A DNA stretch of 64,000 nucleotides from Phycisphaerales bacterium (GTDB taxonomy: Bacteria > Planctomycetota > Phycisphaerae > Phycisphaerales > SM1A02). The notes under the pieces are model-generated. The model ran no database searches and was not told where the DNA came from. It saw only the letters and a list, made by a program, of their open reading frames with translations. Below, piece after piece: positions 1 through 64,000 of the stretch (positions are counted from its first letter, which is position 1; each line of letters begins with the position of its first letter). The stretch covers positions 1 through 64,000 of the forward strand of contig JAKVBX010000004.1 of the NCBI GenBank assembly GCA_022446795.1, read 5' to 3'. A program made the position numbers and the translations under genes.

Positions 1-140
1 GGCCCGTTTGGTAATTTTTGGGGGGTTTTTCGTTTTTAAAACCCTTGTTAAAAAAATCCGCCCCCTTGGGCTTTTGGGGCCCGGGGTTCCCCCCCCCCCC
101 CCCCCGGCACCGGGGGGGGCCCCCGCCCCCCCGGGGCCGA
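1..140. other. Low-quality contig-end sequence
   Basis: The stretch consists almost wholly of homopolymer runs: T5-T6, G6, A7 and C runs up to about 18. This is unlike the mixed-composition coding DNA that starts near base 141. Reading frames across it are meaningless (proline and glycine runs). It looks like an error-laden read or assembly end. Nothing here should be annotated as a gene, and bases near 140-165 just downstream of the first stop codon should be treated with caution. Confidence 0.8.
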
Positions 141-164
141 ATCAAGTGGCGTCAATCGCCAGTA

Positions 165-1703
165 TCAGCAGGAACCGCCGAATTCGCCGATGACCAACAG
201 GAGGTCCTCGACATCGGTGTCACCATCACCGTCAGCGTCTCCCGAACCCGTGTTCAATCCAAAGTCTGCAAGAACCTGCAGGATGTCCTCGACGTTGATA
301 ATCGTGTCGCCGTTGACATCGCCGGGGCAGTCGGGCGGAACGTCGCAGGGATCACCTGCACAACCCGAAGCATCACCCTGGTAGGAACCACCAGCCGAAG
401 CACAATCGGCCTCGGAGGTGATTGAGCAGTTTTCACCAACGCAGCAGGCACCCGTGGCCGGACCGCAATCCGGTGATGGCGATTCCAGGTCCACGGAGAT
501 TCCCGATCCGGGTCCGGATCGGAAGTAGGACAGGAATCCGCTCTCCGCCGTGGGCGCGGTATCCGCATCGAAGCGGAAGGTGTACATCGTCGCCCAGCGA
601 ATGGCATTGCCGTTGGGGTTGTCGGCGAAGGTATCGGTGCTCCACGTGACCGTGTTGCCGCTTCGGTTGAAGCTCCAGTCCGTGCCATCAATGACCTCGC
701 CAGAGTGGTAGTCGACATCATGGAACTCGACATTGGTCAGGTTCACACAGTCCGGGACCGGAACCGAGAATGACTGGAAGGAGCGGTGCGAGTTCTGGTT
801 GTGGATCACGTACTCGTAATGCCAGGTTCCGTCGCCATTGCTTGAGGCCTTGAAACCGATATGCCCGAGCGCGGTGCCTCCATCGGCCTCGACCGTCATG
901 ATCTCGTCAATGCTCACGCCACTCTCGCACAACGCCCAGGCGTAGATGCCGGGAACCATGTGCTGCGTGGCGCCGACGCCTGAAGAACTGCTCGTCGATG
1001 GGAAGGCGACTTCCTTGTACGAGGCGTTATTCATGTGGACGCCATAGATGTGCTCCTGCGGCTCGACATACTGGCCTTCAACGAAGTACCGGGCGCCCGG
1101 GTTGCTTGATGGGCGGATGTCGTCCGGATCGAGTTGAAGCTTGCCCCGGATCGAAGACGAACCCGAGGGCCCGATCGAGAAGGGATAGTCATACTCGCCG
1201 GTGTAGGCATTGATCTCGGAACGCGGCGCATCCGCATCCGCGTTCAGTCCGGCCCAGTAGGTGTCGGCACAGCCGACACCGAGCGTATTACAACTCGTGG
1301 GCTCGCATCCACCGCCATCCCAGGTCGAGCAGCCTGGCTCGCTGACCGCGCAGAAACTGTGCTTCAGCCAGCTCATGCCGATCTGCTCGAATCGACCGTC
1401 CTTGAAGCGATAGCAGTTCTGGGCGATCACCGGAACGTTGTTGGTGCCGCCATACCACGGCGCCACGATGTTGCCACGGTTGCAACTCGTCGTCCCGACG
1501 GCCCAACCCGCCACACCACTGCTGGTGCCGTAGTAATCCATGTCGTGGCCACCGCCGCCATAACCTTCCTCGGCAACGAAGACCGTCGTCACGTCAAAAT
1601 AATCACCGCCAGCTTGGCTCGTCGAAACGAGTCCTCCAACGGTGCCCGCGGTCACGATGACAAAACTGCCACATGCGGTCGCAAGACCCTCTGTCATTTT
1701 CAT
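165..1703 (-). CDS. Secreted protein with C-terminal dockerin-like calcium-binding repeats
   Basis: A 512-residue exported protein. The start at 1703 (ATG) is chosen because it opens a signal peptide (MKMTEGLATACGSFVIVTAG...) and has GAGAGG 8 nt upstream; the frame extends further but that part is not protein-like. The body has many Trp, Tyr and Cys residues and matches no enzyme family I recognise. Near the C-terminus is a Cys-rich GACCVG...C...C segment common in planctomycete secreted proteins. It is followed by two EF-hand-like loops, DVNGDTIINVEDIL and DADGDGDTDVEDLL, the duplicated calcium-binding pattern of type I dockerin domains. The protein ends GEFGGSC. In planctomycetes this ending usually marks surface or secreted proteins rather than cellulosomes. 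It lies 276 bp downstream of the VTC/DUF4956/HlyD cluster in the same direction, so co-function is possible but unproven. The body's function is unknown. Confidence 0.8.
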   Translation of the reverse strand: MKMTEGLATACGSFVIVTAGTVGGLVSTSQAGGDYFDVTTVFVAEEGYGGGGHDMDYYGTSSGVAGWAVGTTSCNRGNIVAPWYGGTNNVPVIAQNCYRFKDGRFEQIGMSWLKHSFCAVSEPGCSTWDGGGCEPTSCNTLGVGCADTYWAGLNADADAPRSEINAYTGEYDYPFSIGPSGSSSIRGKLQLDPDDIRPSSNPGARYFVEGQYVEPQEHIYGVHMNNASYKEVAFPSTSSSSGVGATQHMVPGIYAWALCESGVSIDEIMTVEADGGTALGHIGFKASSNGDGTWHYEYVIHNQNSHRSFQSFSVPVPDCVNLTNVEFHDVDYHSGEVIDGTDWSFNRSGNTVTWSTDTFADNPNGNAIRWATMYTFRFDADTAPTAESGFLSYFRSGPGSGISVDLESPSPDCGPATGACCVGENCSITSEADCASAGGSYQGDASGCAGDPCDVPPDCPGDVNGDTIINVEDILQVLADFGLNTGSGDADGDGDTDVEDLLLVIGEFGGSC

Positions 1704-1810
1704 TATGTTGTCCTCTCCTCGAAGCTCGACTATGCACTCAACTCCCGATGCACTCGACACCGAGCCCCACTCGTGGCCCGCTCCCGTGCCAAGCACCACG
1801 GCCCCTCCGA

Positions 1811-1832
1811 GCCGTTTCGCGAGCGAAACGGC
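1811..1832. repeat. Perfect 10-bp inverted repeat
   Basis: GCCGTTTCGC (1811-1820) and its exact reverse complement GCGAAACGGC (1823-1832) are separated by GA. It lies about 110 bp upstream of the dockerin-protein start at 1703 and about 150 bp past the end of the HlyD-like gene at 1980. No T-run follows on the minus strand, so it is a poor intrinsic terminator. An operator or mRNA hairpin is equally possible. Confidence 0.6.
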
Positions 1833-1979
1833 CAGGAAGCGCCGCCACAAGTACCTTCGGACACCGAGCCTTGCGGGTTGCCAGTTGATGACCGAAGTCC
1901 GTGGCAACATGACGAACCAATATTTCTTTGTTTCTTCGAGTGACGTTTAAACCGCTGTGCGCGGATATCGCAGGCGTCT

Positions 1980-3140
1980 TCAGATGCCGCCGCTGATATC
2001 AAACGTCAGGTCGACCAGTTCACCAGGAACCAGGTCGGCATCGGGTCGCAACGCGATGCGAACCGGAAGCCCCCACTCCGGGCGGGTTGGATCACGACGC
2101 TGCGCTTCCGGGATCAGAACGTAGCTGGCGCCAACACGCTCCACGAGCGTCTCGAACTTCACCTGCGGGCGAGTCTTGAGGCGTACCACCACCGGCATGC
2201 CGACCGCCGGCAGGACTCGCTGGCCCTGGCGGAGATAGGCCACGATGTACCGTCCGGTCTCCGCAGAAATCGAAACGACCGGCTCACCCGGTGTGACGGT
2301 CTGGCCCGGCACCCGGTGTATGGCGGTCACGAGACCGTCGATCGGCGCCCGAATCACGAGCCCGGCGATCTGAATTCGGACCTCTTCAATACGTGCTTCC
2401 TGCGTCGTCACGGCCGCTTGAAGCGGTGCCAGCACCGCCGCCAGATCATCTCCGTCAGGTGGTTGGAACTGGGACAGGCGGTCTCGAGCGGCCGACAACT
2501 GGGCCTCGAGTTCCTCCACGGCGCTTGAGTTGTAGTCAATACGCTCCGCGATGACGTTGCGGTTCACGCGAATGGCGGTCAACTCCAGGGAAGTGACGGC
2601 CTGCCCTCGATGGGCCTCTTCGGCTTGAGCCAGCCGCGCATCCTCATGCTGAAGTGCCACCCGGTCCAGTTCCAGTTGAGTCCGTCGATCCAGTGCATCC
2701 AGCCGAAGCGTCTCCACCTGGAGCATCCGCCGATGCCACTCGCTCTGGGAATCAACGAGAAGTCGACCGTTGGCCTGTTCCCAGGCCGCGCGCGTGGCCG
2801 CTACTTCCAGCCGCAGTCGCCCGGACTCGGCCTGAAGCACCGCCAGCGAAGCGCGAACCGGCCGGTCATCCAACCTCGCCAGGATGTCCCCGGCACGGAT
2901 GGGCTGGAACAGTTCAAGAGGTTCGATTCCCGCCTCGACCATGAGCCCTTCGGCGGAACTCGTGGCGGCATACTGCTCGGCGTTGACTTGCCCCGTCGCC
3001 ATCGGGATACCGGTTTGCCGCCCCATCAGCAGCAGGACCCCCAGGGTGGCTGCGCCGAACATGATGATCGGGACCCACTGCAACCGGATCAGTCGCAACC
3101 GGTGCTTGATGGGAATCGGAATGGGACGTCGCCCAGCCAT
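1980..3140 (-). CDS. HlyD-family membrane fusion protein
   Basis: A 386-residue periplasmic adaptor-like protein. Residues about 15-45 form one N-terminal membrane anchor (WVPIIMFGAATLGVLLLMG). A split biotinyl/lipoyl-like half (GIEPLELFQPIRAGDILARLDD) leads into a roughly 130-residue Ala/Gln/Arg-rich coiled coil. The second lipoyl half (VIRAPIDGLVTAIHRVPGQ) and a beta-barrel with a C-terminal VRIALRPDADLVPGELVDL segment follow, the HlyD/AcrA order. The start at 3140 sits one base after the stop of the DUF4956 gene; a start 24 bases further upstream in frame would overlap that gene. No inner-membrane transporter or TolC partner is nearby. The neighbours are a VTC polyphosphate polymerase and a DUF4956 protein, so the usual drug- or toxin-efflux role is not supported by context. 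Confidence 0.8.
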   Translation of the reverse strand: MAGRRPIPIPIKHRLRLIRLQWVPIIMFGAATLGVLLLMGRQTGIPMATGQVNAEQYAATSSAEGLMVEAGIEPLELFQPIRAGDILARLDDRPVRASLAVLQAESGRLRLEVAATRAAWEQANGRLLVDSQSEWHRRMLQVETLRLDALDRRTQLELDRVALQHEDARLAQAEEAHRGQAVTSLELTAIRVNRNVIAERIDYNSSAVEELEAQLSAARDRLSQFQPPDGDDLAAVLAPLQAAVTTQEARIEEVRIQIAGLVIRAPIDGLVTAIHRVPGQTVTPGEPVVSISAETGRYIVAYLRQGQRVLPAVGMPVVVRLKTRPQVKFETLVERVGASYVLIPEAQRRDPTRPEWGLPVRIALRPDADLVPGELVDLTFDISGGI

Positions 3141-3141
3141 G

Positions 3142-3837
3142 CTAGATCTCGGACTCGTCATCACGCAGGTACAGCGAGACGTTCCGAATACCCTCGGACG
3201 CCTCCAATGCTCTCAGGAGTTCATCATGCCGTTCCGGGTTTCGAAGCAACAGCCGATAGGACAGATCCAGTCCCTCGTCGGTGAGTCGCCGCTCACTGGC
3301 CAGCCGAATCCGGCGGCTGTGCTGTCGCAGGATGTCCCGATGCCCGGCCACCGCATCGACCAGGTCCCCGGTCAACTGGAGTGTCAGCAGCACATCAAAC
3401 CGATGTCGGCCTCCGAAAGCGGTGTATCGCAGGTAGGCCACGACCAATCCCACGACAATCGCGCCGATGATGGCCAGTTGGAATTTCAGGACGCCACAGG
3501 CCATCCCCTCGACGATGGCCCAGAGAACAAACGTGGTGTCCCGGGTGTCCTTGAGCACGTTCCGGAACCGAACCACCGCGAAGACGGCCAGGAGACCGAA
3601 GGCCACGACGAGGTTGTCGGACATCAGCAGCATCACCAGGCAGACCAGCACCGGCATCACGACCAGGGACGCCGTGAAGGACTGGGAATAACTCAAGCCA
3701 TGATGGGTCCATGCGTAGATCCATCCGATCACGTGTCCAATGGCGAATGACAGGAGCAGCGAGAGAATGACCGTCTCCAGCGGAAGACCGGAAACCATGG
3801 CACCCTGGTTGAACATCGAGTCCAGGAAGTTGTTCAT
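3142..3837 (-). CDS. DUF4956 family membrane protein
   Basis: A 231-residue protein with about four N-terminal membrane helices (between LETVILSLLLSFAIGHVIGW and KFQLAIIGAIVVGLVVAYL) and a cytoplasmic C-terminal tail of about 75 residues. The central sequence AVFAVVRFRNVLKDTRDTTF is typical of DUF4956, a family repeatedly found beside VTC-domain proteins. The start at 3837 gives a TGATG one-base overlap with the VTC gene stop; the frame is open further upstream but there it runs inside that gene. The HlyD-like gene starts one base after its stop, so these three are almost certainly one operon. The biochemical role is unknown. A membrane partner for polyphosphate synthesis or handling is an inference from gene neighbourhood only. 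Confidence 0.82.
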   Translation of the reverse strand: MNNFLDSMFNQGAMVSGLPLETVILSLLLSFAIGHVIGWIYAWTHHGLSYSQSFTASLVVMPVLVCLVMLLMSDNLVVAFGLLAVFAVVRFRNVLKDTRDTTFVLWAIVEGMACGVLKFQLAIIGAIVVGLVVAYLRYTAFGGRHRFDVLLTLQLTGDLVDAVAGHRDILRQHSRRIRLASERRLTDEGLDLSYRLLLRNPERHDELLRALEASEGIRNVSLYLRDDESEI

Positions 3838-4676
3838 CAGGCCGTCTCCCCATACGCCAACATCAAACGATTGCGATAGGCGCTGAGCCCTGACGCACAT
3901 GACACGTACTTGGGAAAGGACCGTCGCTCGAGGCCGAAGTCCTGGACCAGGCGACGCATCCAACCGGGAAACCGATCCGTGAACTTCAACTCCAGGATCG
4001 TCCCCCGTGGCTGGGCTGACGCCCACTTGATATCGCTGATGTCAAAGCTGCCGTTGTACGCCGAGCCCTCGAGCGCTCGATCAAACGTCACTCGTGCCAG
4101 GTTATGCTCATCGGGAACCCATGCTTCACGCTCATATCGAACGTAGACGGCGCCCTTCGCCTGAATGGTATTGCGCAGACGGCAGAACTCGTTCAGCGCA
4201 CCCAGCCCATCGGCCTTATCCCGGGCGAACAAGTGCTCGCGATCGGGCAGGTGACCGGCCAGCAGATCTGACACCGCGTCGAACTGGATGGCCACCCGTT
4301 GCTTCAGGATCTGGTCATTGACCCGCCTCTTGATCTCGAAGAAAACCGGCTGGTCACTGGCGTGGGCATACCACCGAAGTCGAAGTTTGAATCGGTTCTT
4401 CCGCCCCTGGACGGTCGCATTGCACAGGTCCAGTCCTGCCGAGTCCAGGTAGAGGGTATTGACCGCATAGCCCACGCCGGGCTTGGGAGTGAATGCATCC
4501 GGCACCAGGTGAGGACGAATGGACTCCCGGATCGCATCGGCCTTGCGGTCGCTGACGACATACTTGAACTCGAATCGACTGGACTGGTATGAAGACGCCC
4601 TCAATGCTGATTCTCCCCCCAAGGGTCCAAGAGCCCGCTCGCGATGGACCGCGACCGCCGAAAACTCCGTCTCCAA
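3837..4676 (-). CDS. VTC-domain polyphosphate polymerase family protein
   Basis: A 279-residue protein of the VTC/CYTH-like tunnel fold. In eukaryotic Vtc4 this fold polymerises polyphosphate from ATP. The expected charged tunnel strands occur in order: RFEFKYVV, YAVNTLYLD, FKLRLRWY, FFEIKRR, YVRYEREAW and ILELKFTDRFPGW, giving the paired Arg-x-Arg and Glu-x-Lys residues of the family. The start is uncertain. The longest frame opens with TTG at 4676. A second TTG at 4604 has GGGGGAG 8 nt upstream and would place the RFEFKY strand near the N-terminus, as is usual, giving 255 residues. It overlaps the DUF4956 gene by one base. Substrate and product are inferred from the family. Bacterial VTC proteins are mostly uncharacterised. 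Confidence 0.82.
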   Translation of the reverse strand: METEFSAVAVHRERALGPLGGESALRASSYQSSRFEFKYVVSDRKADAIRESIRPHLVPDAFTPKPGVGYAVNTLYLDSAGLDLCNATVQGRKNRFKLRLRWYAHASDQPVFFEIKRRVNDQILKQRVAIQFDAVSDLLAGHLPDREHLFARDKADGLGALNEFCRLRNTIQAKGAVYVRYEREAWVPDEHNLARVTFDRALEGSAYNGSFDISDIKWASAQPRGTILELKFTDRFPGWMRRLVQDFGLERRSFPKYVSCASGLSAYRNRLMLAYGETA

Positions 4677-4697
4677 ATGACGCCTGGCGGACCATTC

Positions 4698-4725
4698 AAA
4701 ATATCACAGCCCTGAACCAAGTCAC
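4698..4725 (-). promoter_or_regulatory. Candidate promoter of the VTC-DUF4956-HlyD operon
   Basis: In the ~180 bp gap after polA, the minus strand reads GTGACT (4725-4720), a 16-bp spacer, then TATTTT (4703-4698) inside an AT-rich patch that is rare in this GC-rich window. It lies just before the first possible VTC start at 4676. The match to the sigma-70 consensus is partial. Confidence 0.35.
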
Positions 4726-4856
4726 TACGGAATCTGAACACAACTCAGGAGGGCGTCCCCGCCCCGGAACGCTGTCCCGGGCCCCCGATGCGGGTTTTCC
4801 AACCGTATATGGCCCGTCGATGGGCAATCCCGGTCACTATCGGACGTCAAGAACGC

Positions 4857-7667
4857 TTACTTGGCGTCGAACCAGTTCCCGGAAATCGTGGCATCGACGA
4901 CCAATGGCACCGACAGATCCATGGCTGACTCCATCGCCTCGACCAGGAAATCCCGTGCCGCCTCGGCCGATGTCTCCGGGACCTCGAGAACCAGTTCATC
5001 GTGGACCTGCAGAATCAACCTCGCGTCCGGGTCGACATCGCCCAGTCCGCGATGCACGTCGATCATGGCGATCTTGATCAGATCCGCCGCGCTCCCCTGG
5101 ACCACCGAGTTGATCGCCAGCCGCTCGGCCATGGCCTGCGTCTGGCGGTTGGGTGAGTTGATCTCGTTGATGGCGCGCCGACGGCCGCTCATGGTCTTGA
5201 CGTATCCCGCCTTGTGTGCCTGGTCGATGCAGGCCTGGAGGAAGGACTCGATTCCCTTGAACCGTGTCTTGTAGTCCTTGATGATCTCAGCCGCCCGAGC
5301 CACGTCCTGGTCAAGGCGACGGGCCAGACCGTAGGGCGTGACGCCATAGACGATGCCGAAGTTCACCATCTTGGCCGCCGATCGCTGTTCGGATGTGACG
5401 TCTTCCAGGCTGACACCGAAGACCTCCGCGGCGACCGCCCGGTGAATGTCCTCGCCGGCATGGAAGGCGGCCTGCAGGCCCTCGTCATCGGCGAGATGTG
5501 CCAATAGCCGAAGCTCCACCTGCGAGTAATCCGCGGTCACCAGCAGATGTCCGTCTTCCGCCACGAAGGCGCGACGAATCTCACGGCCGACGCTCGAGCG
5601 AATCGGGATGTTCTGAAGATTGGGATCGTTGGAGCTGAGTCGACCGGTTGCGGTCCCCACCTGGTTGAACGAACTGTGGATCCGACCCGTCTCCGGGTTG
5701 ATCGCCTCCTTCAACGACACCAGGTAGGTTCCGATCAGCTTCGACAACTGGCGATAGGCCAGCACGAGACCTGGCAGTGGCGTCTTCACCGAGGCATCAC
5801 GATCGAGTTTTTCCAGCACTTCCTGGTCGGTCGAGGGCCCGGTCTTGCGTCGCTTCACGACAGGCAGGCCGAGACCCGGCGGATCCTGGTCCGGTTCATT
5901 GAACAGCGCGGCAGCCAGTTGCTTGGGGGAATCGGGATTCAACGGTCCCGGGGCCGCTTCCAGGATCTCGCTGCGGAGACGATCCAGTTCACCCTCCAGC
6001 GCTTTGCGCTGGCGGTCCAGTTCATCGGGATTGACCCGGACACCGACGTATTCCATGTCGGCCAGGACTGGGACCAGCGGCAGTTCCAGGTCGTCCAGGA
6101 GACCGACCAGGTCATTGGCCTCGATCTCCTCGTGCAGGCAATCCCACAACCGCAGGGTAATGTCCGCATCCTCCGCCGCGTAGGGAACGGCCTGGTCCAG
6201 GTCGACGGTGTCGAAGGTCCGCGCCGAAGCTCCGGTGCCGATCAATGACTTGAGCGGAATGCATTCCAGGTCGAGCAGGCCCAGCGCCAGATCATCCATG
6301 CGGTGCCGCGATCGCGACGTATCGGCGACATACGAAGCAATCATCGAGTCCTTGACGGGCCCACCGACATGAACCCCGACCCGACGCATCATGTTGATGT
6401 CGAACTTTGCGTTGTGAGCAATCTTCTCAATCGAATCGTCCTCGAGAACCTCTCGAACGATCGAGACCACGGTGTCCTGGTCGAGGTGGCGATCCGGCTC
6501 CGGCGACCGCACGGGTACGTACACGGCGCTTCCCGGCTCGATCGAGAGCGACAGACCGCACAGGTCCGCCTTCATGACATCGAGGCCGGTGGTCTCGACA
6601 TCGAAGCAGACACGCCCCTGTTTCCGAATCGCGGCCATGACCTTCTTCAGCGCGGTCTTGTCCGCGACCATCTGGTAGTCCGCGTCAGGATCCGCCTGGC
6701 GAATCTCCCCAGAGGTCTCCTCGGTGGCCCAGAGCGTACCGGCGGCCTCCGGATCCTCACCGGCCGCCTCCGCCGCCTCGGACCGGGACCGTTTCATGAG
6801 CTCACGGACATCCCCGGGAAAGCGGGTGAACCCGAGCTTCTTGCAGAACGCATCGATCGCGGGCAGGTCCAGTGCTGATGGATCCACCCTGGCCTCATCG
6901 AGCGTGAAGTCGAAGTCCAGGTCGTCACGAAGACGGATCAGCTTCCGGTTCAGGACGAGGCGGTCCATGCCGCCCTCGAGATTCTCCCGGCGCTTGGGGG
7001 TCATCTCATCGAGGTGCTCGTAGATCCCCTCGATGGTTCCATATTGGGTCACCAGCTTGGCCGCGGTCTTGGGCCCGATCCCCGGGATGCCCGGGATGTT
7101 GTCAACGCTGTCCCCCATCAAGCTCAGGATGTCAATCACGTGCGCCGGCTCGACGCCCTCGGACTTGAAGACATCATCAGGCGTTCGCACGCCCTTCGAC
7201 GGGTCAAACAGCTCCACGCGGTCGTTGAGGACCTGCGTCAGATCCTTGTCACTGGAGATGATCCGCATGTTGACGTCATCACCGGACTCGGTAATCCGTT
7301 TCGCCATCGTGGCAATGACATCATCCGCCTCCACCCCCTCGACACCGATCAGCGGAATGCCCATGACCTCCAGCATCTCGAAGCATCGATCAACCTGCGG
7401 CCCGAAGTCATCCGGCGCGGCTTCCCGGTTGCCCTTGTAGTCCTCGTCAATCTCGGAACGGAAGGTCCCGGTATCGCCCGAAACGTCCAGGGCCACTGCC
7501 AACCACGTGGGTTGTTCATTGCGGATGAGGCTCATCAGGATGTCGGCGAATCCGGCGACCAGCTTCGTTGGTTCGCCCGTGACCGGTGACGTCTGGTAGG
7601 GACGTCGCGCGTAGTAGGCCCGGAAGAACTGGGAGTAACCGTCGATGATGTAAAGCGTGTCCGACAT
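4857..7667 (-). CDS. polA: DNA polymerase I
   Basis: A 936-residue polymerase for gap repair and Okazaki primer removal. Residues about 1-300 are the 5'-3' exonuclease (opening LYIIDGYSQFFRAYY). Residues about 345-520 are the 3'-5' exonuclease with its metal-binding motifs intact (CFDVETTGLD, AHNAKFDINMM, YAAEDADITL), so proofreading should be active. The polymerase domain has motif A TADYSQVELRLLAHL, the O-helix RSAAKMVNFGIVYG and motif C LQVHDELVLEV. The length matches E. coli PolI (928). It starts 11 nt after the stop of the sugar nucleotidyltransferase gene, so it is probably read through from the mre block. All catalytic positions I can check are present. Confidence 0.98.
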   Translation of the reverse strand: MSDTLYIIDGYSQFFRAYYARRPYQTSPVTGEPTKLVAGFADILMSLIRNEQPTWLAVALDVSGDTGTFRSEIDEDYKGNREAAPDDFGPQVDRCFEMLEVMGIPLIGVEGVEADDVIATMAKRITESGDDVNMRIISSDKDLTQVLNDRVELFDPSKGVRTPDDVFKSEGVEPAHVIDILSLMGDSVDNIPGIPGIGPKTAAKLVTQYGTIEGIYEHLDEMTPKRRENLEGGMDRLVLNRKLIRLRDDLDFDFTLDEARVDPSALDLPAIDAFCKKLGFTRFPGDVRELMKRSRSEAAEAAGEDPEAAGTLWATEETSGEIRQADPDADYQMVADKTALKKVMAAIRKQGRVCFDVETTGLDVMKADLCGLSLSIEPGSAVYVPVRSPEPDRHLDQDTVVSIVREVLEDDSIEKIAHNAKFDINMMRRVGVHVGGPVKDSMIASYVADTSRSRHRMDDLALGLLDLECIPLKSLIGTGASARTFDTVDLDQAVPYAAEDADITLRLWDCLHEEIEANDLVGLLDDLELPLVPVLADMEYVGVRVNPDELDRQRKALEGELDRLRSEILEAAPGPLNPDSPKQLAAALFNEPDQDPPGLGLPVVKRRKTGPSTDQEVLEKLDRDASVKTPLPGLVLAYRQLSKLIGTYLVSLKEAINPETGRIHSSFNQVGTATGRLSSNDPNLQNIPIRSSVGREIRRAFVAEDGHLLVTADYSQVELRLLAHLADDEGLQAAFHAGEDIHRAVAAEVFGVSLEDVTSEQRSAAKMVNFGIVYGVTPYGLARRLDQDVARAAEIIKDYKTRFKGIESFLQACIDQAHKAGYVKTMSGRRRAINEINSPNRQTQAMAERLAINSVVQGSAADLIKIAMIDVHRGLGDVDPDARLILQVHDELVLEVPETSAEAARDFLVEAMESAMDLSVPLVVDATISGNWFDAK

Positions 7668-7678
7668 GCGCCGGGGCC

Positions 7679-8881
7679 TCAGTCGCCGTTCGCGGTCGAG
7701 TCGGCATGGAGCGAACGAAGAAGCGCCTCGTCCGCGTCATTCAGGTCCTGTTCACGTCGCGACATGACGCGACGAGCCACGTCAAGGAATTTATCGATCT
7801 GGTATGTCCGGATCCCATCATCGGTCACCCAGGCGAAACGTGACACGGTGGTCGGCGGCGGTGGCGTTGTCGCGATCATGGCGCCGGTGCCCAGGACCGT
7901 CCCGGTCATCAACCGCGTTCCAATCGCGGTCTTGGCATGGTCCCCGATGATGGCCCCGAGGAACATGCGGCCCGTGCGCTGACGGGGGCCGTCGGCTTCC
8001 AGTCGCATCGACACCTCGCCATAGGTATTGAGCAGGTTCGATGAAACGGTGTCGGCACCCAGGTTCACCCAGGATCCCACCAGGCTGTCACCGAGGTAGC
8101 CGTCATGGACCTTGTTGCTGAAGCCCTGGAAGATCGACGCGCCGACTTCGCCACCGATCCGACAGTCCGGCCCGACGACCGTATGACCACGGATCACGGC
8201 GCCCTCGGAGATCACGCTTCCACCGCCCACCCAGCAGGGGCCGACCAGGACCGCGTTGGGCCGAATCGTCACCCCCGGCCCGATGAAGATCGGCCCGGCG
8301 TGCGTGTCGAACACGACACCCGGGAACACCACGGCAGAGTCGTCAATGCTCACCGGATGCTCGCCGGCACACTCGGCGCGATTGGACGCATTCGGCGAGA
8401 AGGGCTCCGCCTCCAGGTCATCCGCCAGCGTTTCCGACAACCAGTTCAACAGATCCCATGCGTGCTGATACACGGGCAGGCCCTGCATCTCCTGCGTCTT
8501 CGTTCCCGCGGGAAGGTCATGGGTCTCCAGCAGGTGCTGTGCCTCGTCCGGCGCCAGACAGGCCACGAGCACGTCACCGTCGCCGTCCAGGATGGCTTCT
8601 CCCGATGCGGGCACCGGGAGATCACCACAGCCCGACCACCGGCCGTTCACGCACAGCAGGACGTCACCCTTTGGCAGGGTGTTCACCGGCCGGCTGTTGG
8701 ACGCGGACCAGGAGTCGACGTGCCGAGGCTGCACCCACCACCCGCTGACGAACTGGCCCAGCGCCCGTTCGATGCGTTCATAGGTCAGCATGCCACCACT
8801 GCGCAGGGCAAACACGGGCCGCAGGTCCCCCAGCGGTCCCATGCGTCCCTTTCCGTCGTCGAAGATGATGAGTTCGGCCAT
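7679..8881 (-). CDS. GlmU-like sugar nucleotidyltransferase with left-handed beta-helix
   Basis: A 400-residue protein. The N-terminal half begins MAELIIFDDG and resembles the diverged nucleotidyltransferase head of the GlmU-related family found in Bacteroidetes and planctomycetes. It lacks the classical LAAGxGTRM nucleotide loop. The C-terminal half shows hexapeptide-repeat turns of a left-handed beta-helix acyltransferase (GPGVTIRPNAVLVG, GAIIGDHAKTAIGTRLMTG) and the NLGADTVSSNL sequence of this group. The start at 8881 is chosen because everything upstream in frame is Arg/Pro/Trp-rich shadow of mreD. A role in cell-wall or surface sugar precursor synthesis is suggested by family and by the mreBCD neighbours upstream. 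The exact substrate cannot be read from sequence. Confidence 0.75.
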   Translation of the reverse strand: MAELIIFDDGKGRMGPLGDLRPVFALRSGGMLTYERIERALGQFVSGWWVQPRHVDSWSASNSRPVNTLPKGDVLLCVNGRWSGCGDLPVPASGEAILDGDGDVLVACLAPDEAQHLLETHDLPAGTKTQEMQGLPVYQHAWDLLNWLSETLADDLEAEPFSPNASNRAECAGEHPVSIDDSAVVFPGVVFDTHAGPIFIGPGVTIRPNAVLVGPCWVGGGSVISEGAVIRGHTVVGPDCRIGGEVGASIFQGFSNKVHDGYLGDSLVGSWVNLGADTVSSNLLNTYGEVSMRLEADGPRQRTGRMFLGAIIGDHAKTAIGTRLMTGTVLGTGAMIATTPPPPTTVSRFAWVTDDGIRTYQIDKFLDVARRVMSRREQDLNDADEALLRSLHADSTANGD

Positions 8882-8909
8882 GCGCGACAGGTCTCGTGTG
8901 CGGTGACGA

Positions 8910-9476
8910 TCAGCCCGAGCGGCGGGACGTACCATAGTCGAAGCGCCACAGCGGCACGGTCTGGAGCAGGACCCACCCCACCGGAATCGCGAGCAGCGCC
9001 GAGTAGGCGGCATTCCCCGCTTCGTGCAGCATCTCGCCGGCACCAAAGGGAACCAGTTCTCCGCCGGCCCAGGGCATCCAGAACCGTAGGATCCCGATGG
9101 CCACCTGGACCAACCCGGCCGCCAGGACACAGAGGAATGTCAACAGGGCGACCGTCAGGACCCGCCTCCGGAACATGTAGATCCGGAGATTGAGGACGAT
9201 CCATGCACCAAGGGCATAGCCCAGTGCATGGGGCCCGATCACGTGCAGGCTCCCCGCCGCTTCCCCCACCCCGGGCGAGAGATCCACCAGCATGCCGACC
9301 AGCCATGCCGCCCAGATGGCCGCCACGGGTGGTGCCATCAGGGCCGTGAAGGCCACCAGGCAGGCTGTGAAGCTCGGGGTCAGGAACCAGGCCCCTCGCA
9401 GGGTGAAGACCGTGCTGAAGCCCGTATCGAGTGCCACGGCCACGATGGCGGACACGATGAAGACCAACCACCTCAC
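8910..9476 (-). CDS. mreD: Rod shape-determining protein MreD
   Basis: A 188-residue hydrophobic protein with about five membrane helices, beginning MRWLVFIVSAIVAVALDTGF. Primary conservation is weak, as usual for MreD. The identification rests on size, hydropathy and position directly after mreC, with a 4-nt ATGA overlap at 9473-9476. It would act in the inner membrane with MreC to couple MreB filaments to peptidoglycan synthesis. No RodA or PBP2 gene follows; a sugar nucleotidyltransferase and polA do. Confidence 0.78.
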   Translation of the reverse strand: MRWLVFIVSAIVAVALDTGFSTVFTLRGAWFLTPSFTACLVAFTALMAPPVAAIWAAWLVGMLVDLSPGVGEAAGSLHVIGPHALGYALGAWIVLNLRIYMFRRRVLTVALLTFLCVLAAGLVQVAIGILRFWMPWAGGELVPFGAGEMLHEAGNAAYSALLAIPVGWVLLQTVPLWRFDYGTSRRSG

Positions 9477-10345
9477 GGCCTCACCTCAGCCGGCTCGCCG
9501 GGGTCACGGCCAACGATGATGACCCAGGGCAACTCGTAGAGCTGAACCTCCGGATCGACCACCAGGCGATGTCGAAGGGGGGCTTCATCGATGTCCCCCA
9601 CGGAGACCACCCGACCGATGTGGAAGGCCTGCAGCGAAGCCGGCCAGGCCCGGTCAGCCAGCACGAGTCGATCACCCGCCTGGGCCCCCCATCGTCGATC
9701 GACTTCAGCCACCAGCTGCCCACGGCCATCCTGCCGCAGCAGGACACGTGGCGCCGACGCCATGTCGACCGCCTCCCCGTCCCTGAGCAACACGGCCATG
9801 AGTGGACCGATATCGGGATGCGTGATGGGCAGTGCCGAGATCCGCGTCCCGGAGACACGAGTCACCCGGCCCACGAGCCATCGACCATCCCAAGTCACGG
9901 CATCACCCATGTGAATGCGATCCAGGGCCGGCACCTGCAGTTCGACGCCCGACACCGGGTGATCCGGACGTCGACCGGTGACCTCGGTACGAACCAGCAG
10001 CGGCGGCGTCGAGATCCGCGTGGACTCCGGCAGGGCCTGCAGCTGTCGCAGTTGGGTTTCCAGTTCCGACGTTCGCATCTGCTCGGCCAGGAGAAGTCGT
10101 TCCAGCTTGTCACGCTGTGACTCGACCTGCAGGATGTCCGTCACCGTGCTTCCGCCACCCCGGAGGACCTCGACCGGTCGCAGGGCGCCGGCGATGCGAT
10201 TGCCGACGTTGGCCAGGGGCATGATTGGAATCCGGATGATGTCCGCGGTATCCGCGGTCCACCCGAGCCACCGCGTCGGCAGCACGGCACCGACCAGCGT
10301 GAGCGCCAGCACGAGCGTGAGGATGTGTCGTGAACGGATCCTCAT
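9473..10345 (-). CDS. mreC: Rod shape-determining protein MreC
   Basis: A 290-residue protein with one N-terminal membrane helix (HILTLVLALTLVGAVL), a short coiled coil (about residues 70-110, QRDKLERLLLAEQMRTSELE) and a double beta-barrel periplasmic domain (VTWDGRWLVGRVTRVSG, LRDGEAVDMAS). This is the standard MreC layout. The start at 10345 is the first Met before the membrane helix and lies 13 bp after the mreB stop. Extending upstream would run into mreB. It overlaps mreD by 4 nt. It acts as the periplasmic scaffold of the elongation complex. Confidence 0.9.
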   Translation of the reverse strand: MRIRSRHILTLVLALTLVGAVLPTRWLGWTADTADIIRIPIMPLANVGNRIAGALRPVEVLRGGGSTVTDILQVESQRDKLERLLLAEQMRTSELETQLRQLQALPESTRISTPPLLVRTEVTGRRPDHPVSGVELQVPALDRIHMGDAVTWDGRWLVGRVTRVSGTRISALPITHPDIGPLMAVLLRDGEAVDMASAPRVLLRQDGRGQLVAEVDRRWGAQAGDRLVLADRAWPASLQAFHIGRVVSVGDIDEAPLRHRLVVDPEVQLYELPWVIIVGRDPGEPAEVRP

Positions 10346-10358
10346 GCCGACCGGGCGA

Positions 10359-11405
10359 TCACAGGTCGTCCATGTCGGATTCCATCGTCGCCTTCCACTC
10401 CTCGAGGTTCTCGAGGTAGATGCTCGTGCCGCGTGCGACACACGTCAGTGGATCCTCGGCGATGGTCACATCCAACCCGGTGTCGGCATGGATGATGACA
10501 TCCAGCCCGCGAAGCAGGGCGCCACCACCGACCAGGCAGATCCCGTTGTCGACCAGGTCTGCCGCCAGTTCCGGTTCGGCTCGTTCCAGCGTCCGCTTCA
10601 CCGCATCGACGATGGCCCGAACGGGTTCCTGGAGCGCCTCACGAACCTCGGCGCTGGTGACCTCGGTCTTGCGAGGCAGCCCGGACATGTTGTCCCGGCC
10701 GCGAACTTCCTTGACGGTGTCCTCCCCGACATCCGCGGCGGATCCGATCTCGATCTTGATCCGCTCGGCGGTCTGCTCACCGATCGTGAGGTTGTAGCTC
10801 TTCTTCATGTGATGAATGATGGCTTCATCAAAGTCATCACCGGCCACGCGAACGGATTCGCAGGTGGCGATGTCAGCCAGCGACATGATGGCTACCTCGG
10901 TGGTCCCGCCACCGATGTCGACGACCATGGACGCCGTTGGCTCGACGATCGGCATCCCGGCCCCGATGCCGGCGGCCATGGGTTCCTCAACCAGGTAGAC
11001 CCGTCGCGCCCCGGCCCGCTCGGCCGAGTCCAGGACTGCTCGCTTCTCCACGGCGGTGATGCCGCTGGGAACCGCGATGACCACGCGGGGACTGACGACA
11101 CGCTTGCCGGTCGCCTTGCGGATGAAGTAGCTCAGCATCGCCTCGGTGATCTCGAAGTCGCTGATCACGCCATCTTTCAATGGCCGGATCGCGCTGATCG
11201 ACCCCGGCGTCTTGCCGAGCATCTCCTTGGCCTGCCAACCCACGGCGTTGCCGTTGTTCAGGACCCGGTTCGTCCCCCGCTTCACCGCAACAACCGACGG
11301 CTCATTCAGGATGATTCCCTCACCCCGCACCGCCACCAGCGTGTTGCAGGTCCCGAGGTCGATACCCATGTCGACACTGAACCAGTTCAGGATGCGATCA
11401 AACAT
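10359..11405 (-). CDS. mreB: Rod shape-determining actin homologue MreB
   Basis: A 348-residue actin-fold ATPase. Phosphate-1 loop GIDLGTCNTLVAVRGEG, phosphate-2 loop VVDIGGGTTEVAIMSL and adenosine motif LVGGGALLRGL are all present. FEITEAMLSYFIRKATG is typical of MreB. The length is normal. The start at 11405 (ATG) has AGGGG about 7 nt upstream. It is first in the mreBCD order. Many planctomycetes are reported to lack mreB, so an intact mreBCD set is informative about this lineage. It forms membrane-associated filaments that guide lateral wall synthesis. Confidence 0.97.
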   Translation of the reverse strand: MFDRILNWFSVDMGIDLGTCNTLVAVRGEGIILNEPSVVAVKRGTNRVLNNGNAVGWQAKEMLGKTPGSISAIRPLKDGVISDFEITEAMLSYFIRKATGKRVVSPRVVIAVPSGITAVEKRAVLDSAERAGARRVYLVEEPMAAGIGAGMPIVEPTASMVVDIGGGTTEVAIMSLADIATCESVRVAGDDFDEAIIHHMKKSYNLTIGEQTAERIKIEIGSAADVGEDTVKEVRGRDNMSGLPRKTEVTSAEVREALQEPVRAIVDAVKRTLERAEPELAADLVDNGICLVGGGALLRGLDVIIHADTGLDVTIAEDPLTCVARGTSIYLENLEEWKATMESDMDDL

Positions 11406-11503
11406 ATGAAACCCCTGCCTTCAAGCCGACTGGGCATCATACGACAACCGCCGCCGGAAGATGCGGCGGCGGCAGGTCCGTACCCGGCGGTGGATGGCTG
11501 GTG

Positions 11504-11704
11504 TCACCGACCCTCGTCAAGGATAGTGAAGACACCGGGTTCCGCCCCCCGGGAGTAGTCCTTGGAATAGTCCATGTTGTGGAAAATCATCCAGAGCACG
11601 CCGACCAGAATGGCCAGGAAGCCAATGGCTGACAGACCCGTGTAGACATTCATCTGCCCACCGGCTCGGGCTGGACTGGACGCGTTGCTGAATCGACTGG
11701 CCAT
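11504..11704 (-). CDS. Small single-pass membrane protein of the mre operon
   Basis: A 66-residue protein starting at 11704 with an Ala/Ser-rich polar N-terminus (MASRFSNASSPARAGG). One hydrophobic segment (TGLSAIGFLAILVGVLWMIF) and a short charged tail follow. AGAGGATCC lies upstream. It sits 26 bp after the coiled-coil gene and about 98 bp before mreB on the same strand, so it is likely co-transcribed with both. I recognise no family. By position it could be a small accessory subunit of the elongation machinery. The N-in, C-out orientation is only a guess. Confidence 0.6.
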   Translation of the reverse strand: MASRFSNASSPARAGGQMNVYTGLSAIGFLAILVGVLWMIFHNMDYSKDYSRGAEPGVFTILDEGR

Positions 11705-11730
11705 GGTTACCGGATCCTCTTTCTCGCGTA

Positions 11731-12621
11731 TCAGTTCTGGCCGATGAGGGCGTAGGCTCGCTGGCCGGTCTCGACCATGCCTCGATCGGGATCTTCCAGT
11801 GTCACCACGCCGGTCGAGCGGTTGATGTCCACATGGGTGATCCGAAGCCGGCCGATGAAGATGCCGTTGTCGCCGACGGTCATGACCCAACCGGGCTTGA
11901 CGCCATCGCGTGATCCCGCGTCGATCTCCGCCAGGGTCCGATCACCGAGCCGCCGCACGTCAAGCACGGTGGCGTCGAGGGTCCGGTCCGGGGCGAGGCC
12001 ATCGCCGGAATCCATCTCCTGGTCTTCCAGGGCACCGAACCGAGCGACGTAGGCCGCGATCCGGGACTTGGCATTTTCCTTCTCGTCCTTGAGGAGGTTG
12101 ATCTCCTCCTCGAGGGCTCGATGCGCCGCGATGGCGGTTTCCAGTCGGCTATTGAGATCGCGAAGCGCTTCATCCAGTTCGACGCGTCGCTCTTCTGCCG
12201 TCAAGGCCCGTGTTCGCAATTCGCCGACACGGCTGACCAGGCCCTGCGTCAGGTCCGTGCTGGCCTGGAGGCTCTTGGTCAACGAACGCGTGACGGCCGC
12301 CTGGTTCGAGGCCAACGTGCGACTGGAGAACAGGTCGCTCTCCATGCTGCGACGAGCATCCTCGCTGCCGGTCAGCTGCGCATCGAGTGATGCGAGCCGT
12401 TGCGAGAAGTCACTCGCCTCGGCAGACAACCGGGCCACCTCGGCCTGGTGGTTGCTGCGGGCCTGGGTCAACTGCTGACGAGCAGCCTCCCGATCCGCTT
12501 CCGCTTGCATTGCCTTGGTCTTCCAAGCCACCTGGTTCTTGGCCGAGACGACCACCAGCGGAACAAGGAAGACGGCCAGGAGCGTGATCAGGACGATGAA
12601 GATCTTGGTCAGAATGTGCAC
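11731..12621 (-). CDS. Membrane-anchored coiled-coil protein upstream of mreBCD
   Basis: A 296-residue protein. I choose the GTG at 12621, because it immediately precedes the membrane helix (HILTKIFIVLITLLAVFLVP), has GAGG upstream, and the preceding in-frame residues are polar and lie close to a strong promoter candidate. After the anchor comes a long coiled coil (about residues 30-205; many Ala/Glu/Arg/Leu heptads). A compact C-terminal beta-rich domain (DAGSRDGVKPGWVMTVGDNG) follows, reminiscent of the small beta domains in MreC and FlgT-type periplasmic proteins. Architecture and position suggest an extra MreC-like scaffold of the cell-elongation complex. This is inference; I know no characterised homologue. 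Confidence 0.7.
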   Translation of the reverse strand: MHILTKIFIVLITLLAVFLVPLVVVSAKNQVAWKTKAMQAEADREAARQQLTQARSNHQAEVARLSAEASDFSQRLASLDAQLTGSEDARRSMESDLFSSRTLASNQAAVTRSLTKSLQASTDLTQGLVSRVGELRTRALTAEERRVELDEALRDLNSRLETAIAAHRALEEEINLLKDEKENAKSRIAAYVARFGALEDQEMDSGDGLAPDRTLDATVLDVRRLGDRTLAEIDAGSRDGVKPGWVMTVGDNGIFIGRLRITHVDINRSTGVVTLEDPDRGMVETGQRAYALIGQN

Positions 12622-12712
12622 GTGAGGAGCCTCGCTACGGACCTGTTTCGCATTCGCCACGATTGCCGATCGGTGCCCTCGATGGGAGCCATTACTCACC
12701 GGCAAGCATCGC

Positions 12713-12742
12713 GTTGTAGCCCCACCAAGGGGGCCCTGTCAA
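12713..12742 (-). promoter_or_regulatory. Sigma-70-like promoter of the coiled-coil/mreBCD operon
   Basis: The minus strand carries a perfect TTGACA (12742-12737), an 18-bp spacer and TACAAC (12718-12713), four of six matches to TATAAT. Transcription would start near 12706, leaving an ~85-nt leader before the GTG at 12621. It is one of the two best promoter matches in the window and lies in the 166-bp gap after the HEAT-repeat lipoprotein gene. Confidence 0.6.
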
Positions 12743-12787
12743 TGATACACCCAGATGAGGACCCGTTGTGGGCGTTGCGATAATGCC

Positions 12788-13879
12788 CTAGCGGGAGGCA
12801 ACCCGGTCGCCGACCTGCAGGAGGGCCGCCGCGGCTGCCACCTGGACCCGGGGATCCTCGTCGTTCAGCAGAATCGACAACTGGGGCTCGAAATCCGGGC
12901 TGCCGAGGCCGCCCAGGACGGTCGCTACCTGCATTCGAACGCCAGGCTGCTCAGAGCCCAATTGCCCGATCACGAGATCCATGGGCACCAGTTTCGGGTC
13001 GAGGGTCGCCAACGAAGCCGCCGCCACCAACCTCAGTTCCGGGCCGGCCTGCCGGGGCCCCGTGCCCGCCGCCAGATCGTGCAGGTTCGGGATTGCCGTA
13101 CGGTCATCCAGACGCGCCAGCATCTGGCAGGCCAGGGCCGTCATCTCGCTGTGTTCAGGCGGCGCAAAGACCGCGGCCCGGATCGCTTCCAACTCGCTGC
13201 GATCACCCAGCCGCACCAGTGACTCGGCCATCATCAGGTCAATCGTCCGGGACCGCGCCGGGTCATAGGACTTGAAGTCGCGTCCCATGCCGCTGCGGAT
13301 GAGTGGGATGGCACTGCCATTCCCCAACTCGGCAAGCACCATCGCGGCGTTGGCCCGATCAGAGGCGCGGTCACCGAAGATCGTCGTCGCCAGCGGGTTG
13401 AGATCGACGTCCTGTCCGCAGGATGACAACCCGTAGATGGCTGCGGCCCGCACGGACGCGGAGGGATCATTCAGCATCGGCTGCAGGAGATGCGACACGC
13501 CGCAGAGGTTCCGTCGTCCGATCGACATGACGGCGACGAATCGAACGCCCTCGTTCGAATCGACCAGTCCGCGTAGCACGGCTTCCCGCAGCGGCTCGGT
13601 CGTGGGCTGCAGGGCCTCGATCGCATTGGCCCGCATCAACGGGTCATCGGACAGGCTCGCCTGCTTCAGGACCTCCAGGGCCCCGTTCGTCAGGTCGGTG
13701 TTCTGGACCGTCAGCCGCTGGCCACTCGATGGTGTCGCCGCCAGATCGGTAGGCGTCGTCGTGGTCGGCACGATGCTCTCGTCCCGGGTACTCCATCGGG
13801 CGGGTTTGCTGTTGCTGGAGCAGGCCCATGGACACGCCATCACGACGAGCAGGACTGATCGGAGCAGGATTCGGTTCAT
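12788..13879 (-). CDS. HEAT-repeat lipoprotein
   Basis: A 363-residue protein. The N-terminus (MNRILLRSVLLVVMACPWACSS) is a short lipoprotein-type signal with candidate lipid-anchor Cys residues. The rest is built of alpha-helical HEAT/PBS-lyase-type repeats of about 30 residues, for example DPLMRANAIEAL, DPSASVRAAAIYGL and DPRVQVAAAAALLQ. Such repeats usually bind proteins. The start at 13879 overlaps the lnt stop by four bases (ATGA), so the two genes are translationally coupled. This is fitting, since Lnt acylates lipoproteins. The partner is unknown. Confidence 0.78.
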   Translation of the reverse strand: MNRILLRSVLLVVMACPWACSSNSKPARWSTRDESIVPTTTTPTDLAATPSSGQRLTVQNTDLTNGALEVLKQASLSDDPLMRANAIEALQPTTEPLREAVLRGLVDSNEGVRFVAVMSIGRRNLCGVSHLLQPMLNDPSASVRAAAIYGLSSCGQDVDLNPLATTIFGDRASDRANAAMVLAELGNGSAIPLIRSGMGRDFKSYDPARSRTIDLMMAESLVRLGDRSELEAIRAAVFAPPEHSEMTALACQMLARLDDRTAIPNLHDLAAGTGPRQAGPELRLVAAASLATLDPKLVPMDLVIGQLGSEQPGVRMQVATVLGGLGSPDFEPQLSILLNDEDPRVQVAAAAALLQVGDRVASR

Positions 13880-15549
13880 GTCGACCTCGGGCGAAGAAAC
13901 GTCAGCAGGAACAACAGGGCCGCCAGGGCCAGGCAGATCATCGGGACCAGGTTCCCGATCAACCCATACAGGGTACGCCGGGAGTCCGCCCGTGGCTCCG
14001 CCAGCAGGCATCCAGGTTCCCGCATGGGGAGCGATGCCACCTCCCGCCCGGATGAGTCATACCAGGCCGTCTGGCCCGTGTTGACGCAACGGAGCATGGG
14101 CCGCCTCAACTCGATCGTCCGAAAGCGAGCGGCCTGGGCATGGGCCACTCGTGCGCCATCCACATCCCCCAGCCAACCGTCATTGGTCAGGTTCACCAGG
14201 ACATCCGCCACTCGCGTCGCCCCGGCGGGCCGGGCCAGGTCACGGGTCACGCTCGGGATCGTGGCCTCGAAACAGATCGGCGTCGACATCAGCAGCGACC
14301 CGTCCCCGGGACCATCCAGTTCCAGCAGCACGGGTTCGGGCCCCGGGTCGAGATTGAGCACCATTCCCCGTGCCCCCAGGTCGAGCAGCTTCTCCCGAAG
14401 CCAGGGCCAGGCGTCGATCCATGGCAGCCGTTCGCCGAATGGGGTCGGGAATACCTTGTGATACGACTGGACCGGACCGTCATCCAGCAGCGTCGCGCTG
14501 TTGTACCGGATCGTGGACGCCAGCCAACGGCTCTCGTCCTCGCCACGGGTTTCGAGTTCGCCCGACCAGGTATCCGTCCCCGTCAACACGGGTGTGCCCA
14601 CCCCTTCGACGAAGGCCCGCATGCGACGCGGCCAGAATCGCAGCCACTCGCCCATCTCGCCGCGGTCATCAAGGGCCCGCGAGATGTCCTGGTTGAATCC
14701 GATACCCGGCAACATGGCTTCCGGCCACACCACCAGATCGGCACCCCCGGCATCAGACAGACCGGATGCGGTCAGGTCCATGAACCCGCCGACATCCTCC
14801 AGTTGATTCTCAAAGCTCCATCCGAGTTTGTTGTCCAGTGGCAGATTGGTCTGGACCAGCAGGACACGACCCAGCACAGGCCCCTCCGGAGCCGACAGTC
14901 GCACGAGGCCGTACGTGATCGTGAAGAGGAGGAACACACCGGCAACCACCGTGGAGATCCAGGCCCGTCGAACACGTGGACGCGGACGCATCCACTCGGC
15001 CAACGCCGCACCGATGCAGACCACCAGAAGGCTGGCCATCCAGACGCCGCCGAGATCGGCCACCTGAACCAGTACCGGCCAGTTCACCAGCGGCAGGCCC
15101 GCGAGGTACCAGGGCCAGGCCCCGAACATGATCTCGGCCCGCAGGTACTCCATCGCCAACCACGCGATCGGCGCCGTGATGGCCATCGGCCAGTTGACTT
15201 CCATCCGCTGGATTCGACGGTAGACGACGGCGAAGAACACCATCCACAGCCCGGAGTAGATGGCCATGGCGGGAAAACCCGGAACCGACACGTTGGACGA
15301 CCATCGCACCAGCCAGGCCCAGGCCAGGGCATAGACCACGAGGCAACAGGCCGCGAGCCACCAGGCACCACGGGCACCGATGGCGGCGCGGATGAGCAAC
15401 GCCGCCCAGAGAAAACTCATGGCCCAGAGATCCAGTGGCGGCCATGACAGCAGCCACGCGACGCCGGACAGGATGACCAACAGGAGGGTCAGCAGGCGGG
15501 AGTCGCGACGATCAGCACAGGTCGACTCGGTGGAACTACTTTCCGGCAT
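13876..15549 (-). CDS. lnt: Apolipoprotein N-acyltransferase
   Basis: A 557-residue inner-membrane enzyme that adds the third acyl chain to lipoproteins. The first ~220 residues hold about six to seven membrane helices. The carbon-nitrogen hydrolase domain follows with all three catalytic residues in their motifs: Glu in VVWPEAMLPG, Lys in YHKVFPTPFGE and Cys in STPICFEATIP. A C-terminal membrane helix (LIGNLVPMICLALAALLFLL) closes it. The length is close to that of E. coli Lnt (512). The start at 15549 overlaps the accD stop by 14 nt, and a HEAT lipoprotein follows with a 4-nt overlap. Presence of Lnt implies a diderm envelope. Confidence 0.95.
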   Translation of the reverse strand: MPESSSTESTCADRRDSRLLTLLLVILSGVAWLLSWPPLDLWAMSFLWAALLIRAAIGARGAWWLAACCLVVYALAWAWLVRWSSNVSVPGFPAMAIYSGLWMVFFAVVYRRIQRMEVNWPMAITAPIAWLAMEYLRAEIMFGAWPWYLAGLPLVNWPVLVQVADLGGVWMASLLVVCIGAALAEWMRPRPRVRRAWISTVVAGVFLLFTITYGLVRLSAPEGPVLGRVLLVQTNLPLDNKLGWSFENQLEDVGGFMDLTASGLSDAGGADLVVWPEAMLPGIGFNQDISRALDDRGEMGEWLRFWPRRMRAFVEGVGTPVLTGTDTWSGELETRGEDESRWLASTIRYNSATLLDDGPVQSYHKVFPTPFGERLPWIDAWPWLREKLLDLGARGMVLNLDPGPEPVLLELDGPGDGSLLMSTPICFEATIPSVTRDLARPAGATRVADVLVNLTNDGWLGDVDGARVAHAQAARFRTIELRRPMLRCVNTGQTAWYDSSGREVASLPMREPGCLLAEPRADSRRTLYGLIGNLVPMICLALAALLFLLTFLRPRST

Positions 15550-16387
15550 AGTCGATCAGACTGCTGACCTCGCTCCGAAGGTCCCGGCGGTCAACCACGC
15601 GATCGACGAAGCCGCACTGCAACAGGAACTCTGATCGCTGGAACCCCTCGGGAAGTTCCTGCCGAATGGTCTGCTGAATCACGCGTGGCCCGGCGAACCC
15701 GATCAATGCCTTGGGCTCGGCCAGGATCACATCACCGAGCATCGCAAAGCTCGCGGTGACGCCACCCGTGGTCGGATCCGTCAAGATCGAGATGAACAGG
15801 CCACCCATGTCGTCAAACCGCGCCAGGGCCGCGGAGGTCTTGGCCATCTGCATCAGCGAGAAGCCGGACTCCATCATCCGGGCACCGCCCGAGGCCGAGA
15901 CCACGATCAATGGAAGGTCCTCGCTGGCCGCCGCTTCGATGGCCCGCACGATCTTGTCGCCGACGACTGAACCCATGGACCCACCCAGGAAGGAGAAGTC
16001 CATCACCGAGAGAATCACCTTGCGGCCCTTGATGAAACCCGTTCCACAGTGGACGGCCTCATTCGCCCCGGTCTTCTTGCGAGCGGACTCCAGCCGCTGC
16101 GGATAGGGCCGGACATCGACGAACTCCAGGGGGTCCTGCGAGGTGAACTCGTCATCAAAGGGAACGAAACTCCCGGGATCGACCAGGAGCCGAATACGCT
16201 CCAGGGCCGGCAACCGGAAGTGATGCGTGCATTCCGGGCAGACCGACTGGTTGTTCTCCAGTGATCGGCGGAACAGGATGGCCCCGCAGTCGGGGCATCG
16301 AAGCCACAACCCCTCCGGCACCGGCTTCTTGCCGGTAGCCGTGCCGACGTCGACGTCCGTCCACGATCGCTGGGTTGCTTCCGCCAT
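15536..16387 (-). CDS. accD: Acetyl-CoA carboxylase carboxyltransferase subunit beta
   Basis: A 283-residue subunit that with AccA transfers the carboxyl group from biotin to acetyl-CoA, the first step of fatty-acid synthesis. The N-terminal zinc ribbon is intact (CPDC...CPEC, Cys31, 34, 50 and 53). The carboxyltransferase core has SFLGGSMGSVVGDKI, SASGGARMMESGFSLMQM and DPTTGGVTASFA. ATG at 16387 is preferred over an in-frame TTG two codons earlier because GGAG sits 7 nt before it. It is followed by lnt with a 14-nt overlap. accA is not in the window. Confidence 0.96.
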   Translation of the reverse strand: MAEATQRSWTDVDVGTATGKKPVPEGLWLRCPDCGAILFRRSLENNQSVCPECTHHFRLPALERIRLLVDPGSFVPFDDEFTSQDPLEFVDVRPYPQRLESARKKTGANEAVHCGTGFIKGRKVILSVMDFSFLGGSMGSVVGDKIVRAIEAAASEDLPLIVVSASGGARMMESGFSLMQMAKTSAALARFDDMGGLFISILTDPTTGGVTASFAMLGDVILAEPKALIGFAGPRVIQQTIRQELPEGFQRSEFLLQCGFVDRVVDRRDLRSEVSSLIDYAGK

Positions 16388-16486
16388 GGTCAAACTCCGT
16401 GCAGTGCTGGAGCGGCATCATGCCCTCCGCATGAGCACCATCGTCCCCCAAGGGGGCCAAGCCGTCCAGATTGACCGGAAATTTAT

Positions 16487-16515
16487 CCCCAGGAAACGCC
16501 CCGGGGGGCCTGGGG
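16487..16515 (-). terminator. Hairpin between rpe and accD
   Basis: CCCCAGG (16487-16493) and CCTGGGG (16509-16515) form a perfect 7-bp stem around a GC-rich loop, just past the rpe stop (16533). On the minus strand it is followed by ATAAATTT, one of few AT-rich patches here. This is a plausible weak intrinsic terminator, or the upstream part of the accD control region. Confidence 0.35.
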
Positions 16516-16532
16516 GGCGGGCAAGCGGGTGG

Positions 16533-17222
16533 TCAATCGCCTCTCAACGCCGCGATCGAGGCACCATAGTCGTCACCCTTGAAGATCGCAGAAGCAGCGA
16601 CCAAGACATCACAGCCCGCCTCGCGGCAGGCGACGGCTGAACCCGGATCCACCCCACCGTCCATCTGGATGTGCTGATCCGATCGAATCATGCCGTCCAG
16701 TCGACGGGTCGTCTCCAGGACCTCCGGGATGAAGGCCTGTCCCGAGAAGCCCGGGTGGACGCTCATCACCAGGAGCAGGTTGAACCGGTCCACGTACGGC
16801 GCCATGTCCTCGAACGGGGTATCCGGCTTGATCGCCAGGCCTGCGGTCATGCCCGCGGCATGGATGGCATCCGCCAGGTCCTCGATGTCCTCGTCACACT
16901 CGACGTGGATGGTGAAGTTGTCGGCGCCGGCCCTGGCAAAGGGCGCAATGAACTGGCCGGGGTTCGTCACCATCATGTGCACGTCGAGGAACGTCTCGGG
17001 AAGGTGGTGGCGAACGGCGTGGCACAGGGCCGGACCCATCGAGAGATTGGGAACGAAGTGCCCATCCATCACGTCAAGATGCAGCAGGTCAGCCCCCTGC
17101 TCCATCACGGCCCGGCACTCCACTTCCAGGCGGGCGAAATCCGCCGAGAGAATCGACGGGGCCACCAAGGGTGCCCCCCGCTGGGCCAGGAACAGTGACT
17201 CGCCCTTCTTCAGTGCCGGCAT
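16533..17222 (-). CDS. rpe: Ribulose-phosphate 3-epimerase
   Basis: A 229-residue TIM-barrel enzyme that interconverts ribulose 5-phosphate and xylulose 5-phosphate in the pentose phosphate pathway. Motifs: VAPSILSADFARL, LHLDVMDGHFVPN with the metal-binding His and catalytic Asp, VHMMVTNP, VMSVHPGFSGQ and QMDGGVDP with the second catalytic Asp. The length is standard, with a ~12-residue N-terminal extension. It starts seven bases after the stop of the TlpA-like gene, in one transcription unit with pgk. Confidence 0.96.
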   Translation of the reverse strand: MPALKKGESLFLAQRGAPLVAPSILSADFARLEVECRAVMEQGADLLHLDVMDGHFVPNLSMGPALCHAVRHHLPETFLDVHMMVTNPGQFIAPFARAGADNFTIHVECDEDIEDLADAIHAAGMTAGLAIKPDTPFEDMAPYVDRFNLLLVMSVHPGFSGQAFIPEVLETTRRLDGMIRSDQHIQMDGGVDPGSAVACREAGCDVLVAASAIFKGDDYGASIAALRGD

Positions 17223-17228
17223 CTGGAC

Positions 17229-18290
17229 TCAGCCCTGCTCCCGCTTGAGTTGGGCCTTGTAGTCCTGGAGCGTCCGATTGAACTGTTCCTTGCGGTTCTT
17301 GGGCGCCTGGTAGTAGGCCTCGCGCTGCAGATCGACCGCCTGCTTGGTCTCACCTCGAGCCAATCGGATCTTGGCCTCCGAAGCAATCAGGTTGGGTTCC
17401 TTGAGGCCACCGGAGGCACGGGCCGCGCTGATCAGTGTGATCGCCGCATCCATGTTCCGCTTGTCGTCCGGAACATCGGGATCCAGCGCGATCTTCTCCG
17501 CCATCCAGGAAAGCAGTACCGGATCGTCACGCCGCGTTGTCGTGAGAATGATCGCGTCCATGTAGGCCTTCTCGGGATTGCCCCGATCAAGCAATTCGAC
17601 ATCGAACCGCTCCATGTACAGGTCCGCGAAGATCTTCGGGTTGTTCATCAGCAACTTGTCCGAGATGCGGTAGTACTCGTCCCAGTTCTTGATGGAGCGG
17701 GCACGCGAGATGGCATCGAGGTGCCGTTTCGCGGCAGTCACGGTCTTGTGGTCATATCGACCTCGGACGACCTTGGCCAGGATGTCATCGAATCGACGAT
17801 CGAATGGACTGCCGATGTACTGGATGCGTCCTTCCTGTCCGACGATGAAGACGGTCGGAATGCCATTCTGCTTGGCGGCTGCCATCCAATCCTTGTGGAT
17901 CTTCCCGTCGTCATCGAGTGCAACGAAGTACTCCATGCGGTTGCCCTGCCGCTGCACGAAACGCTTGACGTCACTCTTGGACTGCGCATCATCCGGCTGG
18001 GTCACGCCCACGACGCTCAACTGGTCGAGGCCGTACTTGTCCTGCAACTTGGTCAGGTGCGGAATGGACCGCTTGCACGGACCGCACCAGGTGGCCCAGA
18101 ACTCCACCACGAGCGGCTTGTCGCCAACCGAGGGGGACTCGTCTTCCAACTGCTTGACCCAGGTATGACCCGCGAGCCCCGGGGCCTGGGCCCCGACCTT
18201 CAGGTCATCCTTGGCCCCAAGCGCCATCGGTGCCGCCAGGGCCACCGTTGCCGCAAGCATGAACTGTCCGAGCCGTCGTTCGTGAAACAT
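17229..18290 (-). CDS. TlpA-like exported thioredoxin-fold protein
   Basis: A 353-residue protein. The start at 18290 is well supported: GGAGG 8 nt upstream and a signal peptide right after (FMLAATVALAAPMALGA). Residues about 30-170 are a TlpA/ResA-type thioredoxin domain with the redox pair WCGPC (Cys69 and Cys72) and the cis-Pro motif GIPTVFIV. The remaining ~180 residues are helical, charged and TPR-like (KQAVDLQREAYYQAPKNRKE), which is unusual for simple TlpA proteins. It probably reduces or carries disulfides outside the cytoplasm. The tail may bind a partner. It lies between pgk and rpe, with no cytochrome-maturation genes nearby. Confidence 0.82.
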   Translation of the reverse strand: MFHERRLGQFMLAATVALAAPMALGAKDDLKVGAQAPGLAGHTWVKQLEDESPSVGDKPLVVEFWATWCGPCKRSIPHLTKLQDKYGLDQLSVVGVTQPDDAQSKSDVKRFVQRQGNRMEYFVALDDDGKIHKDWMAAAKQNGIPTVFIVGQEGRIQYIGSPFDRRFDDILAKVVRGRYDHKTVTAAKRHLDAISRARSIKNWDEYYRISDKLLMNNPKIFADLYMERFDVELLDRGNPEKAYMDAIILTTTRRDDPVLLSWMAEKIALDPDVPDDKRNMDAAITLISAARASGGLKEPNLIASEAKIRLARGETKQAVDLQREAYYQAPKNRKEQFNRTLQDYKAQLKREQG

Positions 18291-18363
18291 CACCGGTTCC
18301 TCCAAAGTCTGCCCGCTTGGGCCAATTGCAGATGGGTATCGTGCGCAGCCGCACCCCCCTCCG

Positions 18364-18369
18364 AGTATA
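18364..18369 (-). promoter_or_regulatory. Candidate -10 element upstream of the TlpA-like gene
   Basis: TATACT reads on the minus strand (18369-18364) in the 124-bp gap between pgk and the TlpA-like gene, about 75 bp before its start. I see no convincing -35 hexamer 16-18 bp upstream. The same TATACT occurs before the P-type ATPase and putA genes. Confidence 0.35.
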
Positions 18370-18414
18370 GCCGCCCACCGGGCCGTTTCCGCCCCGGAAC
18401 AGGGCCAACGGGAA

Positions 18415-19623
18415 TCAAGCCTCCTCGAGCAGCTCGACGCTCCGGAAGGACTTGCCCTCCAGCAATTCCAGGCTGGCACCACCGCCCGTCGAAACATGGC
18501 TGAACTTGCTTGCCAGCCCCAACGCCTCGACCGCGGCAGCCGTCTCCCCGCCCCCGACGATGCTGACCGCCCGGTGCCGGGTGGCCTTCACGATTCCCTC
18601 GGCCACCGCACGGGTCCCCTCGTCAAACGGGGGCTTCTCGAAGACGCCCAGTGGTCCGTTCCAGACCACCGTCTTGGCCGATGCAATCTCCCGGCTCCAC
18701 TCGTCGGCCGTCTCCGGGCCGATGTCCAGGCCCATCAGGCCCGGCGGAATGCCCAGTTCACATGAGCGGGCATGCTCACCGTCATCCATCGATTCGGCGC
18801 ACCGGTGATCCCCGGGCAGGCGAATCACCTTTCCAGCGTCGTTGGCCTGGGCCAGCAAGGCGGAAGCCATGTCGACCATGTCCTCCTCGACGAGACTGCT
18901 GCCGACGGCCAGTCCCTGCGACTTCATGAAGGTGTAGGCCATCGCGCCGCCGACCAGGATGACATCCACCCGGTCGAGCAAGTGACGGATCGCGCCGATC
19001 TTGTCCGACACCTTGGCGCCGCCAAGCACCGCGTAGAAGGGCGACTTGGCCTCCTCGACCGCGGTCGAGAGGTACTCCAGTTCCTTGAGCATCAACAGTC
19101 CGGCAACCCGCGGACGATCACCCATGTGCTCGGGCACGCCGACCATGGAGGCATGATCGCGGTGAGCCGTACCGAAGGCATCATTCACGTAGATGTCGGC
19201 ATGGGCCGCCAGTGAATCTGCAAACCCCGCGTCGTTCCCCTTCTCCTCCCCGTGAAAGCGGAGGTTCTCAAGCACGACAACGCCACCGGGTTGCAGGGCC
19301 GCCACCGAGGCCTTCGACTCGGGACCGACGCAATCACCGGCAAAGGTCACCGGGTGCTTGGGCCCAAGCAAGTCGGCCAGTCGATCGGCCGCCGGCTTGA
19401 GGCTGAACGAGGGCTCCTCACCAGTTCCCTTGGGACGGCCCAGGTGGCTCATGAGAATCAGCCGTCCACCGCCTTCAACGACCTGGCGAATACTCGGAAG
19501 GGCCATCTGGATCCGGCGATCATCCATGACGCCGCCCTGGGCATCCAGCGGGACATTGAAATCCACTCGCATGAGGACCCGCTGATCCTTGCAGGACAGA
19601 TCCTTGATCGACTTCTTTCGCAT
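18415..19623 (-). CDS. pgk: Phosphoglycerate kinase
   Basis: A 402-residue glycolytic kinase that makes ATP from 1,3-bisphosphoglycerate. Motifs: RVDFNVPLD, ILMSHLGRPKG, the FYAVLGGAKVSDKIG and VILVGGAMAYTF segments, WNGPLGVFEKPPFDEGT and the nucleotide-site VGGGETAAAVEALG. The start at 19623 is chosen for GGAGAG 6 nt upstream; residues further upstream in frame overlap miaA on the other strand and are not Pgk-like. It heads the long minus-strand run and is divergent from miaA with 76 bp between. Confidence 0.97.
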   Translation of the reverse strand: MRKKSIKDLSCKDQRVLMRVDFNVPLDAQGGVMDDRRIQMALPSIRQVVEGGGRLILMSHLGRPKGTGEEPSFSLKPAADRLADLLGPKHPVTFAGDCVGPESKASVAALQPGGVVVLENLRFHGEEKGNDAGFADSLAAHADIYVNDAFGTAHRDHASMVGVPEHMGDRPRVAGLLMLKELEYLSTAVEEAKSPFYAVLGGAKVSDKIGAIRHLLDRVDVILVGGAMAYTFMKSQGLAVGSSLVEEDMVDMASALLAQANDAGKVIRLPGDHRCAESMDDGEHARSCELGIPPGLMGLDIGPETADEWSREIASAKTVVWNGPLGVFEKPPFDEGTRAVAEGIVKATRHRAVSIVGGGETAAAVEALGLASKFSHVSTGGGASLELLEGKSFRSVELLEEA

Positions 19624-19699
19624 GGGGAACTCTCCAGCGGCGTACGGTACCTTCTCGTGGAGTCCCTTGATCAGGGGTCCATCCGCAGCATCGAAACCC

Positions 19700-20656
19700 A
19701 TGACCCAGGCCCCATCCACTCCTGCAGCGATCCTGGTCGTCGGACCCACCGCCGGTGGCAAGACCGAGATCTCCCTGGCCCTGGCCGCGGCCCTGCCGCG
19801 TGGCGCGGAGTGCATCTGCGCCGACTCGATGCAGGTCTATCGCGGTATGGACATCGGCACGGCCAAGCCCACGGCGGAGGAGCAGGCGACCGTTCCTCAT
19901 CATCTGCTGGACGTCGTGGATCCCGATGAGCCCTTCACGGTTGACCACTGGCTGGACCTGGCAGAGCAGGCCGTGGCAGACATCCGGTCACGAGGCCACC
20001 ACCCGATACTGGTGGGCGGCACCAACCTCTACGTGCAGTCCTTCCTGTGCGGCCTCATGGATGGCCCCGGCCCCGATGACACCCTGCGTGAAGAGCTCCA
20101 CGCGTTCAGCAGCAGCCAACTCCGCGAGGAACTGGAACGGGTCGATCCCGAGGCGGCATCCCGGATTCACCTGAACGACCGTCGACGGACAATCCGCGCG
20201 ATCGAGGTCTACCGATTGACGGGAACGCCCATCTCGGACTGGCAGGTCCAGTGGGAGAACCGTGGCCCCCGCGCGGACACGCTGCTGCTGGGCCTGGACT
20301 ACCCGGCCGAAGTCATCAACCCCAGGATCAACGCCAGGGTGCGAGCCATGATGGACGAGGGCCTCCTCGAGGAGGTCCGGACCCTGCACCGCGAGAGGAA
20401 GCTCGGCCCGCAGGCCGTGGAAGCCCTCGGCTACCGCCAGTTGGTCGACCACCTCGAGGACCGGCTGAGCCTGGAGGAGGCCGTCGAGCAGATCAAGATC
20501 CGGACTCGCCGGTTCGCCAAGCAGCAGCGGACCTGGTTGAAGAGATTCCTGGCAGAGGTTGGGGGAACGTGGATCGACTGCAGCAAAAAGGGCACTCAAG
20601 ATATTGTCGATCAAGCAGTTACGTCGATTCTTAAGAAGCCCGAATTAGGGGGGTAG
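19700..20656 (+). CDS. miaA: tRNA dimethylallyltransferase
   Basis: A 318-residue enzyme that transfers a dimethylallyl group to A37 of tRNAs reading codons that start with U. The P-loop GPTAGGKT, DSMQVYRGMDIGTAKP, HHLLDVVDPDEPF, LVGGTNLYV, ALGYRQL and RRFAKQQRTW match the family in order. The start at 19700 places the P-loop about 15 residues in, as usual. Upstream in-frame codons overlap the divergent pgk. Its substrate, DMAPP, comes from the pathway in which the nearby ispG and dxs act. Confidence 0.96.
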   Translation: MTQAPSTPAAILVVGPTAGGKTEISLALAAALPRGAECICADSMQVYRGMDIGTAKPTAEEQATVPHHLLDVVDPDEPFTVDHWLDLAEQAVADIRSRGHHPILVGGTNLYVQSFLCGLMDGPGPDDTLREELHAFSSSQLREELERVDPEAASRIHLNDRRRTIRAIEVYRLTGTPISDWQVQWENRGPRADTLLLGLDYPAEVINPRINARVRAMMDEGLLEEVRTLHRERKLGPQAVEALGYRQLVDHLEDRLSLEEAVEQIKIRTRRFAKQQRTWLKRFLAEVGGTWIDCSKKGTQDIVDQAVTSILKKPELGG

Positions 20657-20667
20657 ACCGGCCCCCC
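20648..20667 (+). terminator. GC hairpin at the miaA stop
   Basis: GGGGGG (20648-20653) and CCCCCC (20662-20667) can pair around an 8-nt loop that includes the miaA stop codon. No U-tract follows, so this is at best a weak terminator or an RNA 3'-end-stabilising hairpin. Confidence 0.3.
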
Positions 20668-20693
20668 ACCGGGTTCGATCTGGAAATTCTGGC

Positions 20694-20724
20694 TTGACAG
20701 ACCGTCTTGGGCCGTTTCAATACT
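20694..20724 (+). promoter_or_regulatory. topA: Candidate topA promoter
   Basis: A perfect TTGACA (20694-20699) is followed after 19 bp by AATACT (20719-20724), matching TATAAT at four positions. The spacing is longer than ideal. A start near 20731 would give a leader of about 85 nt carrying two competing hairpins. Confidence 0.45.
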
Positions 20725-20757
20725 GCCCCGACACGGAATCTCATACTTCTATACAGG

Positions 20758-20785
20758 CCGCAAGGGGCTGCGGACCGATGCCCCT
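20758..20785 (+). promoter_or_regulatory. topA: Mutually exclusive hairpins in the topA leader
   Basis: CCGCA (20758-20762) pairs with TGCGG (20769-20773). AGGGGC (20763-20768) can instead pair with GCCCCT (20780-20785). The loop of the first hairpin is the left arm of the second, and the right arm of the first is the loop of the second, so the two cannot form together. This could affect topA expression. It may also be chance in GC-rich DNA. Confidence 0.35.
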
Positions 20786-20814
20786 AACTCAGAAAAGACG
20801 CCCCTGCCCTTCCC

Positions 20815-23415
20815 ATGTCCAAGAACCTCGTCATCGTGGAATCGCCTGCCAAGGCCAAGACCATCTCCCGGTACCTCGGGAAGGACTTCGTCGTGGAAGC
20901 CTCCATCGGCCACGTCCGCGATCTTCCCCGGTCGGCCAAGGGTGAGGCTGTGCCTGGCGTGGACCTGGAGAATGACTTCCAGCCGTCCTACGAGGTGACC
21001 TCGGATTCCAAGAAGGTCATCACGAACCTGAAGCGCCTGGCCAAGGCCGCCGAGCAGGTCTGGTTCGCGACGGACCTTGATCGAGAAGGCGAAGCCATTG
21101 CCTGGCACCTGGCCGAGTGCCTCGGTGTCGACCCCGAGCAGGCCCGTCGCGTGAAGTTCAACGCGATCACCAAGGCCGAGATCACCAGGGCCTTCGATAA
21201 ACCGCTTCCCATCGATCTCGATCGCGTCAATGCCCAGCAGACGCGGCGCATCGTTGACCGCATCGTGGGCTACCAGGTCTCACCATTGCTGTGGAAGCGA
21301 GTCGCCCGTGGCCTGAGCGCCGGCCGAGTGCAGTCCGTCGCCGTCCGAATGGTCGTGGAACGCGAGCGAGAGATCCGTGCGTTCGTCCCGGACGAGTTCT
21401 GGCAGGTGAACGGCCACTTCACCGCACAGGCCGACCAGGCGGCAACACTGGCCGAGTCGTGGGACACGTTCATGGCCCAACGGGATGAACGCAACAATGC
21501 ACCGACTCGAAAGAAGCAGATCGAGTGGTTGACCCAGAATGCCGCCATCACCGGCTCCCTTCACGAGATTGACGGCAAGCGATTCGACCTTCGAATGACC
21601 GCGGATGGCTTTGAAGCCACGGGGCCCGACGACAAGAAGCACGGGGACGAATTGCTGGACCTCGCCGACCGCATCGGCCTGAAGGACCCCTCGCTGGAAG
21701 TCACGCCCGATCCAGATGGCAAGGGACCGGCGACCCGGAAGATCAAGATCCTCGGCACGCTGGACCCGGAAGCCCGGTATCGCATCAGCAGCATTGATCG
21801 CAAGCAGTCGCGATCGCGACCGCATGCGCCATTCATCACGACGTCGCTCCAGGCGGCAGCAGCGAACACGCTGGGCTTCACCGCAAAGAGCACGATGGGT
21901 GCCGCCCAGGCGCTCTACCAGGGCATCAAGCTCCCCGGCGAGGGCGAGGTCGGACTGATCACCTACATGCGGACCGACTCGACTCACCTGTCGCCAGAGG
22001 CAATGGAAGCCGCACGTGAGTACATCGGCAAGACCTGCGGCAAGGAGTACCTGCCGGAGAAGGCCATCCAGTACTCCACCACCAGTCGCGATGCCCAGGA
22101 AGCACACGAAGCGATTCGACCGACCGATCCGTCGCGACACCCCGACTCACTGCCATCGACCGTCAAGCCCGACCTGCGGAAGCTGTACGGTTTGATCTGG
22201 CGACAGTTCATCTCCAGCCAGATGGTCCACGCGGTCTGGGACCGCACGGACGTCAAGCTCGCCCGGGATGACCGTGACACCGGTGTCATCTTCCGCTGCA
22301 GTGGACGAACACTGGTCTTCGATGGCTTCTACCGCATTGCTGGTACGCCCTCCTCGGATCGGGAGCAGACGTTGCCGCCCATGTCCGAGGGTGATGTCTT
22401 CACGCCCTTCTCGCTTGAACCGGACCAACGCTTCACCTCGCCGCCACCGCGATACAACGAGGCCAGCCTCGTCAAGAACATGGAGCACGAGGGAATCGGT
22501 CGCCCGTCGACGTATGCCAGCATCATCGACGTGATCCAGAAGCGGGCCTATGTCGAGAAGATCGAGCGGGCCTTCCACCCCACCGACATCGGCGAGGTCG
22601 TGACCGACAAGCTCATCGAGGCCTTCCCGCAGTTGATGGATCTTGGCTACACGCGTTCCATGGAGGCGGATCTCGACCGGATCGCCACCGGCGACGCCAA
22701 CTGGGTCAAGACACTGCACGAGTTCTATGGCCCGTTCGCGGATGCCCTGGACCATGCGCTGGAGAACATGTCGCATGCCCGTGCGGAGACCACGCCGGCA
22801 CCGTATGCCTGTCCGCAGTGCGGGGCCAGGACCGTGTACCGGCTCGGCCGCAACGGCAAGTTCCTGTCCTGCGGCACCTATCCCGATTGCGAATTCGCCA
22901 CGACCGTGGACCGCGAAGGCCGACCACTGCTGCAGCAGACGGTGGACGTGGCATGCTCGGAAGGTTCCGACATGGTCCTCCGCAATGGTCGCTTCGGGCC
23001 CTTCATCGCCTCGGTTCAGTACCCCGACGTCAAGTACGTGGTCAATCTCGACAAGACCGGCGGCATCAAGTACCCGTCGATTCCCCCGTTGCAGACCGAG
23101 TTGCCGTGTTCCAAGTGCGACCGGACGCTCAATCTCCGAAACGGCAAGCGTGGTCCATGGCTGGGTTGCTCGGGCTTCCCCAAGTGCCGCGGACGCGGCA
23201 AGTGGAAGGAAATCGAGGACGCGGAGCGCGAGGCCCTGGAGAAGCAGTTGGCGGCCCACGAGAAAGCCAACCCCCAGCACATCCCCACGCGGATCGACGG
23301 CACGCCGATTCCCGAGGGAACACCGTCTTCGGAACTGCTCCTGCCGGGACAGCAGGCGGACCTGCCGATTCACCCGGAAGCCGCCGCCGAGCAGCAGGAT
23401 CCACATGCCGCCTGA
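20815..23415 (+). CDS. topA: DNA topoisomerase I (type IA)
   Basis: An 866-residue enzyme that relaxes negative supercoils. The Toprim domain opens the protein (NLVIVESPAKAKTISRYLG; FATDLDREGEAIAWHL with the metal-binding acids). The active-site tyrosine is Tyr384 in LITYMRTDSTHLS. C-terminal zinc-ribbon repeats follow: a complete one (ACPQCG...SCGTYPDC), a middle one that has lost its Cys set (LRNGRFGPFIASVQYP) and a complete last one (LPCSKCD...GCSGFPKC). The start at 20815 is the first codon of the conserved N-terminus. No clear Shine-Dalgarno sequence precedes it. The last eleven bases overlap the TetR gene. Confidence 0.97.
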   Translation: MSKNLVIVESPAKAKTISRYLGKDFVVEASIGHVRDLPRSAKGEAVPGVDLENDFQPSYEVTSDSKKVITNLKRLAKAAEQVWFATDLDREGEAIAWHLAECLGVDPEQARRVKFNAITKAEITRAFDKPLPIDLDRVNAQQTRRIVDRIVGYQVSPLLWKRVARGLSAGRVQSVAVRMVVEREREIRAFVPDEFWQVNGHFTAQADQAATLAESWDTFMAQRDERNNAPTRKKQIEWLTQNAAITGSLHEIDGKRFDLRMTADGFEATGPDDKKHGDELLDLADRIGLKDPSLEVTPDPDGKGPATRKIKILGTLDPEARYRISSIDRKQSRSRPHAPFITTSLQAAAANTLGFTAKSTMGAAQALYQGIKLPGEGEVGLITYMRTDSTHLSPEAMEAAREYIGKTCGKEYLPEKAIQYSTTSRDAQEAHEAIRPTDPSRHPDSLPSTVKPDLRKLYGLIWRQFISSQMVHAVWDRTDVKLARDDRDTGVIFRCSGRTLVFDGFYRIAGTPSSDREQTLPPMSEGDVFTPFSLEPDQRFTSPPPRYNEASLVKNMEHEGIGRPSTYASIIDVIQKRAYVEKIERAFHPTDIGEVVTDKLIEAFPQLMDLGYTRSMEADLDRIATGDANWVKTLHEFYGPFADALDHALENMSHARAETTPAPYACPQCGARTVYRLGRNGKFLSCGTYPDCEFATTVDREGRPLLQQTVDVACSEGSDMVLRNGRFGPFIASVQYPDVKYVVNLDKTGGIKYPSIPPLQTELPCSKCDRTLNLRNGKRGPWLGCSGFPKCRGRGKWKEIEDAEREALEKQLAAHEKANPQHIPTRIDGTPIPEGTPSSELLLPGQQADLPIHPEAAAEQQDPHAA

Positions 23416-23860
23416 GCCCCCGACGCCTCCCGCGACGCGACTGCCCGCGGCTGAACGACGGGACTCGATCCTCGACGCAGCGGAACTGGTCTTTGTCCGT
23501 TCCGGCTACCACGGGACCACCACGCGGGACCTGGCCCAGGCCTGTGGCGTGACCGAACCCGTCCTGTACCGACACTTCGCGGGCAAGGACGACCTGTTCG
23601 TGGCGGTCGTCACGAGAATGATCGATGACGCCATCGACACCGTCATGACCCCGGGATCCCCAGGCTCACGTGATCGCGCCATCCAGCGAGCCCTGGAAGC
23701 GGTCCTGCTGGCTGATCACGACGACGCCGCGATGGTGGTCCGGGAGCGGCGTTCCGACCTGGAGTCCGCGTTCGCCACCACCGGGAACCGGGATGGCGGG
23801 GAGGAACTGGCCAAGCGGCTCGGGATGCTGATCCTGGAGCGACTGGACGGCGATGCCTGA
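23405..23860 (+). CDS. TetR-family transcriptional regulator
   Basis: A 151-residue DNA-binding protein. Residues about 15-60 form the TetR helix-turn-helix: RDSILDAAELVFVRSGYHGT, TTRDLAQACGVTEPVLYRHF and AGKDDLFVAVV. The ligand-binding part is only ~90 residues, shorter than the usual ~130. The start at 23405 has AGGA 5 nt upstream and overlaps the topA end by 11 nt, so the two are probably co-transcribed. Long in-frame sequence before this start is topA shadow. The target and inducer are unknown. The next gene is ispG, about 40 bp on. Confidence 0.85.
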   Translation: MPPEPPTPPATRLPAAERRDSILDAAELVFVRSGYHGTTTRDLAQACGVTEPVLYRHFAGKDDLFVAVVTRMIDDAIDTVMTPGSPGSRDRAIQRALEAVLLADHDDAAMVVRERRSDLESAFATTGNRDGGEELAKRLGMLILERLDGDA

Positions 23861-23888
23861 GAATGCCGGGCCGAGCCGCTGGCACTGC

Positions 23889-23894
23889 TACAAT
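23889..23894 (+). promoter_or_regulatory. ispG: -10 element for a possible leaderless ispG transcript
   Basis: TACAAT (23889-23894) ends 7 nt before the ATG at 23902, the spacing expected if transcription starts at or next to the start codon. There is no Shine-Dalgarno sequence before this ATG and no clear -35. See the finding on leaderless starts. Confidence 0.4.
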
Positions 23895-23901
23895 CAACGC
23901 G

Positions 23902-25155
23902 ATGCTCGAACGCCGGAAAACACGTCAGATCAGCATCGGAAACGAGCGAACCGGCATCGTCCGCGTGGGTGGCGATGCCCCGGTATCGGTCCAGACGATG
24001 ACCGCCGGGTACACCTATGACGTCGATGCGTGCGTGGCGGAGATCAACCGCCTCGCGGAAGGCGGTGCCGATGTCGTTCGAGTCGCCGTCCCACAGCGCA
24101 AGGACACCGAGGCACTCAAGGACATCCTGGACCAGACCTCGGTTCCAATCGTCGCCGACGTTCACTTCCACTACAAGCGAGCACTGGAAGCCATCGAGGC
24201 CGGGGTCCACAAGATCCGACTCAATCCCGGGAACATCTCTGACCGGGAACAGGTCAACAGTGTCATCGATGCCTGCCGTGAACGAGGCCTGCCCATCCGC
24301 GTCGGCGTCAACGAAGGCTCCATCATCGAGCGCAAGGACAAGGCCCTGCGACTCGAAGAACTGGGCAAGTTCTTCGCCGACCGCCGCCAGGGACACCTCA
24401 TCGCGCTGATGATCGCGAAGCTCGAGGAGTACATGGAGATCTTCGAGGCACAGGACTTCCACGATGTCTGCATCAGTGCCAAGTCGATGGATCCCCGCCT
24501 CGTCCTTGATGTCTATACCGAGATCAGCAAGCGATTCGACTACCCGCTGCACCTGGGCGTGACGCATGCCGGCCCGAAGGAAACGGGAACGATCCGAAGC
24601 GTTGTCGCCCTGGGAACCCTCCTCGCATCAGGGATCGGTGACACCATCCGAATCTCGTATGCGAACGATCCGATCTACGAGGTCGAGGATGGGCTCGAGA
24701 TGCTCTACTGCCTCGGCCTCCGCGAGCGCAAGGGCGTCGAACTGATCGCGTGCCCGACGTGTGGCCGCATCCAGGTCGACCTGTTTGAACTGGTCCAGGC
24801 CGTTCGCAAGAAGCTCTCGGACGAGATCGAGTTGCCATTGAAAGTCGCGGTCATGGGCTGCATCGTCAATGGTCCCGGCGAAGCCGAAGGCGCCGACGTC
24901 GCGGTCTTCGCCGGCGATCGTCGAGGCATCATCTACGTGCAGGGCGAACGAGTCGCCAATGTTCCCGAGGATGAGATCCTGGACAGCCTGCTCGACGAAT
25001 GCCGTCGCTTCGAGGCGCGTGTGAAGGCCGGCGAGGCCCACCTGGGCGAAAAGGCCGTCGAGATCCTCCCGCCGGATCCCATCGGCGAACTGGGCAGTGG
25101 TGTCGACAAGATCGCCGCAGGCCAGGTTGAACAGCTCACGATCGACGAGTCCTGA
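23902..25155 (+). CDS. ispG: 4-hydroxy-3-methylbut-2-enyl diphosphate synthase
   Basis: A 417-residue iron-sulfur enzyme of the MEP isoprenoid pathway that reduces methylerythritol cyclodiphosphate to HMBPP. The TIM barrel begins with VQTMTAGYTYDVDACVAEIN and RLNPGNIS. The [4Fe-4S] ligands are in ACPTCGRIQVD and VMGCIVNGPGEAEGAD. ATG at 23902 gives the usual N-terminus (RRKTRQISIGN). An ATG 39 bases earlier is possible but adds nonconserved residues. It shares its pathway with dxs and the prenyl synthase a few kilobases away. Confidence 0.96.
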   Translation: MLERRKTRQISIGNERTGIVRVGGDAPVSVQTMTAGYTYDVDACVAEINRLAEGGADVVRVAVPQRKDTEALKDILDQTSVPIVADVHFHYKRALEAIEAGVHKIRLNPGNISDREQVNSVIDACRERGLPIRVGVNEGSIIERKDKALRLEELGKFFADRRQGHLIALMIAKLEEYMEIFEAQDFHDVCISAKSMDPRLVLDVYTEISKRFDYPLHLGVTHAGPKETGTIRSVVALGTLLASGIGDTIRISYANDPIYEVEDGLEMLYCLGLRERKGVELIACPTCGRIQVDLFELVQAVRKKLSDEIELPLKVAVMGCIVNGPGEAEGADVAVFAGDRRGIIYVQGERVANVPEDEILDSLLDECRRFEARVKAGEAHLGEKAVEILPPDPIGELGSGVDKIAAGQVEQLTIDES

Positions 25156-25161
25156 TGCCCG

Positions 25162-25177
25162 GCCAGGTTCCCCTGGC
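25162..25177 (+). terminator. Hairpin after ispG
   Basis: GCCAGG (25162-25167), TTCC loop, CCTGGC (25172-25177): a perfect 6-bp stem starting seven bases after the ispG stop. No U-tract follows, so termination would be weak or factor-assisted. Confidence 0.35.
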
Positions 25178-25238
25178 GATCATGGCGCTCTGTTGCGTCC
25201 GGACCGACCAAGTCACCGTATGATCCGGTGAGGCGTCC

Positions 25239-26189
25239 ATGATGTGCACCACGCGACAAGTTGACTCTCACCGGGGATTCACCCTGATCGAGATGCTGAT
25301 CGTCATCGGCATCATTGCGATTCTCCTGGGCATCATCATGACGGCCATCTCCGGGGTCGGGAGCAAGGCCCGCAAGACGAACGAGCGGAACGAGATCCGC
25401 CAGATCGGCAATGCCTGGATCAAGTACGCGCAGATCCACAAGGACCGGATCACCCCCGGTTGGCTGTCACCCTCGACGCAGAACGAATGGGATACCGTCA
25501 TCACGTATCCGGATGGCACGGTCATCCCACCGGCACCCACGTACGGTGGTGAGCAGCCCAACATCGCCGGCCCCTGGACCTGGCGACTGCTCCCGTACAT
25601 GGAATATGACTTCCGCCTCACCCGAAGTCACCTCCGGGAAGACAACTTCAATCACTGGTCCGACCTGCCGCCCGGCATGAGGCTGGAGATCGCCGAGGCG
25701 CCCGCCTACGGCGTCAATGGATACTTCCTCGGTGGCTGCTGGGACCGGTGGTATGGCAACGTCTCCGGCACGCATCCCCGGCTCCGCAAGGCCCGCGATG
25801 CCAGTGGCAAGAAGGTCAACCTGACCACGCGGAGCCTCTCGATGATGCGGAATCCATCGACGGTCCTGGCCTTCATCTCCAATGCCGCGGGCAAACCGAA
25901 CCAGCCCTTGGCCGCGGAGGACTGGGACGCAGGGCACTACCTGGCGACGCCCCATCGACTCGCCGATGATCGGCTGTGGACCATCAACGAGGGTCTCGAT
26001 GTTCAGATGCTCGACGGACGGTCTGGCCCCATTGGCCGCTACGGTGGACCGCCAGTCACGTGGCACCCCGACGGACACGTGGACGCGTTCTCGCTGCAGG
26101 AACTGCTCGACCAGCGGTTGTGGATCGACCAGGCCGAAGACCTGCCCGGGTACGCCGCGGAGCACTACACCTACACCGAAGGGGACTGA
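25239..26189 (+). CDS. Type II secretion/type IV pilus-like pseudopilin
   Basis: A 316-residue prepilin-like protein. The type III signal is textbook: SHRGFTLIEMLIVIGIIAIL, with the Gly/Phe cleavage site and the Glu at position +5, then one membrane/assembly helix. The C-terminal ~250 residues are rich in Trp, Pro and Gly with motifs such as GPWTWRLLPYMEYDF and TWHPDGHVDAFS. They resemble the large planctomycete prepilin-like families that end in an H-x-D-G type motif. GAGG lies upstream of the ATG at 25239. It is convergent with a gene that carries an inserted GspG-like segment, an intriguing pairing. No secretion ATPase or prepilin peptidase is in the window. Confidence 0.82.
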   Translation: MMCTTRQVDSHRGFTLIEMLIVIGIIAILLGIIMTAISGVGSKARKTNERNEIRQIGNAWIKYAQIHKDRITPGWLSPSTQNEWDTVITYPDGTVIPPAPTYGGEQPNIAGPWTWRLLPYMEYDFRLTRSHLREDNFNHWSDLPPGMRLEIAEAPAYGVNGYFLGGCWDRWYGNVSGTHPRLRKARDASGKKVNLTTRSLSMMRNPSTVLAFISNAAGKPNQPLAAEDWDAGHYLATPHRLADDRLWTINEGLDVQMLDGRSGPIGRYGGPPVTWHPDGHVDAFSLQELLDQRLWIDQAEDLPGYAAEHYTYTEGD

Positions 26190-26192
26190 CGG

Positions 26193-27434
26193 TCACTCTG
26201 CGTCGGGGGCCGGAGCCGATCGCTGTTCCAGGCGCTTCATCGCCATGTCCACCGATCGCCTGATCATCATCATGTGGGCCTTCGTCAGGCTGGACTTCTC
26301 CAGGTCGACGGTGATGGCTGGCAACCAGCGGACCTCCTGTTCGGTCCAGCCGAGCGCCTCGAGCCGTTCGCCCATGTCGGCCATGTGACCAGCGCCATAC
26401 ACCACGGCGATCCGGTCGACGTCCCCCACCTGTGAACGCTCGACCAGGTCATTGATGACGATGATGTTCCGTTCATCGATGAGAATCCGACCGACGTCGG
26501 CACCGAACTCACGTGTCGCAATCTCGACGGCCTGGTCGTTTCCGAGGAGTTCGATGAGCATCACCTTGACCCCGTCCGTGACCGCCCCGCCGGTCAGGAC
26601 ATCCAACGCCGGAAGCAGCCGAAGAAACAACTTGGCAATTCCCGCGGGCAGGCTGGACCCCTCCAGCATGCCGGAAAGCCCCTGGATCTCGACGCCCGAC
26701 TCCTGGAAGGCCGCGCTCAGCGCTTCCCAGGACATGTCACTGACCTGCCAGTCTTCCCGTTCATAGGGGAGGACCTTCAACTGGAACTCAAGATCCAGGC
26801 CACGGGCGAGCGACTCCTGGATGCCCTCGACCGCTACCGAGCCCTCCCCGAGGTCAAGGGTGACCTCCAGATCCTCCGCAGCATCCTCGCCACCGGGTCG
26901 GCCATCGGCGCCGTAGCTTCGGACGACCGTCGTGTTTCCGTTCCGGAGCAGGACCACCGGGTGGCCCCACGCGTCGTGACGCAGCGAGCGGACCGAGTCC
27001 ACCATCCGCCGGTCGACATGGACTGACTTCGCCTGGAGTTCATCCATCGAGCCTGGCCAGTCACCGTCCGGACCGCCACAGGCCCTGGCCGCTTCCGCCA
27101 GCCACTCCAGGCGGGCCGACGTGGCATTCTGCTGTGCCTGGATCGTGTCACCGCTCGGCGGCAGCGTGACCTCCGCGTACACGGACTCGTACAGCACGAG
27201 ATCCGAGTCCGCGACCAGTTCACCGACCGCGTCGTAGAACGACTCATCCCCGATGTGGGTCACACCGACCAGCCAGACCTCGGGCCATCCGTCGGTTTCC
27301 GATACGTATCGACGCGAGGCCAGGGTCAACGATGCCGACTCACCGGTCGTCACCTTCGATTCCAGCCAGGACGTCGGTTCCGCTCCAGGATTCACAATCG
27401 CAACGGTCGAAGCCAGGATCACGCTCGCGAGCAT
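26193..27434 (-). CDS. TraB/TIKI-like secreted protein with inserted GspG pseudopilin-like segment
   Basis: A 413-residue protein with a short N-terminal signal-like helix (MLASVILASTVAIV). The flanking parts resemble the TraB/TIKI/EreA-like fold: WLVGVTHIGDESFYDAVGEL and VLYESVY early, then ERNIIVINDL and IAVVYGAGHMADMGERL late, each with the conserved His/Glu-type positions. Between them (about residues 125-200) is a segment that looks like the C-terminal calcium-site region of the major pseudopilin GspG: PGSMDELQ, DAWGHPVVLL, SYGADGRPGGED. The ATG at 27434 gives a TGATG overlap with the ExbB-like gene; a GTG one codon earlier is also possible. Catalysis is inferred from the fold and not tested. 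The GspG segment may have been acquired by domain insertion. Confidence 0.72.
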   Translation of the reverse strand: MLASVILASTVAIVNPGAEPTSWLESKVTTGESASLTLASRRYVSETDGWPEVWLVGVTHIGDESFYDAVGELVADSDLVLYESVYAEVTLPPSGDTIQAQQNATSARLEWLAEAARACGGPDGDWPGSMDELQAKSVHVDRRMVDSVRSLRHDAWGHPVVLLRNGNTTVVRSYGADGRPGGEDAAEDLEVTLDLGEGSVAVEGIQESLARGLDLEFQLKVLPYEREDWQVSDMSWEALSAAFQESGVEIQGLSGMLEGSSLPAGIAKLFLRLLPALDVLTGGAVTDGVKVMLIELLGNDQAVEIATREFGADVGRILIDERNIIVINDLVERSQVGDVDRIAVVYGAGHMADMGERLEALGWTEQEVRWLPAITVDLEKSSLTKAHMMMIRRSVDMAMKRLEQRSAPAPDAE

Positions 27435-28087
27435 CACTCCGGGTCACCGACACCCACGTGTACCGCCACCTTCTGCACCGCCTTGTACCCTTCCTGCGTG
27501 GAGGCAATCATGGTCTCGAGACGGTCGACGGCATGCGCCGACTGTCCCTTGAAGACCATGTACGGGAACAGGGTGATCAAGGCCACGATGAGTCCGAAGG
27601 CCGTCGTCAGCAGGGCCGCCGCGATGCCGCCAGCCACGTCCCGGGGATCCGTCAGGGTCGAGGTCCCACCCAGCAGCTCGAAGCTCTGGATGATCCCGAT
27701 GACCGTTCCGAGAATGCCCAGCAACGGCGAGGCCGTGATGATCGTCGACATCACGATCATGTAGCGATTGAACTTGCGTCGCTCTCCATCGACCGCCTCC
27801 AGTGCCACGGCATCACTGGCACCGTCATCGATCAACCGCTTGGCCACGCGCCCGTAGGGCGTGCGATCCGTGACCAGCAGCTTCTGGACACGTTCGTTGT
27901 CGCCTTTCCGCAGGGCGGCATTCATCTCGGCCAGCCGTTGAAGGCTGGCCCGCCCATTGACCGCCACCCAGAAGATGGCCCGCTCGATGATCAGCGTCAC
28001 GCTGCAGATGCTCAGCAGCAGCAACGGGATCATCACGTAGCCCCCGCGGTTCAGGAGCATGCCGAAGTCACCGAAGAACTCTCCCAT
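27434..28087 (-). CDS. ExbB/TolQ/MotA-type proton channel protein
   Basis: A 217-residue inner-membrane protein with three membrane helices. These are GGYVMIPLLLLSICSVTLII near the N-terminus, MSTIITASPLLGILGTVIGI and GGIAAALLTTAFGLIVALIT. The last two carry the small-residue and Thr pattern of the ExbB/TolQ channel. The start is uncertain. I use ATG at 28087, which has TATGAT 7 nt upstream and no Shine-Dalgarno sequence; ATG at 28099 and TTG at 28153 are alternatives. No ExbD/TolR gene follows. Instead the next gene is the TraB/GspG-like protein with a one-base overlap, so the channel's partner here is unclear. Confidence 0.85.
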   Translation of the reverse strand: MGEFFGDFGMLLNRGGYVMIPLLLLSICSVTLIIERAIFWVAVNGRASLQRLAEMNAALRKGDNERVQKLLVTDRTPYGRVAKRLIDDGASDAVALEAVDGERRKFNRYMIVMSTIITASPLLGILGTVIGIIQSFELLGGTSTLTDPRDVAGGIAAALLTTAFGLIVALITLFPYMVFKGQSAHAVDRLETMIASTQEGYKAVQKVAVHVGVGDPE

Positions 28088-28094
28088 GGCGAGT

Positions 28095-28100
28095 ATCATA
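28095..28100 (-). promoter_or_regulatory. -10 element for a possible leaderless ExbB-like transcript
   Basis: On the minus strand TATGAT (28100-28095) is followed by seven bases (ACTCGCC) and then ATG at 28087. No Shine-Dalgarno sequence is present. The divergent prenyl synthase starts at 28153. Confidence 0.4.
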
Positions 28101-28152
28101 GGGATCGACGTCACTGGACGCACTTCCAGCCCCCTACCCGGAATCCCAGACA

Positions 28153-29058
28153 ATGCCCTCGTCCCAAGCAGCTGAGGCCACGCAGACCGGCATGGAGATC
28201 ATCACCCGCCCCTCATCGATGATGCAGGCCTATCTCGAGTCGTCCATCGACTGGGATCGGCTGCCACCGCATCTCGCGGACGCCGCCCGATACGGAACGC
28301 TCGGTGGCGGGAAGCGGATCCGCCCGGTGCTGGTCATCCTGTCCTGTGAAGCCGCTGGAGGCCGAGCCGAGGACGCCCTGCCCGCGGCCGCCGCCCTGGA
28401 GCTCGTCCACTGCTTCAGCCTGGTTCATGACGACCTTCCAGCCCTGGACAACGATGTTCTCCGCCGCGGCCAGCCGACCCTGCACGTCCATGCCGGTGAG
28501 CCCATGGCGATCCTGGCCGGCGACCTGCTGCTGGCCATGGCCTTCGGCGAACTCGCCCGGATGGACATGGCCGCCAACCGCGTGACGGCACTGGTCGACG
28601 AGTTGGCGTCCGGAACCCGGGACATGGTGGTCGGGCAGGTCTACGACACGCTCGGTGGCCTCCCCACGGACATCGAAGCCCTGGAACAAATCCAGCTGGT
28701 GCACCGGAACAAGACCGGTGCCCTGCTCCGGGCCGCCTGCCGGATGGGTGCCATCTGCGCCGGGGCCGCTGATGCTGAGATCGCCGCCCTGACCACATAT
28801 GGCGAGGCCGTCGGCCTGATGTTCCAGGTGGTGGATGACCTCCTCGATGTGACCCAGTCCACGGAGCACGTGGGCAAGGCCACGGGCAAGGACTCGGCCC
28901 TGGGCAAGCGAACCTACCCCGGCCTCCTCGGGGTCGAGGGTTCCCAGGCGGTCATCGATCAGCTCCACCAGCAGGCCGTAGCCGCCCTTGAGCCCCTGGA
29001 TTCCGCAGGCGAACCCCTGCGAGATCTCTGCCGATATATGGCGATACGGACCAGATAA
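28153..29058 (+). CDS. Short-chain polyprenyl diphosphate synthase (farnesyl type)
   Basis: A 301-residue all-helical prenyltransferase joining IPP to allylic diphosphates, most likely making farnesyl or geranylgeranyl diphosphate. It has the substrate-binding GGGKRIRPVL, the first Asp-rich motif in HDDLPALDND (with the two-residue insertion of bacterial FPP synthases), the Lys/Thr region HRNKTGALLRA, QVVDDLLDV as the second Asp motif and GKDSALGKRTYP. The length is that of IspA. dxs follows 81 bp downstream on the same strand, the common ispA-dxs order. Exact chain length cannot be set from sequence alone. Confidence 0.92.
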   Translation: MPSSQAAEATQTGMEIITRPSSMMQAYLESSIDWDRLPPHLADAARYGTLGGGKRIRPVLVILSCEAAGGRAEDALPAAAALELVHCFSLVHDDLPALDNDVLRRGQPTLHVHAGEPMAILAGDLLLAMAFGELARMDMAANRVTALVDELASGTRDMVVGQVYDTLGGLPTDIEALEQIQLVHRNKTGALLRAACRMGAICAGAADAEIAALTTYGEAVGLMFQVVDDLLDVTQSTEHVGKATGKDSALGKRTYPGLLGVEGSQAVIDQLHQQAVAALEPLDSAGEPLRDLCRYMAIRTR

Positions 29059-29061
29059 CCC

Positions 29062-29067
29062 TACACT
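29062..29067 (+). promoter_or_regulatory. dxs: Candidate -10 element before dxs
   Basis: TACACT (29062-29067) lies just past the prenyl synthase stop and about 72 bp before the dxs ATG. No clear -35 is seen. It would let dxs be expressed apart from the upstream gene. Confidence 0.3.
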
Positions 29068-29139
29068 TCGATGAATCTCAGGGTGCCCGACTCCGACCGT
29101 CGGACCGGCCCCGGGGAGCATCCTGAGGGGCGAAATCGG

Positions 29140-31092
29140 ATGGACCTACGTCTTCTGCCGGGAATTAATTCCCCTGCCGATCTCAAGGCATTGACCGTTG
29201 ACCAGCTGCCTGACCTGGCGGCCGAGATCCGGCATGTCATCTGCGAGCAGGTCAGTCGCTCCGGAGGGCACCTGGCACCCAACCTGGGTGTCGTCGAGCT
29301 CACGATCGCACTGCACTACGTGTTCGACTTCGGCCACGATCGACTGCTCTTTGACGTGGGTCACCAGTGCTACCCGCACAAGCTCCTCACCGGTCGCTTC
29401 AACCTGCTGTCCAAGCTGCGGCAACGCGACGGCATGGCCGGCTTCCCGGAACCACGGGAGTCGACATTCGATCTCTTCTCCGTGGGACACGCGGGAACCG
29501 CGATCTCCACGGCCGTCGGCATGGCCCGCGGTGATCTCCTCAACGGCGACAGCTGTACCGCGGAGAACCCGAACGGTCGACACGTGGTGTCGCTCATCGG
29601 CGATGCCAGCATCGTCAATGGTGTCGCCATGGAAGGCCTGAACAACGCCGGCACCCTGGATCGCCAGTTCCTGGTCGTCCTGAATGACAACGGCATGAGC
29701 ATCGCCAAGCCACAGGGCGCAATCGCCGGCTACTTCGATCGACTGCGAACGAGCGGCACCTATCGCGCCATGAAGCGGGCCGCCAAGGATGTCATGGCCA
29801 ACCTGCCCGGTGGCGCCACGCTCCGGGACATGTCCCATCGCCTCGGTGAAATGGCCAAGGACGCCCTGTGCGAGGACGCCTGGTTCGAGAAGTTCGGCCT
29901 GCTGACCATCGGCCCGGTGGATGGACACGACCTGCCGTCCCTGGTGGACATGCTCAATACCGTCAAGGACGTCGACCGTCCGATGGTCCTGCACACCCAT
30001 ACGATCAAGGGCAAGGGCTTCGATTTCTCCGAGGGTGATGCAACGACATTCCATTCCCCCAAGCCCTTCGAGGTGAACGGGTGCCGGGTCGAGCTGAAGT
30101 CCTCCGGACGCAGCTTCACGACCGCCTTCGCCGACGCGCTGTGCGACGTGATGGCCCGCGACGAAGCCGTCGTGGCCTGCACGGCCGCGATGCCCGATGG
30201 CACCGGCGTCAAGAAGGCCCTGACCGAGTATCCCGACCGCACCTGGGACACCGGGATCTGCGAGTCACATGCCATGGACATGATGGCGGGCATGGCCAAG
30301 ACCGGGCTCAAGCCCTTCTTCGCCGTGTACTCGACCTTCCTCCAGCGGGCCTTTGACCAGGCCTTCCAGGAAGTCTCCCTCCAGGGCCTGCCCGTCCGGC
30401 TGTGCCTGGACCGTGCCGGCCTGGTCGGTGGCGACGGCGCCGTGCACCACGGTTTCTGTGATGTCAGCATCCTGCGGGTCCTTCCAGATGCCGCCCTGGT
30501 GGCCGCCATGGACGAACCAAGCCTCCACGCCGCCATGGAGTTCATGCGAACCTATGACACGGGACTGAGCGCCGTTCGCTACCCCCGTGACAATGTCGAC
30601 GATCGCTTCGCCGACCAGCCCTGCCCGGCCTTCGAACTGGGCCGCGCCCGCGGGCTCCGCGTGCATGACGCACCGGATGTCGCCATCCTCGGCTTCGGCG
30701 TGATGACGCTGACGGCCATGGACGCCGTGGACCGCCTGGGTGAAGAGGCCATTGTCAACGTCTACGACGCCCGCTTCGCCAAGCCGGTTGATCGAGAACT
30801 GATCCGCGATCTCCTGGAACGCCAGATCCCGATCATCACGATCGAGGATCACGGGATCCACGGTGGTTTCGGTGCCGCGGTCGTCGAGGCGGCGTCAGAG
30901 ATGAAACTCGACGCCGGGCTCGTTCATCGCATGGCCCTCCCGGACAGCTGGATCTACCAGGGCTCTCGCAGTGGTCAGTTGGAGGAAGCCGGGCTGGACG
31001 TCGACAGCGTCGTGGAAGCCATTCGTGCACAACTCCAGGCCCAGGGACAGGCCAAGACGCCACTGGTCGAGACCGTCGCGTCGCGACACTGA
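29140..31092 (+). CDS. dxs: 1-deoxy-D-xylulose-5-phosphate synthase
   Basis: A 650-residue thiamine-diphosphate enzyme that condenses pyruvate and glyceraldehyde 3-phosphate, the entry step of the MEP pathway. Key segments: VGHQCYPHKLLTGR, SVGHAGTAIS, GDASIVNGVAMEGLNNAG (ThDP/Mg site), VLNDNGMSIAKP, PVDGHDLPSLV, HTIKGKGF, AFDQAFQEVSLQGLPV and RAGLVGGDGAVHHG. The start at 29140 has GAGGGG 9 nt upstream. An ATG at 29071 is in frame but adds a nonconserved Arg/Pro-rich leader. The length is slightly longer than E. coli Dxs (620). It is followed 8 bp later by an amidotransferase gene. Confidence 0.97.
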   Translation: MDLRLLPGINSPADLKALTVDQLPDLAAEIRHVICEQVSRSGGHLAPNLGVVELTIALHYVFDFGHDRLLFDVGHQCYPHKLLTGRFNLLSKLRQRDGMAGFPEPRESTFDLFSVGHAGTAISTAVGMARGDLLNGDSCTAENPNGRHVVSLIGDASIVNGVAMEGLNNAGTLDRQFLVVLNDNGMSIAKPQGAIAGYFDRLRTSGTYRAMKRAAKDVMANLPGGATLRDMSHRLGEMAKDALCEDAWFEKFGLLTIGPVDGHDLPSLVDMLNTVKDVDRPMVLHTHTIKGKGFDFSEGDATTFHSPKPFEVNGCRVELKSSGRSFTTAFADALCDVMARDEAVVACTAAMPDGTGVKKALTEYPDRTWDTGICESHAMDMMAGMAKTGLKPFFAVYSTFLQRAFDQAFQEVSLQGLPVRLCLDRAGLVGGDGAVHHGFCDVSILRVLPDAALVAAMDEPSLHAAMEFMRTYDTGLSAVRYPRDNVDDRFADQPCPAFELGRARGLRVHDAPDVAILGFGVMTLTAMDAVDRLGEEAIVNVYDARFAKPVDRELIRDLLERQIPIITIEDHGIHGGFGAAVVEAASEMKLDAGLVHRMALPDSWIYQGSRSGQLEEAGLDVDSVVEAIRAQLQAQGQAKTPLVETVASRH

Positions 31093-31100
31093 GTTCACCA

Positions 31101-31853
31101 ATGTCGATCCTCGTGCTGGAACACTCGGACCGGGCCCGCTGCGGGCGACTCGTCGCCACGCTGCGTGATCACGGTCATCGACTGGACATCCGCAGCCTGC
31201 ATGATGGTGATCCGCTTCCCTCGGATCTCGAGGGCATCGATGGCGTGATCACCATGGGTGGGCCCATGGCACCCGACGATGATTCACAGCCGTGGATGGC
31301 CGACGAACTGCAGTTGATCCGCACCGCCGTGGAACAGGACCTGCCCCTGCTCGGGATCTGCCTGGGCCACCAACTCCTCGTCCGGGCGTTGGGCGGAACG
31401 GTCGAGCGACGTCCTGGCGGTCAACGCATCGGGTGGCATCCGATCGAGCTCAACCCCACTGGTCGGGAGGACCCGCTGCTGGCTGGTCTACCGTGGCAGT
31501 GGACACAGGCCCACTGGAATTCCTACCAGGCGGCCACGCTCCCAGGTGACGCCCGGGTCCTGGCCACTGGCCCGGACGGTGACATCCAGGTCTGCAAGCT
31601 CGGCGTCAGGACCTATGGCTTCCAATGCCACCCGGAGATCGCACCGGAAACCATGCAGGCGTGGATCGATGATGAGCCGGACGTCGTCCGGAGTGCCGGA
31701 ACCACCGGCGAGGCACTGATGGCCGAGACCGCCTCGCAGTGGCCGTCCTTCGAACGGCTCACGGACCGGCTGTTCAAGGCTTGCGCCATGCTGCTGTTCC
31801 CACTGGAGCAGCGGAACCTCGGCATCGGCCAGGTCACCGAAATCCATCACTGA
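31101..31853 (+). CDS. Class I glutamine amidotransferase-like protein
   Basis: A 250-residue protein of the GuaA-type amidotransferase family. VITMGGPMAPDDD is the oxyanion-side loop, LLGICLGHQLL holds the nucleophile Cys, and YGFQCHPEIAPETM holds the His and Glu of the triad. No synthetase domain is attached. Such stand-alone members hydrolyse glutamine or gamma-glutamyl compounds, and the substrate here is unknown. It starts 8 bp after dxs and converges on a methyltransferase gene, overlapping it by 7 nt. Confidence 0.87.
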   Translation: MSILVLEHSDRARCGRLVATLRDHGHRLDIRSLHDGDPLPSDLEGIDGVITMGGPMAPDDDSQPWMADELQLIRTAVEQDLPLLGICLGHQLLVRALGGTVERRPGGQRIGWHPIELNPTGREDPLLAGLPWQWTQAHWNSYQAATLPGDARVLATGPDGDIQVCKLGVRTYGFQCHPEIAPETMQAWIDDEPDVVRSAGTTGEALMAETASQWPSFERLTDRLFKACAMLLFPLEQRNLGIGQVTEIHH

Positions 31854-32497
31854 CTGGAATCGACTCCCGTCCCGGCTCGACGCATGGCGATCGTGGCATC
31901 ATGCCCGTCGAGATACTCCTGCCGAAATGAAACGCACGGTGTCACCCGAAGGCATCGATCCAGCCATCGCGCCGTATGGAACCGGCGAGCGGGACGAAGG
32001 TCCTTTCCCCGGTACCGCTCGTGCGGTCGATTCGACAGGAAATTGAACACCACGCCGACAGCCGAACAGTCGTAGGCCGCCATCACCACCCGCCAGGCCT
32101 GCCGCTGGGTCATGGTGTTGAGGGTTCCGGAGATGAGACAGACATCAGGCTTCCACGATGCCACTGCCGACAGGTCAACCGCCAGGTCGACCACCTCGAA
32201 TCTCGATCCCGGATCATTGGACCGGGCCAGTTCGATCATCTCCGGCTGTGCATCGACACCGAGATAGTCCGCTGGCGTGACGCCCTGCTCCTTCAGTCGG
32301 GCCAGCAGGTCACCGGGGCCACAGCCAAGATCCGCCAGGCGACAGCCGTCCAGGTCGATCAGGCTGGCAGCGGCATCGAATCGGAGGACCTGGGCCCTTC
32401 GATCACGCCAGAGCGTCGCCTCGAAACCCGGGCCCAACCGGGCAATCGCCTCGCGATAGGGCTTCAGGTAGGCGGGATGTCCTGGCGATCCGGGCAC
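31847..32497 (-). CDS. Class I SAM-dependent methyltransferase
   Basis: A 216-residue protein (from the GTG at 32497) with the Rossmann methyltransferase signature: motif I LADLGCGPGDLLARL, the acidic strand end YLGVDAQPEMIEL and the DVCLISGTLNTMT strand. The substrate is unknown. In frame the sequence is open to 32575, but I prefer GTG at 32497: the conserved-looking region GHPAYLKPYREAI begins right after it, and TACGAT sits 6 nt upstream. It is divergent from the thioesterase gene with a 76-bp gap, and convergent with and overlapping the amidotransferase gene. Confidence 0.75.
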   Translation of the reverse strand: MPGSPGHPAYLKPYREAIARLGPGFEATLWRDRRAQVLRFDAAASLIDLDGCRLADLGCGPGDLLARLKEQGVTPADYLGVDAQPEMIELARSNDPGSRFEVVDLAVDLSAVASWKPDVCLISGTLNTMTQRQAWRVVMAAYDCSAVGVVFNFLSNRPHERYRGKDLRPARRFHTARWLDRCLRVTPCVSFRQEYLDGHDATIAMRRAGTGVDSSQ

Positions 32498-32503
32498 GCC
32501 GAC

Positions 32504-32509
32504 ATCGTA
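32504..32509 (-). promoter_or_regulatory. -10 element for a possible leaderless methyltransferase transcript
   Basis: The minus strand reads TACGAT (32509-32504), six bases, then GTG at 32497. No Shine-Dalgarno sequence precedes that GTG. Confidence 0.35.
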
Positions 32510-32538
32510 GCGACACTGGTGCTGATTCCCCGCCCGGC

Positions 32539-32567
32539 TTGTGGACTGGGTTCCGGGCGAGCACAAT
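32539..32567 (+). promoter_or_regulatory. Promoter for a possible leaderless thioesterase transcript
   Basis: TTGTGG (32539-32544), a 17-bp spacer, CACAAT (32562-32567), six bases, then ATG at 32574. This is the fullest example of the leaderless layout in the window because both hexamers are recognisable at the ideal spacing. Confidence 0.45.
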
Positions 32568-32573
32568 GCACCC

Positions 32574-32990
32574 ATGCCACCGGATTCAGCCGAGAACCTG
32601 GCGCTCCGGGTTCACATGATGCCGAAGGATACGAACGCCCTGGGGACCATCTTCGGGGGCGTGATCCTCTCGATGATCGACCAGGCGGGATTCGACGAAG
32701 CGCGGCGACACGGTCGCCATCGTTGGGTCACGGTCTCCTTCCACGGCGTCGAGTTCAAGCAACCCGTGTATGTCGGTGATCGCGTGAGCCTCTACACCTG
32801 GACCATCCGAACCGGAACCGCTTCAGTCGAGATCGGCGTCCGGGTGGACGCGCATCGCTTCCAGACCGACGAGATCGTGGAAGTGACGACAGGCCGACTG
32901 ACCATGGTGAGTGTTGATCAACAGGGGCGCAGCATCCCGTTCGCACAACCCCCCACCCTGGATGACCTCCACGGGGACTTGACCTCGTGA
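32574..32990 (+). CDS. Acyl-CoA thioesterase, hotdog fold
   Basis: A 138-residue YciA-like thioesterase that would cleave acyl-CoA esters. NALGTIFGGVILSMIDQAGF is the conserved hotdog helix with its Asn/Gly and Asp positions. VEFKQPVYVGDRVSLYTWT and RTGTASVEIGVRVDA follow as in the family. The start at 32574 gives the usual N-terminus. The GTG start of purN overlaps its stop (GTGA, 4 nt), so the two are coupled in translation although I know no functional link. Confidence 0.87.
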   Translation: MPPDSAENLALRVHMMPKDTNALGTIFGGVILSMIDQAGFDEARRHGRHRWVTVSFHGVEFKQPVYVGDRVSLYTWTIRTGTASVEIGVRVDAHRFQTDEIVEVTTGRLTMVSVDQQGRSIPFAQPPTLDDLHGDLTS

Positions 32991-33634
32991 CCACACCCAT
33001 CCGGATTGTGGCCTTGATCAGTGGCGGTGGCCGCACGGTGCTCAACCTGCAGCAGGCCATCGAGGTCGATGGACTTCCGGCCAAGATCATCACCGTGATC
33101 GCGACTCGCGAAACCCTGCCAGGCGTTCAACGTGCCCGTGATGCCGGACTCAGCGTCCAGGTTCCCGACACCGATGACTATGACGCCAGCCTCGAGCGAC
33201 TGGTCGAGGGCGCCGCGCCGGACGTGATCTGCCTGTGCGGCTACCTGCGGCTTCTCCGGCTTCGCCCGGAGTGGAGGGGGCGTGTCCTGAACATCCACCC
33301 CGCGCTCCTGCCCCGCCATGGTGGGCAGGGCATGTTCGGCCAGCACGTCCACCACGCCGTGCTGGATGCTGGTGACCGGTTCTCCGGGTGCACGGTCCAC
33401 TTCGTGGACGAGCAGTACGATCATGGCCCCGTGCTGCTGCAGCGAGCGTGCCCGGTCCACGAGGATGACACCGTGGACACGCTGGCTGCCCGCGTGTTCC
33501 AGGAGGAGTGCCAGGCGTTGCCTCGGGCCGTCAGCCTGCTGGCGGAGGGCCGCGTTCGACTTGACGCCGGGCGGGTCGAGATTCTTCCAACGTCCGCGGG
33601 AGCTATGATGCCGCACCAGCGAGTACAGGAATGA
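32987..33634 (+). CDS. purN: Phosphoribosylglycinamide formyltransferase
   Basis: A 215-residue enzyme of purine synthesis that formylates GAR using 10-formyl-THF. The N-terminal SGGGRTVLNLQQAI is the phosphate loop. Catalytic Asn and His are in LNIHPALLPRHGG, and the catalytic Asp follows the SGCTVHFVDEQYDHGP segment. The loop reads GGGR rather than the common GGSGSN, and the region after NIHP (HGGQGMFGQHVHHA) matches the family. GTG start, 4-nt overlap with the thioesterase gene and 4-nt ATGA overlap with the DUF502 gene. A formyl-methionine or other formyltransferase is less likely. Confidence 0.85.
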   Translation: MTTPIRIVALISGGGRTVLNLQQAIEVDGLPAKIITVIATRETLPGVQRARDAGLSVQVPDTDDYDASLERLVEGAAPDVICLCGYLRLLRLRPEWRGRVLNIHPALLPRHGGQGMFGQHVHHAVLDAGDRFSGCTVHFVDEQYDHGPVLLQRACPVHEDDTVDTLAARVFQEECQALPRAVSLLAEGRVRLDAGRVEILPTSAGAMMPHQRVQE

Positions 33635-34518
33635 GCTTGAGATCGAACAGTCCGATCGCCCACTTCCGGCGTTTCTTCCTCCGGGGACTCGCCGTGGTTC
33701 TTCCTGCCACGCTGACGTTGTGGGTGCTGGTCCAGGCCTACCTCTGGATCGATCGCTCCATCGCCGAGCCCATCAACAGCAGCATCCGATACTCGCTCAT
33801 CCAGCTCTATGGTCACTGGCCCGCCGCCGGGGAAGCCACGGGTGTGATTCCCTCCCCCGAGGAGTTGGTCTCATTGCGGACCGAAGCGGGTCTGCCCATT
33901 GATGACAACACGCAGGATGCCGACCTGATCTTCGAGTACCAGGCCGCCACCGTGAACTCCTGGTGGGAAGAGCACTTTCTTGTCCGGATGATCGGGCTGG
34001 TCGTGGCCATCTCAGCGGTCTATGTCGCCGGGCGACTCGTGGGTGGACTGGTCGGTCGGGCCGCGTATCGCTGGTTCGAACGCCTGCTGACCTCCCTGCC
34101 CGTGATCAAGAAGATCTACGCGTGGATCAAGCAGATCGTGGACTTCCTCTTCGGCAACCAGGACAAGAAGATGAAGTTCAACCGGGTCGTGGCCGCGGAG
34201 TATCCCCGTCGTGGCATCTGGTCCGTCGGGTTCCAGACCGGGGAGTCGATGAAGAGTCTCTCCGCCAAATCCGCCGATTCCGTCACCGTTTTCATTCCCA
34301 GTTCGCCAACGCCATTTACGGGGTACACCATCACGATTCCCCGAAAGGACATCATCGAACTGCCGATCTCCGTCGAGGAAGCCATTGGCTTTGCGATCAG
34401 CGGTGGCGTCCTGCGACCACCCTCGGAGCGGATTTCACCACTGCCCGCTAGCCCCTCCGAGGCCGAGTCGGCTACCCTAGAGGGCCCGGATCGCACTGAT
34501 TCCGGCCCTGCGCAGTAA
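33631..34518 (+). CDS. DUF502 family membrane protein
   Basis: A 295-residue protein. The first helix (FFLRGLAVVLPATLTLWVLVQ) carries the LP-x-x-LT pattern typical of DUF502. A second membrane region (FLVRMIGLVVAISAVYVAGRLVGG) precedes the conserved LPVIKKIYAWIKQIVDF. A soluble beta-rich part contains VTVFIPSSPTPFTGY, the family's phosphate-loop-like signature. Between the two helices is an insert of ~70 residues that is longer than usual. The function of DUF502 is unknown. It starts inside the purN stop codon and is followed by hpf 37 bp on. Confidence 0.85.
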   Translation: MSLRSNSPIAHFRRFFLRGLAVVLPATLTLWVLVQAYLWIDRSIAEPINSSIRYSLIQLYGHWPAAGEATGVIPSPEELVSLRTEAGLPIDDNTQDADLIFEYQAATVNSWWEEHFLVRMIGLVVAISAVYVAGRLVGGLVGRAAYRWFERLLTSLPVIKKIYAWIKQIVDFLFGNQDKKMKFNRVVAAEYPRRGIWSVGFQTGESMKSLSAKSADSVTVFIPSSPTPFTGYTITIPRKDIIELPISVEEAIGFAISGGVLRPPSERISPLPASPSEAESATLEGPDRTDSGPAQ

Positions 34519-34555
34519 CCCACTGAACCCGGGCGTGTCCCCGAGAGCATCCCCA

Positions 34556-34870
34556 ATGCAGATCAACCTGACGACACGACACGGCTCGATTCCAGAGTCC
34601 ATGGAAGAATACGCCCGCACCAAGGCGGAACGCCTGAACAAGTACTTTGATCGAATCGAGTCCATCAACCTGATCTTCGATCACACGAAATCTGAACACG
34701 AGGTCGAGGCCATCATCTGCGTCGAGCACAGCGAGGACATCGTGGCTCACGCTTCCGGCGACGACCTGCGAGCCACCATCGACCAGTGCATCGACCGGGC
34801 GGTCCGGCAGGTGACCGACCACAAGAGTAAAATCCGGGACGATAAACACCACGGTCCGACCAACGGGTAA
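34556..34870 (+). CDS. hpf: Ribosome hibernation-promoting factor, short form
   Basis: A 104-residue YfiA/HPF-type protein that binds the 30S decoding region and inactivates ribosomes in slow growth. It has the beta-alpha-beta-beta-beta-alpha layout: MQINLTTRHGSIPESMEEYA, YFDRIESINLIFDH, VEAIICVEHSEDIVAHASGD, then DLRATIDQCIDRAVRQVTDH. The long-form dimerisation domain is absent. The ATG at 34556 is chosen over a GTG 21 bases upstream. ptsN follows after 5 bp, the common hpf-ptsN order. Confidence 0.92.
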   Translation: MQINLTTRHGSIPESMEEYARTKAERLNKYFDRIESINLIFDHTKSEHEVEAIICVEHSEDIVAHASGDDLRATIDQCIDRAVRQVTDHKSKIRDDKHHGPTNG

Positions 34871-34875
34871 GGCAC

Positions 34876-35352
34876 ATGAAACTTCTCGATATCGTTGTCA
34901 AGGACGCCATTGATCCCCAACTTGCTGCGACGAGCCGCGATGAAGCCATCACGATGCTCGTGGATCGACTCATCGAGGCCAAGGCTGTCGACCCCGGCCA
35001 CCGCGATGAGTTCATCAGCGCCATCATCAAGCGTGAGCGACGAGGCTCTACCGGCTTCGGCCATGGTGTCGCCGTCCCGCATGTGAAGCATCCCGAGATC
35101 GAGAAGCTCGTCGCCGCCGTCGGCGTCTCCCATGATGGGATCGACTTCAACTCGCTCGACGGCAATCCCGTGCACTCGATCTTCCTGATCATCAGCCCGG
35201 AACAGAAGCCCGAGGAACATCTCGAGGCGATGGAGGCGGTGTTCAGCAACCTCAGCCAGGACACCTTCAGGAGTTTCCTGCTGCAGGCCACCACGGTCGA
35301 CCATGTCACTTCGTTGCTCGAAGAAGCTGATTCCAGCACCCTGGGCAATTGA
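34876..35352 (+). CDS. ptsN: PTS EIIA-type regulatory protein (PtsN-like)
   Basis: A 158-residue single-domain EIIA of the fructose/nitrogen family. The phosphorylated His is His69 in FGHGVAVPHVKHPEI. The rest (GIDFNSLDGNPVHSIFLIISPE, HLEAMEAVFSNL) is typical. In proteobacteria PtsN controls potassium transport and stress responses as the end of a phosphorelay. AAGG precedes the ATG. Neighbours hpf and an HPr gene support PTS-Ntr assignment. No rpoN, EI-Ntr or HPr kinase gene lies nearby. Confidence 0.92.
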   Translation: MKLLDIVVKDAIDPQLAATSRDEAITMLVDRLIEAKAVDPGHRDEFISAIIKRERRGSTGFGHGVAVPHVKHPEIEKLVAAVGVSHDGIDFNSLDGNPVHSIFLIISPEQKPEEHLEAMEAVFSNLSQDTFRSFLLQATTVDHVTSLLEEADSSTLGN

Positions 35353-35430
35353 GACTGACCCCGAACCGGGACCGCCCAATCGGTTTACACCGGTGCGGTA
35401 TCCCTTCCGCCATTACTTGACTCACCCGAC

Positions 35431-35727
35431 GTGTCTGCCAACACCACTGCCATCGTGACGATTTCCAACCGCCTGGGTCTTCATGCCCGGCCCGCGATGA
35501 TGTTGGCCGAAACGGCCATGCGGTTTGATGCCGACATCAGCGTTCGTCGTCTCGACCAGGACGCCGGAGTCGATGCCAAGTCGATCATGCAGTTGATGAT
35601 GCTGGCGGCGGTCTGCGGAACGGAACTGGAGTTCACGGCCTCCGGCACTGATGCGGACGCTGCGATGTCCGAACTCACAGCGCTCGTGAAGGGCAACTTC
35701 AGCGAGGACGCCGTTGACGATCACTAG
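35431..35727 (+). CDS. HPr-family phosphocarrier protein
   Basis: A 98-residue HPr/NPr. The catalytic His is His18 in RLGLHARPAMML, and the regulatory Ser equivalent is Ser51 in AKSIMQLMML, so both phosphorylation positions known in HPr are present. GTG start at 35431 with little sequence upstream that looks like a ribosome site. It probably passes phosphate to the PtsN-like protein encoded just before. Whether an HPr kinase uses Ser51 cannot be told here. It converges on gpsA with 5 bp between stops. Confidence 0.92.
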   Translation: MSANTTAIVTISNRLGLHARPAMMLAETAMRFDADISVRRLDQDAGVDAKSIMQLMMLAAVCGTELEFTASGTDADAAMSELTALVKGNFSEDAVDDH

Positions 35728-35732
35728 CGGCC

Positions 35733-36749
35733 TCAGCCGCCGATCGACTCCGCCTTGGGATCGCGACGCATCAACTTCTCAATGGCTTCCCGCGGTCCCA
35801 GTCCGTCGAACAGGATGGCGTGGATGGCCCGAGTAATGGGCATTTCCACCTCGTGCCGGTCTGCCAGGGCCACGATCGATCGGGTGGTCGCCACGCCCTC
35901 GATGACCGAGCCGGTCGAGTCGAGGAACGCCTGGAGCGTCATCCCCCCGCCGATGGCCTCACCACAGGTTCGATTCCGACCATGCGGACTGAAGCAGGTG
36001 GTCGCCAGGTCACCGACCCCCGCGACGCCGAAGAAGGTCTCGGCTCGAGCCCCCATGGCCTCACCCAGCGCGGTGATCTCCGACAGGCCACGGGCCAGCA
36101 CCGCGGACTTCGCATTGTCACCCGCGCCCAGTCCATCGACCATGCCCGCCGCCAGCGCGATGACGTTCTTCGTGGCACCCGCCAGTTCAACGCCGACCAG
36201 GTCGGTGTTGGTGTAGATCCGCAACCAGGACACGTCCAACCAGGACTGCACCATGATCGCCACGTCGGGGATGTCCGATGCCGCCACCATCGCGGCCGGG
36301 AGATGCGCGGCCAGTTCGGTCGCGATGGTCGGGCCCGACAGCACGCAGAGTCCACCCGGCGACCGATCCTGCTCGCGAATCACCGACCCGAGGATCTCGG
36401 TGGGCCGCAGAAGCGTCTCGTTCTCCACGCCCTTGGCCACGCTGACGATGGGCACGCCGGCGATCCCCGGACCCAGTCCCTGCCAGACCCCACGGATGAA
36501 CTGCGTCGGAATGGCATTGACGAGCAAGTCCGCACCACTCAACGCCTCGGCGGAATCCGCCACGATCTCGATCGCCGGGTCGACCGTCATCCCCTCCAGG
36601 CGGCTCGTGGTCCGGGTACGGGCCAGGTGGTCCAGTTCGTCCGCGAAAGGCCCCCACACCCGCACCGAGGCTCCGCCCCGCTGGAAGGCGTCGGCCATGA
36701 CCAGGCCCATCTGCCCGTCCCCGATAATCGTGACTACGCGATCGCTCAT
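35733..36749 (-). CDS. gpsA: Glycerol-3-phosphate dehydrogenase [NAD(P)+]
   Basis: A 338-residue enzyme that reduces dihydroxyacetone phosphate to sn-glycerol 3-phosphate for phospholipid synthesis. The NAD loop is VVTIIGDGQMGLVMADAF (GxGxxG with Asp at the second position of the loop). VSVAKGVENET, VLSGPTIATELA, the catalytic Lys in GATKNVIALAAGM and GVAGVGDLATTCFSPHGRNR follow. AAGGAG sits 8 nt before the ATG at 36749. It is divergent from the P-type ATPase gene across a 202-bp gap holding an inverted repeat. Confidence 0.95.
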   Translation of the reverse strand: MSDRVVTIIGDGQMGLVMADAFQRGGASVRVWGPFADELDHLARTRTTSRLEGMTVDPAIEIVADSAEALSGADLLVNAIPTQFIRGVWQGLGPGIAGVPIVSVAKGVENETLLRPTEILGSVIREQDRSPGGLCVLSGPTIATELAAHLPAAMVAASDIPDVAIMVQSWLDVSWLRIYTNTDLVGVELAGATKNVIALAAGMVDGLGAGDNAKSAVLARGLSEITALGEAMGARAETFFGVAGVGDLATTCFSPHGRNRTCGEAIGGGMTLQAFLDSTGSVIEGVATTRSIVALADRHEVEMPITRAIHAILFDGLGPREAIEKLMRRDPKAESIGG

Positions 36750-36839
36750 GGGGCATCTCCTTGCTGGGGCATTGTGGCCCCTTCCGGCCCGATCGACCAG
36801 CCCGGGTGAACCCTGGCCAGCGGCTGACCGTAGCCCTTT

Positions 36840-36856
36840 GGGGGTACGCTACCCCC
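36840..36856. repeat. Perfect inverted repeat between gpsA and the P-type ATPase
   Basis: GGGGGTA (36840-36846), CGC, TACCCCC (36850-36856): 7-bp perfect arms. It lies directly upstream of a TATACT element (36865-36870) for the ATPase gene, a position where a metal-responsive repressor or activator could bind. Symmetry and location are seen; function is inferred. Confidence 0.5.
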
Positions 36857-36864
36857 CTCGAGTC

Positions 36865-36870
36865 TATACT
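36865..36870 (+). promoter_or_regulatory. Candidate -10 element of the P-type ATPase gene
   Basis: TATACT at 36865-36870, 81 bp before the ATG. There is no obvious -35 hexamer; the inverted repeat occupies that region, as in activator-dependent promoters. Confidence 0.4.
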
Positions 36871-36951
36871 TCGCGGATCTACCCACGGCCCGTTTCCCGA
36901 CCCGGGAAGCGGTGACCCGGGACCGGGCCCCCAGATCACGAGACTTCGCCC

Positions 36952-38991
36952 ATGAACGCTACCAGTGACGCTGCCCTGCAGACCCCTGTGACCATTGAAG
37001 ATCCAGACCTGACCATGGACTCCGGCCGAGGGGCCGAGGGTCTCGAGCGTCGCCTCCTCATCGCCCTCTGTGGCGGTGTGCTTCTGGCGACCTCCTGGAT
37101 CGCCACCTTGCTGGGGATCAACCCGCAGGTCGCGCAGTTCCCGGCCTTCCTCGGTTCCGTCATCCTGGTGATCCCACTGCTGATGGGCGCCTGGCGGGAA
37201 GTAGGCCGAGGCCGACCCTCCAGCGATGCCCTGGCTTCCCTGGCCGTCCTTGCCGCCATGGCTTCCGGGATGTATCTCGCTGCCGGGTTCCTGGCGTTGT
37301 TCCTGTGGATGGCCAACCTCATTCTCAGCCGAACCGCCTGGGGTGCCCAGCGGGCCATCCGCGATCTCCTTGACCTGACCCCGGACATCGCCCGGGTGAT
37401 TGGTGCGGACGGCACCGAGAAGGAAGTCGCCGTAGCAGCCATCTCGGTCGGTGACACGGTCCGGGTCCGCCCCGGCGAGAATCTCCCGGTGGACGGCCGC
37501 ATCACGGCCGGTACGTCGAACATCAACCAGGCCTCCCTCACGGGTGAGGCCGTTCCCATCGAAGTCGCGACCGGTTCGGATGTCTACGCCGGCACGACCA
37601 ATCTCACGGGACAGATCGAGGTGACGGTCACGGCCGTCGCAGGCGAGACCACCATCGGCAAGGTCGAGGCCCTGATCCGTGAAGCCGAGTCCAGCAAGAC
37701 TCGTCGGCAGGAAGTCATCGAACAACTGGCCGGGTACTACTTCTGGGTCGTACTCATGGTCGCCGCGTTGGTGTGGTTCTTCACCATCCGCAGTGCCGAC
37801 GAAGCCATCCGGGACCAGGCCGCGTTGCGAGCCATCACGGTCCTGGTCGTCACCTGTCCCGGCGGACTCCTGATCTCACACCCCACGGCCATGGTGGCCG
37901 CCTTCGCTGCTGCCGCTCGCCTTGGCATCATGATCAAGCAGACCCGCACGCTGGAATCAGCCGCGGACGTCGACACCGTCATCATGGACAAGACGGGCAC
38001 GCTGACCACCGGCCGCTTCGCCGTGAGTCGACTGGTCCCCGCCGAGGGCATCGAGGGCGCCGTGCTCCTGCAGGCTGCCGCCGACGGTGAGCAGCACTCG
38101 AATCACCCGCTGGCGAGGTCCATCCTCGACACGGCCGACAAGGCCCGCATCCAGCCGCGCCCGATCGAACGCTACGAGGAACTGCACGGCCGTGGCGTCG
38201 TGGCCCACGCGTCCGATGGCGATGTTCATGTCGGCCGGCAGGCGTGGATCGCCGAGCTCAACCCCGACGTCAGCGAGGCCGTCCAGACCGTCGATGAGAA
38301 ACTGACGGGCATGTCCGGTGTCCATGTCATGCAGAACGGTCGCTACCTCGGCGCCGTGGGCCTTGAGGATCGTCTTCGACGCCACGCCGCAGAAGCCGTC
38401 GGCGAACTGCGTGAACTCGGATGCCGCCGGGTGTGCATCTTCACCGGTGACCGCCTGTCAGTCGCGAAGCGCGTCGGCCAGGCCGTCGGCGTCGACTCCA
38501 TCGAGGCGGAATGCCTCCCGGAGGAGAAGCACGAAGAACTGAAGTACCTGATCCGCCGTGGACATCGCACGCTGGTGGTCGGCGACGGCATCAACGACGG
38601 TCCGATCCTCGCGACGGCTGACGTCGGCGTGGCCATGGGCCTGTCCGGCTCGGACATCGCAACCAACTCCGCCGGCGTGGCCCTGATGAATGACGACCTG
38701 CGGCACATCCCGTTCCTGCTGTCCCTGGCTCGCAAGACGAGGCGGGTGATCAGCCAGAACATCGCGATGTCTCTCCTGCTGGCGATCATCGGCCTGGCCC
38801 TGGCGGCCACGGGAACCATCCTGAACCTCTGGCTGGCGCCCTTCTACTACGCGCTGGGCTACGTGGTGGTCATCGCCAACAGCCTGCGACTGGTCCGATT
38901 CGGCGAAGAGTTCTCCGAGCAGGAACAGGAGCGACAGCGAATGGAGGCCGACCGTGTTGCCAAGCCGGTTCGGCAGATGGCCACGGCCTAG
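36952..38991 (+). CDS. P1B-like P-type ATPase with CPG transport motif
   Basis: A 679-residue ion pump of the heavy-metal type. It has TGEAVPIE (actuator), MDKTGTLTTG with phosphorylated Asp346, HSNHPLARSI (the His-Pro pair of P1B ATPases), FTGDRLS and VGDGINDGP. There is no N-terminal metal-binding domain. The membrane motif that chooses the ion is TCPGGLLISHP (Cys302-Pro303-Gly304), where zinc and copper pumps have CPC and cobalt pumps SPC. The hinge reads GINDGP instead of GINDAP. The protein is predicted to sit in the inner membrane with about eight helices. The ion cannot be assigned. A CPC-type pump that has lost a ligand, or a separate subfamily, are both possible. Confidence 0.85.
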   Translation: MNATSDAALQTPVTIEDPDLTMDSGRGAEGLERRLLIALCGGVLLATSWIATLLGINPQVAQFPAFLGSVILVIPLLMGAWREVGRGRPSSDALASLAVLAAMASGMYLAAGFLALFLWMANLILSRTAWGAQRAIRDLLDLTPDIARVIGADGTEKEVAVAAISVGDTVRVRPGENLPVDGRITAGTSNINQASLTGEAVPIEVATGSDVYAGTTNLTGQIEVTVTAVAGETTIGKVEALIREAESSKTRRQEVIEQLAGYYFWVVLMVAALVWFFTIRSADEAIRDQAALRAITVLVVTCPGGLLISHPTAMVAAFAAAARLGIMIKQTRTLESAADVDTVIMDKTGTLTTGRFAVSRLVPAEGIEGAVLLQAAADGEQHSNHPLARSILDTADKARIQPRPIERYEELHGRGVVAHASDGDVHVGRQAWIAELNPDVSEAVQTVDEKLTGMSGVHVMQNGRYLGAVGLEDRLRRHAAEAVGELRELGCRRVCIFTGDRLSVAKRVGQAVGVDSIEAECLPEEKHEELKYLIRRGHRTLVVGDGINDGPILATADVGVAMGLSGSDIATNSAGVALMNDDLRHIPFLLSLARKTRRVISQNIAMSLLLAIIGLALAATGTILNLWLAPFYYALGYVVVIANSLRLVRFGEEFSEQEQERQRMEADRVAKPVRQMATA

Positions 38992-39020
38992 GTCAGCGAT
39001 CCGGCAGCGAACCCGGGGTC

Positions 39021-40100
39021 CTAGGCGATCGTGATGCGGTCATCCAGGTACACGTCCTGGATCATGTTCAGCAGCTTCACGCCATCGGCCATGGGCCGCT
39101 GGAAGGCCTTGCGGCCGGAGATCAGGCCCGTTCCGCCGGCCCGCTTGTTGATGACCGCCGTCCGGGCCGCCTGGCCGAAGTCGTCATTGCCGCTGGCACC
39201 ACCTGAGTTGATCATGCCGGCCCGCCCCATGTAGCAGTTCATGATCTGCCAACGACACAGGTCGATGGGATGGTCGGTGCACAGTTCGGTGTACATCCGA
39301 TCGTCATACTTGCCATAGGGACCGTGGGCCTTGTTCATGGCGACGTAGCCGCCATTCACCTCGGCCTGCTTCTGCTTGATGATGTCCGCCTCGATCGTGA
39401 CACCGATGTGATTGGCCTGGCCAGTCAAGTCGGCCGACACGTGGTAGTCGGTGCCGTCGATCTTGAAGTCAGGGCTCCGGAGATAGCACCAGAGGATCGT
39501 CGCCATGCCCAGTTCGTGGGCCATCTGGAACGCCTCCGCCACCTCGATGATCTGGCGACGGGACTCATCGGATCCGAAGTAGATCGTGGCGCCGACGGCC
39601 GCGGCACCGAGGTTCCAGGCCTCCTGGACCGTGCCGAACATGACCTGATCGAACTGGTTGGGGGACGTCAGCAGTTCGTTGTGATTGAGCTTGCAGATGA
39701 ACGGGATCTTGTGGCAGTAGCGGCGACCAACCGAGCCCAGGACACCGAAGGTCGTGGCCACGGCATTGCAGCCACCCTCGATAGCCAGTTCGATGATCTT
39801 CTCGCCGTCGAAGTAGATCGGGTTCTTGCTGAAGGACGCTGCGGCGGAGTGCTCCAGGCCCTGGTCGACCGGGAGAATCGACATGTAGCCCGTCCCGCCG
39901 AGCCGACCATGATCGTAGAGGGCCTGCAGGGATCGCAGGGCCTGGGGATTCCGATCACTGTCCTTCCAGCAGCGGTCCACGAAGTCGGGACCGGGCAGGT
40001 GAAGGAGGTCCTTGTCGACAGCGGGCGTGTGATCCAGGAGCGGTTTCGCATCGGATCCCAGCAGTTCAATCGCGTCGGTCGAGGTTGCGGTAGAGGTCAT
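39021..40100 (-). CDS. fbaB: Class I fructose-bisphosphate aldolase, archaeal/DhnA type
   Basis: A 359-residue aldolase of the FbaB/DhnA family, which cleaves fructose 1,6-bisphosphate through a Schiff-base Lys. Family-typical segments: [73 protein letters not shown], then [18 protein letters not shown] and [17 protein letters not shown]. The start at 40100 has GGAG about 10 nt upstream. The in-frame sequence further upstream is mnmA shadow. With pgk and gpsA it forms the glycolysis/triose part of the window. It converges on the ATPase gene. Confidence 0.93.
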
Positions 40101-40224
40101 GGGTCTGATTCTCCATTCCGGGAAACCCCCCGGAGCCCGTTGACCGCTCACGATACCATGCGGGATGGCCCGGGGCCTTCCTCCGTCGAGCGATCGCCCC
40201 CGGGAACCGGATTCCCATTGTCCC

Positions 40225-41355
40225 ATGACCGACTCCACACCAACCCGCAAGGTCCTGCTCGCGATGTCCGGCGGCGTCGACTCCTCCGTGGCCGCAGTGC
40301 TGCTCCAGGAGGCCGGGTGGGATGTCGTGGGTTGTTTCATGCGGCTGGGTTCACCCGGTGAGACGCTGAACGAGGGCTGCGATACCTCTCGAATCAAGAT
40401 CGGCCACCAGGGGTGTTGTTCAATCAACGACGCGGATGACGCCCGGACGGTCGCCGCCAGGCTGAACATCCCCTTCTACGTGCTGAACTTCCGCGACGAG
40501 TTCAACCGCGTCATCGACTACTTCCGAAGCGAGTACCACGCTGGTCGCACCCCCAACCCATGTGTCCGATGCAATGACTGGCTCAAGTTCGGTCGCTTGC
40601 ATGAATACGCCCGCCAAGTCGGCGCTTCTCACGTGGCCAGCGGTCACTACGCTCGCCTCGAAGGCGAGGGAGATGACCTCCGGCTCTGCCGCGGCGTCGA
40701 TGATGGGAAGGATCAGAGCTACGTTCTCTTCGGAGCGCCCCGCGAACGGCTCGGCCAGATGTTGCTGCCCATCGGCAATCTGACCAAGGACACCGTTCGC
40801 GGCATCGCACGTGATCATGACCTTCCCGTCTTCGACAAGCCTGACTCCCAGGAGATCTGCTTCGTTCCCGACAATGACTATGCGGGCCTCCTGCGGCGGA
40901 CAGACCCCGACCAGATGCAGGCCGGTGAAATCGTGACCCCGGACGGCGACGTGGTTGGCCATCACGACGGCCACCAGCACTTCACGGTCGGCCAGCGTCG
41001 CGGGCTGGGTATCGCCGCCGGAACGCCGCTCTACGTGATCGACCGCCAGCCCGAGACCAATCAGGTCGTCGTGGGCGACCGCACGCACCTGTCGGCCCCT
41101 GGCCTCGAGGCGAACGACACCAACTGGTTCATCGACCCACCGGACACCTGGACCCCGTGCCGAGCCCAGATCAGATACAACGCCTCGGCCGTCCCCGCTC
41201 GATTCCGCTGCCCCTCCCCCGATCGATTCCTGGTCGAGTTCGCGACACCCCAGTTCGCCGTGGCTCCCGGGCAGGCAGTCGTCTGCTACGACGGCGACAC
41301 CGTGATCGGTGGCGGTTGGATCCACCGCAGCCTTGATGCCTCCGAACTGACCTGA
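40225..41355 (+). CDS. mnmA: tRNA-specific 2-thiouridylase
   Basis: A 376-residue enzyme that thiolates U34 of tRNAs for Lys, Glu and Gln. The P-loop is [14 protein letters not shown]. The first catalytic Cys is in [13 protein letters not shown], with ASGHYARL, and the second in [11 protein letters not shown]. The C-terminal barrel includes [16 protein letters not shown]. The start at 40225 gives the usual short N-terminus. An in-frame ATG at 40165, five bases after TACCAT, would add 20 residues and cannot be ruled out. It is divergent from the aldolase gene. Confidence 0.95.
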
Positions 41356-41372
41356 GACGGTTGCTTTCCACC

Positions 41373-42950
41373 ATGTCACTCTCTCTTCGATATGACTCGC
41401 GACGCATGCCGGTCCTGGCCCGCCGCGTGGTTGCCACGGGGCAGCCCCTGGCCGCACAGGTCGGGCTGGACACCCTCAGGCGAGGCGGCAACGCCATCGA
41501 CGCGGCCATCGCCACAGCCGTCACGCTCACCGTCGTCGAGCCCACGGCCAATGGCATCGGCAGCGACGCCTTCGTGATGGCCTGGTGCAACGGTGACCTG
41601 CACGGCCTCAATGCCTCCGGACGATCACCGAAGCGGCTGGATCGTGAGGCGTTTCCCGATGGCCTCATCCCCCAGTTGGGGTGGCCCGCGGTCACCGTGC
41701 CGGGCGCCGTATCCGCCTGGGCGACGATGTCCCGGCGATTCGGTCGACTGGCCTTCGAGGACCTGTTCGACGCTGCCATCAACTACGCCACCGACGGCTT
41801 TCCCGTTTCGCCGCAGGCGGCCTCCGGCTGGGCCCGTGCCGCCGCGCGATACGAGGACTTCCCCGAATGGCAACGCGTCTTTGCGCCGGACGGGCGGGCC
41901 CCGCGGGTCGGCGAGATCTTCCGCAACCCGGACCAGGCCAGCACCCTGCGTCGGATTGCACAGTCCATGGGCGATGACTTCTATCGCGGTGAACTCGCCC
42001 AGCGCATCGCGGACACGTCCGCTCGTGACGGTGGGTACCTGCGACTGGATGACCTGGCTGAACACGAGGCCATCGATGCGCCCACGCTGAGCGTCGATGT
42101 CGCCGGCGCGGATGTCCATGAACTGCCCCCCAATGGACAGGGGCTCGCTGCGTTGATCGCCATGGGGCAACTGGAACGACTGGACCTCGTCGACGCGGAC
42201 CCCGACGATCCCCTGACGCTGCACCGGCAGATCGAGGCTACGAAGATCGGTCTCGAGGATGCCTTCCGGGTTGTCGCGGATCCCGATCATCTCACCGAGG
42301 ATCCCGCGTCGCTCCTCACGGATGAAGCGCTGGATGAACGAGCCGGTCGAGTCGATGACCGACAGGCCCGCCCCATCGTCTTCCCCTGGCCGCAGTGGAG
42401 TTCAACCGTGTACCTCGCAACGGCTGATGATGAGGGCAATGCGGTGTCGTTCATCCAGTCCAACTTCGAGGGCTTCGGCAGCGGTGTCGTGGTCGATGGC
42501 ACCGGGATCGCGATGCAGAACCGGGCTTCCGGACTTCACCCCGACTCGGATCACCCCGGCAGCATCAAGGGTGGCGTTCGACCGTTTCACACCATCATTC
42601 CCGGGTTCGTCACGCGTGAGTCCGCCGCGGAGATGGCTTTCGGCGTCATGGGCGGCCCCATGCAGGTCCAGGGTCACCTCCAGTTCATCTCACGCTGCCT
42701 GCTATCGCACCAGAATGCCCAGGAAGCACTGGATGCCCCCCGGTGGCGGATCTTCGGTGACCGCCGTATCGAGATCGAACCCGGCGTGTCCCCCGCGACG
42801 ATCGCGGACCTGGCCGCCCGAGGTCATGAGATCACGGTCGCCGGCGAGCGAACCGTCCGATTCGGTGGTGGGCAGGCGATCAGTCGACAGGAACAAGCCT
42901 GGCTGGGGGCAAGCGACTCCCGCCGGGATGGCCAGGCGGTTGGATTCTGA
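41373..42950 (+). CDS. Gamma-glutamyltransferase family protein
   Basis: A 525-residue N-terminal nucleophile hydrolase that would transfer or hydrolyse gamma-glutamyl groups. The proenzyme splits itself before a conserved Thr, here Thr345 in SSTVYLATADDEGNAVSF. Other family signatures are RRGGNAIDAAIATAVTLTVVE, FEGFGSGVVVDGTGIAMQN and the Gly-Gly stretch GVMGGPMQVQGHLQ. I see no clear signal peptide, and the Arg needed for gamma-glutamyl carboxylate binding is not obvious, so it may be a GGT-like acylase or hydrolase. ATG at 41373 is preferred to a TTG 12 bases earlier. It lies 17 bp after mnmA. Confidence 0.87.
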   Translation: MSLSLRYDSRRMPVLARRVVATGQPLAAQVGLDTLRRGGNAIDAAIATAVTLTVVEPTANGIGSDAFVMAWCNGDLHGLNASGRSPKRLDREAFPDGLIPQLGWPAVTVPGAVSAWATMSRRFGRLAFEDLFDAAINYATDGFPVSPQAASGWARAAARYEDFPEWQRVFAPDGRAPRVGEIFRNPDQASTLRRIAQSMGDDFYRGELAQRIADTSARDGGYLRLDDLAEHEAIDAPTLSVDVAGADVHELPPNGQGLAALIAMGQLERLDLVDADPDDPLTLHRQIEATKIGLEDAFRVVADPDHLTEDPASLLTDEALDERAGRVDDRQARPIVFPWPQWSSTVYLATADDEGNAVSFIQSNFEGFGSGVVVDGTGIAMQNRASGLHPDSDHPGSIKGGVRPFHTIIPGFVTRESAAEMAFGVMGGPMQVQGHLQFISRCLLSHQNAQEALDAPRWRIFGDRRIEIEPGVSPATIADLAARGHEITVAGERTVRFGGGQAISRQEQAWLGASDSRRDGQAVGF

Positions 42951-42988
42951 ACAGCCGGTGGACGGCTGGAGTCATCCGCGCATCCGGA

Positions 42989-42994
42989 TACCAT
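42989..42994 (+). promoter_or_regulatory. -10-like element for the RNase HII-like gene
   Basis: TACCAT (42989-42994) ends eight bases before ATG 43003. No Shine-Dalgarno sequence is present. It is part of the leaderless pattern described in the findings. Confidence 0.3.
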
Positions 42995-43002
42995 CACGCC
43001 CG

Positions 43003-43989
43003 ATGTTCATCTACGCGGGAATCGACGAAGCGGGATACGGACCGATGCTTGGCCCCCTGTGCGTGGCCAGCAGCGTGTTCATCCTGGATGAACTCCCGCC
43101 GGATGGTGCCGCCCCGGACCTGTGGTCCAACCTGGATCGGGTGATCAGCCCGCGGCTCAAGGATGCCCGCAGTCGGATCACGATTACCGACTCCAAGAAA
43201 CTCAAGGGCGCTCGATCTGGCCGAGCGCATCCCCTGCGACACCTGGAACGTGGCGTGCTGGCCTGCCTGGGCGCCATGCAGGCAGATGGCAGCAGCCTGG
43301 ACGCCCTCGGCGAGGATGACCTGCTCGATCGACTGGGCGTCGTGGTTCCGGATCGACCGTGGTATGAAAACCCCGGTCCGCTGCCAGTGGCCTGTGATGT
43401 CGGGCAGTTGAGGATCGACGCCAGTCGCCTGGGCCGAGCCATGACCAAGGCGGGTATCCGCTGTGGGGCCATACGCTGCGAAGCCCTGGGCGCGGCGGAC
43501 TTCAACCGCCGGGTCGATCAGATCCGCAACAAGTCCGGGGTCAACATGCACCTGGTCTTCCAGCAGGTTGAGAATATCTGGAGTTGTTTCCCGGGAGATC
43601 ACCCCCGCGTGGTTGTTGATCGCCAGGGCGGTCGTGCCGCCTACCGGGAGGATCTCCAGGTCGCGTGGCCGGAGGCCTCCATCACCGTGGTGGCTGAATC
43701 GGCCGAGTTCAGCCGTTACGAGTTGACCATGCCTGGTCGCGGCGAATTGGCCATCATGTTCACCAGCCGGGCCGAGGAGCGGCATCTGCCCGTAGCGTTG
43801 GCCTCCATGACCGCCAAGTACGTCCGGGAACTGATGATGGCTCGGATGAACCGCTATTTCCTGCAGCGTCAGCCGGGTCTCCGCGAAACCGCCGGCTACG
43901 TCGAGGATGCCCGCCGGTATCTCTCGGACATCGAACCGGTCCTGGAAGAGGCCCGAATCGACCGATCCGAGTTGGTCCGCTGCTGTTGA
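43003..43989 (+). CDS. Enlarged RNase HII-like protein
   Basis: A 328-residue protein whose first residues, YAGIDEAGYGPMLGPL, match the RNase HII active-site start (Asp8, Glu9). It keeps TDSKKL (Asp63), a third acidic strand VVVDRQGGR (Asp206) and ASMTAKYVRELMM, equivalent to the RNase HII helix ASIxAKxxRD but with Glu where Asp is usual. Ordinary RNase HII is about 200 residues. Here ~100 extra residues separate the DSK motif from the third acid. The motif at the very N-terminus excludes RNase HIII, which has a leading domain. Removal of ribonucleotides from DNA is plausible but the insertion may mark another nucleic-acid substrate. Upstream in-frame sequence is ggt shadow. Confidence 0.75.
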   Translation: MFIYAGIDEAGYGPMLGPLCVASSVFILDELPPDGAAPDLWSNLDRVISPRLKDARSRITITDSKKLKGARSGRAHPLRHLERGVLACLGAMQADGSSLDALGEDDLLDRLGVVVPDRPWYENPGPLPVACDVGQLRIDASRLGRAMTKAGIRCGAIRCEALGAADFNRRVDQIRNKSGVNMHLVFQQVENIWSCFPGDHPRVVVDRQGGRAAYREDLQVAWPEASITVVAESAEFSRYELTMPGRGELAIMFTSRAEERHLPVALASMTAKYVRELMMARMNRYFLQRQPGLRETAGYVEDARRYLSDIEPVLEEARIDRSELVRCC

Positions 43990-44403
43990 CCAGGGTGGTC
44001 CTGTCGGAAACTTCAGGCTTTTCTCGTGGACTCCAGGCGGGTTTCGGGTGCAAAATGGATTGACCACGGGGCGGAAACCGATATCCTTCCCGGTCTGGCC
44101 TCGTCGCGGACGGATGGCCACCAGTAGCGGACTTCGCCCATCGGGCTTACTGCGAGGGAGTGACCCATGCAGTTGGATGAAGAAGGAACCGCCCGGTCAC
44201 GCTGAGGACCTGCTCGATCAGGGTCCGGCGGACGGCCGGGCGGACGAGCAGGGTTGGACCCGGTGTTTTCCACCGCCGGGCGTGGCAAGGAACCACACGA
44301 CCCATCGATAGATACGCGAGCACCCTCGTCGGGTGCTCGATGAAGCAGGTGCTCCCTCGCGGAGCGACGTAACCAGTGCATGACGCACGCTTGGATGAAT
44401 GAC
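43990..44403 (+). promoter_or_regulatory. Non-coding hairpin-rich leader upstream of fusA
   Basis: About 410 bp without a credible gene. TTGACC (44060-44065), a 16-bp spacer and TATCCT (44082-44087) form a promoter candidate. Downstream are four hairpins: CCTGCTCG/CGAGCAGG (44209-44216 with 44245-44252), CGGTG/CACCG (44261-44265 with 44271-44275), a 9-bp perfect stem CGAGCACCC/GGGTGCTCG around TCGTC (44317-44339) and GCTCC/GGAGC (44351-44365), the last ending ~40 nt before the chosen start. This would be a ~300-nt structured 5' leader. It could hold an attenuator, a protein-binding site or an independent small RNA. I found no motif of SRP RNA, tmRNA or RNase P RNA. Confidence 0.5.
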
Positions 44404-46515
<2,112 letters not shown>

Positions 46516-46587
46516 GTGACCCCACTCGACAGGTTCCACCCAGTCCCCTGACTCCCTGTGGTACCGTCCACGACGGGATTCCTGTCG

Positions 46588-48066
46588 ATGATGATCTCTC
46601 CAGGCCACGAAGAGCCAGACCAGGCTGAATTGAACCCGGATGTTCTCCTGCCGGAGATCCGCCAGGGCTTCGTGCACTGGATGATGGCCGCCGGCGTCCT
46701 GGCGCTGGCCGTGACCGCCTGGCAACTGCTTGAGATCCAGGAGGAGGCGACATCCTCCTGGGTAAAGCCCGTGGTCATCGCGCTGCTCGCCTTTTCCCCC
46801 GTGGGGCTGGCCGTCTACCTGGGTCTGGTCAAGAAACGCCTGGTCTCGACGGCGGCAGTCTATTCCGCTGTCACGGTGGCCATGCTCATCGCCGGTGGCC
46901 TGGTCCTGGCCGCTGCGGTCGTCAGCATGCAGAACATCACACCAGACCCGACCGTGTCCATCACGATCCCGGTCAACGGGCTGACGCTGTGGATGCCCTA
47001 CCTGCTGGTGCTGTACGCCCTCGCCAGCGTGATGATCCCCATGCCACCACCGCTGTCGTTTCGCGGTCCACTGGTACTCACCATCGTATGGGCCATTGCG
47101 GTGGCATCGACCACATCGATGGGATGGGACTCACTCGGACGAGTCGCCGCCGTGATCGTTGGTGTGCTGTTCCTTGTTCCCGGGCTGGTGCTCTCGACGT
47201 GGCGATGGGGTCGTTTCCAGGAACGGTTGCACCACGGCCAGTTGCAGGGGCATGTCGAGCGACTCGGCGGTGAACTGGTCCGCGCCCGCGAGGTGCACGA
47301 GGGGTTGTTTCCGGAGCCCATGACCGGACCGGTTTCATTCGAGTACGTCTATGTCCCGAACGAGCAGATCGGTGGCGACTTCCTGCACGCCTGGCGGTGC
47401 CCCAAGACGGGACGAACGACCATCGTGCTCCTGGATGTCGTTGGGCACGGCCTGACGGCCGCCCTGACCGTCAACCGACTCTCGGGCGAACTGGATCGAC
47501 TGCGGGCGGAGTTTCCAGACATCGGCCCCGGTGATCTGATGAGCCGCCTGAACCGGTACATCTACCTCACGATGGCCCAGTACTCGATCTACACCACCGC
47601 CGGATGCTTCGAGATCGATCCGGTCGACGGGGTCCTTCGGTGGGTCCTGGCGGGTCATCCACCGGCCATGCTCCGCCGGGAGAACGGTTCCGTCGAGGAA
47701 CTCGAATGCACCGCCGTGCTCCTGGGCGCCGTCCCCGATGCCCAGTTCGATCCGGACGAACAGCGCACGACCGTTGCCCCCGGGGACGTGATCTTCGGGT
47801 ACACCGACGGAACCATCGAATCCCGGAATCCAGCGGGCGAGGAATTCACGATCGATCGCATGAGGGACTGTGTCGGCTTCGACACTCCACCACGGGACTG
47901 GCCGCGGTTCATACTCAATGCCGTCGAACGCCATCATGCCGGCAACCAGACCGATGACATTCTCGTCGTCTGCATCACGTACGACCATCCGCACATCCCG
48001 CTGGACCAGGACTCGTTCGATCCCCTGGACTCGACCTCGCTCTACATCGGGACGCGTGGTCGATGA
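46588..48066 (+). CDS. Membrane-anchored PP2C/SpoIIE-type serine phosphatase
   Basis: A 492-residue protein. Six hydrophobic segments fill the first ~210 residues. A short coiled linker with REVHEGLFPEP, the RsbU-like signature preceding the phosphatase, follows. The PP2C domain keeps its metal-binding acids: QIGGDFLHAW, LLDVVGHGLTAAL, IFGYTDGTIE and QTDDILVVC. Such proteins dephosphorylate anti-sigma-factor antagonists or similar regulators in response to a signal. No STAS or anti-sigma gene is nearby. ATG at 46588 is chosen; GTG at 46558 is an alternative. ribD begins inside its stop codon (ATGA). Confidence 0.88.
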   Translation: MMISPGHEEPDQAELNPDVLLPEIRQGFVHWMMAAGVLALAVTAWQLLEIQEEATSSWVKPVVIALLAFSPVGLAVYLGLVKKRLVSTAAVYSAVTVAMLIAGGLVLAAAVVSMQNITPDPTVSITIPVNGLTLWMPYLLVLYALASVMIPMPPPLSFRGPLVLTIVWAIAVASTTSMGWDSLGRVAAVIVGVLFLVPGLVLSTWRWGRFQERLHHGQLQGHVERLGGELVRAREVHEGLFPEPMTGPVSFEYVYVPNEQIGGDFLHAWRCPKTGRTTIVLLDVVGHGLTAALTVNRLSGELDRLRAEFPDIGPGDLMSRLNRYIYLTMAQYSIYTTAGCFEIDPVDGVLRWVLAGHPPAMLRRENGSVEELECTAVLLGAVPDAQFDPDEQRTTVAPGDVIFGYTDGTIESRNPAGEEFTIDRMRDCVGFDTPPRDWPRFILNAVERHHAGNQTDDILVVCITYDHPHIPLDQDSFDPLDSTSLYIGTRGR

Positions 48067-49169
48067 CCACGCACGAACGTGACCGACAACTCCTCGACCG
48101 CGCCGCCCGCCAGGCACTCAGGGGTCATGGACTGGTCGAGCCCAACCCGATGGTGGGCTGTGTCGTCAGTGACGAGGCCGGACGCGTCCGATCCGTCGAG
48201 TCCCATGTTCGATTCGGTGGCGCTCACGCCGAGGTCCGGGCGCTCGAACGGGCCGGCGCCGCGGCAGCAGACGGAACCGTTCACGTCACCCTGGAACCAT
48301 GCACCCACGTGGGCAAGACGCCGCCATGCGCCGAGGCCCTGCTCGCGGCCGGTATCAAGCGAGTCGTCATCGGCGCCCGAGATCCGAATCCCGATGCCGC
48401 CGGTGGAGTTGATCACCTGCGTGCCGGTGGAATCGAGGTCGACGTCCTTGACCACGAGCCCTCGGCGCAACTCATCGCACCCTTCCAGACCTGGTTGGCC
48501 AAGCAACGTCCCTGGATCACGCTGAAATGGGCCCAGACGCTCGATGGCCGTATCGCCACCCGGACCGGGGACAGCAAGTGGATCAGTTCACCGTTGAGTC
48601 GACGACTGGTCCACCGCGAACGAGGTCGAGTCGATGCGATCATGACCGGCATCGGGACCGTGCTGGCGGATGATCCTCGCCTGACCGCCCGAGACGTCCG
48701 CCGACGGCGGACGGCCACCCGGGTCATCCTGGACCGACAACTCCGAACACCGCCGGCCAGTGCCCTCTGCGCCACGATTGCCGACGCGCCCATCCTGCTG
48801 ATCTGCGACGAGTCTCGCCTGGCGAGCCCCGAGGCCGGGACACTCCGAACCAGGGGCGTGACGCTGATCGGGCGTCCCGTCGTCAACGGTCGATTCCAAC
48901 TGACCGATCTCATGCAGGTGCTCTACCGCGAACACGACCTGTCGACGGTGCTGGTCGAGGCCGGACCTGGTCTCATGAGCGATATGGTGCGATCCGGATG
49001 CGCCGATGAACTCGCGGTCTTCATCGCACCTCGGCTCATGGCCGATCCCGAGGGCCTTCCGCCCCTGTCCGGTGATGCCATCGAACTGATTCGCGACGCA
49101 CGAGAGACCCGGCTCATTGGTGTCCACCACCGCGGTGGAGACGTACTGCTTCGCTATCACGTCACGTGA
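48063..49169 (+). CDS. ribD: Bifunctional riboflavin biosynthesis deaminase/reductase RibD
   Basis: A 368-residue enzyme of riboflavin synthesis. The deaminase half has the zinc site in GAHAEVRALE and LEPCTHVGKTPPCAEALL, with EPNPMVGCVV. The reductase half begins around PWITLKWAQTLDGRIATRTG and includes WISSPLSRRLVHRERGRVDA, TGIGTVLADDPRLTAR and VLVEAGPGL. Length matches RibD (367 in E. coli). The other rib genes are not in the window. It is 4-nt overlapped with the phosphatase gene, and its stop abuts the convergent DUF4340 stop with no base between. Confidence 0.95.
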   Translation: MTTHERDRQLLDRAARQALRGHGLVEPNPMVGCVVSDEAGRVRSVESHVRFGGAHAEVRALERAGAAAADGTVHVTLEPCTHVGKTPPCAEALLAAGIKRVVIGARDPNPDAAGGVDHLRAGGIEVDVLDHEPSAQLIAPFQTWLAKQRPWITLKWAQTLDGRIATRTGDSKWISSPLSRRLVHRERGRVDAIMTGIGTVLADDPRLTARDVRRRRTATRVILDRQLRTPPASALCATIADAPILLICDESRLASPEAGTLRTRGVTLIGRPVVNGRFQLTDLMQVLYREHDLSTVLVEAGPGLMSDMVRSGCADELAVFIAPRLMADPEGLPPLSGDAIELIRDARETRLIGVHHRGGDVLLRYHVT

Positions 49170-50510
49170 TCAGGGCGACTCGGACCGAAGGCCCCAATCC
49201 GACAGTTGCAGTGGAACGTCCGTCACCAGCGGATGGATCCGCACCACGGAGTCACCGTTCTCCAGCCCCCACCGCCATCCGTCCGCCTGTGGTTCACGCA
49301 AGACCCGGATCGTATCCAGCGGACGTCGGTCATAACCGATCAGCGTGATCGTGCCCTGCTGGAGTTCCTGTGGATACTCCTCGACGATGGCGATGGCCTC
49401 ACCTGGCGTCGCCGTCAGCAGTTCCAGGAGCGCGTCGACGCGATCCCGAGGCACCTCCACCGACCCATGCGAGACGGCGATCCACCGATCAAGATCACGT
49501 TCGAGGCGGATATCGGAATCGATGCCGTTAATCTCGATCGCCTTGACGTTCGAGCCGGAGACACCCGTGGCCCGTGGGTCGACGATTGCGATCGGGTCAA
49601 GGAACAGCCCCGCCACGGCTCGGCCTTCCACACGCAGGACCGAGGGCGTGCCTTCCAGCATGACATATCGATCCTGGGTCCGACCACTGACACGATCACC
49701 GATCAACAGGCGGCGGATGGTTCCATTCTGTTCCTCCACCTCCAGCATGGCTCGCGGATTCTCCAGTCCGAACGCGGAAAGCTCCTCAGGCAGGTCGAGA
49801 ATGACCCCGGCCGACCGCGCACGAGCCAACTCGATGATGTACGACTCCATCGCCTCCCGGTCGGTCCGAGTCGCAACAGGCTCGACGAAACGCCAGTCCC
49901 GACCGTCACGTTCCAGCGTGTTGGCCTCCGGACCGAATCGCTGGATGCGCTGCGCCTCGATGTCGATGCCGGGGAAGAGCCTCGGCTCCCGCCAGAGCGT
50001 TGGATTGGTATCGAAGGTCGTGGCGTGCAGTCCCTGGTTCACGATGAGAATCGTCGGGCTGTCATCGATCCGCAGGTACCCGCGACCGGCCACCCCGCGA
50101 CGCCCCAGGTTGAACTGCCGGGTGCCACCGGGCCACCCGAATGTCAACGTGGCCCGTGGCGGTGACAGTTGAAGGGCCTCCTCCGAGAGACTGTCCGTTC
50201 CATCGAATCGATCCACGACATGCAGATCGACCGCCCGCTCCGCCAGGTCGACCAGGTGCCGATCTTCGATCGGCGCGCGGAATGGCGTGTCCTGCCACCA
50301 GCCATCGTCTTCACGGACGAAGATCCAGCGGTCATCGCCACGGGACAACTCGATGCGGTTCAATTCCTGGACCGGGAACCGCTCGGATTCGAGCAATGGG
50401 CCACTACCGGAGCGTTCAACCCGGTCCGCCCCGAGATCACCAGCAAGGATGGCCAGGAGGCTCAGCAGCCCGGCGATCACGAGCGTCGGAATGGTCATGC
50501 GCCATGGCAT
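49170..50510 (-). CDS. DUF4340 domain protein of a GldFG-like ABC system
   Basis: A 446-residue protein with one N-terminal membrane helix (TIPTLVIAGLLSLLAILAGDL) and a periplasmic body made of repeated beta-rich DUF4340-like units (RIELSRGDDRWIFVREDDGWW; RIQRFGPEANTLERDGRDWRFVEP). It is the last of a four-gene minus-strand unit: ABC ATPase, ABC-2 permease, GldG-like protein and this gene, a set found in many bacteria. Its role is unknown. It starts 3 bp after the GldG-like gene. Its stop touches that of ribD. Confidence 0.85.
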   Translation of the reverse strand: MPWRMTIPTLVIAGLLSLLAILAGDLGADRVERSGSGPLLESERFPVQELNRIELSRGDDRWIFVREDDGWWQDTPFRAPIEDRHLVDLAERAVDLHVVDRFDGTDSLSEEALQLSPPRATLTFGWPGGTRQFNLGRRGVAGRGYLRIDDSPTILIVNQGLHATTFDTNPTLWREPRLFPGIDIEAQRIQRFGPEANTLERDGRDWRFVEPVATRTDREAMESYIIELARARSAGVILDLPEELSAFGLENPRAMLEVEEQNGTIRRLLIGDRVSGRTQDRYVMLEGTPSVLRVEGRAVAGLFLDPIAIVDPRATGVSGSNVKAIEINGIDSDIRLERDLDRWIAVSHGSVEVPRDRVDALLELLTATPGEAIAIVEEYPQELQQGTITLIGYDRRPLDTIRVLREPQADGWRWGLENGDSVVRIHPLVTDVPLQLSDWGLRSESP

Positions 50511-50513
50511 CGC

Positions 50514-52529
50514 TCAGGATCTCCTCACCGTCCAGACACCGATCCCGAAGACCGCGATCAGGCCCGGCAGTCCGAGCAGCAGGACCCATGTCCACGTGAA
50601 CCGGACGCCCTCGGGAATGCTCCCCAGGCGAGCCACTTCCTGGCTCAGCGGGCCTGGTGCAATTCGATCGTCCAGGCCGGCCAGCCAGGCGGAACCGGAC
50701 AGGAGCAGCTCATGGTTGCCCGGGTACAACAGGGCGTAACGATCACCACCGGTAGCCATCACCATGTCGGCGACGTAGTTCAACATCCACCCACCGGAAC
50801 CGGTCACGATCACCCGCTGGGGAACATCACCCACCGGGGATGGACGCTCGATGGCGGCAATGACCGGGATCTCCTGCTCGAGGGGCGGCTCATCCCCCTG
50901 CACGGCTGACTCGTCCTCTCGTGGCGACCAACTGGATTCGAGCCACCGCGAGGTTGATGGCGAAACCTGCCCGATCAAGTCGACTGATACGCGGGCATCC
51001 GCCTCCTCATCCACGCCGATCGGGATCGGCAATGGGACAGCCAGCGCCTGGCCATGCAGAGCGGCGGCGATGGGATGAGGCTCGGTGAACTCGGTGATCA
51101 CCTGCATCATCCGAACGTTCGTTTCGCCGTCGGCGCCCCGTTGTGATTCACTGACCACCTCGCCGGTCCGAACATCAACACCTAGCGTTCGGACCAGTTC
51201 CGCCCATGGGTCGGCCTGCCCGTAGCGCTGGAGCAGGCTGGGATAGAGGCTGAGCATCACGGGCTCACCGTCGGCCAGCAGATCCGAAACCGTGCGCAGG
51301 AGCTTCATCTCCGGCTCCGCCGGCTTGAGGCCGGTCCGACGTGCCGGAGCCAGCACGATCCAGACCGCCGGTGAGTCCGGTGAGACCAATGGGCGCTCGC
51401 CACTGGTCACGGGCCACTCCAGCACCTGGATGCGCCCCGCCTCGAGCATGGATGCCGCTCCGCTGACATCGATGTTCTGTGGCGACGATTGCAGCATCGA
51501 CCGTTCCTCCGCATGCACGAAGATCACGGTCGGATCAACACCCTCGACGAGCGACCGAATGGCCGATGAGAACAGCTGCTCACCACGGAACCGTCGGTCG
51601 AAGCTCACACGCTCGCGTGAACCGGTGACGGCGCCCGCGAACAACTGGCCCGCGGGGATCACCGAAGCGCGATCCGGCCCCAGCACGATGGCGGCTTCAC
51701 CGGTCTGCAGGTGCCGACCGATCCGCGAGAGTTCCATATCGGGCAGTCGCTTGAGTCGATCCGCGGCAATCGCCAGGCGAGCCGCCTCCGATGAGCACTC
51801 CTCGCCCAGTTCTGCCGCACGGATCGAGCCGGCGGCCGCAAGCAGGCGGGCCGTGTCATCCAGTTCCTCCGACCACTGCGACAGCCCCTGCACGAGGATG
51901 GCAATGGCTGCTTCGAAATCAGGCAGTGGTCGAGCATCATCCACCTGCATGGCCCGCTTGACCTCGTCAATCACGAGGTTGCCCTGCCCCGCCAGCAGCG
52001 ACAAGGCCCCCACTCGCGGCCCCAGGTCACCGGCCAACTGCGGTGACGAGGCCTCCGCCAGGGTTCGCAGGGGACCGGCCATCTCACCGCAGAACTGGAT
52101 CAGGCCCTGGAAGGTCTCGATGCCCCCGCCGATCGTGGCCTCGCTGACCTTGATGTCCTCGCGGTAACGATCCTGGAGCGCGATCAACAGTGACTCGTAT
52201 GTCCGAAGTGACTCGGGCTGAGTGGGATCGATCCGCTGCACCGCAAGGGATCGCCCCGCCTGCGCGAAGCGATCGAGCACCTCGTCCACCTGCCTGACCG
52301 TCGCCGGATCAGCCTGGGATTCCACCAGGACGACGGCCACGGTCCAGTCTCCCTCGAGCGTATCGAGCAGCTCACGGGACTGCTCGCTCAGTGAATAGGC
52401 CCGCGACTTGGTCGCATCGAATCGGAAACGCAGGCTGGACATGCTCGCCAGGACCACCAGCGCCGTGGCCGCAACGACCACGCTGATGATGAAGATCACG
52501 GTTGACCATCCCGCGGCACGCGTGCTCAT
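50514..52529 (-). CDS. GldG-like ABC transporter auxiliary protein
   Basis: A 671-residue protein with membrane helices at both ends (VIFIISVVVAATALVVLASM; TWVLLLGLPGLIAVFGIGV) and a large periplasmic part. Near the N-terminus, KSRAYSLSEQSRELLDTLEG is the signature of GldG/ABC-type uncharacterised transport proteins. A beta-alpha part (VSPSTSRWLESSWSP, IVTGSGGWMLNYVAD) follows. Between residues ~110 and ~300 is a helical insert with repeated Ala/Leu/Arg patterns that is longer than in Bacteroidetes GldG. TGATG overlap with the permease gene. The transported material is unknown; gliding itself should not be assumed. Confidence 0.82.
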   Translation of the reverse strand: MSTRAAGWSTVIFIISVVVAATALVVLASMSSLRFRFDATKSRAYSLSEQSRELLDTLEGDWTVAVVLVESQADPATVRQVDEVLDRFAQAGRSLAVQRIDPTQPESLRTYESLLIALQDRYREDIKVSEATIGGGIETFQGLIQFCGEMAGPLRTLAEASSPQLAGDLGPRVGALSLLAGQGNLVIDEVKRAMQVDDARPLPDFEAAIAILVQGLSQWSEELDDTARLLAAAGSIRAAELGEECSSEAARLAIAADRLKRLPDMELSRIGRHLQTGEAAIVLGPDRASVIPAGQLFAGAVTGSRERVSFDRRFRGEQLFSSAIRSLVEGVDPTVIFVHAEERSMLQSSPQNIDVSGAASMLEAGRIQVLEWPVTSGERPLVSPDSPAVWIVLAPARRTGLKPAEPEMKLLRTVSDLLADGEPVMLSLYPSLLQRYGQADPWAELVRTLGVDVRTGEVVSESQRGADGETNVRMMQVITEFTEPHPIAAALHGQALAVPLPIPIGVDEEADARVSVDLIGQVSPSTSRWLESSWSPREDESAVQGDEPPLEQEIPVIAAIERPSPVGDVPQRVIVTGSGGWMLNYVADMVMATGGDRYALLYPGNHELLLSGSAWLAGLDDRIAPGPLSQEVARLGSIPEGVRFTWTWVLLLGLPGLIAVFGIGVWTVRRS

Positions 52530-53242
52530 CAGCGCCTCCTCCCGAATTCAGCGATCGCCATGGCGACCAGGAGGAACAGGGCCGTACCCACGACGAAGTA
52601 CACGATGTTGGCCGTGTCGATGAGGCCGGTCGTGAAGGCCTGAAGTCGGCCGTAGGGCTCGATGGCGAAGAGGATGTCTGCGAGGTCCGGTCCCAGGGCG
52701 GTGGCACCGACCCGGGCCAGCCCGACGAGGATCCAGAAGAAGACGGTCAGGAGGAAGGCGATGGTCTGTGAACCGGAGATGGCTGACGCCAGGATGCCGC
52801 TTGAGAGGTAGAGGCAGCCCATGAACACCACGCCGAGGTAGCCGCTGAAGATCTCGCCCGGATCAGGTCGACCGTAGAGTTCCAGCAGCATGACGCATGG
52901 GAACGTCAACGCCAGCAGGACGACCAGGAATCCCAGGGAGGCCAGGAACTTCGCCAGGATGATGGTGCCCATGTTGGTCGGCGCCGCCACCAGCAATTCC
53001 CAGGTGCCCCGCCGCTTTTCCTCACAGATGCTGCGCATCGTGAGTGCCGGGCAGATGAACAGCAGGAGAAGCGCATCGAAGTCCAGCAGCGTACTCATGC
53101 TCGCTGGCTGGCCGGGCAGGAAGACCTGTCGAATGAAGACGATCCCGGAGATCAACACGAACAGGGCCGCGACGACGTAGCCCGCAGGCGTCAGGAACAA
53201 CGACCGCAGATCACGGCCCGCGATGGTCCAGCCGCCGCTCAT
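52529..53242 (-). CDS. ABC-2 type permease (GldF-like)
   Basis: A 237-residue membrane protein with six helices. The segment ICPALTMRSICEEKRRGTWELLVAAPTN is diagnostic of GldF/NosY-type ABC-2 permeases, with the Glu-Lys-Arg loop preceding the conserved Gly-Thr. It pairs with the ATPase encoded 4 nt upstream and with the GldG-like protein downstream (one-base overlap). Confidence 0.9.
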   Translation of the reverse strand: MSGGWTIAGRDLRSLFLTPAGYVVAALFVLISGIVFIRQVFLPGQPASMSTLLDFDALLLLFICPALTMRSICEEKRRGTWELLVAAPTNMGTIILAKFLASLGFLVVLLALTFPCVMLLELYGRPDPGEIFSGYLGVVFMGCLYLSSGILASAISGSQTIAFLLTVFFWILVGLARVGATALGPDLADILFAIEPYGRLQAFTTGLIDTANIVYFVVGTALFLLVAMAIAEFGRRR

Positions 53243-54171
53243 GTTCGCTTCTCCTCGGCCGGCGCCGAGACCAACGTACGAAACACGTCTTCCAGGGAAC
53301 GACGACGGGCATGGATCTCGCGAAGTTGCCCCCCAGCCTCGGCGATGGCCGCTGCCAATCCGGCCCGGGGATCCTGTTCGGCTGATGCCGTGACTTGGTA
53401 CTGGTTCCAGCCTCCGCCGCCGCTGGTGGCCTGGACATGGCTGACCCCGGCAACACCGGCGAGAAGACCGACCGCATCGGCAAGATCCGTTTCGACGTGG
53501 CAGACCAGGGCATCACCGCCGCAGACGGCCTCCAGGGTGCCACGTGCCAGAACGCGACCACCGGCGATCATGACGATCGAGTCACAGACCGCCTCGACCT
53601 CGGAGAGGATGTGGGTGGACAGCAGGATGGCTCGATCCTGCGCCAGGTCAGCAATCAGGCCGCGGATGGAATCCACCTGGGTCGGGTCCAGTCCGGCGGT
53701 CGGCTCATCCAGCACGAGTACCCGGGGCTCGTGAAGCAGCGCGGCCGCCAGGGCCACTCGCTGGCGGAAGCCCTTGGAGAGGTGCCCGATGATCCGTCGG
53801 GCCACGTCCACCAGTCCGCACTGCTCCAGGGCTCGGTCGATCGCCGCTCGGACGCTCCGCACCCGGTAGAGCCCGGCTCGGAACCGGAGGTACTCCTGGA
53901 CACGCATCTCCGGATACACGGGGGCCGACTCGGGAAGGTATCCCACGCGATTGCGGAAGAGCTCCGGGCCGGAGGTCACGTCCGAGCCATCGATCCAGGC
54001 TCGACCCGAGGTCGGCGTCAGGACCCCACAGAGCATCCGCATGGTGGTCGTCTTCCCAGCACCATTGGGGCCCAGGAAACCCGTCACGCTGCCCTGTGGC
54101 ACCTCGAACTCGACGCGGTCCACCGCGGTCAGGTCGCCGAATTTCCGTGTCAGGCAGTCAGCCTTGATCAT
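53239..54171 (-). CDS. ABC transporter ATP-binding protein (GldA-like)
   Basis: A 310-residue ATPase. Walker A GFLGPNGAGKTTTMRML, Q-loop/NRVGYLPESAPVYPEM, signature LSKGFRQRVALAAALLHEP, Walker B VLVLDEPTAGLDPTQ and the switch STHILSEVEAVCD are all intact. The ~90-residue C-terminal tail is common in ABC-2 ATPases that work with GldF-like permeases. Start at 54171, with a promoter candidate 80 bp upstream. First gene of the exporter unit. Confidence 0.95.
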   Translation of the reverse strand: MIKADCLTRKFGDLTAVDRVEFEVPQGSVTGFLGPNGAGKTTTMRMLCGVLTPTSGRAWIDGSDVTSGPELFRNRVGYLPESAPVYPEMRVQEYLRFRAGLYRVRSVRAAIDRALEQCGLVDVARRIIGHLSKGFRQRVALAAALLHEPRVLVLDEPTAGLDPTQVDSIRGLIADLAQDRAILLSTHILSEVEAVCDSIVMIAGGRVLARGTLEAVCGGDALVCHVETDLADAVGLLAGVAGVSHVQATSGGGGWNQYQVTASAEQDPRAGLAAAIAEAGGQLREIHARRRSLEDVFRTLVSAPAEEKRT

Positions 54172-54252
54172 GAGATGGTGTCGCTGGGTTGGGAGGTGAA
54201 GGGAGGCCCATGATCCCCTGATCGGAGATTCCGTACCATGATGAACAGGGCG

Positions 54253-54280
54253 ATTCTTGGCAGCAAAGCCCGATTGTCAA
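54253..54280 (-). promoter_or_regulatory. Sigma-70-like promoter of the ABC exporter unit
   Basis: Minus strand: perfect TTGACA (54280-54275), 16-bp spacer, AAGAAT (54258-54253; four of six matches to TATAAT). The predicted start near 54246 leaves a ~75-nt leader before the ATG at 54171. Confidence 0.55.
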
Positions 54281-54403
54281 GCCCAGACCTGCATCCGGCC
54301 GATCCCGCGGCACGGAATAGGAGACAGGAGACCAGATACTAGGGTTTGCCGAGGCCTCGATTCGGGCTAGGCTTCAATAGGAATGCGTCGCAGGGGGACT
54401 GCC

Positions 54404-56011
54404 ATGGGGCGGACCGAGCCACGACTCTTCATCGTGATACCAGAGGGTGTGCCTACGGAATTGGGCGCCGCTGGTGATCGGCTCGTCATCACCGCCAGCC
54501 TCGAGGAGGCCCGTGCCGCCCGGGACCTGGACCGTGGGGACCGTCTGATCAACCTCCGTGACGACCTGCCCCTGGAACTGCTCCGGCACGTGGGGCATGC
54601 CATGGTGCTGGTCGATGAGACGGGCTCCAGCCGCTGGTCAGACGACCGATTCACCGCCCTGCCCGAGTCCATCCAGAAGGCCGTGCAGGACCGCCTGTCC
54701 ACCGACACCACCGACGGGAGCGTCAAGGAAGGCTCCATCTCGGTCGAGGACCGCTCCTTCTACCTGCTCGCCTGTCGAACGGCCTCCGCACCGCAGACCC
54801 TGGTCGTCCTCGTCGAGATCACCTGGATGCAGCAGCAACGCGATCGCCGAGCGGCACTCCGAGCCGCCGGCCTGGCCCTCCGGGATCTCGACCGGAGCAT
54901 CGTCGCCGACCTGGCCGTCGCGGATCGCCTCCGTCTCCTGGAAGATCGCATCGTTCGGTGCATTCACGAGGAACTCTCCTTCGACAACTTCGAGATCCGG
55001 CTGCTCGATCGAGCCAGCAATCGACTCGAACTGGTGATCGCGAAGAACCTCACGCCCCTGAAGATCGGCGAAGTCATCCAGGCCGGCGAGAGCGGGAACG
55101 GCATCTCTGGCTGGGTCGCCGCAACAGGACAGCCGTACATCTGCCCGAACGTGACCGAGGACCCCCGCTATCGGGAGGGTCTCGATGATGCGGCCAGTTC
55201 ACTGACGGTCCCACTGAAGATGCACCAGCAGGTCATCGGCGTGCTCAATGTCGAGTCACTCACGCCCAATGCATTCAACCGCGATGACCTGGAGCTCGCC
55301 GAGATCCTGGCCCACTACATCGCCGATGCCATGCACATGCTCGACCTGCTCGTCGTGGAACGATTCACCACGCGGGAACAGGCCACGCGAAGCGCCCTGG
55401 ACCAGTTGGACGAACCGCTGGGCGAACTCCGGGATGTCGCGATGTCCCTTCGGGCGATGAATCCCGACGACACCGCCTTCCAGGGCATCGTTGACAAGCT
55501 GGTCAACGCCGCGTCCAACATGAGACTCCGACTCGAGGCCTGCGTGAGCGGGCCTCGTTCAATCCTGGATGCCGAACACGAGTTGAAGCGGCTCCGTCCC
55601 GACGAGGCCCTGTCCGGCCAGCACATCCTGGTCACCGATGACGAGCCCCGTATCCGCGAGGAGATGTTCCGACTGCTCACGCAGGTTGGCTGCCGCGTCA
55701 CCGTGTGCGAGAACGGCTCGGATACCCTGGACTTCGTCCAGCGTGCCAAGCGAACACATGACACGATCGACCTGGTGATCACTGACATCAAGCTGCCCGA
55801 CCTGACCGGTTACGAGGTCTTCACCGGCGCCCGAGACTGCTTCCCGGATGTCCCGGTCATCCTGATGACGGGCTTCGGCTACGACCCGAGCCACTCGATC
55901 GTCCGAGCCTCGCAGGAAGGGGTGTCAGCCGTTCTTTTCAAGCCGTTCCGAACGAGCCAGTTGCTGGACGCGGTCCGATCCGCCTCCCAGGTCACGACAC
56001 CTGGAGATTGA
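54404..56011 (+). CDS. GAF-domain protein with C-terminal receiver
   Basis: A 535-residue signalling protein. The first ~130 residues are unassigned. A GAF domain spans about 155-315 (ELSFDNFEIRLLDR; GISGWVAATGQPYICPNVTE; PLKMHQQVIGVLNVES). A helical linker comes next. The response-regulator receiver spans about 400-530: acid pair in LVTDDEPR, phosphorylatable Asp461 in LVITDIKLPDLTG, the Thr of ILMTGFGY and Lys in LFKPF. There is no histidine-kinase or output domain, so it may act as an adaptor or phosphate sink. ATG 54404 has AGGGGG upstream; an ATG at 54383 is an alternative. Its end overlaps the convergent prmC by 20 nt. Confidence 0.87.
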   Translation: MGRTEPRLFIVIPEGVPTELGAAGDRLVITASLEEARAARDLDRGDRLINLRDDLPLELLRHVGHAMVLVDETGSSRWSDDRFTALPESIQKAVQDRLSTDTTDGSVKEGSISVEDRSFYLLACRTASAPQTLVVLVEITWMQQQRDRRAALRAAGLALRDLDRSIVADLAVADRLRLLEDRIVRCIHEELSFDNFEIRLLDRASNRLELVIAKNLTPLKIGEVIQAGESGNGISGWVAATGQPYICPNVTEDPRYREGLDDAASSLTVPLKMHQQVIGVLNVESLTPNAFNRDDLELAEILAHYIADAMHMLDLLVVERFTTREQATRSALDQLDEPLGELRDVAMSLRAMNPDDTAFQGIVDKLVNAASNMRLRLEACVSGPRSILDAEHELKRLRPDEALSGQHILVTDDEPRIREEMFRLLTQVGCRVTVCENGSDTLDFVQRAKRTHDTIDLVITDIKLPDLTGYEVFTGARDCFPDVPVILMTGFGYDPSHSIVRASQEGVSAVLFKPFRTSQLLDAVRSASQVTTPGD

Positions 56012-56915
56012 GATCACTGGTGACCCGCAGCAAGCGGTTGTCACCAAACTCGTCCCGGACCACTTCAACCGATGCCACACCGGGGATGCCCCCCGCGATC
56101 TCGACGACGGTCTCCGCCTGTGACGGGTCGATCTCCATCACCAGCAGGCCACCCGCCGCCAGATGAGGTCGAATACCGCGGATCACGGGACGGATGACAT
56201 CGAGACCATCGGGCCCGCCACGAAGCGCTGTCGCGGGTTCGTGTTCACGCACGTTGGCATCAAGTCCAGCCCAGTCACCATCAGGGATGTAGGGCAGGTT
56301 GGCGCAGATCACGTCGAAGGGTGCATGACCGCCGAGCGGGTCCAGGCCCGGACCCTGCTGACACGTCATGCGATCCGTGACCTCATGACGATCCGCATTC
56401 CGGCGAGCCAGGGCGAGGACGTCGTCCGAGATGTCCGTGGACAGGACCGTGGCCCCCGGGACCTGCCGCAGCAGCGTGATTCCGATACAGCCCGTGCCAC
56501 AGCCGAGATCCGCCAGGCGAAGAGGTGGGCGAGGCCCCTCGAGGGGCGCGGTACCCCGGTACCAGTCCAGGACGACCTGGACCAGTGACTCGGTCGCTTG
56601 CCGGGGGATCAATGTCGATCGATCAACCTCGAAGGAACGTCCGAAGAAATCCGCCTTGCCCACCAGGTATTGCACCGGTTCATGCGATGCCGCCCGCTTG
56701 ACCAGGTCCCGCAGGACGTCACGTTCCTCGGAACTGGCTGGCCGATTCGGGTCGATAAGCAGGTCAATATCGGTCCCCCCCACCACGTGCGTCATCAGCA
56801 TCCTGGCAACCAGTGGTGGGTTGTGGACATCCTTGTTGCCCAGGTGGGATTCAATCCACGCCAGCAGCCGGCTGGTCGTCCAGGAATCATCTTGCACGGT
56901 GGTGGCCCTTTTCAC
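55992..56915 (-). CDS. prmC: Peptide chain release factor N5-glutamine methyltransferase
   Basis: A 307-residue PrmC/HemK that methylates the GGQ Gln of release factors RF1 and RF2. N-terminal helical domain, then EPVQYLVGKADFFGRSFEVD and LIPRQATESLV, typical of PrmC. SAM motif I LADLGCGTGCIGITLL. The catalytic tetrapeptide reads NLPY (CANLPYIPDGD) in place of the usual NPPY. The frame extends to a TTG at 56936, but a GTG at 56915 follows TACAAT by six bases and begins a more usual N-terminus. prfA is not adjacent. It is divergent from the glycosyltransferase gene. Confidence 0.9.
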   Translation of the reverse strand: MKRATTVQDDSWTTSRLLAWIESHLGNKDVHNPPLVARMLMTHVVGGTDIDLLIDPNRPASSEERDVLRDLVKRAASHEPVQYLVGKADFFGRSFEVDRSTLIPRQATESLVQVVLDWYRGTAPLEGPRPPLRLADLGCGTGCIGITLLRQVPGATVLSTDISDDVLALARRNADRHEVTDRMTCQQGPGLDPLGGHAPFDVICANLPYIPDGDWAGLDANVREHEPATALRGGPDGLDVIRPVIRGIRPHLAAGGLLVMEIDPSQAETVVEIAGGIPGVASVEVVRDEFGDNRLLRVTSDLNLQVS

Positions 56916-56921
56916 GAACCG

Positions 56922-56927
56922 ATTGTA
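56922..56927 (-). promoter_or_regulatory. prmC: -10 element for a possible leaderless prmC transcript
   Basis: Minus strand TACAAT (56927-56922), six bases (CGGTTC), then GTG at 56915. No Shine-Dalgarno sequence. Confidence 0.4.
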
Positions 56928-56960
56928 CGTCGACAACGAACTGGACTGGCAGGCCTCGGA

Positions 56961-56966
56961 TACACT
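56961..56966 (+). promoter_or_regulatory. Candidate -10 element of the glycosyltransferase gene
   Basis: TACACT at 56961-56966, 42 bp before the ATG at 57009; GGAG lies 9 nt before that ATG. No clear -35. Confidence 0.3.
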
Positions 56967-57008
56967 ACCGGGCCTCGCCGGCGGTGGGCGTCTGCGGAGA
57001 ACACGGCG

Positions 57009-58496
57009 ATGCGAGTACTGATGCTTGGTTGGGAGTTCCCCCCGTTCATCACGGGTGGACTAGGAACGGCCTGCTACGGCCTGACTCGCGCGCTGGATCG
57101 CCAGGGCGTCGAGATCCTGTTCGTCCTGCCGGGCCGTACCGATCCCACTGCCGTCAGCCACCTGCGTCTCATCAGCCAGGAGATGGGGGCGACCCCGACG
57201 GCCCCACCGGCCTCCACTCCCCCGCATCCGGATGCGCCTGCGGAGATCGTGGCCGAGCACCCGGTTGATGAGCCGGACGAGGGGCGGACCATTCCACCCA
57301 CCTCGGAGACGTTCCAACACACCCGGTTCATGCGGATCCCGACGCCCCTGTCGCATCCCTACCAGCAGACCGCGTCCGACACCGTCGTGGGACTCCAGGG
57401 AACACATTCCGTTTCGATCCCGGGCCAGTTCATCCCCGGCCGGCCGGCGACCCCGGTCGCCCCCGGCGACAAGAAGATCATCAATGGGGACATGGACCTG
57501 AGCGATGCGGAACTGGCTGACTCGGAACCCGAGGCCGCAAACGGCTCTGGTGAGTACGGTGGCGATCTCATGGAGCAGGTCGAGGCCTACGCCCGCTTCG
57601 TCACGCGATGCGCCCGCCATGAGTCCTTCGATGTGATTCATGCCCACGACTGGATGACCTTTCCCGCAGGACTGATGCTGGCCCGACGGACCGGTCGACC
57701 ACTGGTCACACACGTTCACTCCACCGAGTTCGATCGATCCGGCGAGAACGTCAACCAGCAGGTCTATGACATCGAGCGACGTGGCATGCACGGCTCGATC
57801 AAGGTGATCACCGTCAGTCGACTGACCCGCAACATCGTGACCAATCGGTATGGCATCGCGCCCAGTCGGGTCAGTGTCGTCTACAACGGCATTGCCACTG
57901 ACCCCGTCGCCGGCGGCCTCTCACCCATCGGTCGTCGCGAGAAGATCGTGCTCTACATGGGTCGGATCACCTTCCAGAAGGGTCCGGAGTACTTCATCCA
58001 GGCCGCGGCAAGGGTGCTGCAGGTCATGAATAACGTCCGCTTCGTCATCGCAGGCTCCGGCGACATGTACCAGCGGTGCATTGAACTGGCTGCCGAGTTG
58101 GGGATCGGGCACAAGATCCTCTTCACCGGGTTCCTTCGAGGCCGGGACATCGACCGTGTCTTTTCCATGGCCAACCTCTACGTGATGCCCTCGGTCTCAG
58201 AGCCCTTCGGGATCGCACCCCTCGAGGCACTCAGCCACGATGTACCGGTGCTGATCTCCAAGTCCTCGGGCGTCAGCGAGGTGCTCACCCATGCCCTGAA
58301 AGTGGACTTCTGGGACATCGAAGCCATGGCGGACAAGATCGCCGCCGTGCTGAAGCACCCACCCCTGAGCCAGACGCTCCGGCGACACGCCTCCATGGAG
58401 GTTCGTCGGCTCACCTGGGATGACGCCGCCGAGCGGTGCCGCCGTGTCTACGAGGAGGCCATCCAGGGCCTTCGATCACCCACGGCAGCCACCTGA
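57009..58496 (+). CDS. GlgA-like glycosyltransferase with low-complexity insert
   Basis: A 495-residue two-domain GT-B enzyme. The start resembles glycogen/starch synthases (MLGWEFPPFITGGLGTACYG). The C-terminal donor-binding half is GT4/GT5-like: VVYNGIATDPVAG, LYMGRITFQKGPEYFIQA, VMPSVSEPFGIAPLEALSH with the E-x7-E motif. Residues about 60-175 are a Pro/Glu/Asp-rich disordered-looking insert between the first beta strand and FDVIHAHDWMTFPAG; ordinary GlgA has no such stretch here. Glycogen or another glucan is a likely product, but a different polysaccharide is possible. Upstream in-frame sequence overlaps prmC and is shadow. putA follows 55 bp on. Confidence 0.85.
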   Translation: MRVLMLGWEFPPFITGGLGTACYGLTRALDRQGVEILFVLPGRTDPTAVSHLRLISQEMGATPTAPPASTPPHPDAPAEIVAEHPVDEPDEGRTIPPTSETFQHTRFMRIPTPLSHPYQQTASDTVVGLQGTHSVSIPGQFIPGRPATPVAPGDKKIINGDMDLSDAELADSEPEAANGSGEYGGDLMEQVEAYARFVTRCARHESFDVIHAHDWMTFPAGLMLARRTGRPLVTHVHSTEFDRSGENVNQQVYDIERRGMHGSIKVITVSRLTRNIVTNRYGIAPSRVSVVYNGIATDPVAGGLSPIGRREKIVLYMGRITFQKGPEYFIQAAARVLQVMNNVRFVIAGSGDMYQRCIELAAELGIGHKILFTGFLRGRDIDRVFSMANLYVMPSVSEPFGIAPLEALSHDVPVLISKSSGVSEVLTHALKVDFWDIEAMADKIAAVLKHPPLSQTLRRHASMEVRRLTWDDAAERCRRVYEEAIQGLRSPTAAT

Positions 58497-58503
58497 CGAG
58501 CGG

Positions 58504-58509
58504 TATACT
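58504..58509 (+). promoter_or_regulatory. putA: Candidate -10 element of putA
   Basis: TATACT, eight bases after the glycosyltransferase stop and 42 bp before the putA ATG. No -35 hexamer is seen. A small hairpin ACCGC/GCGGT lies in the leader. Confidence 0.4.
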
Positions 58510-58551
58510 CCCGACCGCACCTCCGCGGTGCTTCGTGAGGACATCTGCTCG

Positions 58552-61500
58552 ATGGCGATCTTTCGTAGAAAACGACCCGCCCGAGGCGAGGCCGATGCGA
58601 TCTCCGACCCGAACGTGGGCGTTGACCGCGAATTCCATGATGCGGCAACCGAAGCCCGCATTCTCGCCCTGGGTTCGGAACTGCTCGAGGAGTCCCGCTC
58701 CAACCGCGGCGGGATGCTCTCCTCGGCCTTCTGGTCCGACAAGTTGATGAACTGGTCGATGAAGGACGAGGGCTTCAAGACCCAACTGTTCCGCTTCATC
58801 GATACCTTTCCCACGCTGAAGACACCGGCGCAGGTTCACGAGCATCTCGTTGACTACCTCGGTCAGCCCGGTGTCACCCTGCCGCCGGGCATGGGGATGG
58901 GACTCAAGGCAGGCGGCCTGTTGAAGGGCACGCTCTCCAAGACGATCAGCTCGCAGATCGAGTCGATGGCCTCCCGCTTCATCGCTGGCACCGATGCGGA
59001 ATCGGCACTGCCGCAGATCCGGAAGCTCTGGGATCAGAAGATGGCCTTCTCGGTCGACCTCCTGGGCGAAGCCTGCGTCAGTGATGCCGAGGCCACCGCC
59101 TACCAGGCCCGGTACATGGACCTCGTGGAGCGACTGCCCGGGGAAGTCGCCACGTGGCCAGACAACCCAGTGCTGGACCGGGATCACCTCGGACCGATTC
59201 CCCGCACCAACGTCTCGATCAAGATCAGTTCGCTGCATGCCCGGACGGATCCGATCGACCTCGCCGGCTCGCTCGACGGACTGGTCGCCTCGCTGGAGCC
59301 GATCCTGGTCGCCGCGAAGGCCAACAATGTCCTGGTCAACTTTGACATGGAGCACAAGGCACTCAAGGACCTCACGCTCGAACTGTTCATGCGATGCTGC
59401 GACCAGTTCGACTTCACGGCCGGGCTGGCCATGCAGGCCTACCTCCGGTCCGGTGACGAGGATGCCAAGCGGATCATTGACTGGGCCTCGGCCACCGGCC
59501 GGCAGGTCACCGTCCGACTCGTCAAGGGCGCCTACTGGGACGAAGAGACCATCCACGCCGAGATGGAAGGCTGGCCGATCCCGGTCTGGAGTCGCAAGAG
59601 CGATACCGATGCGTGCTTCGAACGGATGGCGGCCCAGTTCCTTCGACAGGTTCCCCGGTCCACGGACCAGGGCGGCGTGAAACTCGCACTGGGATCCCAC
59701 AACCTCCGCTCGATCGCCTGCACCCTCGCGATCGCCGAGCAGGAGGACCTGCCGCCGGAAGCCGTCGAATTCCAGATGCTCCATGGCATGGCAGACGCGA
59801 TGAAGGTCGTGATGACCGAGCGTGGACATCGACTGCGTGAATACGTCCCCGTCGGCGAGATGATCCCGGGCATGGCCTACCTCGTTCGGCGTCTGCTGGA
59901 GAACACGTCGAACGAATCCTGGTTGCGTGGCAGCCATGACGAGGACATGGCCCCCGAGGACCTCCTGGCAACACCACATCTTCAGTTCCCGCAGGACCCC
60001 GGCGTCGAGCGGATCGCCGGCAGTCCGGAACGACATGAGTTGTCCGTCGCGGAAGATACGGTCGCCGACGGCCGGCCCTTCTTCTCCGAGCCGCTGCGGG
60101 ACTTCGCCGAGGCCTCGCAACGGGACGCCTTCGGCAAGGCCATCGCCCAGTCATCGGTCCCCCGCGTCGCGAATGACGGCACGGTGGCAGATGCCGACAA
60201 GGCGCTCGCCCAGGCGTCCAAGGCCTTTCCCGCATGGCGGGATGAAGACCCCGCCCGTCGCGCCCAGGTGCTCCTGGACGCCGCAGACATCATGCGATCG
60301 CGACGGGATGAACTCTCGGGCGTGGTCATTCGCGAGTCAGGAAAGATCTGGCGCGAAGCCGATGCCGACGTGTGCGAGGCGATCGACTTCTGCGAGTACT
60401 ACGCCCGCGAGGCCCTTGGCCTGTTCCGCCCGAGGCGGCTCGGGCAGTTCGTCGGTGAACACGATTCCCAGTTCCACCAACCCCGTGGGGTCGCGGCCGT
60501 CATCAGTCCGTGGAACTTCCCACTGGCCATCTCCTGCGGCATGACCACGGCGGCCCTGGTCACCGGCAATACGGTGATCCTCAAGCCCGCGGAACAGACT
60601 CCGGCGATCGCCAAGATTCTCGTGGACATCCTGCACAAGGCTGGCGTTCCACGCCAGGCCCTGCACTTCCTCCCGGGTGCCGGTGAAGTCGTCGGCGCCC
60701 ACCTTGTCCGTGATACCCGGACAGCGATGATCGCCTTCACCGGCTCGAAGGCCGTTGGTCTCGACATCATCGAGGCCTCTGGCGGGACCCCCGCGTCACA
60801 GCCATGGGTCAAGCGCGTGGTCTGCGAGATGGGTGGCAAGAACGCCATCATCATCGATGCCTCCGCCGATCTTGATGAAGCCGTCCTGGCGGTTCGCCAG
60901 AGTGCCTTCGGCTTCCAGGGCCAGAAGTGCTCGGCCTGCAGTCGTGTGATCGTGGTCAAGTCGGCAGCCGAGACCTTCGCCAATCGACTCATCGAGTCGA
61001 TCCGCACCTTGAACATCGGTGACCCGATGATGCCTTCCACGGACATCGGCCCGGTGATCGACCAGGAAGCCGCGGACAAGATCCGCTCGTACATCGAGAT
61101 CGGCCGTACCGAGGGCACCCTGGCCGTGGGCCTGCCGGTCCCGGAGGGACTCGAAGCCTTGGTCGGCAAGCCGTACGTCGGTCCTCACCTGTTCACGGGT
61201 ATCCGCCCGGACCATCGCCTCGCCACCGAGGAGATCTTCGGTCCGGTCCTCGCGATGATCGAGGTCGAGGATCTTGACGAGGCCTTCGCGGTCGCCAACG
61301 CCACCGAGTACAAGCTTACGGGCGGCCTCTTCAGCCGAATGCCATCCAACATCGAGCGAGCGCGACACGAGTACCGGGTCGGGAACCTGTACATCAACCG
61401 AACCTGCACGGGTGCACTCGTCGGTCGCCAGCCCTTCGGCGGATTCGGCATGTCCGGAATCGGCGAGAAGGCCGGTGGCGATGCCTACCTTCAGCAGTTC

Positions 61501-61563
61501 GTCGTCCCCCGCGTGGTCTGCGAGAACACGATGCGACGTGGGTTCGCCCCGGGCCTGGAATAG
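58552..61563 (+). CDS. putA: Bifunctional proline dehydrogenase / glutamate-semialdehyde dehydrogenase
   Basis: A 1003-residue PutA that oxidises proline to glutamate in two channelled steps. The FAD-dependent PRODH barrel spans about 100-480 (ISIKISSLHARTDP-like strand, AYLRSGDEDAKR, RLVKGAYWDEETI, LALGSHNLRSIA). The aldehyde dehydrogenase half spans about 520-1000: AVISPWNFPLAI, AFTGSKAVGL, catalytic Glu in CEMGGKNAI and catalytic Cys793 in GFQGQKCSACS, with TEEIFGPVLAMIE. There is no N-terminal DNA-binding domain, so it is not a PutA autorepressor. ATG 58552 is chosen with GAGG about 11 nt upstream. Its stop abuts the convergent comM stop. Confidence 0.96.
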   Translation: MAIFRRKRPARGEADAISDPNVGVDREFHDAATEARILALGSELLEESRSNRGGMLSSAFWSDKLMNWSMKDEGFKTQLFRFIDTFPTLKTPAQVHEHLVDYLGQPGVTLPPGMGMGLKAGGLLKGTLSKTISSQIESMASRFIAGTDAESALPQIRKLWDQKMAFSVDLLGEACVSDAEATAYQARYMDLVERLPGEVATWPDNPVLDRDHLGPIPRTNVSIKISSLHARTDPIDLAGSLDGLVASLEPILVAAKANNVLVNFDMEHKALKDLTLELFMRCCDQFDFTAGLAMQAYLRSGDEDAKRIIDWASATGRQVTVRLVKGAYWDEETIHAEMEGWPIPVWSRKSDTDACFERMAAQFLRQVPRSTDQGGVKLALGSHNLRSIACTLAIAEQEDLPPEAVEFQMLHGMADAMKVVMTERGHRLREYVPVGEMIPGMAYLVRRLLENTSNESWLRGSHDEDMAPEDLLATPHLQFPQDPGVERIAGSPERHELSVAEDTVADGRPFFSEPLRDFAEASQRDAFGKAIAQSSVPRVANDGTVADADKALAQASKAFPAWRDEDPARRAQVLLDAADIMRSRRDELSGVVIRESGKIWREADADVCEAIDFCEYYAREALGLFRPRRLGQFVGEHDSQFHQPRGVAAVISPWNFPLAISCGMTTAALVTGNTVILKPAEQTPAIAKILVDILHKAGVPRQALHFLPGAGEVVGAHLVRDTRTAMIAFTGSKAVGLDIIEASGGTPASQPWVKRVVCEMGGKNAIIIDASADLDEAVLAVRQSAFGFQGQKCSACSRVIVVKSAAETFANRLIESIRTLNIGDPMMPSTDIGPVIDQEAADKIRSYIEIGRTEGTLAVGLPVPEGLEALVGKPYVGPHLFTGIRPDHRLATEEIFGPVLAMIEVEDLDEAFAVANATEYKLTGGLFSRMPSNIERARHEYRVGNLYINRTCTGALVGRQPFGGFGMSGIGEKAGGDAYLQQFVVPRVVCENTMRRGFAPGLE

Positions 61564-63039
61564 TCAGTCCGACACCACCGATCGATACTGCACGGCCTCC
61601 GTCATGTGTTCGACGGCGACCGCATCCTGCTGGTCGAGGTCAGCGATCGTCCGCGCAACGCGGCGAAGTCGATTCCAGGCGCGGGCGCTGAGGTCCAGTG
61701 AGGTCATGCAGGCTTCCAGCGCGTCCAGGGCCTCGGGCTGGAACTGACCCACGGTGTCCAGATCCGAACCGGTGAGCATGCCGTTGAGCCGCTCCCCCTG
61801 GCGGTCCTGCATACGGTCCCGGGCCTCCCGGACCATCGCCGCCAGTTCCTCGGTCGATCGCCCGGGCGCTGCGCGTCGCAACGCGGCCACGGGAACCCGG
61901 GGGACGTCCACGTGCAGATCAATCCGATCCAGCAGTGGCGCCGAGAGTTGGTTCACCGCATCAGCACCGCGGCGGCCCGCCTGCCGACCATCCCGGGTGG
62001 GGTTCATGGCGGCAACCAGCAGGCAATGTGCCGGATATCGCACGGCCCCCGATGCCCGTGCGATGGTCACCGCATGCTCTTCCAGCGGTTGCCGCAGCGC
62101 TTCCAGCACGGGCCTGGAGAACTCCGGCAACTCGTCGAGGAACAACACCCCGTGATGGGCCAGAGAGATCTCACCGGGTCGTGGGCTGGTTCCACCGCCG
62201 ATCACGGCCGCTGCGGTGGCCGAGTGATGTGGGCTGCGAAACGGCGGCTTGGACGACAGACCGACGCGGTCGACCAAACCGGCACACGAGCGAACCTGGA
62301 GCACCTCGACGGCCTGCAGATCGGTCAGGGCAGGCAGGATGCCCGGCAGGCAACGGGACATGAGTGACTTGCCCGTTCCAGGTGGCCCAAGCAGCAGGAC
62401 GTTGTGCCAGCCGGCGGCGGCAATCGTGAGAGATCGCTTGACCGATTCCTGGGCCAGGACCTGGACGAAGTCCTCATCGCAGGGCGGCACAGCGACTGCC
62501 GCCGCGTGGCCGGATTCCAGGTCCGCTTGTTGATTCAGCCACGCCACCACGTCACCCAGCGTCCGAGCACCGTGCACCACCGTGTTCCGTACCACGGACG
62601 CCTCCGCCAGGTTGTCGAAGGGCACGACGATCGTGCCGTTCCGCCCCAGCACGGCCAGTGATGTCACCCCGCGAATCGTCCGGATACTCCCGTCCAGCGC
62701 CAATTCGCCGCCCATGTACACATTCGTCGCCCGTTCCGTTCCGGCTCGATCGACAGTGCGACCGGCCATGAGCAATGCCACGGCGATGGGCAGGTCGTAC
62801 ACCGGGCCCTCCTTGCGAAGGCTGGCCGGGGCCAGGTTGACCGTGATGTAGCCATCAGGCCAGCAGTACCCACTGTTGCGAATGGCCGCTCGAACCCGTT
62901 CGATCGACTCCCGCACCGCAGCGTCGGGTAATCCCACGATGGTCGTACCGGTCACCTGGCCGGGCGTGATCGCGACCTCCACCTGGCAGGGATGGGCCTG
63001 GATCCCATCAAGAACGAAACTGGAAACGGAACGAATCAC
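61564..63039 (-). CDS. comM: YifB/ComM-type Mg-chelatase-like AAA ATPase
   Basis: A 491-residue protein. The N-terminal Lon-S5-like domain (IVGLPDAAVRESIERVRAAI, VNLAPASLRKEGPVYDLPIA) precedes an AAA+ core with Walker A LLLGPPGTGKSL, GVLFLDELPEF as Walker B and LSAPLLDRIDLHVDV as sensor region. ComM is a branch-migration helicase in natural transformation. Unlike most homologues, the segment after AAMNP reads TRDGRQAGRRG and lacks the four-Cys CPCG...C zinc motif. GTG start at 63039 with GGAGGG 6 nt upstream. Confidence 0.93.
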   Translation of the reverse strand: MIRSVSSFVLDGIQAHPCQVEVAITPGQVTGTTIVGLPDAAVRESIERVRAAIRNSGYCWPDGYITVNLAPASLRKEGPVYDLPIAVALLMAGRTVDRAGTERATNVYMGGELALDGSIRTIRGVTSLAVLGRNGTIVVPFDNLAEASVVRNTVVHGARTLGDVVAWLNQQADLESGHAAAVAVPPCDEDFVQVLAQESVKRSLTIAAAGWHNVLLLGPPGTGKSLMSRCLPGILPALTDLQAVEVLQVRSCAGLVDRVGLSSKPPFRSPHHSATAAAVIGGGTSPRPGEISLAHHGVLFLDELPEFSRPVLEALRQPLEEHAVTIARASGAVRYPAHCLLVAAMNPTRDGRQAGRRGADAVNQLSAPLLDRIDLHVDVPRVPVAALRRAAPGRSTEELAAMVREARDRMQDRQGERLNGMLTGSDLDTVGQFQPEALDALEACMTSLDLSARAWNRLRRVARTIADLDQQDAVAVEHMTEAVQYRSVVSD

Positions 63040-63083
63040 GTGACGCCCTCCATGGCCCCTGGAACAGGGCCACTGGCGCGTCC

Positions 63084-64000
63084 CTAGTCGTCGGCATCCA
63101 GTCCCAGTTCCTCCACGACCAGGGCGCCGAGTGCTTCACCGACCTTGTCCTCTTCCTGGACGATGCAGTCCGCACCCGCCGCCAGCAGTCGTGGCGCGTG
63201 CACGTTGTACCGGCAGCGAACCAGTACCCGGCAATTCGGTGCGGAAGTTCTCACCTGTTCCACGACCATCACCGCCGCATCAGGATCCGGAAGCGTCACG
63301 ATGACGGCTCGAGCGGTCGAGATACCCGCCTCACGGAGAATGCCGGGACGCGTCGCGTTCCCCAGCACCGCATGCATGCCCAGTTGCCCGACCAACTGAA
63401 CCGTGGCGGGATTAGCCTCGATCACGACGGTGGCGACGGAGTGTTCCACGAGATCTCGCAGGACGGACCGCCCCGCCGGTCCCGCGCCGACCACGACAAT
63501 GTGATTGCTGAGGTCCACGCCGACATCCGCCCGTGACAGTGACCCATCTCCACGGCACAGGCGATCCACGACGGCAACGATCCACCGAGCCCGCCCCACC
63601 AGCAACGGCACCAGCATGAGCGTGATCAACGAGGATGAGGTGAGCACCTGGAACGTGAACGTGTCGAGAACGCCGTTGGACCGCGCTACCGCACCAAGCA
63701 CGAATGAAAACTCGCCGAGTTGTGCCAGGCACGCGCCCACGGCAACGGCCACCGGCGTGCTGGTTCCCGAGAAGCGGACGACGGCAGCCGTGATCAACGC
63801 CTTGACGAGAATGATCCCCAGCGACACGAGCAGGACCAGGCCCAGGTGCCAACTCTCCAGCAACCACGGCAGGTCCGCCAGCATGCCAATCGAGGCAAAG
63901 AACAGGGTCAGGAAGACGGCCTTGAGCGTCGTGATGTCGGCCCGGATCTGTCGGGCAAAGGCGGAGTCCGCCAGCACCAGCCCGGCCACGAAGGCACCCA
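63084..64000 (-). CDS. CPA2-family cation:proton antiporter with TrkA-N domain (partial)
   Basis: The C-terminal part (about 305 residues) of a KefB/YbaL-like antiporter. The frame stays open to the window edge (the last codons read GAFVAGLVLADS, the family's central helix), so the N-terminal half lies beyond 64000. It shows three to four further membrane helices including LAQLGEFSFVLG, the ion-path motif. A TrkA-N domain follows with nucleotide loop IVVVGAGPAGRSVL, then VVIEANPATVQLV and VLGNATRPGILREAGI. NAD(H) binding to that domain normally gates the transporter. Ion choice (K+ or Na+) is not determinable here. Confidence 0.9.
   Translation of the reverse strand, partial: GAFVAGLVLADSAFARQIRADITTLKAVFLTLFFASIGMLADLPWLLESWHLGLVLLVSLGIILVKALITAAVVRFSGTSTPVAVAVGACLAQLGEFSFVLGAVARSNGVLDTFTFQVLTSSSLITLMLVPLLVGRARWIVAVVDRLCRGDGSLSRADVGVDLSNHIVVVGAGPAGRSVLRDLVEHSVATVVIEANPATVQLVGQLGMHAVLGNATRPGILREAGISTARAVIVTLPDPDAAVMVVEQVRTSAPNCRVLVRCRYNVHAPRLLAAGADCIVQEEDKVGEALGALVVEELGLDADD

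Follow-up and report, generated by a model that had tools for sequence, protein, structure and literature searches.

What does a GspG-like segment do inside a protein that otherwise resembles the TIKI/TraB superfamily? The window, the whole 64,000-nucleotide stretch of planctomycete DNA that was analysed, raises this question through a convergent gene pair, namely a prepilin gene on the plus strand and an open reading frame on the minus strand whose product had been read in a first-pass annotation as a TraB/TIKI-like protein containing a GspG pseudopilin segment. Both genes are present with their stop codons 3 bases apart, and the term "back-to-back" that had been used for them is right in that they adjoin and converge, but tail-to-tail describes their orientation better. 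Residues of the TIKI/TraB-type protein are numbered here with the GTG counted as 1. The same architecture was found in 108 distinct sequences, derived from 150 open reading frames with loci L161-L206 and L227 onward excluded, so that neither an error in gene calling nor the misreading of two genes as a single one can account for it.

Table 1. Positions in the window of the TIKI/TraB-type gene, its sequence features and the flanking genes
Feature	Position	Strand	Basis
TIKI/TraB-type gene with inserted GspG domain	26193..27437	-	414 codons from GTG 27437, 413 from ATG 27434
Stop codon of the TIKI/TraB-type gene	26193-26195	-	
Inserted GspG-type pilin globular domain, residues ~95-196	26850..27155	-	T2SSG match, EpsG superposition, insertless homologues without the segment
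GspG-type calcium loop SYGADGRPGGEDAAED, residues 174-189, with D178 and D189	26871..26918	-	Aligned with the EpsG loop
DAWGH, residues 155-159, GspG DxWG core	26961..26975	-	D155 in 108/108, W157 in 107/108 distinct sequences
First [GAS]xxH motif GVTH, residues 58-61 (H61)	27255..27266	-	H61 108/108; 32/32 in insertless homologues
Glu84, partner of H61 in the TIKI His-Glu pair by alignment	27186..27188	-	108/108; E85 of alignment A4 32/32
Arg323-Asn324, candidate conserved basic residue of TIKI	26466..26471	-	108/108; R212 and N213 of A4 invariant
Second GxxH motif GAGH, residues 348-351 (H351)	26385..26396	-	G348 and H351 108/108; G237 and H240 of A4 invariant
ExbB/TolQ/MotA-type proton channel gene, directly upstream	27434..28153	-	PF01618, 85.7 bits
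Convergent prepilin gene, not GspG	25239..26189	+	N_methyl leader; sub-threshold DUF1559 match

A GspG globular domain inserted in a TIKI/TraB-type protein

The proposed GspG segment was borne out by profile searches, in which residues 106-191 of the window protein scored 22.3 bits with Pfam T2SSG (PF08334), whose cut-off is 21. Of the 46 aligned relatives, 42 matched this profile at E <= 0.01 (best 4e-12). The NCBIfam GspG model matched residues 148-191 with 18.6 bits (E 0.0015), far below its equivalog cut-off of 88.85 bits. Searched against solved structures, the single window sequence retrieved EpsG alone (E 0.46), and a profile of the 46 relatives retrieved solved GspG structures at 9.5e-11; the haemagglutinin rows of the latter search (E 0.2-0.7) were read as chance helix matches. 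Structure prediction, which had been suggested as a check, likewise placed the insert on EpsG: in the AlphaFold model of the window protein (pLDDT 92.5, pTM 0.89), residues 96-193 superposed on EpsG (3fu1/3gn9) over 93 residues with a Z score of 9.7 and 2.5 A. The superposition, the T2SSG matches of the relatives and the profile match rule out a chance resemblance, and the inserted segment is the globular domain of GspG.

The insertion site lies just past strand 80-83/E84, about 10 residues after the putative catalytic Glu84. In an insertless planctomycete TraB-type family (e.g. L071-L080, L207-L225 and L247-L250) the two halves of the host are contiguous across this site, which rules out that the segment is an integral part of the TraB fold. 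The junctions of the insert were modelled with pLDDT 88-92, and these values, together with the pTM, would fit an insert packed rigidly on its host.

Among the 108 distinct sequences, T106, D155, W157, D178 and D189 each reach a conservation of 92% or more and the core Asp155 is invariant, and the mean top-residue frequency of the insert (0.42) is lower than that of the host (0.48-0.56). By alignment with the EpsG loop, D178 and D189, kept in 100/108 and 101/108 sequences, respectively, are putative calcium ligands. At least one of them is lost in 9/108 sequences, with the rest retained including the host motifs; L064, L118 and L127 are orthologues with such eroded loops. Calcium binding by the insert, which the first-pass annotation had raised, is plausible because both aspartates are kept in most sequences, and the nine losses indicate that calcium is therefore not essential across the whole family.

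No prepilin leader was detected by motif in any of the 108 distinct sequences, first with a narrow and then with a broader motif, in agreement with the earlier reading of the window protein. This rules out a pseudopilin or a modular pilin; the insert is a GspG-type domain, not a pseudopilin. It is also devoid of the hydrophobic N-terminal half of the pilin helix, the part that drives filament assembly and makes the main filament contacts. Because the leader and this membrane half of the helix are missing, the insert would not be a filament subunit. A GPY-type segment was present in 1/55 inserts versus 20/29 GspG proteins, the latter set having been found by a leader-plus-core motif with L162 and some others excluded as misfits.

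For the flanks, the TraB/TIKI assignment fell short with the window protein alone but held among its relatives. The profile TraB_PrgY_gumN (PF01963) matched residues 52-93 with 19.2 bits (E 0.0012), below the curated cut-off of 26.8, and scored 12.2 bits in a search of the protein's own genome; NCBIfam traB matched residues 310-393 at E 0.00098, far below its cut-off. Among the relatives, 39 of 46 matched PF01963 at E <= 0.01 (best 8.6e-12); 8 of 10 insertless homologues also matched the profile, and one of them (L077, 31.1 bits) exceeded the cut-off. The host carries two GxxH motifs, a pattern that we take to be a spelling of the TIKI His motif. H61, E84, R323, N324 and H351 showed zero variation among the 108 distinct sequences, and their counterparts were invariant in 32/32 insertless homologues (alignment A4, from which rows L221 and L240, both present in the tree, were excluded). 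Excerpts of PMC6254334 list a His-Glu pair, a second His and a basic residue as TIKI features. The host part is a TIKI/TraB-type protein, and we infer that it is a hydrolase, either a peptidase or an esterase, with a putative active site of H61-E84, H351 and R323; the protein is probably exported via a Sec-type signal.

In fold comparisons, the host part of the window model came closest to chain DQ of Tetrahymena complex IV (Z 10.0, 190 residues, 4.3 A), which is probably the TraB-family subunit that the paper on this structure (PMC10060162) mentions in a figure legend. The solved-structure list of the window model consisted mostly of pilins, with only weak rows for the host part besides complex IV, and an insertless homologue was therefore folded as well. 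Its model matched the complex IV chain with Z 8.8 and a poor rmsd of 10.9 A, and the next-best match was ChaN (Z 6.7), a TIKI relative according to an excerpt of PMC6254334. HopBA1 (5.0), RRSP (4.2) and BcR135 (2rad, 4.2, or 4.7 with the window model) stood at a Z level shared with unrelated folds, and no Foldseek match of the host fold had E < 0.001 with either model; weak or absent rows for a family in such a list do not rule it out. The insertless alignment A3, used as a profile against solved structures, returned nothing useful.

Distribution of the insertion and neighbouring genes

Matches to the window protein were found in 154/301 genomes of its order; in seven of these the match was weak (E 2e-7 to 4e-4) and may reflect an ordinary GspG protein. 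One orthologue (L134) comes from Planctomycetales bacterium ZRK34 (CP050848), whose record does not carry a MAG label. A survey of planctomycete genomes for the same insertion, as had been proposed, found the insert in 61/61 positive genomes within the order and in 0/24 positive genomes from other orders of its class, and no insertless copy was found inside the order at E <= 1e-6 (151 genomes). Identity in the 46-row alignment goes down to about 25%; alignment A2 excludes the window itself (L001) and L015, L016 and L018, which are near copies or partial. A first scan of genome contigs with the window protein alone gave no matches, and in a wider scan the best 80 of 461 relatives were all labelled planctomycetes. 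According to the trees, a single insertion close to the root of the planctomycete order to which the window belongs is most likely; the host tree was computed without the contig-truncated L070/L229, and in one rerun also without the long-branch L238, L239, L223 and L217.

The genes beside the TIKI/TraB-type gene are an ExbB-type gene, a prepilin gene and housekeeping genes. Their relatives were counted by tblastn at 100 loci, reduced to 92 by the removal of 8 duplicate records. The ExbB-like channel gene noticed in the first pass does lie upstream, its TGA overlapping the start of the TIKI/TraB-type gene (TGATG), and a relative was found upstream on the same strand in 54/92 distinct loci; this gene order alone suggests a periplasm or envelope role. 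The neighbour that had been called a true prepilin does have the leader of one but is not GspG, and its DUF1559 match stays below threshold. A convergent downstream relative of it was found in 49/92 distinct loci, 44 within about 0.5 kb and 5 at 1.7-3.5 kb, and was not found in the other 43, some of which have short flanks. In 45 of the 49 loci one or more housekeeping genes belonging to one block accompany it. At the 34 insertless loci, each only 2-5 kb long, the window's exbB, prepilin and isoprenoid neighbours were not found in any (34/34).

Possible roles of the inserted domain

The reading that we favour, to which we give somewhat less than an even chance, takes the protein for an exported hydrolase with a pilin module at the rim of its active site. 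On this reading the GspG globular domain, inserted into the loop after the strand with the putative catalytic Glu84, would pack rigidly at the rim of the predicted active site and may serve there as an exosite or lid that captures or gates substrates and is usually stabilised by one calcium ion. Extra domains that serve substrate handling have a precedent among TIKI enzymes in the N lobe of RRSP, as described in an excerpt of PMC6254334. The lower conservation of the insert relative to its host and the erosion of the calcium loop in 9/108 sequences with host motifs intact would also fit a passive structural insert, that is, a pilin domain in a permissive surface loop that is kept for stability or solubility without a specific partner, and a complete domain that can fold by itself, placed in a loop, is what a classical neutral insertion looks like. 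Such an insert has, however, to be reconciled with its retention in every positive genome of the order and throughout 108 distinct sequences, with identities down to about 25% in the 46-row alignment, with the lack of insertless copies among the 151 genomes of the order, and with the strong conservation of T106, D155, W157, D178 and D189, and we consider this explanation rather unlikely. The absolute conservation of the active-site-type residues, for its part, would be compatible with a non-enzymatic TraB/PrgY-like binding protein that sequesters a peptide or metal/haem and performs no hydrolysis. The haem-binding relative ChaN is among the nearest folds, and the TIKI superfamily, according to an excerpt of PMC6254334, includes members without the 2His/2Glu set, e.g. 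PMT; but the invariance of the His-Glu pair, the second His and the Arg in 108/108 sequences and in 32/32 insertless homologues is typical of active members, which makes pure binding decidedly unlikely.

Two further explanations connect the insert with pilins elsewhere in the cell. If the GspG domain bound the pseudopilus or another part of the type II secretion system, as the first-pass annotation had imagined for docking, the enzyme could be displayed on or secreted via that system; the window's genome encodes three secretins and two GspG-type proteins that have prepilin leaders, T2SSG matches occur in 60/61 sampled genomes of the order (inserts included in this count), and a prepilin gene is adjacent in 44/92 loci. 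We judge this improbable, given an insert with neither leader nor the helix half from which filament contacts mainly arise, its difference from GspG in the GPY-type segment, and T2SSG matches also in genomes without a TIKI-GspG gene, such as G008 and G045. Alternatively, the pilin module might pair with pilin or pseudopilin subunits that the TIKI site would trim, remove or quality-control. A TIKI-type active site beside a pilin module, the convergent prepilin gene and the T2SSG proteins of nearly all sampled genomes could all be accommodated by such a pilin-directed peptidase, yet no prepilin relative was found in nearly half of the loci, and the accompanying housekeeping block indicates that the linkage may be plain synteny; this role is very improbable. 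If the protein were nevertheless a pilin-guided envelope peptidase, the enzyme would recognise its substrates with an arm taken from their own class, the head of GspG, and would to our knowledge be the first case of a pilin fold that acts as an enzyme targeting domain instead of a filament brick.

Comparison with known systems

Members of the TIKI/TraB superfamily (Tiki, EreA/EreB, BcR135, ChaN, HopBA1 and RRSP) have the same His-Glu pair, second His and Arg, and the superfamily profile is found in the relatives of the window protein, whereas the window protein has in addition a pilin domain of about 100 residues after the Glu. Of the 2His/2Glu set of RRSP, the first Glu has no counterpart in the window protein, which has V59 at the ExH position. 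The insertless planctomycete TraB-type family has the same host and the same invariant residues but no insert, and inserted and insertless orthologues can thus be compared as a natural experiment on a pilin fold outside a filament. With the major pseudopilin GspG/EpsG/PulG, the insert shares the globular fold, the DxWG core and the calcium-loop motif, but it has neither the leader nor the N-terminal hydrophobic half of the helix and is embedded in another protein; a T2SSG match therefore need not mean a pseudopilin, which is a warning for annotation. In the literature on these families, the titles and opening lines of abstracts among the matches listed describe no TraB/TIKI-GspG fusion.

Pilin globular domains are known as filament bricks, sometimes with grafted modules. 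The modular type IV pilins, such as PilB of S. sanguinis and peptidase-bearing pilins, likewise have a pilin and a functional domain in one chain; as described in an excerpt of PMC8179133, they consist of an N-terminal pilin module with a class III signal and a grafted module, and they enter filaments. In these proteins the module sits on a leader-bearing pilin, whereas in the window protein the pilin head sits inside a different, leaderless protein. The architecture is the reverse of that of modular pilins: an enzyme-like protein has received a pilin head minus its filament helix, next to residues that are invariant among the 108 sequences, and a whole bacterial order has retained it.

Two protein families in one chain

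The minus-strand protein had been described in the first-pass annotation as TraB/TIKI-like with an internal GspG segment, and profile searches, structure prediction and a survey of planctomycete genomes all supported this description. Using Pfam, T2SSG (GspG) was matched at residues 106-191 with 22.3 bits (cut-off 21), and TraB_PrgY_gumN at residues 52-93 with 19.2 bits, below the cut-off of 26.8; weak NCBIfam matches were obtained to TraB (310-393) and GspG (148-191). Among 46 aligned relatives, 42 matched T2SSG and 39 matched TraB at E <= 0.01 (best 4e-12 and 8.6e-12, respectively), and the T2SSG E-value inside this protein went down to 1.2e-12 in the genomes of the order (G030). Supportively, the 46-row profile retrieved the solved structures of XcpT (2kep, 9.5e-11) and EpsG (3gn9, 5.3e-10). 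At the sequence level, the evidence for two families is modest from the single window protein and strong once its relatives are included. The protein is not a pseudopilin but belongs to the TIKI/TraB type and carries a GspG-type domain.

Genes at the locus (residue 1 of the TIKI/TraB-type protein is the GTG at 27437)
Feature	Coordinates	Strand	Evidence
Prepilin gene	25239-26189	+	N_methyl leader 33.4 bits; DUF1559 match below threshold
TIKI/TraB-type ORF with GspG domain, 413-414 residues	26193-27434/27437	-	ORF; Pfam and NCBIfam matches
ExbB/TolQ/MotA-type gene	27434-28153	-	PF01618 85.7 bits

The prepilin gene and the minus-strand ORF are convergent, with 3 bases between their stops, and the TraB-type gene overlaps the stop of the ExbB-type gene in a TGATG arrangement. 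By its Pfam matches, the prepilin is not a GspG. No ExbD-like gene was seen beside the ExbB-like gene, which has a divergent prenyl synthase gene on its other side. The closest named relatives, among the best 80 of 461, were from metagenome-assembled genomes titled Phycisphaerales or Phycisphaerae.

AlphaFold, run on the 46-row alignment, modelled the window protein with a mean pLDDT of 92.5 and a pTM of 0.89. The predicted order is a strand (80-83), a helix (99-119), two helices (131-141 and 145-151) and three strands (162-166, 169-174 and 190-195), after which the host resumes from a helix at 206. Residues 96-193 have a predicted pilin-type fold, superposing on EpsG (3fu1, 3gn9) with Z 9.7 over 93 residues at 2.5-2.6 Å and 25% identity, and on PulG (1t92) with Z 8.3 (VIA-align). 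The host part aligned with chain 8bqs_DQ of Tetrahymena complex IV (Z 10.0, 190 residues, 4.3 Å), which was also the top neighbour of a separately folded insertless homologue (pLDDT 86.2, pTM 0.80), with Z 8.8 but an rmsd of 10.9 Å. This chain is probably the TraB-family subunit of complex IV named in a figure legend of PMC10060162. The insertless model further aligned with ChaN (Z 6.7, 142 residues, 4.9 Å), and with HopBA1 (Z 5.0), RRSP (4.2) and BcR135 (2rad, 4.2) at scores that unrelated folds equal; ChaN, HopBA1, BcR135 and PMT are given as TIKI relatives of RRSP in a section of PMC6254334. Foldseek alone returned no match with E < 0.001 for either model. The host is filed under TIKI/TraB on sequence and residues, with which the fold comparison, insufficient alone, agrees.

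Conservation of host and insert residues

The features of TIKI proteins, as set out in part of PMC6254334, are a paired His and Glu, a second His and a basic residue that is conserved. Conservation was assessed on 108 distinct full-length sequences, remaining from 150 ORFs after identical ones were removed. H61, E84, Q219, D234, R323, N324, Y347, G348, H351 and W371 were each present in 108/108, so the host site is lost in none of the sequences examined; in 32 insertless homologues the counterparts of these residues were invariant, bar that of Y347, which was nearly so. The host was more conserved than the insert taken whole, in which D155 (108), W157 (107), T106 (105), D189 (101) and D178 (100) were the retained residues. 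D178 and/or D189, the Asps of the calcium loop, were lost in nine sequences (L064, L065, L068, L117, L118, L124, L127, L130 and L135), all retaining DAWG and the host residues, which indicates that the pilin core is kept and that the putative calcium site is usual but dispensable. In L064, L065 and L068, from a family outside the order (f44), the loop is entirely gone while the DAWG core and host motifs are kept, providing a natural control for calcium binding. A shorter loop (GTDDDL/ATDDDL type) was observed in L005, L006 and L007, one insert subclade, and resembles that of some true GspG proteins in the same order. A GPY-type segment was carried by 20/29 GspG proteins versus 1/55 inserts. 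The reported absence of a prepilin signal extended to all 108 sequences, with neither a narrow nor a broad motif found near any of their starts; by eye, the N-termini resemble Sec signal peptides.

Distribution and origin of the insertion

The window protein was matched in 154/301 genomes of the order, 7 of them weakly. A model built solely on insertless homologues matched 61 of the 151 order genomes searched, and in all 61 the two halves lay 231-423 bases apart on one contig, i.e. with the insert present. Across the class, 37/198 genomes were positive: the 13 belonging to the order were all split, and the 24 from other orders all lacked the insert. In 23 of these 24 the match ran unbroken through the insertion site, and in G754 it came as two pieces too close together for an insert to fit between them. 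In the phylum, the 46-row profile matched 313/392 genomes (E <= 0.001); among the matches listed, the halves were adjacent in the DNA in many rows and some matches were true GspG proteins. Outside the order, the full-length insert was found in at least 7 genomes, of families f38, f44 and f66. An eighth (G514; 83% complete, 3% contamination) carries it in a copy cut by the contig end (L229) alongside an insertless copy (L230); the two may form a genuine pair or reflect contamination.

In the unrooted host-column tree, 33 of 34 insertless rows fell on the far side of one branch with support 100, the exception being L238 on a very long branch. The likelihood improved when all 34 were constrained to group (p-AU 0.789), and the split had support 99 once the four longest rows were left out. 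Inserts (55 rows) and GspG domains (29 rows) were likewise separated by one branch of an unrooted tree (support 99), on few columns. As family members elsewhere, those in other orders of the class among them, lack the domain, a gain rather than a loss is indicated. The insertion is genuine and most likely happened a single time, one origin being what the trees favour. Horizontal transfer could account for the copies outside the order, as hinted by the placement near order sequences of four insert-bearing homologues (L061, L066, L067 and L069) from planctomycete families outside the class.

Neighbourhood, possible role and known systems

Among 92 distinct loci (100 minus 8 duplicate records; some with short flanks), an ExbB relative lay upstream on the same strand within ~0.4 kb in 54. 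A convergent prepilin relative was found downstream in 49 loci; of these relatives, 44 were adjacent and 5 lay at a distance of 1.7-3.5 kb. The housekeeping genes ispG (50/92), prenyl synthase (49/92) and dxs (47/92) were similarly frequent, and ExbB, prepilin and housekeeping genes occurred together in 42/92; since they travel together, this may be plain synteny. At L050/L144, L153 and L154, ExbB was present and prenyl synthase and dxs were not found. None of the 34 insertless loci, which are short (2-5 kb), had ExbB, prepilin or isoprenoid neighbours. On two contigs of the window's genome, C12 (71325-90505) and C56 (105295-115504), a secretin and a GspG-type gene lie 10-20 kb apart, and another secretin is on C1; this may reflect a pilus alongside two type II secretion systems.

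Glu84 precedes the insert by ten to fifteen residues, and the model shows the insert rigidly packed. We propose that the protein would be exported, that the host part would perform hydrolysis, and that the insert would capture or gate substrate at the active-site rim. A passive insert, which its lower conservation would fit, is somewhat unlikely. With two leader-bearing GspG-type genes and three secretins in the window's genome, type II secretion genes coexist with the protein; its docking on a pseudopilus, as the first-pass annotation had suggested, is nevertheless improbable, and a non-enzymatic binder, set beside the invariant TIKI-type residues, is judged equally so. A peptidase directed at pilins is the least probable. 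For capture or gating of substrate by the insert, RRSP offers a precedent, in which an extra N lobe on a TIKI enzyme is described, in part of PMC6254334, as required for activity and substrate handling. Domains grafted onto modular pilins, predicted peptidases included, are described in a portion of PMC8179133; such pilins keep the leader and enter filaments, whereas the present family lacks a prepilin leader. As no description of a pilin head inserted in a TIKI/TraB protein was found among the matches listed from the open-licence literature, and the known modular pilins carry a leader, we regard this architecture as a new variant on known families.
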